DNA from: Gamsiella multidivaricata
Taxonomy: Eukaryota > Mortierellomycota > Mortierellomycetes > Mortierellales > Mortierellaceae
Reading direction: 5' to 3'
Assembly (NCBI RefSeq): GCF_025024155.1
Contig: NW_026251752.1
Coordinates: 186,001-250,000 of the forward strand
Length of the DNA stretch: 64,000 nucleotides
Shown one piece after another: positions 1-64,000 of this stretch. The notes beneath the pieces are model-generated. The model saw only the letters and a program-made list of their open reading frames with translations, searched no databases and had not been told where the DNA came from. Made by a program: the position numbers and the translations under genes. The number at the start of each line of letters is the position of its first letter. Position 1 is the first letter of the stretch.

Positions 1-3000
1 CTCGTCATCTCAGTATTGGGCGAATGTCAGACCAGCCTCTAAATTCACCAAAGCCCAGAATGTCGGCGGAATTCCCAGTCGTGATCAAGGGCGATCTCTT
101 TGTGCTAGGTAACGAGCCTTTCGCGATTAGATATTTGCTAAAAGTGTAGCACATGTGAAGGACGAATGAGTAACGACAAATGGATTTGTAAAAAAACAAC
201 TTAGATCTGCGGACAAAATCAATGAATTCTCAGAACAAGGTCGGCACATGGAAACGGATAAATTGCTGCATCCGCTCGAATGGTCATTTCGCGCAGTATA
301 ACATGGGAGAGGTATTGTCAAAACCGCCTTGGAACCTTCACTGTCTGGGTGCAATCAGGATAATGATTTCCTAACGCATCTTGATGCCGTGAATAGAACG
401 AAAAACCCTTCGAGACCATACCTCTGGCTGACACACTTCGGACACACATTTGGCCGCTAGATGGCAGCCTATTCTCAAAAAAGCACTGTTTCTCCATCAA
501 GGCCCCTCAAGATGTCAATTACTACACTGTCTCGTTAAAGCGATCAAGCACAGACCAGGAAACGTTTAATAAGTGGCTCTATGCGCTCAAGTCGTACGCA
601 AAACCTGAAATTTTTGGTGCAAGTGAGGACCTGGAATACCGCCTATACAGGACGTTTTGGATCATGGTCAATGATGGGCGCAGACTTCCCAAAGATCTTG
701 AGGCATATTGTGAGATTATGTTGGACGATCAGAGGCGCGCCAGGACGAGTACGCGTACTAAAGCAGCCAGAGGTTCAGATCCGGATACACCTTTCTGGAG
801 AGACAGTTTTGAGTTCACGTAAATGCTGATTGATCTTTACAATCCCGCAGCATTCGATTGATACAGAGTACAATACTAATAAGATTGTGTGTTCTTGTCC
901 TAGCGATCTTGCCGCATTCACTAAAGGCATAACGATCAACGTTATACAGGCGAATGGCAGCAAGTTGATTCCTTTTGGGAGGACCCATATACCTGTTCGG
1001 AACAGCGAGGAATGCGACGAGGGCTGGTATCCAATCCTGCGCATCAACAGTCGAACAAGGTCGACAGAACACCTTGGGGACTTGAGACTGAAGCTGAAGT
1101 ATGAGGAACAGATCGTATTACCTCTAGCTAATTACTATGATCTATTGGAGGTAAGCTGCGGACAAAAATAACGCGAGTTGCTCCGCGATGCTAAACAATT
1201 CTTTCATTCTCGAGTTAACATTAGCCCTTTTAATCGCACTTGAACCCGAAGATCATCATCAATTTCCAGGAGAATAATGTAATATCGAAGTTAGCAGATC
1301 TAGTCACAGACCTTGAAGGATTCTCAAGAAATGTGCTCCGTATTCTGGAAGCTAAAGGTCTTGCTGTAGTCTGGCTCAATTCTTTGATCGATGACGAGAT
1401 TGCGGAGGCCGACCCGAGTATGTTTTTTTATTATTATTCTGTTGTTGCTGTTGCGCCGAGAATTTTTAAGAGCCATTATCCGATGAAAGCTTCCATGCGA
1501 CTTATACAGTACATTATTTCTTTTCATCCTGAAATTTAGCCCGAGTCAACACGCTGTTCAGGTATGTTCTGACTATTCTTTATAGGCTGTATGCATTTTC
1601 ATGGGACCCCCCTCAACTAATATCACTCAATGTGTTCGTAAACAGAGGAAATACGCTCCTGACAAAGGCGCTCGATGCATACATGCGACTTGTTGGTACA
1701 GAGTATCTGGACGACACTCTTGGCGATATTTTAAGGAATATCTGCAAGAACAGAATTGCTTGTGAGGTCGATCCATCCAAACTGGACAAGAACGATGATA
1801 TAAAAGCGCAATGGAAGATTTTGATGCACCATACTCGGACATGTTGGCGGGTCGTGACTGAGAGTGTTATTCATTTCCCAAAGTAAGCGTTCCTGGCACA
1901 AAGAGCGACTGCGTCAATCTGCAAGGCACTTTGCGTAAAACTAATCTACTAATCAAACTACGTTTGTTTGGTTCTCTTATTGCGCGAACCCAGAGATCTT
2001 TTACGTGTGTTCTCTCACCTGCAAAAGCGACTTGATGAAAAGTTTTCAGATCAAGTGCCTTCCGATAAATCAAATCAGGATCCTGAACTAGCACATCTGG
2101 CGCGGTATACTGGTGTTAGTGGATTCGTTTTTTTGCGCCTTATATGCCCAGCTATCCTCGGTCCCAAGCTATTCCATATCGTGAGAGGTACCATGGCGGA
2201 CATTTTCCTTGATTCTCAAAGAATGCTCCATTTCTAATTCAGCGGACACTAAGGGAGGAGTTTATATATATATATATATATATATAGAACACCCAGAGGC
2301 GCGCGCGCACCGGACGTTGACTTTGATTGCGAAATCACTCCAGGGTTTAGCAAACCTCGTGAAGTTTGGACAGAAAGAGTCGTGGATGAATCCCATGAAC
2401 GAATTCATCACTGTAAGTTGGATATATATCCGCAACTCGTTCCATTCTTCCAACGTGCCATGAAGCCAACCCATATTTTTTATGTTGGGACAATAGGAAC
2501 ACACCAAAGGTCTCAAGGACTTCATTGATCAGATCTGCGTAAGCTCATACCAAAGTACTTTTCCAATGAAGCTTGATGTATATATTTCGTATCGAATAAC
2601 ACTGACAATCTCATGACAATGTAGACGGCGGATATTACTTCAGAAGTCGGATCGAGCTCCAATTCGGTCTGCTCATTGCTTCTTCACCCCCCGCACTCGC
2701 CAGGGTCCACTAATTCGTCGGCCTTTCGGGCACAAACAAAGAGTAGTGGTACCATCCAAAGTTCCAGCTTAGGTGGCTCAACTGGACAGTCCATGGCTAT
2801 GATGGGACCCTTGCCCTCACCCAGCTCTCAGACACGTCCCAGTCTTCGATCGCAGCTCAAAGACACTGTTCTACCACCGATTGGTAGTATCGATCCAGAA
2901 TTGATGGAGAGGAACCAGGATATGCTGTTATTGCCACATCTGATTGATTTGGGGAAAGAGCTAGCGCACTTCACGACGACGGTCGCCCGAGTGGTCCCAC

Positions 3001-3455
3001 CATGGCCGCCGATGTACGACGAAGAGGAGGAGAGTCGCGAAGAGCAGAATCCGAAGAACAAGGGTAGAAATGGCAATAACAGTGAACACCAACGGCTTCA
3101 AGAACTGGAGAATCAAGGAGCAGAGGGAGAGGAGGATATTATCCGAAAAGTGGGCCGAGTGTGCTGGGACGTGATACAGACCATCCAAGCGCGTGTTGAG
3201 CTCAGTGTACAGCTTGAACAGGAAGAGCGACTCCGAGCTGCCGCAGCTACTGGAGGAGCAGGGCCAGGGATGGTGCAAGGGTATTCCAAGGGCAAGATTT
3301 CGAGGGAAGGTTTCCGAGATGGCGAAGAGTCGTATGTGGTATATGAGCATTATGATGGACATGACCCTGAGACCGAAAGTTTTGACGGATATGGACGCGA
3401 GTACGATAGCGATGATGAGTCGTTTGGACAGCGTTCCCAACACGATATGATTTGA
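1..3455 (+). CDS. Ras-family GTPase-activating protein, PH-C2-RasGAP (BUD2/RASAL-like), 5' end outside window
   Basis: Multi-exon gene entering from the left edge. Bases 247-310 and 440-600 encode PH-domain-like sequence (GTWKRINCCIRSNGHF; HCFSIKAP...YYTVSLKR...FNKWLYALKSYA). Bases 620-1160 encode a C2-like domain (YCEIMLDD, then HIPVRNSEECDEGWYPIL and LRLKLKYEE). Bases 1240-2500 encode the RasGAP domain. Its arginine-finger segment TLFRGNTLLTKALD is restored by joining the exon ending near 1560 to the one starting at 1645, and the FLRLICPAI signature lies near 2130. The last exon (about 2625-3455) is a Ser- and acid-rich tail ending HDMI. Such proteins speed GTP hydrolysis on Ras-like GTPases at the membrane; in yeast BUD2 acts on Rsr1/Bud1 in bud-site selection. 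The Arg finger and FLR motif are intact, so activity is expected. Exon limits are approximate, and which GTPase it acts on is not shown by the sequence. Confidence 0.85.
2260..2286. repeat. (TA)n microsatellite in a RasGAP intron
   Basis: Alternating TA tract inside the intron between the exon with the FLRLICPAI motif and the exon beginning EHPEARAHRTL. It has no coding role. Confidence 0.8.
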
Positions 3456-3709
3456 GCAGACACTCCATCAAAGAAGCGAAAAAAAGTAGCACTGTATGGA
3501 TTTAGAAAGGTTCAGACATTTGAGATGTTCCTGTCCCTGAGTCCCTTTATCCCTTTAATGCACGTATAAGAGTGAAATGCAGATTGAAGAAAAAACAATA
3601 AAAAAGGAACGTGGCCAAGGTAGAGAACCGGAAGGGCCATCGCCATTTCACATTCGCTGTGTCTATATTTGTGTAAAACGCGCTTCATCCTCCTAGTATC
3701 CAACCGCGG

Positions 3710-6069
3710 TTAATGGCTCTGAACCAGCTGCACGGTCAGCTCTCCTGTTCCTTCAGACTGCGCATCCAAATCTAAGAATCCCTGCAGCCGCTGGTGAATG
3801 CTTGCCAAGATACCCTGCTCATCTGCACCCTTGTCGACACTCACAACCGCTGTCCCGATCAGCTGTCCATAAGTGTTAGTCCAAACATGAGCACGCTCCA
3901 GCCTCACAATCGCAGGGTTGGCCGCTGAAAGCTGGCGGACCACTTCCTCCACGCCCTCGAGGGCCTTGGGAGGCGTGGTCTGCAGCAAAATCATGCCCAA
4001 AACTTTAGTGAGAGGTCCGCCGAGCGAAAACATGACCAGGGATTGGCCAATGGCGACAACTTTGTCCAATGCATCGATTCGTGGGAACATCGCCACGAGG
4101 ATCACACCCACAACACATGCCAAGCTGGTGAGTGTAAATTGGTTGCGAGCCAGTGAACTCAGTTTTGAGCTATTGGATCGAGCAAACGCAGCCTGTGTCG
4201 ACGATAAGGAGCTAGTGTTCAGCACTAGATGAAGGGTATGAGGGAGCAAGTGGTACGTTAGAACAGAGGTCATAAAGGACATCATGGTCAAGGCACAAAA
4301 TCAGAGCATATGAAGGGAGCAGGACTTACAGAGACAAAACTGGTTATGGTTTTGATATCCCAGAGACGAGACCAACGTTGCGCCGAGAGCGATCACAGTC
4401 CAAAAGAGTGGTACACGGACAACACTGTGTAATTTCGTTTTGCCATAGCGAGTTAGTTGTCATAGAATTTGATCCGCATGTCAAATGCACAAAGAAATAT
4501 AGCGCAACATGACTTACGGCCCATGGTCGTTGCCGCCGTGATGGTCATCCTCGAGCATCAAGTGCTCCAGACTTTCCTTCAACATGTTCATGCCGATAAA
4601 TAGCAAGAAAATGCCATTGAACAGTCCAAACAGAATCTCAAACCGTTGGACTCTACAAATTCGGTAAAAATATATATAAAAAGGCATGATTTGCAAGAGT
4701 AAGAAAGTAAGAAAGCTATTACTGGTCCAATCTTTCAGACACAACCAGAAAGCTGACGTTACCCAAAAGGATGCTTTACGGTGGCCCTTTTCAGCTTGGT
4801 GTCGGTATGAACAACACTTGACAGAAAGATGTTAAAGACCCCAAAGGCATCGAACAGCATCATATACGCCAACCCGATAATTGCTGGAGATATTCCATAG
4901 TAACAAGAAAATGCTAATGCTTAGTACCTCCAAATGCATTTTGGTCAGTTGTTTTTATCATCAACGCTCTGAACAGAAGATTAATTGCTTACATAATGAT
5001 CCTGCACGCATTCCTGACAGCCAAGTCATGACGGCAATGGTTGAATGGATCATAATCCAGGTGAACATGGTCTTTTGCCTAGGCATGAGGTTGGTAAAGA
5101 TCTCTCCGTAGGATGGCAACTGGGACTGAAAACTGACAGGGTGGTGATGGTGATGGTGGTGTCCATGATCATGCTCATGATGGTTGTGTCCGTGATGGTT
5201 GTGTCCGTGATGGTCGTGTCCTTGGTGGTCGTGTCCTTGGTGGTCGTGTCCTTGGTGGTCGTGTCCGTGGTGGCCATGGCTGTGTACGTGTCCATGCCCG
5301 TGTCCGTGGTCATGGCCATGGTCATGGCTGTGGCCGTGGTTATGACCCTGGTCATGGTGATCCTGCTGGAAGGACTGCGGCTGGTAGAACTGTTGCGACT
5401 CGTGATGGTGTGTATGGTGCTGATGCTGATGCGAGCTGTGCGTATGCTGAGGATCCTCGTGCTTGTGCTCCGCCGCTCCTCCATGAAACCCGTTGACCTG
5501 GCTGATCCTTGGACTATGGTCATACTCATGGCTGTGGAGCTGGTGTTGCTGAGACTGATTAAATAAGCCATGACTATGGCTGTGATCGGCAGATGAGATA
5601 GAGGGTATATTTCCGTTTGTGGTCGCTATCATTTTCGTGGTCGAGGTCATAGAAGACGAGGAGGAGGATGTCGAGATACCAGTGCTATGCGCTTCGTTCT
5701 AATGGACATGTAGGTCATGTTAAACGAAGTGGCCCAGTAATGCAGAAGGAGAAGTACGGAGCTGAACATCGAACGTACCAAGGGCTTTTTGATCTGGAGT
5801 AGACTGTTGCCGCCACTGATATTACTGTCAAGACCAAGAGAAGGGGAGTTCATGCCTATTGGTCTCAAACCGGCACCTACTAGTGGACTCAGGTGAGGCT
5901 GGCTGGGTCCATGGCTATGCTGATGCTGATGCTGGTGCTGATGAGGATGAGGATGAGGATGAGGATGGTCGTGTGTTTCGACTGCCACGGTAGATGGTGC
6001 GGCAGTAGCGGCAGCAGCGGCGACGAAGGGCGAGTGGGTCCTTCGCAACAACTGAGGATTGGTATCCAT
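3710..6069 (-). CDS. Cation diffusion facilitator family protein, Zrg17-like
   Basis: The gene starts at 6069 (MDTNPQLLRR). Exon 1 runs 6069-5779 and exon 2 starts at 5698; further exons lead to a stop at 3710. The N-terminal half is cytosolic, disordered and very His-rich: alternating HP/HQ around residue 40, then a long array of HDH-type pentads at 5130-5350. The membrane half carries CDF features: FTWIMIHSTIAVMTWLSG, then SPAIIGLAYMMLFDAFGVFNIF, a KHPFG / VERFEILFGLFNGIFLLF segment, PLFWTVIALGATLVSS, and two final helices before a C-terminal ferredoxin-like domain. The first HxxxD zinc site reads YMMLFD and the second (NQFTLTSLACV) also lacks His and Asp. This resembles yeast Zrg17 and human ZnT6, which work as partners of an active CDF (Msc2 or ZnT5) loading zinc into the early secretory pathway. 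Calling it Zrg17 rather than Msc2 rests on the lost sites and is inference. Confidence 0.8.
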
Positions 6070-6629
6070 TATGATATAGTCCTGTTTTAGCCCTTGTCCC
6101 TTGATGAATCTCTGGTTTTGACTTGATGAAAACGGATGAAAAAGCAGAAAGGTGCAAATGGAAGGGTGGGAACTAAAGAAAGAAGGAGATGGGCGCTCTG
6201 AGGATGAAAAAGAAGTCCCCCTGTTCCAGCCCAGCCCCTGTTCCTGATGCTGTTGCACGCACGTTGGTCAGGCCCTGTCTGATATGCAAAGGAGCATTTG
6301 CACTGTGTATTTGGGAAGGACTGGTGGCCAGGGCTCAATGGGTCGGAGGCCAGACCCCACCCCACGTCGTTCTCTTTTTGGCCCTTATTGGACGAGTTCA
6401 TGGTGCTCGTCTGTAGAGCCGCTATCTGATCGACTTGTACATGCACGTTCTCTAAGTGCACAATGAATCTCAAACATTCCCCGTGCACCGTTTGCTCAAA
6501 CGAGATTACTTTCTCGATTGAATCAACCAGATCAACCAGCCAGATCAACCAGGCACAAGAGGCCCCAAGCATCTCCACAAGAATAGTCGACCACTGCTTC
6601 TTCTCTTTCAGATCTATATTTCACCATCC

Positions 6630-8019
6630 ATGAGTGATATCTCTTCCTCAGCTTCCACCTTGGCTGTCGTGCCCACACCCAAGCAGGCCACTTTGCTCCA
6701 GTGTATGCTGGTAAGGGACAAAAAATGCCCTGAATACTTATAACTGCTGGATCAGCATTGATTCTCTCCTCATGGCTAACAACCGCAGCTTGATCAACTT
6801 TCTTTGTATATTAACAATCGCTAGGCAGGTGCAATGGCTGGTACGGCCATTGACACTGCGCTGTTTCCTTTGGACACACTAAAGACTCGCCTCCAGTCAA
6901 AGGCAGGGTTCGCCGCTTCAGGAGGATTCAGAGGAGTTTACTCAGGGCTGACCAGCGCCGTCATTGGAAGTGCCCCTGGAGGTATATGGAATACCGCAGC
7001 ATGAACAGCTGAATACAATGAGTTATCGTCCTCCATCTCAAACCAAGGATCCATTTTCTAAATCTCTAACTGCCACCTATACTCCCACCCCTGCTTCCCA
7101 GCCTCAATGTTTTTTGTCACCTACGAGGGTCTCAAGACGACCTTATCCGCAATGATGCCCGATCCGCAATACGCTCCTGCCGTTCATATGATGTCTGCCT
7201 CTGGAGGCGAGATTGTAAGCTTGCCGTTAGTTGCGTACAGCGATTGGATCCAAACGCGGGAAATTTAGGATTACCTCCACCGCACCTTATTTGTCCCACA
7301 CACGACCACCCATTTGACGTACACTGAGCCGATTTTTATTATGACCATACTGACTCACTCCCTTTTGCGTGTTCGTATAGGCTGCCTGCTTCGTCCGGGT
7401 TCCCACAGAAGTCATTAAGCAGAGGATGCAGACCAAGCAGTTTACCACTACGACTGGCGCTCTAAAGTCGGTGATCCAGAATGAGGGCGTTTTGGGATTC
7501 TACCGCGGATACTTTAGCACAGTCGCACGCGAGGTAACAGATCAACTTTACGAAATGCTCGGCACTGTAGTGCGGATTCAGTTGCTATGCTTTTCATACA
7601 TGTCTTTTGATTACTCATTTTCTTTATCACTATCGCTACAGATCCCCTTCACGTGCATTCAGTTCCCCCTGTACGAGTATATGAAAAAGACATACGCTTT
7701 GACGACACATCGATCCAAGGTTGACCCTTGGGAGGCAGCTATCTGTGGGTCAATTGCAGGAGGCATTGCTGCAGGACTCACAACACCCTTGGATGTTGTC
7801 AAGACGCGTGTGATGCTCAGTCAAAGAAATCCAACTGGTGGCCAGTCTTCTGCATACTACTCTGGTATCATCTCGACTCTCAGGCGCATCCTGGCTGAGG
7901 AGGGTCCAAGGGCTCTCTTTTCCGGCATCGGACCTCGCGTCATGTGGCTCTCGATCGGCGGAAGCATTTTCTTGGGTGTTTATGAAAAGGCCATGGCGCT
8001 TGCCTTGCTCGGGCAATGA
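6630..8019 (+). CDS. PET8: Mitochondrial S-adenosylmethionine carrier (SLC25A26/PET8-like)
   Basis: Five exons (6630-6710, 6825-6981, 7102-7214, 7381-7533, 7642-8019) give 293 codons plus stop. The protein has the threefold mitochondrial carrier architecture with all three signatures: [20 protein letters not shown] and [10 protein letters not shown]. The SAM-carrier family has the same short N-terminus, the [17 protein letters not shown] opening, and the FRGVYSGL and GFYRGY loops. It is expected in the inner mitochondrial membrane, exchanging cytosolic SAM for matrix S-adenosylhomocysteine to supply methylation, biotin and lipoate synthesis. The start ATG at 6630 is the first in frame and follows a pyrimidine-rich leader. 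The stop lies about 360 bp before the next start on the same strand. No odd residues were seen. Assignment to SAM rather than another substrate rests on overall resemblance. Confidence 0.88.
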
Positions 8020-8376
8020 AAGCTAGGATGGAGCTGTAGAACACGATAGAGCTGAAGAGAGAAGGCTTGTACATGATCCGTTTTCTTTCATTTACAAACT
8101 GTACTATAGAAATATAACATATTAGATGAGTTTGATGGACATTGCTGAAGTTGGCAGAAACTATTATATTTAAGAGTAGAAATATAAGATTTTAGAGTGA
8201 GGTAATTTCATCCCTCGTGAGACTGACTTTCGGTATTCTATAGCCCAGAGCGAAAAGGCCTCAAAAGACATTCTTCATTCCTCTTTCCCCATTCATCTCT
8301 GCACCAAAGAACTTTTTCCTCTCCCGCGATCTTTCTCGCCACCTCTCCTCAATCTTCTTCACAGCTCTCTCATTCA

Positions 8377-9448
8377 ATGGTCTCTCAGAACAAAAAAGAT
8401 ATCCGCATCGCCCTCTTTATCTGTGGCACCCCAGTTCCTCCTGTGGCTGAGTCGTTTGGAGAATACCCAGTTATCTTCAAGAGCATGCTTGATCAGGGAC
8501 TGCAGGAGCTCAAGAGCCAGGGTACAATTGATCAAGGCGCTGAAGTGGTCCTTGAAGGATTTGATGTCCGTGAAGACTTCTATCCAGAGAACCTTTATGA
8601 CTGGGATGCTATCATGATGACTGGCAGCGGTAGGCGAAGATTCTCTCCTACGGATACCATAATTACTGGTGATTCAGTTGCTCCTTCAAGTACATCTGAC
8701 TCATATGTCTTTCGACGAAATGTTGCTATAGCGTCTGATGCCTATAACGACCTGCCTTGGATTAAAAAATTGGTCGAGTACGTCCGATCGATCCCTCGAA
8801 GCAATGATGCACCCAAAGTAATCGGTATCTGCTTTGGCCACCAAATTATTGGACGAGCCTTCAATGCCAAAGTCAGCAAGAGCACACGCGGTTGGGAGGT
8901 ATGTTCGCGTACGCAGAGAATCATCGTGAGAAATGGTCGAATTTAACGCGCCGACCGCTCTGCAGAACAACTTCTCTAACTTGCATGGCCCTCCTTGTAT
9001 CTCCATAGCTCGGCTGGACTCAAACAGACCTTACAGAAGCCGGTCAAGAGTTCTGGCAAGATACGGTGATGGTACGTTTATTATTGTCTTTTTTTTTTAT
9101 GACTAATGGATTGCAATTGACATTCTACGTAACATTTTCTACTATTGGGAACATTGTTAGAGGATCCAAGAACTCCATCAAGACGTTGTTCATGGTATTC
9201 CACCAGGATTCAAGTTGCTGGCAACTACTGAACATACGACGAACCAGTCGATGATATCGGACGATAACAGGATTGTCTCTGTCCAAGGTCACCCGGAGTT
9301 CACGGGCGCAATAATGAGAGAGGTTATCAAATTCAGAACCGCCAATGGCACCTTTAGTAAGGAGTTGTCTGAGGCCTCCATGAAAACCATCGATAACCCT
9401 CTGGACAGTGTTACCGTCGCAGCGCGCCTTATTCAGTTCATTCGCTAG
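8377..9448 (+). CDS. Class I glutamine amidotransferase domain protein (GMP-synthase-like GATase)
   Basis: Four exons (8377-8629, 8732-8898, 9009-9071, 9161-9448) give 256 codons plus stop. The protein is a stand-alone GATase1 domain. The nucleophile elbow reads GICFGHQ, and the His-Glu of the triad are in VQGHPE near the C-terminal side. The early segment DWDAIMMTGS fits the oxyanion strand seen in this family. There is no synthetase or ATP-pyrophosphatase domain attached. Relatives in yeasts (YLR126C type) are annotated as putative amidotransferases of unknown acceptor, some linked to metal homeostasis. Glutamine hydrolysis is therefore likely but the true substrate is not known. Introns have clean GT-AG ends and the reading frame is continuous after splicing. 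Confidence 0.88.
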
Positions 9449-9584
9449 AACAATATACGTACATTAATGTTTCTACGTAACACTTAAGTGGCGTACGCAA
9501 AAAGTCGAGACCGTAAACACAAAACTATTGGTCACCCAGTAAAATCCATTTTTTCCTTCTCTTTTTTGCCGCATATTTTCCAAC

Positions 9585-11134
9585 ATGAGCTCGTTCGAGA
9601 AAGTAAAGAGACAATTAAAGAAAGGTGTACTGGGTGGGCCAGCAGGCACAGGAGGACGACTAACAGGACTCAAGGATCAACAGACAGCTGAATCGTTATG
9701 GACAGGACCATCCGGAACATCGAATCACTACTGCGATCGCCGGATTCTCAACATCAAATTCTGTTTTTTTGCACTTAAACATGTCATCCTGGCATGTCTT
9801 TGATTCGACATCGGAAAGCAAAGCATGATATTTAGAGGACAGGAATAAGGCGAGACAAGGAAAGGGATCATGGTTATCGAATTATCGACATCATCTTGTG
9901 GCAGTCGATCATCTTGATCCGATCGATCATTGGAATTCCATGCCGAATCGCTGATCCAACACTGCTCAAATCAAGTGCCAAGATTCAAACGGCTCTGCAA
10001 CACAACTGACAGACTGGCAATATCTCAGGACGTGACGCCAAACAGCAATCACCACATGCATCGTCGCTTGATATGCCCCTTTGGAATCTTGATCAGGTTT
10101 TGTAAGGACGACGTTAACTAACCGAGGTCTTCTATGGACTGAATTAGGTGGTTGTCATCGACGGTAAGGGCCACCTTTTGGGTCGCCTTGCCTCCATTGT
10201 TGCTAAGCAGGCCCTTGCAGGTCAGCGCGTTGTTGTCGTTCGCTGCGAGGAGTTGAACGTCTCAGGTTCCTTCTTCCGTAACAAGCGTAAGTCTTATCTT
10301 CTGCTCGTTCAACAACTTGGGGTCACGCCTTTTTTACCAACGCTCAGGAAGCAAGGACGTGGACAGCGATCAGGAATTCACAACATAGTTTTGATGCTGG
10401 ACGTACAACATCAAGGCTTTAATTGCGAGGAAGACGACCATCCGACAGTTCTGCTCTTTTCAGCTCGAAAGGTCGCCAAAGTTTTTTGCTCGGGAGATCA
10501 CATTCTACAGTTTTGAAAAGCAAGGCTTTGGTGGCGACTTTATTGCCAGGATTACTATACCATGATAACACTGCAGCGCAGCATCTAGGCACTTTATCAA
10601 ACCGTTGTTCAGTCCACCTTCGATATTGCACATCTGGTCTAACTTGGCGTAATTTTTTTTTGCTACTTCATGGGCGTTACAGTGAAGTACCACGCTTTCC
10701 TCCGCAAGCGTTGCGTCGTCAACCCCGCCCGTGGTGCTTTCCACTTCCGCGCCCCCTCCCGTATCTTCTACCGTGCCATCCGCGGAATGACTCCTCACAA
10801 GTCTGCCCGTGGTGCCGCCGCTCTTGACCGCATCAAGCTCTTCGAGGGTGTTCCCCCACCATACGACCGCATGAAGCGCATGGTCGTTCCCTCGGCTCTC
10901 CGTGTCCTCAAGCTCAAGCCCGGCCGCAAGTACTGCACCATCAAGCGTGTCTCGCACGAGGTCGGCTGGAAGTACAATGACGTTGTCGCTAACCTCGAGG
11001 AGAAGCGCAAGGTCAAGTCCAAGGCTTTCTACGAGCGCAAGAAGGCCATCGTCAATGTCCGCGCCAAGGCCACCGCTGCCAAGTCCTCCGAGTTGACTGC
11101 CGTCCAGGCGAAGATTACTGCTCTTGGTTACTAA
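9585..11134 (+). CDS. RPL16: 60S ribosomal protein uL13 (RPL16/L13a)
   Basis: Three exons: 9585-9602 (only MSSFEK), 10148-10286 and 10683-11134, summing to 202 codons plus stop. The tiny first exon was deduced because the conserved [15 protein letters not shown] start lacks an ATG. Upstream, MSSFEK ends at a GTAAAG donor, matching the short N-termini of fungal uL13. Exon 2 joins exon 3 through a split Leu codon ([12 protein letters not shown]). [17 protein letters not shown] and the [13 protein letters not shown] block are diagnostic. It is a structural protein of the large ribosomal subunit. Exon 3 is rich in C- and G-ending codons (for example CGC, AAG, GTC), as in highly expressed genes. 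The 545-nt first intron ends with a TAACTAAC-type branch site; I saw no convincing C/D box snoRNA in either intron. Confidence 0.93.
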
Positions 11135-11397
11135 ATTTCTTTAGAGCTCTAGCCTTTATGCCAACACTCTCTTGAAAAGAAGAACAAAGAAAAGAAGAAA
11201 CAACGATTAAATTGACGGATTGATTTCTTTTTTTCGCTTGGAAAAAGAGTTACAGGAAAATGTTATGTGTTCTGTAGTATCAGGCACCGTTGTTATTGCA
11301 CGTGTGATAAGCCACTATTTCTATATTTCTAGTAAAAAGCGGTTCTGTGTTTTGATGATTCTCCTCCTCCCATTCCAACTCTTCCACTTTCGACATC

Positions 11398-12951
11398 ATG
11401 CCACCAAAGAAGGCCGCTACCGAAGAAAAGATCCTCTTGGGCCGTCCCTCCAACAACTTGAAGATTGGTGTTGTTGGTCTGCCTAATGTCGGGTATGTAG
11501 TCCTGGACCAATATGGCTCTCCTATGATTTTCAAAGGCTCCGGCCAGTGCACCAAGAGACGCAGCAATTGATATCGAACACTGCTCATTTTTTACAATGT
11601 TAATAGAAAGTCGACCTTCTTCAATGCCATCACCAACTCGTCGGCACCTGCAGAGAACTTCCCTTTCTGCACAATTGATCCTGAGGAGTCCCGCGTTGCC
11701 GTTCCTGACGCACGCATGGAAGTTTTGATGGAAAAGTTCAAGTCGACGAACAAGATCCCCGCCTGGTTGACGGTCATTGATATTGCTGGATTGGTGAAGG
11801 GTGCTTCGGCCGGAGAGGGTCTCGGTAACGCCTTCTTGTCCCATGTCCGTGCCGTTGATGCTATCTTCCACGTCTGCCGTGCTTTTGATGAGGTCGATGT
11901 CATCCATGTTGATGGAGAGGTCAACCCTATCAAGGATCTCGAGACCATTCACCACGAGCTCCGTTTGAAGGACGAGGAATTCCTCAAGAGTGCCATGGCT
12001 GATTTGAAGAAGACGATGGGACGCCTGGGATCTAACAACACTGCGCCCGAGCGTGCTCGTCAGGCAGAGATGGCCATTCTTGAGAAGCTGTTGCACCACA
12101 TTGTTGAGGACAAGAAGGATGTCCGCTGCGGTGACTGGAACAACAAGGAGGTCGAGGTCATCAACCCTCTCATGTTGCTCACTGCCAAGCCCGTCATCTA
12201 CCTCGTCAACTTGAGCGAGACTGATTACATCCGCAAGAAGAATAAGTGGCTCGCCAAGATCCACGCCTGGGTCCAGGAGAACAATCCCGGCGATGTCTTG
12301 ATCCCATTCTCCGGATCCCTTGAGAGCAGGGTAAGACAGTGTTTATTGTTGCTTCATCTATTGGATCTAGAGCTCATACACCTCAAGTAACGGTACTAAT
12401 CTAGCGATTTGATCGGCATGGGATTTATAGATCTCTGAAATGGACGAGGCTGCCCGTGAGGAGGAGTTGAAGAAGATTGGCACTACGTCTGCATTGCCCA
12501 AGATTGTCGTTTCCGGTTACTCTGCCCTGAACCTCATTTACTACTTCACTGCCGGTCCAATGGAGGTAAAAAGCCCAGCGTTCAATTGCCCCTGTTTGTT
12601 CTGCCTGGAGACATGAATTGAGCCTGTTTGTTAACTTGCCATCACCCTTCTTTTTTTTTTTTTTTTCCTGCTGCGCCATCCACTACCCCTGATTTTGTCC
12701 AATAGTCGAGATGCTGGACTGTCCGCAAGGGAACCAAGGCTCCTCAGGCAGCTGGTGTCATTCACACTGATTTTGAGCGCGGTTTCATTATGGCTGAAGT
12801 CATGCGTTACGAGGATCTCAAGGAGCTCGGAAGCGAAGCTGCTGTCAAGGCTGCTGGAAAGTACATGCAGAAGGGTCGTGATTACATTGTCCAGGATGGA
12901 GATATTATCCATTTCAAGTTCAACGTCACTGCCCAGCCCAAGAAGAAGTAA
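11398..12951 (+). CDS. OLA1: Obg-like ATPase 1 (YchF/OLA1 family)
   Basis: Four exons (11398-11492, 11607-12330, 12431-12565, 12706-12951) give 399 codons plus stop, close to the roughly 395 residues usual for OLA1. The P-loop GLPNVGKST is split by intron 1 after the second base of a Gly codon. The switch region is intact ([15 protein letters not shown], then the G3 motif [10 protein letters not shown]). In the G4 position the family reads NLSE rather than the canonical NKxD, as here ([12 protein letters not shown]); this explains its preference for ATP over GTP. The C-terminal TGS-like domain reads [14 protein letters not shown] to FKFN and ends with a basic tail. It is a cytosolic, ribosome- and proteasome-associated ATPase linked to stress responses and translation. 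The gene follows RPL16 on the same strand. Confidence 0.95.
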
Positions 12952-13173
12952 AATAAACCCGGTTGCACAGCTACAGAAGTGGAAGTATTGTTTTTGAGAT
13001 ACAAGATACATATCGTCTCAAGCACATTCTCATTGGCAATGGGCCTGATTATGGACACGTTGACATATTACGACACATCATTCGCTCGGTACTTAACGTC
13101 ACTGCGCCTCGTTAAGCATGCACCATTAGTTGCCCTTTATTTATCTATGGACTGTTATCGGCTTCATCTTCGG

Positions 13174-15315
13174 TCATGTCCAGTAACGCCAGCCGGGGTG
13201 CATATCACACAAATCCTCGCCCTCCGCCTCGCGTGCAAACTCTTCTGCAGTAAGCCGATCACGTCGCGCGTTCTCTCTGATCAGCAGCGTCTTTGTGATT
13301 AACGCAAAAATTACCAGGCAACCTGAACAGGCCGCGCAGATGGCATGACCTCGAACGTACCCATTAGGAGCATCGTCAGCTCTGTAGACCTGTCCACCAA
13401 TACCGCCACCAATATTCCCGAACGAAATAATGGCTGCAGTCGCGACACCGCGTTTCGTATGTCCGCCAATGTTGGAAGTAAACCAGCTCACCTAGTAATC
13501 ATAGCCGTCATTCATGGTGAGAAAGGATTGCCAGATGTAAGCCCTCCTGCTTCCTATTATCTTCCACGCGTCGCTACTTTGCCATAGAATGATAAAACTG
13601 CAGATAAGGGCTTACCATGGGTGCCACTATGCAAAAGTTGCCAACAGTTGTGATGGTTAAACAAATGTAACGAGCTGTCGTGGAACTGTGCCGGGTCGCG
13701 ATAAGTAAGATATAACCGAGACAAGAGAGCGCTCCAGGGAGAGCAACATGTAATCCACGTTCCTTTGAGCGGTCTGAGGAGAATGCCCAGAGGATTGTGC
13801 AGACACATGCAATCAAGTATGCTGGAACTGTCATGATCTGTGTTGTCAACGCACTAGGAAATACGTCTTGTGTTAGCGTTTGGATAGTATTCGATTGTGA
13901 GGTGGCAGAGTCTGTCCAGCAATGCTGGTATTGGAAACAGTTATAGATACTTACTCCAAGTTGAACCCAACAACGATACTGGGCAGGAACAACGCAAACG
14001 CGTACAGAGGAGTCGTGCTAAGAATGTAGATCATCATATGCATGTAGACCTTCCAGTCCTTGAACACCATCCTACACTGCCGCCATGAGAAATGCGTCTG
14101 CGTTGCTGGTCCGGCATCGATCCTCAGCCTTTTCAGCAGCAGTTCCTTTTCATCTTTGGTCAAGAACCGAGCCGTCTCTGGAAAATCCGGCAGAAATATA
14201 AACACGACGGTCGTCAAGAGTATTGTCGGCAAACCCTCCAGAAGAAAAATCCACTGCCATCCTATGTCATGTTGTGGAGGCAAGGAATGGGGTTTACTTC
14301 AGTCTCCATTTCAAGCTGAACTGTTGTTACTTTGGAGAGAGAATAAAAGGACGTCTAGGCTGCATAGGAATCCGATGTGTCTGTCCACAGCGCAACTCAC
14401 CATGGAGTCCACGGATGCCTTCCATTTGAGCGATACCATAAGCCAAGACTCCTCCAAAGGCTCCTGCCATGGTCGCTGTGCTAAAAAAGATGCCATTACG
14501 AAGTGCCTGCTCATTTCGAGTGTACCACATTGAGAACAAGTAGACGATACCCGGGAAGAGACCACTCTCGGCCACACCCAAGAAAAATCGAGCTACCAAC
14601 AATCCAGAAGCGTTCTTGACCGCAGCCATGGCCATCATAATCCCTCCCCATGCTAGCATGACGAGCGATATCCATATCCTGGGACCGACTAGTTTAAGAC
14701 AGATGTTGGAGGGGACCTCAAACAGGACATATCTAGGAGAGCCAGAGGAGGTGCGAAAAAGCACAGATCAGAACAAATTGACAGGGACATGCTAAGGTAT
14801 GGAATTTAAGGGAGATTTTAAATGCTTGCTTTGCTGTTTACCCGATAAAAAAGATCGAGAGCGCCCAGTTATACTGGCTAGGCGTGATGTTCAAGTCTTT
14901 TTCGATCCCGGCAACCTTAGCGTTGCCTGCAAGACAAAAGGATACCCCATCCGCAGGGTCATGGAAGGAAAGAGATACGAGAGATATGTTAGTGTATGGG
15001 GAATTTTATGGTTTACTTTCAGCATAGTAAAGATCAGACGCTCGTACTCGTACCGATGTTAACGCGATCGAGGAATGAACACAGATAGAGTATAGAAACG
15101 AGCGGGATGATACGTCGATCGATCTTTGCAGTCAGTTTCTTTAAAGCGACTAGATCCAACGACGTAGTGGAGGATGTTATCACTGAGGAGTTGTCTGGAA
15201 AGTTATCGGGGAACATGTCACCCTTTTCCGAGTCCTTGGCTACGCCTGCATTTTCCGACGAAGCCATGTACTGAGCTCCAGGCATGATATTTGAAATCTC
15301 ACTGGCGCTCATCAT
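13174..15315 (-). CDS. MFS transporter, anion:cation symporter type (Dal5/Tna1-like)
   Basis: Multi-exon gene starting at 15315 (MMSASEISNIMPG) or three bases downstream, with its stop at 13174. After a roughly 65-residue acidic N-terminus the sequence KIDRRIIPLVSILYLCSFLDRVNIG is the typical opening of the Dal5/allantoate permease family. LFEVPSNICLKLVGPRIWI and RFFLGVAESGLFPGIVYLFSMWY follow, then the central loop LPDFPETARFLTKDEKELL and TM7-12 pieces (YAFALFLPSIVV, NIGGHTKRGVATAAIISFGNIGGGIGGQVYR). This family moves anionic organic acids such as allantoate, nicotinate or related vitamins with protons at the plasma membrane. The substrate cannot be told from sequence. It is convergent with OLA1, with about 220 bp between stops. 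Exon limits are approximate. Confidence 0.87.
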
Positions 15316-17598
15316 GACATTAAAATGAAGACGATGGGTATATTTTGTTTAATCGGTTGAACCAGAGTGCAAGGAAGGAAAAGCGGAGGCAGTGAGAAAA
15401 GGACCTTGAAGAGATGGATACCCTTCATGTCCTTCATTCCCATGCCTGGCCCCTTTCACTTTACTGTCTGAACAAATGAGAATATGCATCTCAGGGACAG
15501 ATGTTCGTCTGGATGCCCAAAAAAAAAAAAAAGAGAGAGAGAAAGTGAAGCGCCCTACTCAAGATCAAGGGGCATAGGAAGGAAGGCAAGAACCATCTGT
15601 ATCCACCTGTAAATATGGATCTCTACCAGTGAGCGGCAGTGTTGCTCCGGGTTCTGGTGAGTAGGGCCCTATCATCCTGAAGCATATGTATGGTTATTCT
15701 GGGCAGATATGGGAGGTTATGCGCTGTCTGAGGGCAAGTCAGATATGGTAGGTAAGAGATGAGGACGTGATCTCGGATGCTAAACCTGTTTTCACTGAGG
15801 CAAGGTACGTCTGTTTCGAGATATTCTTTTGTCGCGCCATTCGGGCAACCCTGTCTTCTTACTTTGGAAGCCTACCTATTTCACCTCATACTGCTCCACA
15901 TTAGCTCACCCTCCGGAGCGAATGGTGCGTCATGAGGGGATCTCGCTAAACATCATCCTCAGCCAAATAGAGTGCTCATGGACAAACCTTGGCGAAGAAA
16001 CGCCACGAACCGGGCACTTCTCTTCCTCCACACCCCTACACTAAAGTCTTCGTAGATCCTTCGGTCTCGCCCTCTGGTCATACTTTACAAGCCAACGTGT
16101 ACATGTATACCCGAGGGCACTCCACAGAGATAGATCGATCATGGGCTGCACCTTATTCGACCCCTTCCTCGGGATTGGTTTAATAAGGCGTTAGTCCCAG
16201 TTCAGCCCGCAAAATCCCACGAACCCCCAAAGATTCATACACTTTCATGTGCATTCTTTGAGTTGACAATCCGCATCCGATAAAGATTGAGAGAGGCAGC
16301 AATTCCAACAGCCGCGGCCAGGGAGCATGCCATAATGCTGCTGATCAATAAGCTCATCCTACTTTTGAAGTCTTAGGTCGGTTAAATATAGACTTTGTCA
16401 CACTCCCCCTACGCGATCATGGCGGTGTCTAGGCTACCTCGTCCAAAGGCGTGCAGGCATAGCCCATCTAAATGTGTTTGGCAAGCAAAAGGGGGTCCAA
16501 GGGGTGTCGAATACAGTACAGGATAGTGAAGGATACTGTCTCCCGTAGCGCCAAAATGATACTGTGTTACACATTGAAGGTGTCGGCGGAAATTAGCCGG
16601 ACCAATTTGTTTTGTGTTGTTTGGTTGTTTTGTGTTGTTTGGTTGTTTTGTATTGTTTGGTTGTTTTGTTGTGCAACTAGTAGGTTGTCCAACAGCACAA
16701 AGTTGGACAAACCTGGCCTTGCCTAGAGGTGGAGAACATGCACGTTCATCAAAGCAGATCCTCAACAGAGGATGGATGTGTAGGTGTATTGCCACATCGG
16801 CAACAACGAGCTTGGGCTGAAACCAACTGAGGAAGCGGAGGAGATCGAAATAAGGTAGTTTAAGCTTACTTCCAGCATGCTGATTTTATCCGGCTTAGGG
16901 TCCGCTCGCTTGCATTAGACGTCCAACCCCTTGGTTTGACCGGAGGACATACTTGAGCCTCAACGCCCTACTGGCTAGGTGCAGCATTTCCCATATAACA
17001 CAGGCAACAGACAGGCAGGACGCGGCAAGGGCGAGTGTTGACATGTATAATAATACCTTGGCTGTCGATGTTATCCCTATCTGGGTATCATCCAGGGGTT
17101 TGTGTGTTGTTGTTCTTCTGCTATCTTTGGCGGGTCAACACTAACCCGGGCCACTATCCCAGCCCACCAGTACAGTACGCAATATTGCATCCGGGGCAAT
17201 GAACTCTTCGTACTACCTGTGTACTGCACGAGAGCCGTAAACAGCAAGAAATTATCTTGGGCTAGGCGGATTGGTCGACAGGAAAGGATAGACCCTTTGC
17301 CAAACACTGTTGCTGCTGTGAATGAGGCACTGCCTACTCACGCGCACTCTTGACCCTGGAATAGCACACACCAGATCCCGAGAGGTTCGGCCTTTCGCCA
17401 TGTCTCCTAGCCTCGCTGGTGCTATTATAAAAACGAAATCTCTCTTCGTCCTCGTTTCTTGCCTCCTCTTTCTTTGACCATCCTCATCCTCAGCAGAAAC
17501 CACTCCCCACTCTAACTAGTCCCCCCAATAATTCGCCCTGTAAACAACCACCCAACACTTATCACACACACATAGACAGCACAAACACAAAACGCAAC
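15316..17598. other. Intergenic region, no supported gene
   Basis: Lies between the divergent MFS (-) and acetate carrier (+) starts. It holds an A/G homopurine tract near 15519-15546 and the short tandem repeat at 16610. All open frames here are short, lack family resemblance and contain repeats. The last 200 bases are C/T-rich, as in strong fungal promoters or leaders. Confidence 0.6.
16610..16670. repeat. 18-bp tandem repeat, three copies
   Basis: Unit TTTTGTGTTGTTTGGTTG occurs three times in a row (third copy with one G-to-A change), followed by a partial fourth. It is one of the few structured elements in this gene-free stretch. Confidence 0.85.
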
Positions 17599-18483
17599 AT
17601 GTCCCACATCGAGGAGTACAAGAGTCCCCGTATTGCCACTGAGGTCGTAGTTGCCCCGGTCATCATCAATCCCGGTCCATTGGGTCTCTCTGCCTTTGCT
17701 CTTACAACCTGTATGTTCTCCTGCTTTGCTGCTTCTCGCTAACAAGTCGGTCCGCCGTTTTATACACTGACAGCGTTTCGTCCCTTTCATCCTATCTTGA
17801 CCAGTCGTCCTCTCGCTCTTTAACTTGGGTGCTGGTGTTCCCTCAGGCGGTCCAGTCGAGGTCGTCACCGGATTGGCTGTCTTTTACGGGGGCATCACCC
17901 AGATCTTGGCCGGGATGTGGGAATTCAAGGTCGGCAATAACTTCGGTGCTACCGCCTTCACGTAAATTTCATGCTCAGTGTTGTTGAAAACGCGCGCCGA
18001 AGGACCTTTACATGTGCAGTAAACCTGACCAAGTTTTTTATATCATATCCGTTCATTGCCCACTACTGCTCTACTGTATATAGCTCGTATGGTGCCTTCT
18101 GGCTGTCGTACGCAGCAATTTTGATCCCAAGCTTCGGTATCATTCCAAGTTATGACAAATCGGACGTCCACGCCCTCGATAATGCTCTGGGCATTTTCTT
18201 GCTCTCCTGGGCCATCTTCACCTTCATCCTCTGGATCGCGACCCTTCGCTCGACAGTGGCTCTCTCGACCATGTTCTTCGTCTTGACCTTGACCTTCTTG
18301 TTCTTGGCCTCCGGTCACCTCGCCCACATGGATGCTGGCAACTACCCCACCAAGATCGGAGGTGCCCTCGGTGTGTTGACCGCGCTACTTGCCTGGTATA
18401 ACGCTGCAGCCAGTCTCTTTACTCCCCAGCATACCTTTGTCCGCTTGCCCGTTGGTCCCCTGGCTCGCGCTCAGATCGAGTAA
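17599..18483 (+). CDS. Gpr1/Fun34/YaaH (AceTr) family acetate/succinate transporter
   Basis: Three exons (17599-17710, 17805-17961, 18084-18483) sum to 222 codons plus stop. The family signature near residue 25 reads NPGPLGLSAFALTT, with Gly in place of the usual Ala of NPAPLGL. Six transmembrane segments follow: FVLSLFNLGAG, VVTGLAVFYGGITQILAGMWEF, YGAFWLSYAAILIP, LGIFLLSWAIFTFILW, TMFFVLTLTFLFLASG and GALGVLTALLAWYNAAA. Members such as Ato1/Ady2 and AcpA import acetate by proton symport and are often induced on acetate or ammonium. The N-terminus is short. Expression is probably strong, given the pyrimidine-rich leader and the C-ending codons. Introns have canonical ends. Confidence 0.93.
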
Positions 18484-19539
18484 GATAAGAAACTTCCAGC
18501 TTTGGAAGTGGTTTCACCTGCAGCATCACGGGGACAGTGATAACTGACGAACCAGCAGCGCTCTGGCTTCGAGTCCTTTTCTGGTTACTGTAATCCTTTG
18601 TACATATGAGCTGTAGACTAGCATAATAAAAAGAAGGACAGGAAGCGAGCTTTGCGCAGACTGTCGGAGATGAAACTGTCTTATGGTACGCAGTTGGAAC
18701 ACATAGGCAAGTTCCACTCGTCTTACCCCACAAACTTTGGTTTCATCTGCCCGCGGCATCATAGTGGGTGTGGTTTTTACGATCCCGATCCCAAAAGCAC
18801 CAAAGTTTGGAGGCACCAAAGTTAGGTTCACTACTCATTTGTCAACACCAACAACAGACGCCTAACAAGCGCCCGATTTCCTTTTCTACCAAGTTGCCGG
18901 GATAAAAGTGCTGTGCATGATTCTTCTCCAGTCAACGGGCGCGGTGCCTCAGGACCATGAAGACTGAGCAGTGGAACGGGCTCAGGTAGATAGTTTGGTG
19001 CTGAATACAATGTCAGGATTAGCTACCAGCCCCTGTCAGCTCCACTATGCCGGAACCTTGAAGGTCTAAATATTCTGCTGGGCGGAAGGGCATAAAAGAA
19101 TAGGCGCCTTTTTTCACACAATCCATTAGGTTTTTTTTTTTTTTTTTGTCCAGTCTACCATTCTCCGCGCCAGCCACAAGGGTTGGATTTGTCATAATGA
19201 TAATAATAGGCCACCTTCTCTCTTTATTACAAGGCAAGAATTATCCTTGCAGTAACTTCGTTGACCCTGCGCGTCAGTGAACCATGGCGCAGGATCCTGT
19301 CTGCGCTAAATCGAGAATCGTAATCTGGGCAGATTAATATACAGTTCGTGCCTGTCGGCTCATGAAAATGAAAGCCTTATCTGCAGTTGCGAGCATTGCT
19401 CGACAATAGGGAACGCATGGAAGCGAATAGACTACGATGATCGGTATAAGAGAAGTGATACTATAAGCCGTACGCTACCAACGAGGCGCCCGTGTCTACT
19501 GTAGCAACGAGCGTTGGTGCTGAACGAAAGGAGATACTT

Positions 19540-20183
19540 AGTGCTACTGATGAACCTGCTTCACGTAGCTGATAACGATGTTGATCAAACTCTTGTAGGC
19601 ATTTTGACCTGACATGTAGATGGCTGTTCTTGGCCCCACCAATGTTCAATGTCGATGGAGCGGCGCCGATATCGCTGGGCGAGAAACAAGACCAGAAATG
19701 AGACGTTGATGAGATGGAGCGAGTGCGCCACCGACTTGATATCTTGACTCGCGCTTTGCCACCAAATTTCCTCTGGGGCTGTAGTATCTGTCTGGTTTGT
19801 AAGGTTGTCATAGGCAACGCGCTTCATCCCCTTTCCACAGTTGTCCTCTCCACCAAAGCAGAACCAATCCACAGTCGCCAGTTGACATGCCACATTCTCC
19901 GGGTCTGTCTCTAGGGCCTACGTAACAATTGCCACATCTCATCAATATGTTAAAAGCTGAACACTTCTTGTTACAAAAAAGGTGGTTTCCCTATCCCTTC
20001 TATGGTTGTCAACCGCCTCCTCCCTTGCAGGCAGTCCAGCAGCATCCGATTTGCAGCGTCTGGGTCGAGCACGGGGCCAGGGTAGCTCCCGTTTGCATGG
20101 TCGGCGAGTAACGCACCACATGGACAGTAGTCGTCGTCGCAAATGTATCCAAACCCCATCGCTCTAGTCCCCTCTCGGTCCAT
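19540..20183 (-). CDS. Possible uncharacterised Cys-containing membrane protein or remnant
   Basis: Two minus-strand frames read like real protein. 20183-19971 encodes GYICDDDYCPCGALLADHANGSYPG and DPDAANRMLLDCLQGRRRL. 19893-19585 encodes ACQLATVDWFCFGGEDNCGKGMKRVAYDNLTNQ, followed by one hydrophobic stretch (LHLINVSFLVLFLA) and an Arg cluster (RYRRRS). A single-pass membrane protein with a Cys-rich extracellular side is one reading. I could not connect them with a good splice or find a convincing N-terminus, and I do not recognise the family. It may be a pseudogene. Confidence 0.25.
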
Positions 20184-20214
20184 TGTATAGAGTTCGTTTC
20201 ATCTTGGCTATGAT

Positions 20215-20450
20215 TCCCTATTCTCGCTCTCGAGCAATGGTGGCCTTGCAGCGTGGTTTCCAGATCAGCTCCGTAGCTTGTTTCTCAATAAAGCCGACGA
20301 GCTTGTGAATGACCTGGCGCGCAACCGAAGACGGCGAGGTGAAAAGGCTATACTACTCCTTGGTAAGGCTGAGGGGTATGATGCCACGGTATAAATCGCT
20401 GATGCACCAGGTCGGATCTGGAGAGCGGTCAAAAACCTCGTCGCCTGCGG
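20215..20450 (-). pseudogene. Possible retroelement C-terminal remnant
   Basis: Reading the minus strand through about 20340-20240 gives HKLVGFIEKQATELIWKP followed by RCKATIARERE and then a stop codon in frame. The order Ile-Trp, Pro-Arg-Cys, Glu-x-x-x-Gly-Ile resembles the region after the reverse transcriptase domain in fungal non-LTR elements. There is at least one internal stop, and no reverse transcriptase core was found nearby. This is recognition from memory of a motif, so the call is weak. Confidence 0.22.
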
Positions 20451-21882
20451 CGCTTCATCCCCTTCCCCTTCACGTGGAGCTGCTTTGCTTTCGACCACGT
20501 CTTTATACGCACGGAGAGGCGCTGTGGACACACGCTTAGTATGTTTGTATCAATAAGAGCACCTTGCATTGCAGATTAGTCACTATTTGGACAGGCTAAA
20601 CGAGACTCGAGAGTCGACTGGGCATGCTTAAGATTGCTGATATGTAGTACGATAAAGATCAAGAGAGCCTTCTTCTATGAACCATCGCTGTTGCGCGCCA
20701 CGGACAACCACAAATAATAACATCAAGAACAAGAAGACCCTGGTGCGCGATAGGCCGCACTTTATTCTCGATCCATCCATCCATCCATCACATAGTCCAA
20801 TCGATATCTGATTAATGTCCATCAGGCGTAGTCCTCCGTTGGTCTGCGTTTCATCGCGTTGTTCTCTTCTAGCCCTATCAGACTACTCATTCCTGATTGT
20901 TGTAAGCGACATGGTTGTTTGCATTTGGCTGGTCTGGCGACTTATGGTACCATGCGACATATGGGCTTGGTAGACGAGCAGGAAGTATGCGATCGCCGAT
21001 GGAAGCGGGTAGAAAATAATGGAAATGTTTATTTTCCAATTTGTGGAGGGTAGATGCACATCCAGTTTTCCTGTGCGACATGCATTTCGAAACAAAAAAC
21101 ACTCGACAATGGGCCATCAACATACAGTCGATACTGCATAGTTTGTTGTTGCTCCCTTATGTTTATCATATTCACCAAAGAACTGGGGCAGAATGTGAGT
21201 CTTCATTGTAAAATCGAAAAGAATGGGCGATGTTCGGTCCAGTGGCAAGTTGGACAAACAGGATGAACACGCCGATGGGGGGAGTGGAATGGTACGACCT
21301 GAAGCGCAATTGACCTGCACAGGCCTTCATTAAAGACGTACGGGCTGGTATGTTTGTTTCCTCGGAGTTTGGGGCATGCAATCCAGGAATCAATTTCATA
21401 TTATACAGGGTAATGTTCCCCTTCTTCCACGTTGCTCTCTTCTTTTTATACCCTCCCCTCTCTTCAGCCTTTGTTTCCTATCACACCATCAAGCCCATCA
21501 CACCATCAACCGATTGGGACATCCTTCGGATCTTTTGGAATCAGCCATCGTCAATCCCTACTCCATCTCCTTCTTTGCTTCAGCTTGATTGCTTACTGCA
21601 TTCCAACTCCCCCCCTTTCCGCCTTCCTTCATCTCCGTACCGCAACCCCCTCCCTTCCTATTTCCTTCCTTTTCTTCTCACTCCTTGAACCCAAGGTTAC
21701 AAGCATACAGGCGTATCTACCACGTATTCCCCCCCGTTCTTCTTTCACACTACATATCCAATCGAGCCCTTGAAGGAAAGTAAAGAAAGAAAGCGGAAAG
21801 GACTCTTCTCTTTCGCTTCTTTTCACCCTCACCCCTCGCACCTGGTTACAACAGCCCTGTCCTTTGAGATATCTACCCAACC

Positions 21883-24466
21883 ATGGCACACAGCACTACC
21901 AACGAGGACGACTCTATCCTCTCCTTTCTCACCACCGACTTTCTCGAATCCCAGACCACCAATGCTTCGGCCTTCGACTCGACCCAATTCTTCGACTCGC
22001 TGACTGCAGACGACAGCGCTGTCAAGTATCAGGATCTGCTCCACCCCCCCTCGCCCCCAACCTCAGTCGGTACCTTCTCAGAGTCCTCAGGCTCGCCCCA
22101 GCACAGCAATATGGACTCCTGCGACGAAGGATCCGGATCCGACGTGTCCCCGGATAATCCTCTAGACTACTGGCAGTATGTCTACTCAGATCTCACACAG
22201 CCGGCCTCAACCCTCCCTATCCTGATTCAACCCGCACAGCAGCAACAACAGCAGCAGCCCGGGGCGTGGCCCATCTTTTCTGATATCGATGCATCCCTAC
22301 TCCAATCGTCTGTCGCTCCCGCGTTCCCACATGCAGCGCTTGTCAACAATAGCAATACCGGCAGCAATGTTCCCGCAGACACATCTGCAAAGCGTCCCCT
22401 CAACACTCCGCCTTCTCCAGCCTCGTCCGTCAAGGCAGAGAAGAAAATCAAGAGAGCCAAGAAACAGTTGTCCACGCCCGCTCAGACCGCCACATTGGCT
22501 CCCCTGGCTCCCTTCGCGCCCTTGGCTCCATTGAAACCTCTGATGCCCTTGGCACCCTTGGCACCATCAGCGCCTCTCTCGCCGCCCACAACTGCACACG
22601 ATGTCTTTATCAAGCAGTCGCCCTCTCTCTCGCCCCGCATCATCGCGGCCTCACCGGCAACAACAGCAGCTGGAGGAGTAGTTATCCGAAGACCATCTAT
22701 CGTACCAGCACTCACCCCCCACGCGACGCGCTCGAATCCTGTCCTCGTAAAGTCAACGCTGATTCCTGAGGAGAAGCCCCAGTCAGAGGCCGCCATGAGT
22801 GCACAGGCAAAGCGGCAAGAGCGCCTGATTAAGAACCGTGCGGCAGCCTTGCTCTCTCGCAAGCGCAAGCGTGAGCACATCAATTTACTGGAGACCCACA
22901 CCGATCTCCTAAAGACAACGAACCAAGATTTAACGGAACGCGTCTCGGAGCTCGAGGAGAACGTAAGGGTGTTGACGGTCGAGCGAGACACTGCTCGTGA
23001 GGAGCGCGACTCTGCCCGACAGGAGTGTGAACGTCTTCATCGACAGATCAATGTCCTTGCGCACCGCCCGCAATCAGACGCCTTCCGCATGGATATGGAT
23101 CTGGAGCGCAATATTCGTCCTTCTGACTCGGAGCGTGGACTTAACTCTAAGGCAACGGGTGTCGTTTTTATGGTAAGTTAAACTGCTTGATTTCAGAAGA
23201 AATATATTGTTGAATCGTTGATATCGAAAAGAGCAAATATTTGTCATTGATGCTGATGGTTATCCTGTTTTTCTTCCGGTCGTTTCTATAGATTATTCTC
23301 TTTTCATTTGCATTGTTCAACTTGCCCGGCGGCAAACTGGAGACACTCATGGTCGGAGGCAGGTCCATGGATCGTCCAAGAATTGGTTCAAGGTGAGCGA
23401 CGAAGAGAGTATTGTATGGATGTAGTCCTCTAGTGACCATAGGTTCGTTTACGTATCACTGACTCCGAATTGTTGTCGACCATGAATAACGAACGCTAGC
23501 ATCATCGGAAGAGCTCTCGATTCATACACAAAGAACCCTACGATTTCGGGACAAGTGCGCGACACCGCATCAAACAAGCAGGATCTGCACAACATGACCG
23601 ACTTGATGGTCTTTTCGGACAACCGTGCGCTTCAGACTTGGTTGGGACATCAGCCCGTGAGCATTCCCAAGAAGGCACCAGTGACTACACCCATTACTTC
23701 AACTCCAGCTATTGACAAGGAGATCATCAACGAGACCTTGCCGGTTTCCGAAAGCGAGAACACCAAGAGCGTCGGATTTCTTGCTCAGAACCACGAGCCC
23801 TTGGCGTGGACTCGTCCGGATGCCTCTCAGGAGATGAATGAACCTGACCGCGATGCCTGGCTCTATTGCTCGAACCTTCTCTATTCACTCCGCTCCTCGG
23901 GTGTATCCAGAGCTGCTGGTCCAGCTCAGGCGACGAACGGTGAAATTCGTCGTCCTCGCCTTTCGTTCATTTCGCCGCTTGATGGTGTTATCGGATCCAG
24001 TGCTACCGAGGAAAAGAACCAGTTGCCCCCGTGGATGCCCAACCCCAACCCGACTGATAGCGAATCCGAGCAGCGATATCTTCGCTTGGATGTGGAGGTG
24101 ACTTCCTCGCGCGTCGTCAGTGGCAAAGGTTTAGGCGATCACGAGCAGGTGATTCGGTTCCCCTTGATGCCCGTCGGTGTCTTCGACAACTTGACCACTA
24201 GCCTCGCACCTTCCAAGGCCGCCGTAGCGACACCTATCTCCACAGCCATCAGATCGTCACACGAACGCAAGAAACCTCTCCACCAGGTTCGATCCAGTCG
24301 AATCAACGCGCAAGGAGGCGTCGTCAAGACCCGCCGCATCTACGACACTGAGGATCAACTTCTTCGAGCAGCAGCAGCAGCATCACGATCGGAAAGAGTA
24401 ATGCATCTGGCCCCGATTAAGGAGGAGCCCATGGAGGTTTACATCAAAGAGGAACCCATGGACTGA
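21883..24466 (+). CDS. bZIP transcription factor with probable transmembrane segment (ATF6/CREB3-like layout)
   Basis: Three exons (21883-23172, 23292-23392, 23500-24466) sum to 785 codons plus stop. The N-terminal 300 residues are Ser/Pro/Ala-rich with acidic patches (activation-like), a short Gln run and an Ala-Pro-Leu repeat. The basic region KNRAAALLSRKRKREH begins near residue 315. A leucine zipper (LLETHTDLLKTTNQDL...VSELEENVRVL) and an extended coiled coil follow, to about residue 390. Joining exons 1 and 2 creates GVVFM-IILFSFALFNLP near residue 427, a 17-residue hydrophobic stretch like the membrane anchor of CREB3/ATF6 proteins. The 340-residue C-terminal part has no further hydrophobic segment and ends in two KEEPM repeats. 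If the anchor is real, it would be a dormant ER-bound factor released by proteolysis. Membrane topology and stress role are inference; the bZIP call is firm. Confidence 0.88.
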
Positions 24467-24671
24467 GGCATCCCTCCTCCGCCAGTTCATCCGGAAGAAT
24501 AATCGCCGCCGCGAGGTGGTAACCGAAAGATCATGAAAAAAAGAGTACGGATGAGCAAACATACTAATGGAAGGTATAGCGCCTGGCAAGCGCTGAAAGC
24601 AAACAGTATCTAAAAATGAGATATACTTGTAGCAAAGAATCATTTTTACAATAAACATACCATCGATACCC

Positions 24672-24706
24672 CCCCCCCCCCCCCCTCCCCCAAAAAAAAA
24701 AAAAAA
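24672..24706. repeat. poly-C / poly-A tract
   Basis: A run of about 18 C, a T, five more C, then about 14 A, in the intergenic space between the convergent bZIP and Siw14-like genes. Homopolymer length may be affected by sequencing error. Confidence 0.7.
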
Positions 24707-24810
24707 GCACTCAGGTACATTTACGAAGGAATATCGTAAAGACGACAAAGGTTGAAGGATGAGCCAGCTCATTTTCAGGCCACTGTGCTGTGTTTATTTC
24801 TTCGTTGCCT

Positions 24811-27108
<2,298 letters not shown>

Positions 27109-27373
27109 CCCACGGCGGTGGCGTGAAAAGCAGCAGTGGTGTTACTGAAAGGAAAAGCAAATCCGCTAAAACTCGACAGTGATCGTGCTGGCGGTTGTAA
27201 TGACGCGGGCACTGAGACTGAGCGCTGATGGAATACGTCGACAGTATGGTTCGAGCGAAAGACGACTTGAATAAGGGCAGCTGTTGGCATCACCAACCCA
27301 GCGCGCCCCATTGAGTCCCACTGCTGCAATACCGGGCGGTGCACATATGGCTTCATAGTCACATAGTCATGTG

Positions 27374-28070
27374 ATGGAAATACAGGATCATTTTACTGAC
27401 AAACGCGAGAAGGATGCGGCTGCGTCAAAGAGGCATGACAAGGATGAGTTAGTCAGTCCTGATGCATACAACCTAGCCTACTCATCCCTGCGGAGATGGG
27501 TCGAGGCCTCGCTGGACTTGTACAAGGTATGTATCAAGAATACCCGAAGACGTTTTTTTTATGAAGCTGACACACTCCATGTGCCTTCATTATTTGCACA
27601 GACCATTCCACAGCCAGGACTCATATCGATATTGTCTCCATTATTCGTGCACAGCTGCTTGAGCCTTGTTAGCAGAGGGTTCAAGGATCAAGGCACGACT
27701 TCAGATGCATGGATTCATGCTAAGCGTGTTCGAATATGATCCGACACTAATATTCAGTTGATATGATATAGACAAGGTGTTCATGGAGGCCTTTCGATCT
27801 GTCCACTTGGAGATGCATTCGCAGGACATTACTCGAGTGGCGGCTATCACAGATATGCAATACGCTCAGGGAAACGAGCTGGCTGCTGTCTCCTTCCCTA
27901 CGGTTTCGCAGAGCCATTCCCCTGCGTTCGATAGGCGGAATAAGAAGAATGCAGCGATCACACCGACGGAACCGGAGGACCATCTGGCGGCATTCCCCCA
28001 AGCGAACATCGACCTACAAGATGCAGTTCACGGAGCAGAACTTGTGTTTGGCTGTCGGTGCCTTCTCTAG
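27374..28070 (+). CDS. Short TAF5-like protein with only the NTD2 domain (possible truncated paralogue)
   Basis: Three exons (27374-27526, 27602-27725, 27772-28070) sum to 191 codons plus stop. The sequence PDAYNLAYSSLRRWVEASLDLYK, then ILSPLFVHSCLSLVSRGFKD, then FMEAFRSVHLEMHSQDITRVAAI follows the helical NTD2 domain of TFIID subunit TAF5. After this the family continues into a linker and six to seven WD40 repeats. Here the frame ends within about 60 residues, and I see no WD40 repeat in the next 2.7 kb. The second intron is only 46 nt and its donor (GTGTTC) is weak, so this junction is the least certain. It is divergent from the Siw14-like gene, 265 bp away. It may be a truncated paralogue, a pseudogene, or a small regulator that pairs with TAF5 partners. 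Confidence 0.6.
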
Positions 28071-30830
28071 CAATTAGAGGCTCATCACTCTGGGAAGCAT
28101 CCGTAACAATAATAAAAGATAAAGCAGAGACTGTGTTCCTGTTAATGAACCTGTTTCTTCAAGCTGCGGTGAATCGACTATGATCATCCTGGCATGAATT
28201 ACGGCATGCAAATCATATTTCATCATGAAGCAGACGACCAGAGAGATTGGTAGTTGCACAGCAATGTTGTAGGCGGTCCGTGCGTTAGTTCACACTTGTT
28301 GCGGACGCGATTGATTGGCTGGTGACCATGCCTGTGGGAACAGCTATACCAAGGACTCCAGGTTGCATAGCGGGGCCTTCACATGCAACTTTACGGTGAC
28401 TGAGGAAAGCAAGGCATAGGACGAAAGGAGAGGAAGGAAAGGAATAGTGCTGCGCTGCCGAACATATCTGTCAAGGCAGCTTTTAGTTGTCAAAGGAGAT
28501 GGGCCAACACATCGGATAGATTTAAGGACTTTAACCCGTCACACAAGTCTAGGATACTTAGAATGGAATGTTAATTCATGAATGATCGTTGGGATACGCT
28601 CTTGATCTTTATCGCGAGATGCTAACTAAGGAGTACAAGGAGTACATTTTTACTCTCAATCCGACACATGTCCTGTCCGTTATTTTACGGACAATGCCTT
28701 GCTACTGTTGTTTTCGAGGCGAATGAGTACTCGCAGATGGGTAAATAGCCAATGGACATCTAGTCCAGATGGATGCATGCGTGGACACCGTTATCAGGAG
28801 CAGTTGGTACTGTGCCGGAAAGAGCAAGAGGAGAAGAGGACATTTGTCGGTGATGTAAATGCAGAGTGTGTCGACCCTGGTTGTCTCCTTTTTTCTGAAT
28901 TGCTCCTTGCTTTCAGCCTTTTGCGATGCACCAACATGTTCGCCATTTGTGCCTTGAGGTCTGCTCAGAAATCCAGATACATCTGCAGAACTGTTGCCTG
29001 AATAAGTCATCAGCAATGGTCCCAAGTAAGCTGAGATCCTATTAACGATTTGCATGTCCACGATGGTTTAACACCTCATTCTATTCCAGGAGTAGAAAAC
29101 GAAAGGAATTACTCCCATTCTCTTGTCCCTCATTTACCTCATTTAAGTATAACATTCCCGTCGCCGTTTCCAGACTTTCTTTGTTCTATTTTCTAACACC
29201 TTTGATGAATAGCCCTTGGTAAATCCGTCCACGCGTCTCCACACTCACTCCGTCCTCTGTTCTGGTTGCATTGGTTCACACCGCAGCTAATCAATGTCGA
29301 TCCATGTTTACATTCTGTTCCAGAACACCATCCTCTCTCCATATCACAGTCATTTCATATTTGTCTATTCCTTGAAAAAATTAAGCACCCGGACACACGC
29401 GAACCCGCTCCCTCACCGTCTACGTAAATATTTTAGCTCGTTGTTAGGTATTGTCCTCCGCTCATGCACAAAGCTTTATTGGGAGTGCTCGATACGATCC
29501 CATGGCTTATCAGGACTATGAGAAATCATACTTGGGTTCTTTTGAAACACATTCAATTCTTTCCCAGAGCTTAAAAGTCGACAGCTGGCCTTCCACCGAA
29601 AATATACCAGCAGTGCTAAGAGACGCGGAAAGGGGGGAAATTAGAAAGGAGAGAGCTATATCCCCCTTTAACATTTTTTTTTTTGGGATGCTTCCCGCAT
29701 CGCGAGGGGTCATGCTGTGGCTATTGGGGGTCTTTGACACTTTGGTAATCGAAAGAGAATTCCGGCATCTACTCCGTTCTATCCCGATCCTCTCTCCTTG
29801 TCGGCTGCGTCCTTTCAGGGCTCTATAGCCCAATGTAGTATCTATGTTTGGCGCGATACTATTGATGCCCATTGGAGGTAGCTCCTATTTGGGACTGAGA
29901 ATCCCTTTTAGGGATGCTTAAGAGTAAAGATTGGAACTAAAAAACACGGGGTGCGATTGAGTATCCTGGGCCTGAAGTCCTGATACCGGAACCACTTACT
30001 TGGTGTACAGCGTATCATTTAAACAGATGGATCATTGAGCAGAACGCACGGCGGTTAAGGTAGGGTGCTGAACCGCAGACGCTTTACACACTGCTTGATC
30101 GGTGAGGATAGCAAGGGCCGTTGATTTCAGAACATATTTTCGGTTCCGACACTTTCGACCGACTGTCACGAGAACCCCTAGATCCATGTTGTCTACAACT
30201 ACTGCGATTTGTTCAGTGGGCCATGAGATAGGATAGAGGAAGTGCATAGCCATCCTGGCTGTATCTTTATGGCGTCGTTCCCGTTACTTCACCTCCACCT
30301 AATTGCCCCGGATTAACTATACTGCTGGCGAAGGGCTATTACCTATCGCGAGCCGTGGTTGTCTAAATGCGCATTCTCATCCTGTGCCTCCTTGCATACA
30401 TTCTGCCTCTCTCGCGCTTTCCTCCTCTGCCCCCATCTGCCCCTTGACTGCATTAACAAGTCCGCAAATGATCCTGTTCTTCTCCAACCTCTCTGCTTTA
30501 CTGTGATCCTCCTACTCAAATGCGGCGTCCTTTGGTCGATTTTTGCTCGTCTACACAGTAACAGGCGGTGGAAGAGTGAGATAATAACCAAGATGCTTTT
30601 CTCTTTTTTCCTCTGCTCTAACAGTACTTTCAGATTGCGCTTCCCACCAGTATCACCGCCACCCTCTCCAAGTTCAAGCGCGTCTAACGCGTTCCCCTAC
30701 AAGCACGCCGTACGCTAAAGTCCATCGATAGTTCAAGTGGCCAAGACGACTCACCCCTGGTGTCTTTATCCTCAGTCGCTTATTCAGTCATTCACGACTG
30801 CCTCACATCGCATTTGACAAGTAACCAGCC
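28071..30830. other. 2.76 kb without a supported gene
   Basis: Only short frames with no family resemblance. 29100-29450 and 30360-30800 are C/T-rich, as is usual upstream of fungal starts, so part of this may be a long spliced 5' leader of the gene at 30831. No tRNA or tandem array was noticed. Confidence 0.5.
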
Positions 30831-31982
30831 ATGGGAAAGTTGACCAACCTTTTGAGAAAGAAAAAGGCGAGAGGAGATGAGCCTACGACAGAGGAGCAAG
30901 GAAAGACCGCTTCAAACCTATCTGGCTCTTCGTCTAATGGATCGGCAACACGCCTGTCGCTTAGCATACCCACGACGGACATCAATTCGTTAGACCTGAA
31001 TATGTCCATTTCGCTAATGGACGATATCATGGACGGGTTGGCTGCCACAGCGCCAGATAGTCCACAGTCATCGCAGGCAGAGCCCGGACCTAAGTTTAGT
31101 GGTACGATTATGCGACGAATGGCGCGTACTGCTCCTCATGTTACGGACATTCAATGACACGCATTCTTATCCTTAATTTATAACCTATACACTTCTTATA
31201 TCTTCAAAGATTTTGGGCTCGTGGCTGAGCTCTCGCGACAACTGGACCTAGGAGCATCAAGCACCGATGATCGCAATCCCAATAGCATCAAGCCAACCCA
31301 AAATGGACCTCCTAGAGTTGGAAAGTTGGAACAGAACAGTACCTTCAAGGGTAACGCGTTTTTGCGCTCGGAGTTGCTACAGCGATCAGGCAATACGCCC
31401 ATAACGACTGCGTATAAGTCCACCGCGCCTATCCGCCAGACCATCAGCGCCCAGGGGAATCCCTCTACTTCTAATACCGCGTCTATCATCAATAACACAC
31501 CGTCCTATTTGAACAAGACGCTGCTATCCAAGTTGGCAACCGAGAGAGCAGAGATAGCTACCCAGGCACGGGATGCCACTAGAAAGGCCAACGCTCAGTT
31601 GCCGAGCGATGACGAAGGGAGCGAGACGTCCGACTCTGGGTGCTCGGATGCCGGGCTGGAGGCAGAAAAGCAGAGGCAGCTGCAGCTTCAACAGCAACAA
31701 CAAGAGCAGAACCAAGGCAAAAAAGAATCCTCTTACTGCGAATCTAGCAGTAAGAAGCAGCGTCCAATCAATCACGAGGCAGTAATTGGCAGGATGAAGG
31801 ACAGACACAGGGCCGATCTTGCTGGAGCTGCTGCTGCTGCAAGGGAGGGTCACTACGGCGAGTACATGGACGAATACAGTCATATGCAACAAATACAGCC
31901 GCAAAGCCCTATGAGATATGGGACGCAATACAGTATGGATCAAGGCATGATGTACGGTATCGAAGAGTATGGCTTGCAACCA

Positions 31983-32017
<35 letters not shown>

Positions 32018-33731
32018 GATGTACCTTGGTCAAAACATCCCTCTTCAGCCCCACATCAATGCACAATATGGCCCACATCCTAGCGTCAATCCCCTGATGG
32101 CCGGGTATCCATATGGCCCCCACGGACCCACATCCACATATGGACTCGGTATGCAGGCGTCCTTGTATTCAGGTCGAGGAAGTTTCACCAGCCTGGCCAC
32201 AAGTACCGCAGATGGATATGTGCATAATATGTACAATGGGGAGTCGCCTGTGCACTCTCGCAAAGGCTCCAGACAGCCGAGTACGGCATCACCACGACAA
32301 TCAGAGGACACTTGTACCGAGCTTAGTCCTGTCCCCGCTGTGTCACATCATCAGAAAGCGGCTCCAAGCGATAATGGCTATGGCTGCATGAGAGAGCACG
32401 ATATGAAACCGATAAACAAGGACGTAGGATACCCGCAAGAGTTAGATACTGGTAACTTGAACGACAAAGCTGCAAGGAAGAACAAAACCAATAAGGACGA
32501 TGGTGCCAAGGCAGTAACGGAGCTTGAGATCTCGAGAGCAGAGGTCGGCGCAGATTCTGAAACGTCGCAGGTTAACGCGACAGAGCTAAAGGGCCAACTT
32601 GAGGAGCCAGACTCTAACAGGGACAATTTCATGACAGATTCTATCAATGCGCACAAGGAAATAGCAGATATTGGCACGGTCTCTTCATTCGCAGCAAATG
32701 CTCAAGGAGATAAAGACGACAGCATTGACAGCGATAACGAGTCTTCGGACGACGACCAGCCCATCATCTTGGGTAGGCGAGGCAGCGCCCTTGGACCCTT
32801 CCTTTCCATCAAAACGAACACAGGAGCAGCCACTTCTGATCATCCGGAGCATCCAGAGAGCGTCTTGGAGCCGCCAACTAGCAGTCGGATACCTTATACG
32901 ATGCATACTAAGAACGCGTATCAGTCCCAGGCTCAGGGGCCCACCAGTTTGCCATCGCATTTGCCTTACACTTCGCAGCAACAGCAATATATCCCAATGG
33001 GCTACCAGTTATCTGCCCCACAGGCGTCTACCAATATGGGACGCCACCACTCCTATTCGATGGATCGAGGCGCACCCGCAATGCTGATTGGACCTCATCC
33101 TACAGCACCAGGGATTCAGTCAGTCGAAGGCAATGCACCAGGACCCATGGCACACACTACTCGACGAGGAGCAAATTTGCTTCAGTCTGGACCAAAGGAT
33201 ATGCGTTCTTCTAACTTGTACCCGGCGGCGCCAGGTACAGCTATGCAATCCCAGTACCCGGTTCCTTCAACAACTCTTCTTCATCCGTTGCCTCGTCGCT
33301 CGCAATCGGCTCGGCCACGGACACAGGCTCTTGGACCGGGTATCATCAGAAAGGAGTCTCCATCACGCCAACAGCAGCAACAGCAGCAACCACAGCCATC
33401 TACAAGAAATCGCGTTTCTGTCGAGGTAGTACGGCTATCTAACGGTGGATACCAAGCTGTGGCAGGTCTAGACTATGGCAACCCAGGATCTGGTAGTCTA
33501 CGCAGACCTTTCATCCACGGGGCTTTAGAATCACTTTCGCCTACACAACAACAGCAGCAAATGGTGAGCCCGAAGCTTGCACAGAGTATGCATCAGAAGC
33601 AGCAGCAGCAGCAGCAGCAGCTTCAACAGGGGTATTTCATAGGCCCTGGGCATCACGGGTTCAATCTGCACCCTAATGATCTCTACTCGGCTCATCTACA
33701 CCAGCAAATCACGCAGTTTGCCCGACGATAA
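30831..33731 (+). CDS. Large intrinsically disordered Gln-rich protein, unknown function
   Basis: Two exons (30831-31101 and 31210-33731) sum to 930 codons plus stop. The N-terminus MGKLTNLLRKKKAR is short and basic, followed by a Ser-rich segment with a hydrophobic patch (NSLDLNMSISLMDDIMDGLA). Exon 2 opens DFGLVAELSRQLDLG. The rest is low-complexity: a poly-Gln run around 31980-32020, acidic stretches (DSDNESSDDDQP), Gly/Tyr/Met/Gln-rich prion-like sequence around 31860-32160, and Gln runs near 33370, 33545 and 33600. No enzyme or DNA-binding domain is visible. The splice junction restores a Gly-Asp boundary cleanly. A scaffold or signalling adaptor would fit the composition, but that is only a guess. 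Confidence 0.8.
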
Positions 33732-33882
33732 ATATCTAGTCTATTTTTAATTTAGTATGCTGTGGCCCACGTTTAAATGCTACAATACACAAGAACATCT
33801 CCTCGGCGCCTTCTGTCATCATGGAAATGCGAGTTGAAGAACCTTGCGCACTATATTTCAAGGCGGTAGCAAAAAAGGTGCA

Positions 33883-36134
33883 TTAGAGTACAGCTGCTAA
33901 AGAGAGAGCGATATCTTCTTCGGTATAGCTATATTGATCCCTTACCTCATGATATCCACGAGACTCAAGCCAGAGTGGCATGTCTGGCCACGAGCGAAGA
34001 AGGTCTTCAAACAGAACAAGATGGCTATCCTTGAGCAAGTTCTTCTGAGCTGACCTTGTGGCTCGGTCATTCATGAAAGCGACAGGATCCTCGTAGAATA
34101 TATCTGATTCATCCTTATAGGTCGCTGAATCGATATCACTATAAATATCAAAGTTGCATCGAAGCGTTGTCAGAATACTATCGTCAACACTGTAGTGAAA
34201 AAGTTCGATTTCGGCAGGCAAGGATCCTTACCCGAGAGGTGGTTCGCAGGTCACAAACCAAATGTCCAAAGGTCCAGTATTTCTTCGATGGATGTTACTA
34301 AACCACGGGGTAGAATGGCAAGGCATCAAGAACCCTGCAGACCGTATCTGTCCCGTACTACCTTCCTCGCGTATCCATTTCATGACATCGACAACCCCAC
34401 GCTGATGTATCGTCGCCGTGTACCAGGCCATGATCGCATTCACAACAACCAAGCCCACCACCGTTGTCACTGCTACTCTTGAATTCCTCCAGCCTTTTAC
34501 AGAGAGAAACCACCTGTAAAGCGTGTCGCCAGCGAATGGCAAAAGTGGGTACAAGATTGGATACAGAAACCGCCACTCCTTGTGCTGCAGACTACTATAG
34601 ACGACCAGCATCCAAAGACTGAGATAGAGAATTTGGCGTTTCAGAGTTGCGTTGAGTCCTGTACTAGCTTTCCAGGTGTGCCAGAACCCCAAAAGGGCAA
34701 GAGGAAGGTGGGTTCCAAAGAGAAGAGGGAGCCCCTGTGAAATATACCAATGCCATGGCGAAGATCCGTAAAATAATGAAATGCCCTCCAGTACGTTGAC
34801 GCGTAAGAAATTGAGCGGTGTCAGGGTCCATTCAGGGTAGATCAGAGCCGAATCTAGTATAGCTGATCCTAGTACAGCGCTTCCACTATGCTCACAAAGA
34901 AAACATTCGCTCTATCAGTTTAGAAATTTCGTCCGCAGCTGTTCACATCATAGAAAGTTGTCGCATCGTCAGCATGTTCCTTGAGATTGACCTACCCAAT
35001 AACAGCAACATTGGCAAGCGTTGACATAGTAGAGTAGATATCGCCCGCCTTGACATATTCGATCAACAAGGATGCACCCAAGAAGAGCCACATGATGGCT
35101 GCTGTCGGACGAAATATGCAGGTCAAAAAAGCGATGGCGAGCGATATCCGTAGACTCCCCAGCCACACGGGTCTGTTTGAGGTTGCTGATGTTGTTGAGG
35201 GTGACACAGAGGTGAACGGCCAGTAATACAGAGCGACGATCGTCAAGGCTGCTTCCATTGAGTTTGCGAGTGTTCTGGTCGAGCAGAAAAAGTTCCACCA
35301 GCTGATTACAGATAAGAATAGCTATTTCGCGGGATATCGGCATCGTTTGAAATCATTTAATGCATGAACCAGGAGGGTTGCAGCAGTTCTCAGATCTGAC
35401 CCAGCGAGGCTTACAGTCCAATTGGCGGTGACTTGGTTCTCAAACAAACGGTACGCGAATCGGTACGCATAAAAGTCGGCGACTGCAGCAAAGACCGATT
35501 GGAGCAGCCGTGGGGCATATATCTGTAGAAGAACAGCGCCAGGGCAGGGGTTAGATTGTATGAAAAAAGTTGTAAAGCAGGCGAATCGATTAGAACGAAT
35601 ACAACTTACAAAGAGTGACCCATCATCGATGCCGAGCATGTACAAGGCCTTGTACAGGCCTGCAAAGAGAGCGGGGTGCAGTGCTGAGCGTAGACCGACG
35701 TCCCACTCCCATGTCAGATAGCCGTATCCGAATGTGATCCTGTGTCCAACCTCGAGCGCCTGCCAATACTCGTCGGGACTGAAGAATGTTTTGACCAGAG
35801 AGGCATTGATAGCACGAAAGACAACTAGGCCTGCGAGGATGGCAGTGTCGGACCGCTGTTGTTTCCGCATAATTGGCGGCATCGAGGCGAATAAGAGGGA
35901 TTCAACAGATGACTGGATGGGAGCTCCTGTTTGCTGTGCTTCTTGAAACCAGGGTAGATCCATAGGTCCTGTGACTTCCTGTACGTATGGCAAAAAATGC
36001 ATGTCCGAATGTGTACGTGAAGTATTTTTTTTTCTGCTGTCAGCATCAAGTTTACCATCCTTCCCTTCACCCTTCTCTCCTTTGCTCCTTCGCTTTTTCT
36101 TCTTCCTTCTTACGCCATCGCTCTTGTCATTCAC
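33883..36134 (-). CDS. GPI10: GPI mannosyltransferase 3 (GPI10/PIG-B, GT22 family)
   Basis: Multi-exon gene starting at 36134 (MNDKSDGVRRKKKKRR) with a stop at 33883. The catalytic luminal loop carries TFFSPDEYWQALEVGHRI, then the GYGYLTWEW and LRSALHP segments shared by GT22 dolichol-phosphate-mannose enzymes. Later segments HKEWRFLYPILY and especially GFLMPCHSTPWFSNIH mark the GPI10/PIG-B subfamily rather than Alg9 or Alg12. The enzyme adds the third, alpha-1,2-linked mannose to the GPI precursor in the ER, a step essential for GPI-anchored proteins. The 100-residue N-terminal extension is basic and hydrophilic. The C-terminus is soluble and ends LSLAAVL. Exon borders are approximate; at least five introns interrupt the frame. 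It is tail to tail with the disordered-protein gene, about 150 bp between stops. Confidence 0.88.
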
Positions 36135-37438
36135 CCATTCTTCTTACGCTCGTTTTTCATCTCTCTTCATCTGTACATATAGACCGACCACTATCAAAAA
36201 GCGAATCCTTCTTTTTTTCCTGTTCAATCGTTCAATCAGTTTTTTTTTTACCGCCTGTACTATATCGTCGCTCTTTCTTTTTTTATACTTTTCTGTTTCT
36301 GTACTTGTTTTTCATTCATAAACCTGTTGTCGATACGTGAGTCACTCTCCCTTTTCTTTTGCTCAGGTGTGTGTTTTTATGGGTGATTCATAATGGCACT
36401 GTCGACTTCGACTAACCCCATGTACCATGCAATGGTTTACTGCTGCTACTGCACTATTTTATTTTTCTCATAGGCTTAGAACGTCAGGGGCTTTCTTCCT
36501 CTTCTGCCAGTTCTTCCTTTCGAATCCTTATACTACTCTAACAGGAAACCCCCATTGGTATCAGTCTATATCTGTCAAGGTATGTCTGTTAATCATCCAA
36601 AATCCGCAGCGCTCTCAAACATCGGCAATTAGCACTCGTGGTGAGAAAAAACAGGACCCACCAGACGGAACAGGCTGGCCATGGATTCAAGCAGTCGATT
36701 GCCTCAGCTGTACTTTGTATTCTTTCATTACGGCTGATGAATATACGCCATTGAGCAAGTGATGAGAAGAAAACTGGGGACGGAAGCTGTCATCTCTTTG
36801 CGTCGTCTTTTGTTCGCTGTTCGCTCTGTGCTTCTTATGGACCTCCGACAAAAACGGACGCATGATTTCGTGTAAAGAAAACGCATGAAGACGACACAAA
36901 AATATGGCTGTACACAGGACACAGGATCCGCTAGTGTTGCTCTCATGCCAACGCTATTGTATTTTGAATACCTCCTTCCCTTCACTTGCTCCTCTTCCTA
37001 TTGTTTCGTGCCTCCCTTTCATTGTACAAGCATACCAATTGGCACTCGAGCAACGTTTAACGCCATGCTTCTATTGTTTTCTATTAGGATTGAGCAGAGT
37101 TCGCCATCGACCTTTTTTCTTCAAAACCTTGGATCGGTAGGCAGCAATAGGCGCATTTCTTGTCACACGCATCTCAGGAGAACCGCTCACAGGACCCGAC
37201 CCCTCGACAAACACCAAAAAAAAAAAGAGGCGGCGACGTTAAACACGTCACCGCGGTATCTCCTTGCTTCTCTCTTTTCTCATCCTATCGTCGGCAGTGG
37301 TCACGGTCTGATCGCTCTCACTGAAATATATACTATCAGAGTATGTGGAAATTAAGGATCTTTTATATGCAGGACAAAGGCAAAGGTCTTGTCCAACTGG
37401 AGCGTGATATATTTGGCTAACCGGCAGGCTCATCTAAT
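36135..37438. other. Divergent intergenic region between GPI10 and the ankyrin gene
   Basis: Contains T-rich and C/T-rich tracts (36030-36310, near the GPI10 start) and only short open frames. It probably holds the promoters of both neighbours. No repeat or RNA gene was noticed. Confidence 0.5.
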
Positions 37439-40400
37439 ATGGATTGTGATAGGACTAGGCTCATCATGGAAAATGGAACCGTTTCACGCCTAAGTTCCTC
37501 AGGTGGTATTCAACAAACCCCACGCCATTACCTACCGATGTTGATGGGCAACGGAAGCAAGATGTCAGGGTCCGTCTTTTCTTATCTCGGCTCGGATTCG
37601 AATACGGCAACGATCAAAGAATCTGGGACTGGGGTGCCGATAATGAGTAATGAAACCAAAACTGAATCGACCGCAACCTCGCCTACGACAACTCTACCGA
37701 CAAAGGTATCCATCGCCGATAAAGGAACACACCCTTCGAGTGCATCAGAAGCTGTATCTGCGAAGGAACCTCCCACCAGCAATATACCATCGAACCTATC
37801 ATCAACAGCTGCCATACAGGGTGACCTCGCACCAGTCAAACGCAATGGTGGTAACTCAAAATTGCTGTCATCAAAGGCTTCCTTAGCGACAGTGCCCACC
37901 ACTCACGCACCGACAACAAAGGCGACATCTGCAGATCTCATCGACGGAACATTGAGCGACTTTGATGGATCCGATCTTTCTGATCTCAGCAGTGCATCCA
38001 GTGCGAGCGGGAGTGACCAAGAATCAGGACAGTCTGGCGAGGAGGACATGAATGCGGGCGATCATAGTGATGAGAGCAAGCACGGCGACGAGGATGGAGA
38101 TGAGCCCATGGGAGAATCATCTGCTTCCGACGACTCGGACTTGCGCTCAAATCCTAGGCTTACAAAGAGATCAAAGTCAAAGAATACACCCCGTTCAAAG
38201 CATAGTCGCAGGATACCGTCTGATAGTTCTGAGGGCGAGCAGGAATTACCAGTCATCAAAAGGAAACCAGGTCGACCGCCGAAGTTGAAGAATCAGCTTG
38301 CTCGATCAAGGACAACACAATCCCCAATGTCGCCAACAACTCCAACATCGCTGGCCTCGCCTACATTCAGTAATCCCCCGAAAAAGGCCAATCATGGTTC
38401 AACGGAAGTGGCAAATCCAGAGCATCCCACGAAGAATGAGTCGCAGCCAAGGAAAAAGACAAAACAAGCCGATTTCGCAAATGTTGGAAAGCGGGATCGT
38501 TCAGGTCGGACGCAATTGTTCAAGTATACAGCGATGGGTGATCTGGAGACGTGTCGAAAGCTTATCGAGGCTGGCGCACAAGTCAACGATCGTGATCACG
38601 CAGAGTGGACACCCCTTCACGAAGCATGCGTCACAGGACATGAGAAGGTGGCAGAGCTGCTGATTCAGCACAATGCAGACGTCAACGCTCGAGGAGGCCA
38701 TATGGATACCCCATTGCACGATGCCGCTCAGAACGGACATGTCGAGGTCGTGAAGCTCCTTTTATCTTATGGAGCGAATGTGTTGGCCAAGAATGCAAAG
38801 GGGATTATTCCCATTGATGTGACGGACGACAAAGAGGTCATTGATCTCCTTCAGCGCCGCCAAGCACTCGTAAACATGCTGACTGGGAGGAATCAAGCTG
38901 GACAGACGCTGCTGCACCGTGTTTGCAGTTCTGGGACGTACAACAATGTATTGGAGCTGCTCAACCAGGGTGCCGACATCAATGCTCAGGACAATGCTCA
39001 ATGGACTCCGTTGCATGAGGCAGCTCTTGAAGGACACACCAAAGTCGTGGAGTTGTTGTTATCAAGAGGAGCGAACCCGAATGTCAAGGGCCATGGCAGC
39101 GATACGGCCCTGCATGATTCGGCACAGAATGAGCACGCAGACGTCGTTCGACTTCTGCTGGAATATGGCGCGGACCCTGACTTCAAGAACTCGAAAGGAG
39201 AAAAGCCCTGCGATGTCACAGACGATGATGCGATTTTAGAGCTGCTGAGAACTGGCGCCAGAGGAACAAAGAAGCCAATCCCGCGCTCAGCGGGATCGTT
39301 GACTTCTTCCAGCTCATCGCTGTCTTCTCTCACTTCGCAGTCCTCGAAATTTTCAACGCCTTCCAATCAATCCTCGCATTTTGTCGGTAACAAGGTGAAA
39401 GGCAAGGATAGACGCAATACAGATGGTGGCGCCGACGTGCACATGAGCGATGAAGGCCGGAGTGCAGGCGAGGAGCGGCCGGCCCAGATGTCAAGAGATG
39501 AGCGTAAAATGCAACAACTTCTTTCGACGATACGAATGCAGGAGCAGATGGAAGAGCGTAAAAAGGCAAAGAAGGGGCGACCAAAGCATGTGTCTGAAGA
39601 TGAAGGTGATGATGACGGCCGAGATTCGAAGCCCTCACGTTCAACAAACAATTCTTCGTCTTCTTCAATGTGGAAGCACTCAAAGGCCTCACATTCATCC
39701 AGCAGATCGATTACCAAGATCAGCAAAAGCGGCCCCAAGGGACGATCTTCTCGATCAGAGGAAAGGGATGATGAGTCTGATTCGGAGCCGAACGAGGCGC
39801 CTAGGATGTCTCGCAGGTCTGTCCAGCGATCTACCGGCGACCGTTTCCGCATCGACCCTCGGTACAAGGACTCTGCAGGACGTACACAACTTCATCAATG
39901 GGCTGCATCAGGCGATATCGAGATGGTTGGGACAGTTTTGGAGGGTGGTGCAGAAAGAGATCCCAGGGACCACGAAGGCTTAACCCCGCTGCATGTGGCT
40001 GCCAAGGCCGGAAATACGGATGTTTTGGTGCTGCTGCTGGCATATGGATGTAATGTCAATGCTCAGGATCATGACAAGGCGACGGCACTGCACGAGGCTG
40101 TGCGACACCACCATACTGAGGCCGTGCGCCTTTTGCTACAGAACAATGCTCTCGTTAGTCTGCGTGACTCAAAGAAAAGAACCTGCCTGGAACTGGCCTC
40201 GCACAAGGACACCGAGATTCGCTCGTTAGTGAAGACTGCAATGGAGCAAGTGGAGCTGAAGGCAAAGGAGCGGAGCAAGAAGCGGCTATCTCAGTCAATC
40301 GAATGTAAGTATCCATTGAGTGTGGACGTGAATGGCGCATTGAATATCCTCTCTGGGATATGTATTAATCGAACGTTTTTTCTTTTATTATTTATTTATT

Positions 40401-42477
40401 TATTTTATTTTATTCTATTTTTATTAATATAGCACATGGATCTCCAAAGCACAAGGAGCGGAAGACAAGTCGCCACAGCGACAGCGACGAGCCCATCAAA
40501 TTCAAGAAGAAGGATTCTGATAAGAGGGATGCGGATGACAAGAATAAGCACTCAAGGAATGGCTCGAGTTCAGGAACGCTGTTGAAATCAATATCTATGC
40601 CCTCAATCGCGGTCTTTCAATCTTCGCCTACATCTTCGAGTGCCCCCGCATCGATGACGACTGCTATGTCTGGGTCCAAGAGTTGGAAATACAGTACCGA
40701 GACGAACGACACCGACTTGAAAACGCCACTCAAGAAGCAGAAGCTGCATTCGCGTCGAATGTCCTCGTCAGGTGCGAATTCGAGCATCCAGGAAGGAGAT
40801 GAGGATGTCGAAATGAAATCCTCTGGATCCAGCAAGAAGCGGCGGGAATCTGACCGGCATGAAGATGGATATGGTGGCAAGGTCAAGATCAAGAAGGAGC
40901 GCGAGGACGACGGTCATCACTTCCGGTCCCCGAGCCTGTCGACCAAGTCGGAGGAACTGCGTCGCGTAGCTTCCTTGCCATCGTTTTCCAAGGATGGCAG
41001 CAACAATGGAAATGGATCCGGTAACGGCAACAAGTCAAGCCGTCATGCGTCGAAGCTTTCTTTATCGTCTAGGCCGTCATCATCACTAGGAATGGCTGTC
41101 GGATCGTCCATTGCAACAATATCCCCACCCTTGACTGAGACATCATCTTCACCACCGCCAATCTCTGCACAAACACCGGTAGCACAGGACCAGGAAGCCC
41201 AGAAGAGCAGGAAACGCAGCAGTCAGACGTTTGCCTCGCCAAGCGGATATCAAAAATTCGCGGATGATCTCAAACTAGGCAGTTCCACTTCGCAACACCA
41301 TCGTCAACGAAGTACGAATTTGATCCCTTCTGCCCGATCTACAACCACCTCGGTCTCTACGGAGCCTCCATCTGCGGCAGCGGAAATAGATGCAGCTAGG
41401 AAAAAGGCCAAGACGAGCACAGCCGAATCGAATAATGAGCAAGTCAATGGCAAACCTTCCGCCAAAGAGATTGCGTCTGTTAATGGTGACCATCCCATCT
41501 CGTCTATCGTGCCAAAGGCTGAGGAGGGTGAGAAGGTCTCTTCTGTTGGCACAGAGACAGCGAAGAAAGTGGGCGTCGTAGAGAGTCTTGCGCCTGCTCA
41601 GCGCTCAGTGCAAGATGCTCAGCGCTATTTACCATTGTACACCGTCCAACTATCGGCCGATAGTACATCAGCAGATTTAACATCAACAGATCCATTTATG
41701 GCATTATCCGAATCACCAACGTCCGCAGCGTCCCAGCACTTTTGTGTAGTGGATCAACAGGTTCAGCTGCTGCTGGGCTTAGCCCCAGGGGCATTGTTCG
41801 AGCGATATCCTCATCTCCACCGGCGTCTCATTAACAAGCGTGAAAAGGCACGGCTCTGGTCTCCACTCTCATCCATGGTCTCGGATCGATGTGCAGCTGC
41901 GGTGAAGATGAACTTTGAGGTGCTCCCTGTGGAATGTCAGTTTTCGTCATGGACGAATGCGACGAACGCGATGAGCCGACTGAAGGAGCATGAGAAGCAA
42001 AAGTTCTTGAGCTGTGAGCTGTACTTTATTCGGCTGGAGGAGGTCATTGAGCTGATCAAGCAGGATTATGCGCAGCTGAACGAGAGTATGATGACGATTA
42101 TGTTGGATATCGGTTACGATGAGCTTGAGATGGAGGTCGAAAAGGACGTACCATCCGTTATCAAGACCGAGCAGACGGAAGAGAGACTGAAGGAGGTCAA
42201 GGAAGAGGAGGGCGCAGAAGGATTGATCGGTCGTGGCGGTCATTCGCGGCGACCCATGTCCGAGGGTTCGTCCGTTCCTGGGTCAACTTTGTCTTCGTCC
42301 GGCGTAGTTGGTAAAGCATGCACTGGTCGTGAATCGAGCGACGCGCCTGTATCCGCCCCAGCCTCTCTCTCAGCAACCTCGGCAGGATATATTCACAAGA
42401 TGAGGCGAGTCCCAGCAAAGATGGCAACGAAAGCCATGTTCAAGGGGCTGCAGCAACAGTACCGCCCATCATCCTGA
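37439..42477 (+). CDS. Ankyrin-repeat chromatin protein, Hos4-like (Set3 complex type)
   Basis: Two exons (37439-40304 and 40433-42477) sum to 1636 codons plus stop. The order is: a Ser/Thr-rich N-terminus; an acidic block near residues 180-240; an AT-hook-like KRKPGRPPKLKN near residue 275; a first ankyrin cluster at about 350-610 (GRTQLFKYTAMGDLETCRKLIEAGA, TPLHEACVTGHEKVAELLIQHNADVNARG, then a second set from TLLHRVCSSG). A Ser- and Lys-rich linker follows, then a second cluster at about 805-925 (GRTQLHQWAASGDIEMV). The long disordered C-terminal half contains a folded patch at about 1360-1470 (HFCVVDQQVQLLLGLAPGALFERYPHLHRR). This layout matches Hos4-like subunits of the Set3 histone deacetylase complex and ANKRD11/12. 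The nuclear role is inferred from that match. Splice junction: Glu, then a split Ser codon. Confidence 0.82.
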
Positions 42478-43658
42478 TGTTCTCTCATTCTTTGTCCTCG
42501 TGTGTTTGAATGGAGACTCGCGTCGAAATAAATCACTGCCTATATCCCTTGACATGAACTTTAGATTCATAAAGTTATTATGGGGGATAACTAGGTACTA
42601 CGAGTTCGAGCCCGCAGGTACTGGGGGTTGGTGGGGTGTGGGGCGAAGCGGCTGACGGAGCGGTTCTCGACGGGTCTAATCCGCTATACAGGGGCGCCCG
42701 ATATTTGTTATGTTCTGGGATCCACAGACATCATTGTCTGAAAGTCACACCTCGTGGAAGTGAACATTGACATGTGGAAATGTGACATTAGAAATGGGAA
42801 ACAGACAAAAGCGACGAATAAAATATGCAACAAAGCATGCCTTTCTAAAAAAATAAAATAAAAGAGGTGCTACTTGAAAGATGTGTGCTGTGATGACAAG
42901 TCGTTTATTTTTTTTTTTTTTTGCTGTTGAAGCCTTTGTTTTCCATAAACAAATGCAGTGGGGGCCTTGTTTTCTTGCTGTGGATCCCACCACCGGAATC
43001 CCCCTCCGCAAGCTTCAACGCCGAATTTTACTGTTACCCCTCCGTTTCCTCGGTTCTTCCCCCCCCTAGTCTCTGCCTCTTGCGTAAATTAGAGAACTGT
43101 AAATGCCGCTCAGAAGCTTGTATGAATTACCATCAAGGCCTCAAAGCGCCCTCGTATAGTGGCAGCAAAGCGAGGGAAATAAAAATATATATTTATACTA
43201 AGCTGAGGTATATGGGCGAGGTTAAGAATGTGTGCGGAACAAGGTAGGTACTCTTTCGGTCCTTTAATTTCTACGCTTTGTGTCAGGTCCACTTGGACAT
43301 GGATATCCATGTACGGAAATACGCATGAGGCCTGGAGGATAGAAAAACAGGAGGTGGGTTTTTTGGAAGTACGATAACATATAAAACTATCCATCCGAGC
43401 TGGAAGCCATCATACTCCTCATCTGTCTCTCTTGCCACAGCTACATCCGAGCCGAACGCCGTAAGACTTTTTTACTCCGCTTGTCTGGCTGTCAAATGCA
43501 AATAAATATCTAGGAGATCATAACAAGGATGGCTACAGGGGTTTATTTTGTGAATGTTAAAATTACAGGGGTACCAAATAAAAAAACAAAAAGCTTCGGA
43601 CTGAACTCTTCTTATAATAATAATAACAATAACTAAGGATATTAATGAAAATAACTCA
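42478..43658. other. Convergent intergenic region (ankyrin gene / SKN7)
   Basis: Two 3' untranslated regions meet here. There are A/T-rich stretches and an AT-rich run near 43610. A tRNA-like T-loop string at about 42605 was examined and rejected. No gene is supported. Confidence 0.6.
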
Positions 43659-44322
43659 TTATTCGATATCCTCAATCTTGGCACGCTTTCTCCGGAAACC
43701 TCCCATGGCATCCATGCTAAGGTTTAGGCCCATGGTATCTCCAAATTCGTTAGGGTTTCCTAGAGGAATAGGACCGGGATGTCCCATATGAGCACCACTC
43801 GACATCATAGGGCCGTCCGTCTTGATAGATAACAATGTCATAGTAGGGCCCTGTTGGTGAAACGGTTGGTGCGATGGTGGATGGTTGTGATGTGACGGAA
43901 GCTGCTGCTGCTGCTGTTGGTGCTGGTGAAGCTGTTGCTGCTGCGGTGGAAGCGGGCCCATGGAGTTACTGCCATTTGGTGCAAATGTGTAGGCCATCAT
44001 CGAGCCTGACGTAGAGATGGACGACGAATATGGAGGACCACTGCCGATCGGAAGCATGAGACCTGCAGACGATGTTGGGGAGGAACTAGGCATCGACATC
44101 GACATCGGGTTGTGGACAGCTGAATTAGATAGTGTCGAAAGATTGTTCCGGTGGTGGGTATTCATCATGTGGACTTGTTGCTGTTGATTATGCATAGCAT
44201 GGGCCTGCTGTTGTTGCTGTTGCTGTTGTTGCTGTTGCTGTTGTTGCTGTTGCTGTTGTTGCTGTTGATGTTGCTGTTGATGTTGCTGTTGCTGTTGCTG
44301 TTGCTGCTGATGTTGCTGATGT

Positions 44323-44354
<32 letters not shown>

Positions 44355-47300
44355 CTGTTGCTGCTGTTGCTGCTGTTGCTGTTGTTGCTGTTGTTGCTGC
44401 TGCTGTTGCTGGTGTTGTTGGTGGTGTGGTGGTGAGAACGAGGAGGGCATAAAACCAGGCCCGGAACCATTCTCAACATCATTCGAGGACATAGTTGATG
44501 TATCAACGCCGTTCAGGATCAACATCTCACCCATTCCCAACTGTAGGCCAAGCCCCATGGTGCCCATTCCATTATGCTGACCGTTCTGACCAGTGTTGCC
44601 GTCATGACCCCCATGAGCGCCTGCCCCTTTTTCATTATGTACAAGTTGGAGTGCCTCGCGAGGGCCTTGGAACCCGGTCAGCGATAATTCCATGATGCCT
44701 CCCATGTCCTGCGCTTGCTGTTGTTGACTGTTTTGTCCGCCATCGCCACTAGGTCCGTTGTTGCCGTTGCCGATGCTTCGGTAGAGTACTTGCAGACGAC
44801 TGCCCTCCTGGCTGGACTGATCCGCATTGTTGGACCCTGCTGCGGACAAGAGGTTCGGGCCTAACTTGATGTATCTCAAGTGCTGGCAGTGCTTCTCGAG
44901 CATGCTGAGCAGACCGGCCTTCGAGAAGGGTTTCGGAAGAATGTCGTTCATTCCGTTAGCGAAATAGGTCATGATATCGTTCGTTGTTGTGTTTGAGGTC
45001 ATACTGATGATGGGTGTCATCGCGTCGAACTGTCGGATCTGCGTCGTTGCAGAGACTCCGTCCAGCTTTGGCATCATAATGTCCTATGGCGTTAAGAGGA
45101 AAAAGAAAAATCGTTAGCATGCTGTGTCCATGTAGCTTGTAATGGGTAGGGGATGCCCTTAAATGACTCGTGCAAGAAAGAACACAAGTATTTACCATCA
45201 GGACAATATCGTATTTTTGATGGCTCATTTTGCCAACTGCAGCGACACCGTCCTCGGCCACGTCAAAAGGGCAGCCAAATATCTGCAGTAGCCGTGAGCT
45301 GAGACGCCGGCAGGTATCGTCGTCCTCAACGAGGAGCACTTTTGGTGGCATCGCCCAACTTGGGATTACAATATTTGGACGCTGGACTGTCATGCTGGAA
45401 TCGGTCGAAATCATATCGGACATAAACGACTGCTGCTGTTGCTGCTGCTCAATCTGTTGTTGTTGTTCCAGCTGTTGCTGTTGCTGTTGTTGTTGTGCTT
45501 GCTGCTGCTGCTGCTGTTGTTGTGCTTGCTGCTGCTGCTGTTGTTGTTGTGCTTGCTGTTGTGCTTGCTGTTGTTCCTGTTTCTGCTTCTGGGTCAGCGT
45601 CCGCTGTTTACCATTAGCCTTGCCACCGAGCTTGGTTGCTTTCGCGTGACTCTCCTGCCTCTTCGCTGTCAGATGACTGAGATTCATGTTGGGTACACCC
45701 AAGCTGGGATCTTGACACATCAGTGGATGCTGGTAGATATCCTGGACATATGTGCCTGCGGACGATATGGGGGGCGCAAAATAAAGCGTAGGAGTCGAAG
45801 ATGAGGACGGAGTGGGGAGAGGCGTGGCGAGGGGCTGACAGCCTGAAAGGGAAGTTGTTGACATGGATGCAGGTATCGTGGTGGACGGGGCTGAGGACAT
45901 CGTCGGGTGCATTGCATGGGTTTCTGGGGGAGATGACGACGAGGACGAGGCGGGCGAGGACGACTGTGGTGGAGAGTTAAAGGATGGGGGCGTTGTGCTG
46001 TGCTTGTGCTGCGATGTGTGCAGTTGCTGCTGCTGTTGCTGCTGATGCTTCAAACTCTTGCGACGCTGTTGCTGCTGCTGCGGCTGCTGCTGATGTGGAC
46101 TTGAGTGCGGGGTCGTTTCTTGTGACCCTGATTTGGTCAGGATTTTCATAGTGCTATCGATTGGGTCGTTTGGTTCGGTCTTCACCAATGTACCATCATC
46201 TGTATGTAGACAAAGGAAAAAAAAAAAAAAAAAAAAGGTTCAATAAGTCGTTGGGCGTAGCTACTGATACCGCATGAAGCTGATTATGCAACAAATGTAT
46301 GAACATACCTGAGCACACATAGCCGAGGAAACCAAGCAGCTGTTGGATCAATTGTTCCTGCGCCATGATTTTGGCCTCGCATTTTGAAAGATCCGCCTGC
46401 ATCTTGGTTTGGGTCATGAGCAGCTGGCCGACCTGCGCCTGATACTCCTCGGACATCAATGACTGTTGCTCTGGCGTTGTACTCGTCGGCAATGTCGGCA
46501 CTATCTTTTTGTTGCTGGGCGTCTTGCGCTAATGGCGCAGAAGAGCCAGAGAAGAAGATCGAGGTTTAGGCGTCTAGCAGCTCCAGCGGCGGCTCTCTCA
46601 CAATGCAATTAGTCTAAATAATGCGACCTACCTTAATGTCCTCAAGCAAGTCTCTCTTATCGACTTGAAACTTTGGATGCTGAAATTCCCATGCCTAATG
46701 AGCACAACCAAAAGGAGTTGGGAATTGTACAGACGCATAAGGAATTGTGTCTGCAAAGAATGCTTATCTTTGAAGGATGATAGAAAAAGAGAAAACATAC
46801 TTGGTCTCCGTAAGGTTTTGCAGCATCATCTGTGGTCTTGATCTTGTGAAAATCGTACTTGTTGAGTTGGCGCACGAAACTAGCAAAATTATTGTGCTTG
46901 AAATGCTTGGGCAGGATAATCTTGGCAAATTCATTGGGCTCCTTCACGACAAAGGTCTCTCCGCTCTTGCCCCAGGAGACAATTGGGTCGTGCTCTTTCT
47001 CCTCAAGCATCCTAATGGTTGAGAAGGCATGACATGGTGTTATAAAGACGACAGAGGCTATAATAGCAGGAGCCAAAGACCTAGTACATGTATTACAATA
47101 GCCATGTGGTTGTTCGTCCTCAGCTCAGCGAGAAAGAGAAGAGCCTTGGGTATGAATAAAAAATAAATAAAAAAAAAGCCAACGAGGACCTGCCTATACA
47201 GTTTCTTGACAAAATCGGGCACACCATTGCCTGCGGTCGATGGCACACCGGTATCCTGGAGCGGGTCCTCTGCGGGACCAGGGCCGGCTACTACAGCCAT
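43659..47300 (-). CDS. SKN7: SKN7-type response regulator transcription factor (HSF DNA-binding domain plus receiver)
   Basis: Six exons (47300-47194, 47011-46801, 46694-46632, 46528-46309, 46199-45196, 45083-43659) sum to 1009 codons plus stop. An in-frame upstream ATG at 47591 would add 97 residues, so the start is uncertain. Residues about 27-120 are an HSF-type domain ([42 protein letters not shown]). A coiled coil ([26 protein letters not shown]) follows. A long Gln-rich region precedes the receiver at about 480-600: [27 protein letters not shown] with the phospho-acceptor Asp536 as the first codon of the last exon, MTSNTT and LPKPF. The tail has a second, about 75-residue Gln/His run. 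Skn7 receives phosphate through Ypd1-type HPt proteins and controls oxidative, osmotic and cell-wall genes. Intron 1 appears to be GC-AG. Confidence 0.93.
44195..44440 (-). repeat. Long CAG/CAA repeat (poly-Gln with His) in SKN7
   Basis: About 75 codons, mostly CAG and CAA with scattered CAT/CAC, lie after the receiver domain. A second Gln-rich block is at 45425-45580, before the receiver. On the plus strand they read as CTG/TTG triplets. Mixed codons suggest age and length purification rather than a single recent slippage event. Confidence 0.9.
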
Positions 47301-48167
47301 GTCGATATCAGGACTGGTGATGGTGATGGAGCTGGAGGTTGTTGGCCCGTCCAGAGAGTCTTCGGACTTGAGGGCTTGGTGCTCGACCAGAGGACGCCTC
47401 TTGGTCCGTTTTTTATCTTGGGCCGTCAGGTTGGGCGGGTGGTGTTTACTGGGGTTATTGGGGACGAGGACCAATTGATGGTGGTCGAAGGAGCGAGTGC
47501 TGCTGTTATGTCGCGCGGTCTTGGTTCTATTTAAGAATCCGAGAAGGACGACTCGGTGGACGGTTAGGGCAGGGTACCCCGATAGGTACACTTTCTAGAA
47601 AGAGAAGGGTGCGTGGATGTGTGGCGAGGGAAGGAGGGGTGGTGGCGGAGCAAGGGCAGGGAGAGAAAAAAAAAAACCATGAACCGAAGGAAGGGAAGGG
47701 CAGAAGGAGCAGAAAATAAAGCAGCGGGGGGAGAGAGGACTGTGAAGTGAAGAGGGGCCCGAGAGGGAGGAGGTTACGGGCGAGTAGACGAGAGGGGACA
47801 GGCAGTGGGTTACAGGCGCAGGGGAGGGAACTGGGAGCGATGTGCATCGTCTGCACGCATATATACGGGCGCAAATGCACAGGTAAATATTAATGCAGGT
47901 GAATAAAGGAAAGCGGGGGAGCGAGAGGGAAACAAGGGCGGTAGAGAGAAAGCGACTGATACCTGTTCCGCGGGAAGGAGCTGGAGTCGAGGGAGGGGTG
48001 GCCGAGGGAGCTGGAGTCGAGCGAAGGCGGTCAAGGGAGGCTGTGTCCTTTTTTTTTGTTATTTTTATTGTTTTATTCTTTAAGTATTTTTTTAGGGCCA
48101 AAGCGTGGGTCTGGTGAGGATGGTGCGGCAGGGGAGGATCAGATCAGGATGAGCAGTGCAAGAGGGA

Positions 48168-48224
48168 GGGATGGGGATGGGGATGGGGATGGGGATGGGG
48201 ATGGGGATGGGGATGGGGATGGGA
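48168..48224 (+). repeat. (GGGGAT)n hexanucleotide repeat, about nine copies
   Basis: Uninterrupted hexamers, followed by a second short array of the same unit around 48271-48294. G-runs of four at regular spacing could form G-quadruplexes. Confidence 0.9.
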
Positions 48225-48368
48225 GGAGAAGGAGGAGGAGGTGGAGGGATGGGAATGAGAGAGATGAGAGGAATGGGGATGGGGATGGGGATGGTGGGAC
48301 AGCAGCAGACGAGCCAGCTGTGAGAGCGAGGGAGTGGAGTACAGCGGTTCCAGCTGTCCACTTTGCTT

Positions 48369-48402
48369 GGTTGGTTGGGTTGGGTTGGGTTGGGTTGGGT
48401 TG
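48369..48402 (+). repeat. (GGGTT)n pentanucleotide repeat
   Basis: About five to six copies of GGGTT. This is G-rich but not a telomere repeat, which in most fungi is TTAGGG. It sits about 150 bp after the GGGGAT array. Confidence 0.85.
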
Positions 48403-51282
48403 GTTTTTGAGTCGCTCACAAGAAAATATTTTTCTTGCCACCACACACGCCAACCCGACAGCTCGAAGCACCACAAGCACCCAGGACAAGTGGTTCCCCC
48501 GGTCGACTGCACGGCGTCCCCGTCTCGTCGCTGTCAGTCGGTCAGTCGGTCAGTCTGCACCTCCCATTGGACAGATGGGTCCAACACGAACACAGGGGGC
48601 ACTGGCGGGCGGAGAGGGACCCCTGTCCATGTGACACCCGCGCTGGTCGCCTCCGCTTGAGCTGCCAATGCTCAACATGCATCCACCAATGGGAGCCCTA
48701 CTCTGATGTGAAAGCGTCCTTTTCACGAGTGTGCTGCATTGCACCATGCTCCTATCTCTCCACGGCCCACCATCCGCCAAATTGACTTTGCTTCACCGCT
48801 GCAAACATCTTCCTCGTCGTCCTTCCTTGGCCTCTGTCCCATTAACTAAGTGTACCGCGACATGCGACAGTACCTCTTTTTTCCTTCTTTCGTCCTCCTC
48901 CTCCTCTTCCTCCTCTTTTTACTTCTGGCATGCATTTTAGAAGTAGACCGATGCACTGCAAACATGCATACAACATGCTCCTCACATACAGAGTGAGCGA
49001 GCAGGAAAAAAAAGAAAAATTAGGTGTGTACGCCCTTCGCGTTAGTCATGCCATTGCTGAACCCATTCTCACCCTCTTCATTTCTCTGGGAAAAAAAGCT
49101 CTTTTTAATTTTGCATGCAGCTGTTATTTGTTGTTATTTGTTAGTCTATCTGTTGTTTGTTCATACAACTCGTTCTGCTTGCATCAGCAGAGAGAATAAG
49201 CCCATGTCCCAAGTCGTTGATATGCCGCAGGCAGCAGTGCGTAAAAAATAGTTGTCTTTGTTACTTGCTGCAATTGTGTGGCGAAGACCAGGGGGCTAAT
49301 AAGAATCGCGGCTGTGCTGCTGTTGGTTGCCGTTGTGGCAAAAGTTCAAAAGCGCTGCCTACCCTTCAGCCTCCTCTGTAATTGGCAGTGCGGGCTCATC
49401 AATTGGGAAGGCGCCAGCCTGTTGCGCACAGGCTGATACGATGGTGCCCCTTGATATTTATTATCAAGAGACGGGTGCCCTGGAGGCAATCGGCTATACT
49501 TGGCCACTATGAAACATAATCAGCGACGCAGCCAATGAGCCTCTGTGATCTCCAACTAGGCAGTTTGAGCAGGCAATCTTTGAAAAGAAAAAGCGTCAGA
49601 GACATGGACTATGACAAGTAATAGCTGCTGCAGTGGTCATCAGTCCTGCCGTAACCCTGAACATCTTGTTGTCGGGCATGTGGATGGACAGCAATACGGA
49701 TGAAAGTATCAGCGATAATAATTGTTGACATGGACGTTGATAACAGACGCTGAGAGACAAGACCGAGCGCGTCGTGGCCCTTGGTCCTTTGCAAGCTTTT
49801 ACTCCTTCCTGCGGTGCACGTGTTTAAATGGCATAACTCAATTCAGCTAAATTGATAAATTTTCTTGTGTGTTGCTGTGTTTGCAGTTATGGAGACTGGC
49901 ACAAAACCCGTGCAAATTTTTTATCGTGAAGATATTTGAGCAGTGCCAATATGTTTTGGCGAGCGGGAGTGACGAGTGAGAGAACTTCTTGTACCACGAC
50001 CAGGGGCTGCTGGTAAGGTGCCTGCCTTCTTTCTTTTTTCTTTTTTCTTGTTGGTGACCGAGATGATAATCGTGCAGGACAGCCCTCGATAGAGCAAATC
50101 TCTTGCTTTCGCAACAGTGCACAAAGGAGGCCGCATGCACCACAAGGACTAGACTAGTGCAGGCGTGCATTTTTTTATATATTTTTTTTTTGCATGTTGC
50201 ATTTACGCTCGACAAATTCGGATGGCCCAGATTGGTTTCAACAACTCTCAGTGCCAGTAATCCCTGTTTCATTCCATAAATCCGTCTGGGTCCCATTGTT
50301 CACCTTCCTACACAAGACATTGCCAGTGGGTGCGCAGAAAAAAGAGACAGGGAGAGAATGAATAAATGATGATGGACGATGATCCTCTTCCCTATCTGAG
50401 TGGTCAAGAGCGGCGAATTGTATTGAGCGCAGGTAGGGTCCACAAATCAAGGAGCAAAAGAGCCGGCGGGGTATGACAGCAGCATGCTTGACGCAGATGG
50501 ACAACAAACTTTACTGCTGAGCGATGTGCTGTTGTCCTTTTTTTGATCGACCGCTCCCATTTTGTGGGAAGGGAGGGAAATCAGCGGAGCTCAGGCCAAC
50601 TCGGATCCATATTCGATGTTGCTGCAAGTCGGCCCTGTGCCTGAACCAGTCGTCCACGTACAATGTTCTTAGTTTCTTTTTAGACCCCTCTGCATCGGAC
50701 CCTGCGACAAATGACAAATAACAAATGAGAGGAAGAAGAGGGAAAACACTAAAACAAATAACACAGGCATCGTTCACTCGTCCATAAACCCCCGCATCGC
50801 ATCGCCTCAGTTTGCTTTGCAAATGCACCTCCGCCTTGCCTGGTTCGCCTGCTTGCTTTGACTTTTGCCATCTTCCTTTTTATATGTTAATTGGTTGGAT
50901 GGGTGCTTGCATATGGGATGTTACACCTCCTTAGCACCTTGGCAGGGGGATAACAGGAAAAAAGAGGGGACCCAGGGGTGTCTGGTGTCCAGTTTTTGGT
51001 TGTTTGGGTGGACATTTTTTGTTGTTGTTTATTGCCGCAGAGCGAATGAGTGAGTGTGCGAGTGGGCGGTGAACTCTCATATGTTTCTCTCGCCGTCAAT
51101 AAACAGACGACGAACTCAATACTGTTTTCCCTCCATCAACTCCAACAGCCTTTCCTTCTTCATTCCTTCATTCCTTCATTCCTTCATTCCATCCTCTTCC
51201 GCTTCCCTTTCTCTCCCTCTCTCCCTCTCCCTCTCCCGCTCTTACATCCTCACACTCCCGCACTCACACTACTCACACACAC

Positions 51283-51335
51283 TCACTCACTCACTCACTC
51301 ACTCACTCACTCACTCACTCACTCACTCACACACA
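51283..51335 (+). repeat. (ACTC)n tetranucleotide repeat upstream of the histidine kinase
   Basis: About eleven copies of ACTC flanked by CA-rich sequence, ending roughly 135 bp before the kinase start codon. It probably lies in the promoter or 5' leader. Confidence 0.9.
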
Positions 51336-51467
51336 CCCAGACGCACACACACACACCCACTCACACCCACTACCTAATACCACACCGTGCATGCACTCTA
51401 TCTAGACACTGCTCCCCACCACTACCGCAATACACAGCGCGCTGTGTGAACATCCTGTTCAGAAGCC

Positions 51468-54400
51468 ATGGCTACCCTCACAGACACCTACATGGACCAT
51501 GTAGCCAATGTCCTGGATATGCTCGGCCAGGACAGAGCCCTCGACTCAATACCTTCCCCATTCCTCTTCTCTCCCTCTTCCTCTTCAGCCTCACCCGCAA
51601 CACCATCCCCCGGATCCTCCTCCCCCCTCATCCAAAAGATCGATGTCGCACTTCAGCGGGTCGTCCAAAAGATTTTCCTAATGGAGCACGAACTGACTCG
51701 CCACCGTAGAGACTGTTCCTCCGCCAACGGAGCCCTCTACTACGACCGGCTCAACAGTACCCTCGACTCTACAAATCTACCCATCGTTCCGCCGATCCTC
51801 ACTCCCCCTGTCGACCCTCTTTCGCCATCATTCTCTGCCTTGACTCAGTGGACCGAAGGCATCACAGCCACAGTCTGGGGATTCCACGACCCTACAGCGG
51901 CCTATCCCACCCTGCATTCTTGTCTGTCCCAGGAGAGGTTGTCTCTGTCCGCCTCTCAGTCCTCCCCCGACAGCCGCAAGCGCGACCGCATCAGTCTTGC
52001 AAGGGCCAGCGAATTGCATGCTTCTCACACCCCTACTGCCTCCTCCTCCTCTTCGTCCTCCACGAATGAACTCGCTTCCAGCTCCGACCTTTCTACCGCC
52101 GCCATCACATCCTCAGCCATATCAGCAACATCTTCAACAGCAAAGCAATCGACGGCAACAGAACCCCCATCAATTGCTGTCGAAGCGCCCTTGGATTGCA
52201 GTGACATATTGGCGGACCCTGCGACTTCAATGCCCTCTTCCCCAGACTCCTTTCGCTCTGCTCGCTCATCATTCAATCCAGACGACTCTGACGTGATACC
52301 AACAACAGCACTCCCTCCAATCAATCATCATGCCGCTGCACTGACTGTTCCTGGTTTCTCAATGTCGAGCGAGAGCCCTTGCGCCGCATGCGTCCACAAA
52401 TGTGCACTGGTCGCTGCTGCTGTGGTTAGGGGTGAGTTGGGCGTACGGATAAACTGCGCACGAGAGGCATGCAACCGTACTGCTCTTACCACATCCATCA
52501 ACGCGATGGTGGCCAAGCTGTCAGATTTCACAGAGGAAGTCATCCAAGTCGCAGCCCAGGGAGTCGAGGGCAAGCTGGGCGTCCAGGCAAAGACGGCAGG
52601 TGAGCACGGCAAGTGGCAAGAGTTTGTCAGTCATCTGAACACCATGACACTCGGCCACATGGAGCAGGTCCGTGATATCGCATCCGTCTGCACAGCCGTC
52701 GCTCATGGCGACCTATCCAAGATGATTTCTGTCGAGGTCAAGGGAGAAACGCTCGTTCTGAAGAACACGATCAACACCATGGGTAAGTCAAGGCTGGATT
52801 GCAAATTATTGTCTCGCTTTTTGTGTGTGACGGATTGGAAGGAATTTTCTTTTGGACATCCAATCAAGGGCGTGATGAGCATGCGCTGCAAGATAGACAC
52901 TGACGACATTTCTTCTCGTTTTTTATTTGCTGCACCCTTGCGCGGACGAAATTTATCAAACATATCTTATGGATGCCTGCTCGAATACGTCGCCATTCAC
53001 ATCTCACAGTCGGTCAATTGCGATCATTCTCATCCGAGGTCACACGTGTCGCCCACGAAGTCGGAACAGAGGGAAAGCTGGGTGGTCAGGCCCACGTCAA
53101 GGGAGTCGCTGGAACCTGGAAAGAGCTCACGGACAACGTCAACATCATGGCCGCGAACTTGACAGTGCAGGTGCGAGATATTGCCAGTGTCAGCAAAGCT
53201 GTCGCTAAGGGCGACCTCTCCAAGAAGATCTCAGTCGAAGCTAGTGGCGAGATGATGGACCTCAAGAATACTATCAACACCATGGTCGACCAGCTGCAGG
53301 AATTCGCCACGGAGGTATCTCGTGTCAGTCTCGAAGTTGGTACAGAAGGCAAACTTGGTGGTCAAGCACATGTTAAAGATGTAAGCGGGACCTGGAAGGA
53401 GCTCACGGACAATGTGAACCTGATGGCCTCCAATCTCACGGGCCAGGTGCGTGATATTGCAACAGTCTGTAAAGCAGTCGCTTGTGGTGACCTGACAAAG
53501 AAGGTCAGCGTACCTGTCCAAGGAGAGATTCTGGAACTGAAGGAGACCATGAACACAATGGTGGACCAGCTGAGGACCTTTGCCGCTGAGGTCACTCGAG
53601 TCGCTCGCGAGGTCGGAACCGAAGGAAAGCTCGGTGGACAGGCTGAGGTCGAGGGCGTTGACGGTACGTGGAAGGAGCTGACTGACAATGTCAACACCAT
53701 GGCTGAGAACTTGACAGCCCAAGTGCGCGATATCGCCAACGTCAGTAAGGCCGTCGCTCGAGGCGATCTGTCCAAGAAGATTTCTGTCGAGGTCAAAGGA
53801 GAGATGATGGACCTGAAGCACACTATCAACATCATGGTTGACCAGCTCCAGGAGTTCGCCACTGAAGTATCTCGCGTGAGTCTGGAGGTCGGCACAGAAG
53901 GAAAACTGGGCGGCCAAGCAGTCGTCAAGGACGTCAGCGGTACCTGGAAGGAACTCACGGATAACGTCAATACCATGGCATCTAACCTTACGACCCAAGT
54001 CCGATCCATCGCAGAAGTCACGACAGCTGTCGCATGTGGAGATCTCAGCAAGAAGATTGACGTACAAGCCCAAGGTGAAATCTCAGAACTCAAGCTCACA
54101 GTCAATTCAATGGTCGAACAGCTGAGGACATTTGCAGCCGAGGTCACTCGAGTCGCCCGCGAGGTCGGAACCGAGGGCAAACTTGGGGGCCAAGCACATG
54201 TGAAGGGCGTCGATGGCACGTGGAAGGAGCTGACTGACAATGTCAACACCATGGCTGAGAACTTGACAGCTCAAGTGCGTGACATTGCAAGTGTTAGTAA
54301 GGCCGTCGCTCGAGGTGACCTGTCCAAGAAGATTTCCGTCGAGGTCAAAGGAGAAATGAGTGATCTGAAGCACACTATCAACACCATGGTCGACCAGCTC

Positions 54401-57400
54401 CAGCAGTTCGCCACCGAGGTATCTCGAGTGAGTCTGGAGGTCGGCACTGAGGGTAAACTTGGTGGTCAAGCAGTCGTCAAGGATGTCAGTGGTACTTGGA
54501 AGGAGCTCACGGATAACGTCAACACTATGGCCAGCAACTTGACAACCCAGGTACGATCAATCGCCGAGGTCACCACTGCCGTTGCGTGCGGCGATCTGTC
54601 CAAGAAGATCGATGTCGAGGCACAGGGTGAGATCTCAGAGTTGAAGTTGACGGTTAACTCCATGGTGGAGAGACTTCGCACTTTTGCCGCAGAGGTCACA
54701 CGTGTAGCACGCGAGGTCGGCACGGAAGGAAGGCTAGGAGGCCAGGCCGAGGTTAGAGGCGTCGATGGCACGTGGAAGGAACTCACGGACAACGTTAATA
54801 CCATGGCTGAGAACTTGACAGCTCAAGTACGTGACATCGCCAACGTCAGTAAGGCCGTCGCTCGCGGTGACCTGTCCAAGAAGATTTCTGTCGAGGTCAA
54901 GGGAGAAATGAGTGATCTGAAGCATACCATCAATACCATGGTCGACCAGCTCCAGCAGTTCGCCACCGAGGTATCTCGAGTGAGTCTAGAGGTTGGCACA
55001 GAAGGCAAGCTTGGCGGCCAAGCAGTCGTCAAGGATGTCAGTGGTACTTGGAAGGAGCTCACGGACAACGTCAACACCATGGCCAGCAACTTGACAACCC
55101 AGGTACGATCCATTGCCGAGGTGACGACAGCCGTCGCTTGTGGTGACTTGAGCAAGAAGATCGATGTCGAGGCACAGGGTGAGATCTCCGAGCTGAAGCT
55201 GACTGTCAATTCGATGGTGGAGCAGCTCAGAACATTCGCAGCTGAGGTTACTCGAGTCGCCCGTGAGGTCGGAACTGAAGGAAAGCTCGGTGGACAAGCG
55301 CAAGTGAAGGGCGTGGACGGCACGTGGAAGGAGCTGACTGACAACGTCAACACCATGGCCAGTAACTTGACAACCCAGGTGCGATCGATCGCAGAGGTCA
55401 CCACTGCTGTTGCGTGCGGCGATCTCAGCAAGAAGATCGATGTCGAGGCACAGGGCGAGATCTCCGAGCTGAAGCTGACGGTCAACTCGATGGTGGAGCA
55501 GCTGAGAACGTTCGCAGCTGAGGTCACTCGAGTCGCTCGTGAGGTCGGAACCGAAGGCAAACTTGGTGGACAAGCGCTGGTCAAGGATGTTAGCGGCACC
55601 TGGAAAGAATTGACGGACAATGTCAACACCATGGCTTCAAACTTGACGACCCAAGTCAGAGATATTGCCGATGTCAGCAAAGCAGTCGCCAAGGGTGACT
55701 TGACCAAGAAGATCACCGTGAACGTCAAGGGAGAGATGATGGACCTGAAACATACTATCAACACCATGGTCGACCAGCTCCAGGAGTTTGCCACCGAGGT
55801 CAGTCGTGTCAGTTTGGAAGTCGGCACAGAAGGAAAACTGGGCGGTCAAGCTGTGGTGAAGGACGTCAGTGGTACCTGGAAGGAGCTTACAGACAACGTC
55901 AACACCATGGCCAGTAACTTGACAACCCAGGTGCGATCCATTGCCGAGGTGACTACAGCCGTCGCTTGTGGTGACTTGAGCAAGAAGATCGATGTCGAAG
56001 CACAGGGTGAGATCTCCGAGCTGAAGCTGACTGTCAACTCGATGGTCGAACAGCTGAGGACATTCGCAGCCGAGGTTACTCGTGTTGCTCGTGAGGTCGG
56101 AACTGAAGGAAAGCTCGGTGGACAAGCGCAGGTTAAGGGTGTTGATGGAACGTGGAAGGAACTGACTGACAATGTCAACACCATGGCTGAGAACTTGACG
56201 GCGCAGGTACGTGATATCGCCAACGTCAGTAAAGCCGTCGCTCGCGGCGACCTGTCCAAGAAGATTTCTGTCGAGGTCAAGGGAGAGATGATGGACCTGA
56301 AGCACACTATCAACATCATGGTTGACCAGCTCCAGGAGTTCGCCACCGAGGTCACACGTGTCAGTTTGGAAGTCGGAACTGAGGGTAAACTTGGTGGTCA
56401 AGCAGTCGTCAAGGATGTCAGTGGTACTTGGAAGGAGCTTACAGATAATGTGAACACCATGGCATCCAATCTTACAACCCAAGTACGATCCATTGCCGAG
56501 GTTACTACTGCTGTTGCTTGTGGAGATTTGAGCAAGACTATTGAAGTAGAAGCACAAGGCGAGATCTCTGAGCTAAAGCTGACTGTCAATTCGATGGTGG
56601 AGCAGCTGAGGACATTCGCAGCCGAGGTTACTCGAGTGGCCCGTGAGGTCGGAACCGAAGGAAAGCTAGGTGGACAGGCTCAGGTGAAGGACGTTGGTGG
56701 TACGTGGAAGGAGCTGACGGAGAACGTCAACACCATGGCGGCCAACTTGACCACTCAAGTGCGTGACATTGCCGATGTCAGCAAAGCTGTTGCCAGGGGT
56801 GATTTGACCAAGAAGATCACTGTCAACGTCAAAGGAGAAATCCTGGACCTCAAGAACACCATCAACTCTATGGTATGTTATTGTCTTTGAAATTCATCTA
56901 TTGTTTATTGTATTAATGTTTGTTCGGCAGGCAACCAATGGATATTCACAATCACTTCTGCATTAGGTGGATCAACTTTCAACGTTCGCTGCTGAGGTCA
57001 CCCGTGTGGCCCGCGAAGTCGGAACCGAGGGCAAATTGGGAGGCCAGGCAGAGGTCGAGGAGGTCGATGGCACGTGGAAGGAACTTACAGACAATGTCAA
57101 CACCATGGCTGCCAATCTTACTGCGCAGGTGCGTGATATTGCCGGTGTCAGCAAAGCCGTCGCTAAGGGAGATCTGACCCAAAAGATCTCTGTGGATGCC
57201 AAGGGAGAGATTCTCGACTTGAAGAACACCATCAATATCATGGTATGTGGCAATTGGCGGCCCATTGCACTGAAACAGGGTATTATGTATTATGATACAG
57301 ACATCTAACTTCAGCGCTTACACGTTCTAGGTCGACCAGCTGTCCACTTTTTCTGCAGAGGTTACGCGTGTCGCTCGAGAGGTCGGCACAGAAGGAAAGC

Positions 57401-60400
57401 TAGGTGGCCAAGCAGAGGTCGAGGATGTTGACGGAACCTGGAAGGAACTGACCGACAACGTCAATACAATGGCTGCTAATCTCACGGCGCAGGTGCGATC
57501 CATCGCAGAGGTCACCACCGCTGTTGCATGCGGAGATCTTAGTAAGAAGATTGATGTACAAGCTCAAGGCGAAATCTCTGAGCTGAAATTGACGGTCAAT
57601 TCGATGGTGGAGCAGCTAAGAACGTTCGCAGCTGAGGTCACTCGAGTCGCTCGTGAGGTCGGAACCGAAGGCAAACTTGGTGGACAAGCGCTGGTCAAGG
57701 ATGTTAGCGGCACCTGGAAAGAATTGACGGACAATGTCAACACCATGGCTTCAAACTTGACGACCCAAGTCAGAGATATTGCCGATGTCAGCAAAGCAGT
57801 CGCCAAGGGTGACTTGACCAAGAAGATCACCGTGAACGTCAAGGGAGAGATGATGGACCTGAAACATACTATCAACACCATGGTCGACCAGCTCCAGGAG
57901 TTTGCCACCGAGGTCAGTCGTGTCAGTTTGGAAGTCGGCACAGAAGGAAAACTGGGCGGTCAAGCTGTGGTGAAGGACGTCAGTGGTACCTGGAAGGAGC
58001 TTACAGACAACGTCAACACCATGGCCAGTAACTTGACAACCCAGGTGCGATCCATTGCCGAGGTGACTACAGCCGTCGCTTGTGGTGACTTGAGCAAGAA
58101 GATCGATGTCGAAGCACAGGGTGAGATCTCCGAGCTGAAGCTGACTGTCAACTCGATGGTCGAACAGCTGAGGACATTCGCAGCCGAGGTTACTCGTGTT
58201 GCTCGTGAGGTCGGAACTGAAGGAAAGCTCGGTGGACAAGCGCAGGTTAAGGGTGTTGATGGAACGTGGAAGGAACTGACTGACAACGTCAACACCATGG
58301 CTGAGAACTTGACGGCGCAGGTACGCGACATCGCCAATGTCAGTAAAGCCGTCGCTCGAGGCGATCTGTCCAAGAAGATTTCTGTCGAGGTCAAAGGAGA
58401 GATGATGGACCTGAAGCACACTATCAACATCATGGTTGACCAGCTCCAGGAGTTCGCCACTGAAGTATCTCGCGTGAGTCTGGAGGTCGGCACAGAAGGA
58501 AAACTGGGCGGCCAAGCAGTCGTCAAGGACGTCAGTGGTACCTGGAAGGAGCTTACAGACAACGTCAATACTATGGCGTCCAATCTTACAGCACAAGTAC
58601 GATCTATTGCCGAGGTCACGACGGCTGTCGCATGTGGAGATCTCAGCAAGAAGATTGACGTACAAGCCCAAGGTGAAATCTCAGAACTCAAGCTCACAGT
58701 CAATTCAATGGTCGAACAGCTGAGGACATTTGCAGCCGAGGTCACTCGAGTCGCCCGCGAGGTCGGAACCGAGGGCAAACTTGGGGGCCAAGCACATGTG
58801 AAGGGCGTCGATGGCACGTGGAAGGAGCTGACTGACAATGTCAACACCATGGCTGAGAACTTGACGGCGCAGGTACGTGATATCGCCAACGTCAGTAAAG
58901 CCGTCGCTCGCGGCGACCTGTCCAAGAAGATTTCTGTCGAGGTCAAAGGAGAGATGATGGACCTGAAGCACACTATCAACATCATGGTTGACCAGCTCCA
59001 GGAGTTCGCCACCGAGGTCACACGTGTCAGTTTGGAAGTCGGAACTGAGGGTAAACTTGGTGGTCAAGCAGTCGTCAAGGATGTCAGTGGTACTTGGAAG
59101 GAGCTTACAGATAATGTGAACACCATGGCATCCAATCTTACAACCCAAGTACGATCCATTGCCGAGGTTACTACTGCTGTTGCTTGTGGAGATTTGAGCA
59201 AGACTATTGAAGTAGAAGCACAAGGCGAGATCTCTGAGCTAAAGCTGACGGTCAATTCGATGGTGGAACAGCTGAGGACATTCGCAGCCGAGGTTACTCG
59301 AGTGGCCCGTGAGGTCGGAACCGAAGGAAAGCTAGGTGGACAGGCTCAGGTGAAGGACGTTGGTGGTACGTGGAAGGAGCTGACGGAGAACGTCAACACC
59401 ATGGCGGCCAACTTGACCACTCAAGTGCGTGACATTGCCGATGTCAGCAAAGCTGTTGCCAGGGGTGATTTGACCAAGAAGATCACTGTCAACGTCAAAG
59501 GAGAAATCCTGGACCTCAAGAACACTATTAACTCAATGGTAAGTCTATACGCTTTGCATTTTTATTTTGATGCCTTCATTCAAAAGTGGCTAATGAATCT
59601 CATTCTGCTATAGGTGGATCAACTGTCGATGTTCGCCAATGAGGTGACGCGTGTCGCGCGCGAGGTCGGCACTGAGGGTAAGCTAGGAGTACAAGCCCAA
59701 GTGCAGGATGTCCGGGGAACATGGAAGGAAATCACGTCCAATGTCAACACCATGGCCAGTAACTTGACGGCCCAGGTGCGCGCCTTCGCCTCCATTTCGA
59801 CTGCTGCCACAGACGGAGATTTTACTCAGTTTATCACTGTCGAGGCCAATGGAGAGATGGACTCGCTCAAGACTAAGATTAACCAGATGGTGTATAATCT
59901 CCGCGAAAGTATCCAAAAGAACACTGCCGCGCGTGAGGCAGCCGAGCTTGCAAATCGATCTAAATCCGAGTTCTTGGCCAACATGTCTCATGAGATCAGG
60001 TAGACGCTTTTGGAGTTTTATGTGCGGTATATACTCATGGATTGTTCGTGGTAATGATCTGTGCTAATGCGCTTCTTTTTAATCCCGTATAGAACTCCTA
60101 TGAACGGTATCATCGGAATGACCAGTTTGACATTGGAAACAGAGCTCACCCGACAGCAGCGCGAGAACCTGGTGATTGTCAGCCATCTGGCCCACTCTCT
60201 GCTCACTATCATTGATGATATCCTTGATATCTCCAAGAGTAAGTCTGTTCCCGCCTCAACTACAATTTGGTTCGCATTTGAATTTGTTCTGCTTGCTAAT
60301 ATATACATTTTACGCAATATTTAGTCGAGGCTGGTAAAATGACGATTGAGCAAGCACCCTTCTCTCTTCGTACTCAAGCATTCGGGGTCCTGAAGACACT

Positions 60401-61886
60401 CGCTGTCAAGGCCCATCAGAAGAAACTGGACCTCATCTACAATGTCCACAATGACTTCCCAGACCAGCTTATCGGTGATCCCTTGCGATTGCGTCAAGTC
60501 ATTACAAACCTGATCGGAAACGCCATCAAGTTCACGACAGAGGGCAGTGTTGTCCTGGACTGTGTTTGCAAGAACAAGACGGACGTTGGCGTGGAGCTCC
60601 AATTCTGCGTTTCGGACACGGGTATCGGAATCCAAAGCGACAAGATCGAGGTTGTCTTTGACACGTTCTGTCAGGCCGACGGCTCTACGACGCGCAAATA
60701 CGGAGGCACAGGTCTTGGTCTTTCCATCTCGAAGCGTCTGGTCGCACTGATGGGAGGAGATCTCTGGGTCAACAGTACGTTCGGAAAGGGGTCCCAGTTC
60801 TTCTTTACCGTGCGATTCAACACGGGCACTATGTCAGTCGATCAGATCAATCTCAAGACGAAACCATATGTCGGACGACATATCCTCTACATGGGTACGA
60901 TGCGCGACGAAGCCATATCCAATTCTGTTATGAAGACATTGGAGGAGCTCAAGTTCAAGGCGACGCATGTGACATCTCTCGAGCAGGCGGCGTCCTTGGT
61001 TCCGATGTCAAGTCCAAACTCTGCGGCGGAGAAGTCGATTTTTGATGTTGTGATTGTCGACAATGTCAAGGATATCCGCAAGATCAAGGAGATCGGGATG
61101 CTAAGGTTCCTGCCGATTGTGCTCCTTTCCATGACTACTCCATACATCAGTATGAAGGTCTGCCAGGATTTGGGTATTGCCAGCTATTTCAACCCTCCCG
61201 TACAGCTGACCGATCTGATGAATGCACTCTTGCCTGCCTTTGAGTCAGCTTCGGCCCTACCCTCGGATGCAGAACATGCGATCCCATTGCATATTCTGTT
61301 GGCTGAAGACAACGTCGTGAATCAGAAGCTGGCGGTCCGTATCCTGGAGAAGTTTGGTCATAAGGTGACGATTGTCGCGAACGGCAAGACAGCGGTTGAG
61401 TTCTTTAGCAGTATGCACTTTGACCTGATTCTCATGGACGTGCAGATGCCCATCATGGGTGGATTCGAGGCAACACAAGAGATCCGCAAGCTGGAGATGC
61501 TGAGGGGTGGCCATGACCATCTGCCTATCATTGCATTGACGGCCCACGCCATGATTGGCGACCGCGAGAAATGTCTTGCTGCTGGGATGGTAAGTTTACA
61601 GACAATGTTGTCGGATTACCCTTTGTTTTTTTTTTGCCGTTCAGAATATGTGGACTTGGAACTGATATTTTTTTATTCCTTTTTTTGCATGAATGTATAG
61701 GATGAATATATCACAAAGCCGCTGCGTGTCAACGAGCTGATTGCAACGATCAACAAGTTCCCGCCAAAGAACTGCCCAGACCTGGTGCAGAATGATGCCT
61801 ACTACGACTACACCCATCTGCGCGCGAACTACAGCCCTGTGCAAGATGAGAAGAACAAATTCAATTTCAACTCCTCCTCATCTTAG
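51468..61886 (+). CDS. Giant group III (Nik1/Os-1-like) hybrid histidine kinase with about 25 HAMP units
   Basis: Eight exons (51468-52782, 53010-56872, 56967-57242, 57331-59538, 59614-59999, 60093-60238, 60325-61589, 61701-61886) sum to 9645 nt, 3214 codons plus stop. No transmembrane helix is seen, so it should be cytosolic like Nik1. Residues 1-300 are Ser/Pro-rich. From about 310 to 2650, HAMP-type units of 92 residues repeat, each with GDLSKKI, LKxTxNxMVx[14 protein letters not shown] and [11 protein letters not shown]. The HisKA domain has NMSHEIRTPMNGI (His2680). The HATPase has [15 protein letters not shown] and [10 protein letters not shown]. The receiver has [19 protein letters not shown] (Asp3103) and a KPL motif near the end. 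Nik1 kinases signal through Ypd1 to Ssk1 and Skn7 and are the fungicide-sensitive osmosensors; their roughly 1300 residues hold five to seven HAMP units. Kinase residues look intact. Function in this species is inference. Confidence 0.93.
52640..59900 (+). repeat. HAMP-coding 276-bp tandem array, about 25 units
   Basis: Counting GTWKEL-type motifs gives 24 units starting at about 53111, 53390, 53669, 53943, 54219, 54496, 54771, 55047, 55323, 55600, 55876, 56152, 56428, 56704, 57071, 57436, 57714, 57990, 58266, 58542, 58818, 59094, 59370 and 59718. A degenerate unit sits in exon 1 ([13 protein letters not shown] near 52610), and perhaps another just before it. Spacing within exons is 276 nt. 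Two forms alternate: form A has VRDIAxVSKAVA, form B has [22 protein letters not shown]. Confidence 0.95.
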
Positions 61887-62985
61887 AGAGGACCCGTATT
61901 TGGATATGTTCTCGTTCGCACAGCCACACACATACATTCCACGTAAACATTCTTGTTTTTAAATTTTTCAGCATTCTGCAATGTGGTATATATAGTCTAC
62001 TACTTTGCCATGTACTTTCGTTTCTGTCTTTGTTACTATAGCTCTCTTGTAATTTTTGTGAAATGCCACGTAATACCCTCATAAAGCACGTTTTTTTTGA
62101 CGCAATCTTTTTGTCTGCCGCGATGTTCAGAGGATTTGGCTAGCCGATCCCTATGTCATGGGCGAAGCATGTTGGACAACCACACACTCATCACTAGAGG
62201 AATCGATGACCCCATCCTCGATTAGCGGGTAAGGTTGAGCACAATCGACCTGAGGGTATTCTTTACACTTTTTTTACGTTAGTTCTGCTTTTCGAGGTTG
62301 CAAATATTTCGTGGAGCCAGTTGTTGTGCATCGTCAGGTGCTTTGCTTAGCTTGCCACGATTCTTTTTTTTTTTTTCGCATTTTTGTGCCTGGTTCCAAA
62401 AAAAAAAAAACGTGAATGTACTGTGTAGTCGGAAACTTCATGATGCTATACTGGGATACTGGGTATGAAGAGCAACATTACAACCGTCAGAATATGTTCC
62501 AGGCGGATAGGTAGATGTAAGGATTTTAAGACGGAGGTCTCACTAAGCATCCGATGTTATGAATGCTTACATTCTTCATCCAAGGCCGTTAGCGTGACAT
62601 ACCTACACGGTAGAGCGCCGTTCTCCTCTGTCATCTTCCGTGACAATAGGAGGAGGGGGGGGGGGGGGGCTTATGGCTGTCGTCGACGCTATTCTCGAAT
62701 CTCGGGAGGGGCTTTTGGTAAACACCATATGAGAATGTTGTCTGTAGATGAAGTCCTGTGCTTTTAATATCTGGCGCTCCTTATTCACTCAGCTCTTTCT
62801 CTGGTTATTGGCGTTTTAAGCCTTTTTTTTTTTTTTTTTTTTTTTTTTGGTTTGATGCTGATTGTTTATCATGGTTATGGTGGTCCTTTCATGCATCGTC
62901 AATAATACCGATTAAGACAACAGATCGCTCAACTGCATGCTTGAAAGCATCCAACAGATGTGTTACATACTATACCTGACCTTTC
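61887..62985. other. 3' region of the kinase and intergenic spacer
   Basis: Contains T runs (62366-62376, 62823-62848), an A run near 62399 and a G run near 62656-62669. No protein-like frame longer than 100 residues was found. Confidence 0.55.
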
Positions 62986-63672
62986 ATGCAGGAGTATGAA
63001 AGGCACTGGAAAGAAAGAAAAAAAGCCAAAAAACTGTCGCGTCTTTGGAAGTTTTTTTGCTGCAGAGAATATAATGAGAGTTGGAAGATTATTATTGTAT
63101 TCGAGGAGGGAAGTGACCCTTATGAGTACCCTCCAGCTCAATTGTCTGCTGCAGAGTTATGTGCCTTTGTGACTCAAATCCTTGAGTTCTTCGCAGCTGT
63201 ACCAAACTCGAGGTAGGTTCTCACAACTCGAAACCATCCGAGGTTTGAAGGTACTGTGTTATGTCCCTTTCGATGGACTCCTAGGGTTGAAAATAGTGTA
63301 GCTGGGCGTGCACACTTCACCAGGGACGGTCAAGTTAAAGGGCAGGGATACATTCGATGGTCAGCATTCCAGCGTAAAGGGCGGGAAAGCCCACAAAATT
63401 TATTAGAGATCTTGTCAAGCTTTGAGAAATCAATGAAGCCGGTTTCTAGGGAAGTGAAGGCCTTAAAACGGGGGCGAGCATTCAGTATTAGGGGGAATAA
63501 AAAGTGGTTGCACACAAGCATGGCGAGTAGGACTTCAGGCACCGTCAGCTTCGAGACTATGCCGCCCTTCTCATGTCCTATGTCCCATCTTCCATACTGT
63601 AGTGCTTACTGTATCTATTCTCTCATTAGTGAAGATCACATTGGACGCTACAACTACTTGAACTATTACTAG
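62986..63672 (+). CDS. Orphan two-exon gene, unknown function
   Basis: Exons 62986-63212 and 63285-63672 join in frame through a split Arg codon (PNS-R-VENSVAG) to give 204 codons plus stop. The intron is 72 nt with GTAGGT and CTAG ends. The first 20 residues are strongly basic (MQEYERHWKERKKAKKLSRL). A Trp-Lys-Phe-Phe-Cys-Cys segment and an acidic loop (VFEEGSDPYEYPP) follow, then helix-like AAELCAFVTQILEFFAAV. The C-terminal half is Lys/Arg/Ser-rich, ending IGRYNYLNYY. No known domain was recognised. Support is only the clean splice and the protein-like first exon. It could instead be a remnant of a mobile element or of a larger gene. Confidence 0.4.
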
Positions 63673-64000
63673 AAGCGAATAGGGCGTAGCAAGAAACGGT
63701 GTGGGGGGGAAAACAGAAAAAGAGTTCAGAATACGCTCTAGGCTAGGTCGATGGCGGATGCATGTTCATGCAACTGTATTTTATTGGCGTCGTGCACGAA
63801 CCACTGCTGTAGGGTATCATGCATGCGAATACACCGCCCTGTAGGGCCAAAGAACACTTTTTTTTCTTCTAACCGTCAAGAAAGTTTCTTGAAAACGCAT
63901 GTTTGACCGTGAAATATTGACTGGGAGGCATAAAGGCTGAGTGGGAGATGCACATAAGGATACGTATTCTTTTGACGACTGGTGCGACGGAGATTTTTTC
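63673..64000. other. Right edge, nothing recognised
   Basis: No open frame, repeat or RNA gene is supported in these last 328 bases. Confidence 0.6.

Follow-up and report, generated by a model that had tools for sequence, protein, structure and literature searches.

A putative group III histidine kinase with an array of 25 HAMP units in Gamsiella multidivaricata

Fungal group III histidine kinases (Nik1, Os-1, Bos1, TcsC, CaNik1 and DhNik1) act in the HOG phosphorelay and share 92-residue HAMP-pair repeats, a HisKA domain, a HATPase_c domain and one receiver, with five or six repeats in the known members (PMC3418262, PMC3848655). By one account, the role of the HAMP repeats in these fungicide-target kinases is for the most part not yet understood (PMC3848655). 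We analysed a window of 64,000 nucleotides from Gamsiella multidivaricata (contig NW_026251752.1, positions 186,001 to 250,000), in which the initial annotation had recognised a Nik1-type kinase with a fourfold longer HAMP array. The locus raises the question of whether such an array is real, whether it is peculiar to this gene, and what its length might do.

Coding structure and kinase module of gene A

Splicing of the locus (gene A, 51468..61886; all its features lie on the forward strand) gave eight exons (51468-52782, 53010-56872, 56967-57242, 57331-59538, 59614-59999, 60093-60238, 60325-61589 and 61701-61886). The spliced length of 9,645 nt equals 3,215 codons including the stop, exactly as counted by hand in the initial annotation, and encodes 3,214 residues; the sole stop was terminal and all introns were GT-AG (7/7). 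From N to C terminus, the protein comprises a head, a leading HAMP, 25 units, HisKA, HATPase_c and one receiver. The head (51468..52379) is Ser/Pro-rich and about 300 residues long, and the Pfam search listed no family with its best stretch there and no recognised sensor domain. The array (52494..59877) covers residues 343-2642 in 25 units of 92 residues and is broken by introns 1-4.

The Pfam search and a motif check then placed HisKA at residues 2670-2735 (59959..60335, spanning introns 5 and 6) with the H-box SHEIRTPMNG, HATPase_c at residues 2782-2896 (60474..60818) with the N, DTGIG and GTGLGL boxes, and the receiver at residues 3055-3170 (61293..61751, spanning intron 7), marked by a stretch of 18 residues (letters not shown) and ITKPL. 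HisKA, HATPase_c and Response_reg each gave one Pfam stretch, and 7/7 catalytic motifs sought (H-box, N-box, G boxes and receiver motifs) were found in gene A and also in a second copy, gene B, which bears out the single intact kinase-receiver module proposed earlier. Other Pfam matches in gene A (ATG17-like, IL10, Prominin and others) were taken as helical-repeat noise.

Group III is defined by its H-box together with tandem HAMPs (PMC4965123). Gene A carries tandem HAMP repeats in its N-terminal part (25 units; Pfam HAMP and HAMP_2) and a single HisKA-HATPase_c-receiver module with its catalytic residues; its H-box was viewed on its own rather than against those of the other 15 groups. A close homologue, P0003, is named NIK1 in its source record. 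The 25 and 33 repeats of genes A and B lie outside the five to six (seven) given for the group, a number that we did not treat as defining because it reportedly differs between species (PMC5159414). These features support the assignment of gene A as a Nik1-type kinase with a fourfold array. Other traits used to characterise the group are the lack of a transmembrane segment, a cytosolic or nuclear location, and osmosensing via Ypd1 and Hog1 with a response to fludioxonil; as possible partners in such a relay, the genome holds two HPt candidates.

Number of HAMP units in gene A and in its relatives

Counting by anchors gave 25 in gene A, spaced by 92 residues in 24/24 gaps, in addition to one leading GELG HAMP. 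The Pfam count suggested in the initial annotation returned 23 HAMP (PF00672) and 25 HAMP_2 (PF18947) stretches. The earlier figure of 24 full units plus one or two degenerate ones thus holds to within one, but not as a number of HAMPs, since each unit is published as a HAMP pair. In CaNik1, five repeats correspond to nine HAMPs, namely four 92-residue pairs and one single (PMC3848655), and a like-for-like number would therefore be about 51 (26 + 25) for gene A and about 67 (34 + 33) for gene B. Tandem Repeats Finder detected a 276-bp period in two blocks of gene A, with scores of 2515 and 1538, far above chance. A profile search of the 37.5-Mb genome (180 contigs) at E 0.001 found 54 HAMP places, counts that are lower bounds, with 23 in gene A, 31 on contig C136 and no HAMP-bearing locus beyond these two.

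Of the units of genes A and B, 0/58 showed an internal length change, although dS is about 1.5, and 52/92 columns were invariant across 54 inner units. The check for linkerless HAMPs showed a gap-free 92-residue rhythm and an alignment of structure 9trk, a solved histidine-kinase HAMP chain, with both halves of the unit. An AlphaFold model of three units gave roughly 30-residue helices in the same rhythm at a poor mean pLDDT of 44. Compared profile against profile, the two unit halves matched weakly (probability 6.8, P 0.005), with too little sequence diversity.

Two protein searches, both with E up to 1e-60, placed these counts among relatives. The first covered proteins of 0.55-1.75 times the size of gene A (at least about 1,768 residues) and gave 7,988 matches, the best 120 of which were counted; the second covered proteins of at least about 2,963 residues and gave 250 matches, with the best 120 listed. 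Both sets are biased to long, high-scoring proteins. In the second search, 22 of the best 120 of 250 matches were poly-HAMP kinases, all with fungal names. The family or subphylum of each matched species, Gamsiella excepted, is presumptive.

Among the best 120 of the 7,988 matches, 13 Mortierellaceae proteins carried 30, 28, 26, 26, 23 (six proteins), 24, 21 and 18 units. The count of 24 includes one overlapping match and becomes 23, the 18 belongs to a partial protein, and one 23-unit protein starts inside the array; near-complete arrays in this family had 21-30 units. Within the same 120 matches, the counts were 12-26 in Mucoromycotina, 18-20 in Basidiobolus, 25-28 in Dacrymycetes and 16-21 in Mycena, while six headed Kickxellales proteins had 39, 37, 37, 34, 32 and 32 units (the 34 with three odd spacings). 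Coemansia P0122 had 15 regular units, compared with 32-39 in the others, and Kickxella P0121 (36) and Linderina P0016 (42) were excluded from the counts for their many odd spacings. The largest regularly spaced array among the matches counted had 39 units, and gene B, with 33, was longer than every Mortierellaceae protein counted and was exceeded only by Kickxellales among those counted. Overall, these database proteins (P0001-P0122) share the architecture of gene A, with 12-39 units where regular. In the 110 fungal-assigned matches, 2,092/2,159 unit spacings were 90-94 residues, none was 44-48, one was 136-140 and 66 were scattered; ten bacterial or unnamed matches had a spacing of 92 in 159/168. 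Counts also differed between close relatives and within single species, with 28 units in Linnemannia zychae versus 23 in three other Linnemannia-group species, and 19 matches (two overlapping) in Rhizopus delemar P0067 versus 13 in P0095, P0096 and P0107. Such gaps may reflect paralogues, collapsed assemblies or real change.

The comparison with related species thus found long arrays to be usual in the listed Mortierellaceae and frequent in other early-diverging fungi. A one-off expansion is contradicted by the 33-unit gene B in the same genome and by the long arrays of relatives, and judged from these proteins the expansion is lineage-wide rather than unique to gene A. No ascomycete was among the species named for the best 120 of 7,988 matches, so the five-to-six-unit yardstick rests on papers; the range of five to seven units used in the initial annotation comes from papers on ascomycetes. 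The size usually given for Nik1 describes the ascomycetes and yeasts that have been studied rather than fungi as a whole.

Bacterial poly-HAMP histidine kinases (P0091, P0098) share the 92-residue rhythm, with 17-18 units in the bacterial matches counted, and solved chains are available (9trk, 9trj); unlike gene A, these matches also list GAF domains (PF13185, PF01590), and their kinase module is distant in the tree. Poly-HAMP chains and divergent HAMPs were reportedly treated in the 2010 HAMP-domain survey of Dunin-Horkawicz and Lupas and in a letter that Airola and colleagues published in the same year. Aer2 of Pseudomonas aeruginosa also has concatenated HAMPs, and an alignment to 3vol was weak (E 0.0016), but the solved 3LNR chain is reported to have three and the output is that of a chemoreceptor (PMC3570549). 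In the literature searched, which mostly lacked subscription papers so that absence weighs little, no title or abstract treated group III kinases with such arrays; they exist as database entries, and that literature yielded no description. Group III kinases of early-diverging fungi are reported in a 2017 survey (PMC5285503), whose text, figures excluded, does not contain the word HAMP.

Gene B and the history of the arrays

Gene B lies on the minus strand of contig C136 (117891 to 105184), where eleven exons encode 3,898 residues in a layout like that of gene A, with 33 units spaced by 92 in 32/32 gaps. Over 390 aligned codons (last HAMP and kinase), genes A and B differed by a dN of 0.021 and a dS of 1.34, which points to an old duplication under strong constraint (purifying selection). 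In a tree of 45 kinase ends, gene A grouped with Linnemannia and one Mortierella alpina copy (support 95/95), gene B with Entomortierella, M. claussenii and Lobosporangium (support 90/87), and the other M. alpina copy, P0001, fell outside both groups. The split between A and B would thus predate these Mortierellaceae genera, with moderate supports. A comparison of flanks, covering 26 kb of C136, found no common neighbours, and segmental duplication is therefore not claimed.

Intron 1 of gene A (52783..53009, 227 bp) is in phase 1, whereas introns 2 (56873..56966, 94 bp), 3 (57243..57330, 88 bp) and 4 (59539..59613, 75 bp) are in phase 0 and stand directly after units 15, 16 and 24, respectively. 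Exon 3 (56967..57242) is exactly 276 nt, one unit, and exon 4 (57331..59538) is 2,208 nt, eight units, both with phase 0 at both ends. Except for the first in each gene, the array introns of A and B share the same unit position and phase 0, so that each inner array exon contains an integral number of 276-nt units: one and eight units for exons 3 and 4 of A, and 2, 5, 11, 6 and 2 units for exons 3-7 of B. Skipping an inner array exon would thus remove whole units in frame. Four gene B introns are identical 90-mers and read as copies of one intron-bearing block.

Median dN and dS were 0.17 and 1.53 for unit pairs within A (value for 219/300 pairs) and 0.15 and 1.61 within B (419/528 pairs), and median dS was 1.68 between A and B (632/825 pairs), with 18 valued pairs set aside as saturated; by this measure the pairs are mostly old. 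For 18/25 units of A and 29/33 of B, the closest matching unit lay in the same gene. Gene A also contains near-identical blocks: units 11-13 and 18-20 were 97.5-100% identical, units 14-15 and 23-24 more than 99%, and units 5-6 and 21-22 93.5%. Offset by 7, 9 and 16 units, these blocks make up a mosaic that looks like conversion and unequal exchange rather than assembly stutter. Alternation of two unit types as an ordered pattern seemed significant (reached by 96/20,000 shuffles for A and 0/20,000 for B) but was set aside; Linnemannia arrays are nearly all of one type, and the alternation in A and B is taken as the trace left by duplication of two units at a time.

Readings of the long array

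We consider it fairly probable that gene A, whose product carries 25 uninterrupted HAMP units ahead of a complete kinase-receiver module, is a group III (Nik1-type) kinase that serves the HOG pathway as a soluble switch responding to osmotic stress. The very long dimeric rod of this putative soluble protein would keep the kinase in a resting-on state and would relay to the core an input received at its distal tip. Each unit would be a HAMP pair packed in a continuous chain, by analogy with published CaNik1 and the 9trk alignment, and the array would form a rod in which bistable HAMPs are coupled. At an estimated 2.3-2.7 nm per HAMP, based on helix lengths, the rod of gene A would measure roughly 120-140 nm. 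Alternate switching has been reported for tandem HAMPs (PMC3570549); if adjacent HAMPs here switch in opposite sense, as in tandem bacterial HAMPs, growth by whole pairs would keep the sign of the output. Whole-unit steps do not prove this polarity rule, because recombination between 276-bp units alone gives them. The number of pairs would set the stimulus strength needed to flip the rod, as a threshold or through cooperativity. DhNik1 is reported to be active at rest, and its inhibition through hyperosmolarity or by fludioxonil activates Hog1 (PMC5159414); hyperosmotic shock would likewise turn the gene A kinase down and Hog1 on. CaNik1 stripped of all its HAMPs activated Hog1 in yeast and inhibited growth, an effect relieved by changing the kinase histidine, whereas truncated DhNik1 is described as constitutively active, fungicide-resistant and not inhibited by fludioxonil (PMC3848655). 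These reports disagree on the sign of HAMP control.

The array could instead be an expansion produced by the assembly or the gene model, and here the exact repeats matter. Gene A contains a 668-bp exact internal repeat, with one copy within units 11-13 (55505..56172) and the other within units 18-20 (57619..58286), and the longest exact repeat of gene B is 455 bp; both exceed short reads. A separate Gamsiella multidivaricata record, P0319, on a 7,305-bp contig that may share reads with this assembly, was identical to gene A residues 347-1249 (903/903). It stops about 20 residues short of the 668-bp repeat, an end point that in our reading fits a short-read assembly stopping at a repeat, and units 11-25 of gene A and all of gene B fall outside its cross-check. 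The 903/903 match and the mostly old unit pairs make an artefact unlikely. Moreover, for 17/25 units of gene A the identity to every other unit stays below 98%, different introns follow units 15 and 24 although these two are 99.3% alike, and like architecture occurs in many other genomes, so we regard an artefactual expansion as extremely improbable.

A real array might still be neutral in length, with unequal recombination adding and removing units and selection preserving only register and fold; a kinase of 25 units would then work no differently from one with five. The preference of units for matches in their own gene, the four identical introns of gene B, the unit types that differ by lineage and the spread of counts among relatives (21-30 in near-complete Mortierellaceae arrays, 15-39 in Coemansia) favour neutral length. 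Set against it, Linnemannia elongata, L. hyalina and M. hygrophila all carry 23 units, the 58 units lack internal length change despite their dS, the genome has no other HAMP-bearing locus at E 0.001, and 0/13 listed Mortierellaceae proteins have five or six units, although the search was biased in taking only proteins of at least about 1,768 residues. Neutral length is thus possible but somewhat doubtful. We hold it very unlikely that the array is mainly a scaffold or spacer, setting the kinase apart from membrane, nucleus or partner and carrying no conformational signal: its extreme length and a head lacking a Pfam-recognised sensor domain would suit that role, but the 52 invariant columns, which may be packing positions, and the altered activity of CaNik1 and DhNik1 upon HAMP deletion (PMC3848655) argue against it.

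On the preferred reading of a HAMP rod that signals, recombination among the units of each gene likely enlarged the array and keeps it homogenised. Kinases found in nature span a series of five (papers) to 39 units (matches counted), nearly always in 92-residue steps, which offers material to ask whether unit number sets a threshold, whether a HAMP reverses the signal of its neighbour, and over what distance a conformational change travels in a protein. A bolder version, which we think improbable, would give early-diverging fungi an osmosensor built on a length-tunable allosteric wire of more than 100 nm, in which HAMP inverters are added only in pairs and so keep polarity, a cysteine cluster in the first HAMP provides a metal or redox input, and phase-0 exons in multiples of 276 nt could let alternative splicing change the rod by whole units in frame.

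The cluster in question, C-x2-C-x3-C-x17-C-x4-C, occupies residues 305-335 in the leading HAMP of gene A (52380..52472); this leading HAMP and the presence of two paralogues distinguish A and B from the known group III kinases. The pattern C-x2-C-x3-C-x17-C occurs in the leading HAMP of both genes and in a total of 27/329 proteins searched, the other 25 being 12 from Mortierellaceae, nine from Kickxellales, three from Basidiobolus and one from Dimargaris. None of the Mucoromycotina, Basidiomycota or bacterial proteins among these 329 carried it. In the groups that have the pattern, or in neighbouring ones, nine proteins lack it, which speaks against a strict rule: P0013, P0016, P0022, P0110, P0222 and P0319 start inside the array, while P0064, P0092 and P0121 lack it despite having a head. 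A metal or redox role for the cluster is a guess. The idea of a redox ladder based on the cysteine at unit position 71 was dropped, as Lobosporangium has alanine or another residue there throughout. This cysteine is present in every S-type unit of genes A and B, and a pattern check found the equivalent cysteine in many units of 8/9 other Mortierellaceae proteins.

Paralogous kinase gene and unit position 71

A second giant group III kinase gene, gene B, was located on the minus strand of contig C136 of the same genome (117891-105184), encoding 3,898 residues with 33 units. Four introns of 90 bp in its array were identical to one another. Unit position 71 was a cysteine in every S-type unit of gene B and of gene A (array at 52494-59877), whereas Lobosporangium S-type units carried alanine at this position; this difference points to within-gene homogenisation.

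Leading HAMP and upstream region of gene A

The leading HAMP of gene A contained the cysteine cluster C-x2-C-x3-C-x17-C-x4-C (52380-52472). Among the 329 proteins searched, its first four cysteines (C-x2-C-x3-C-x17-C) also occurred in Kickxellales, Basidiobolus and Dimargaris, and were not found in Mucoromycotina proteins. A (CTCA)n-type microsatellite was present at 51249-51366, approximately 100-220 bp 5' of the start codon.

Coemansia homologues

Among the best 120 of 7,988 matches, the Coemansia kinases P0005, P0006 and P0007 contained 37-39 units and reached up to 5,388 residues; the receiver region of P0005 was interrupted by a long low-complexity insert.
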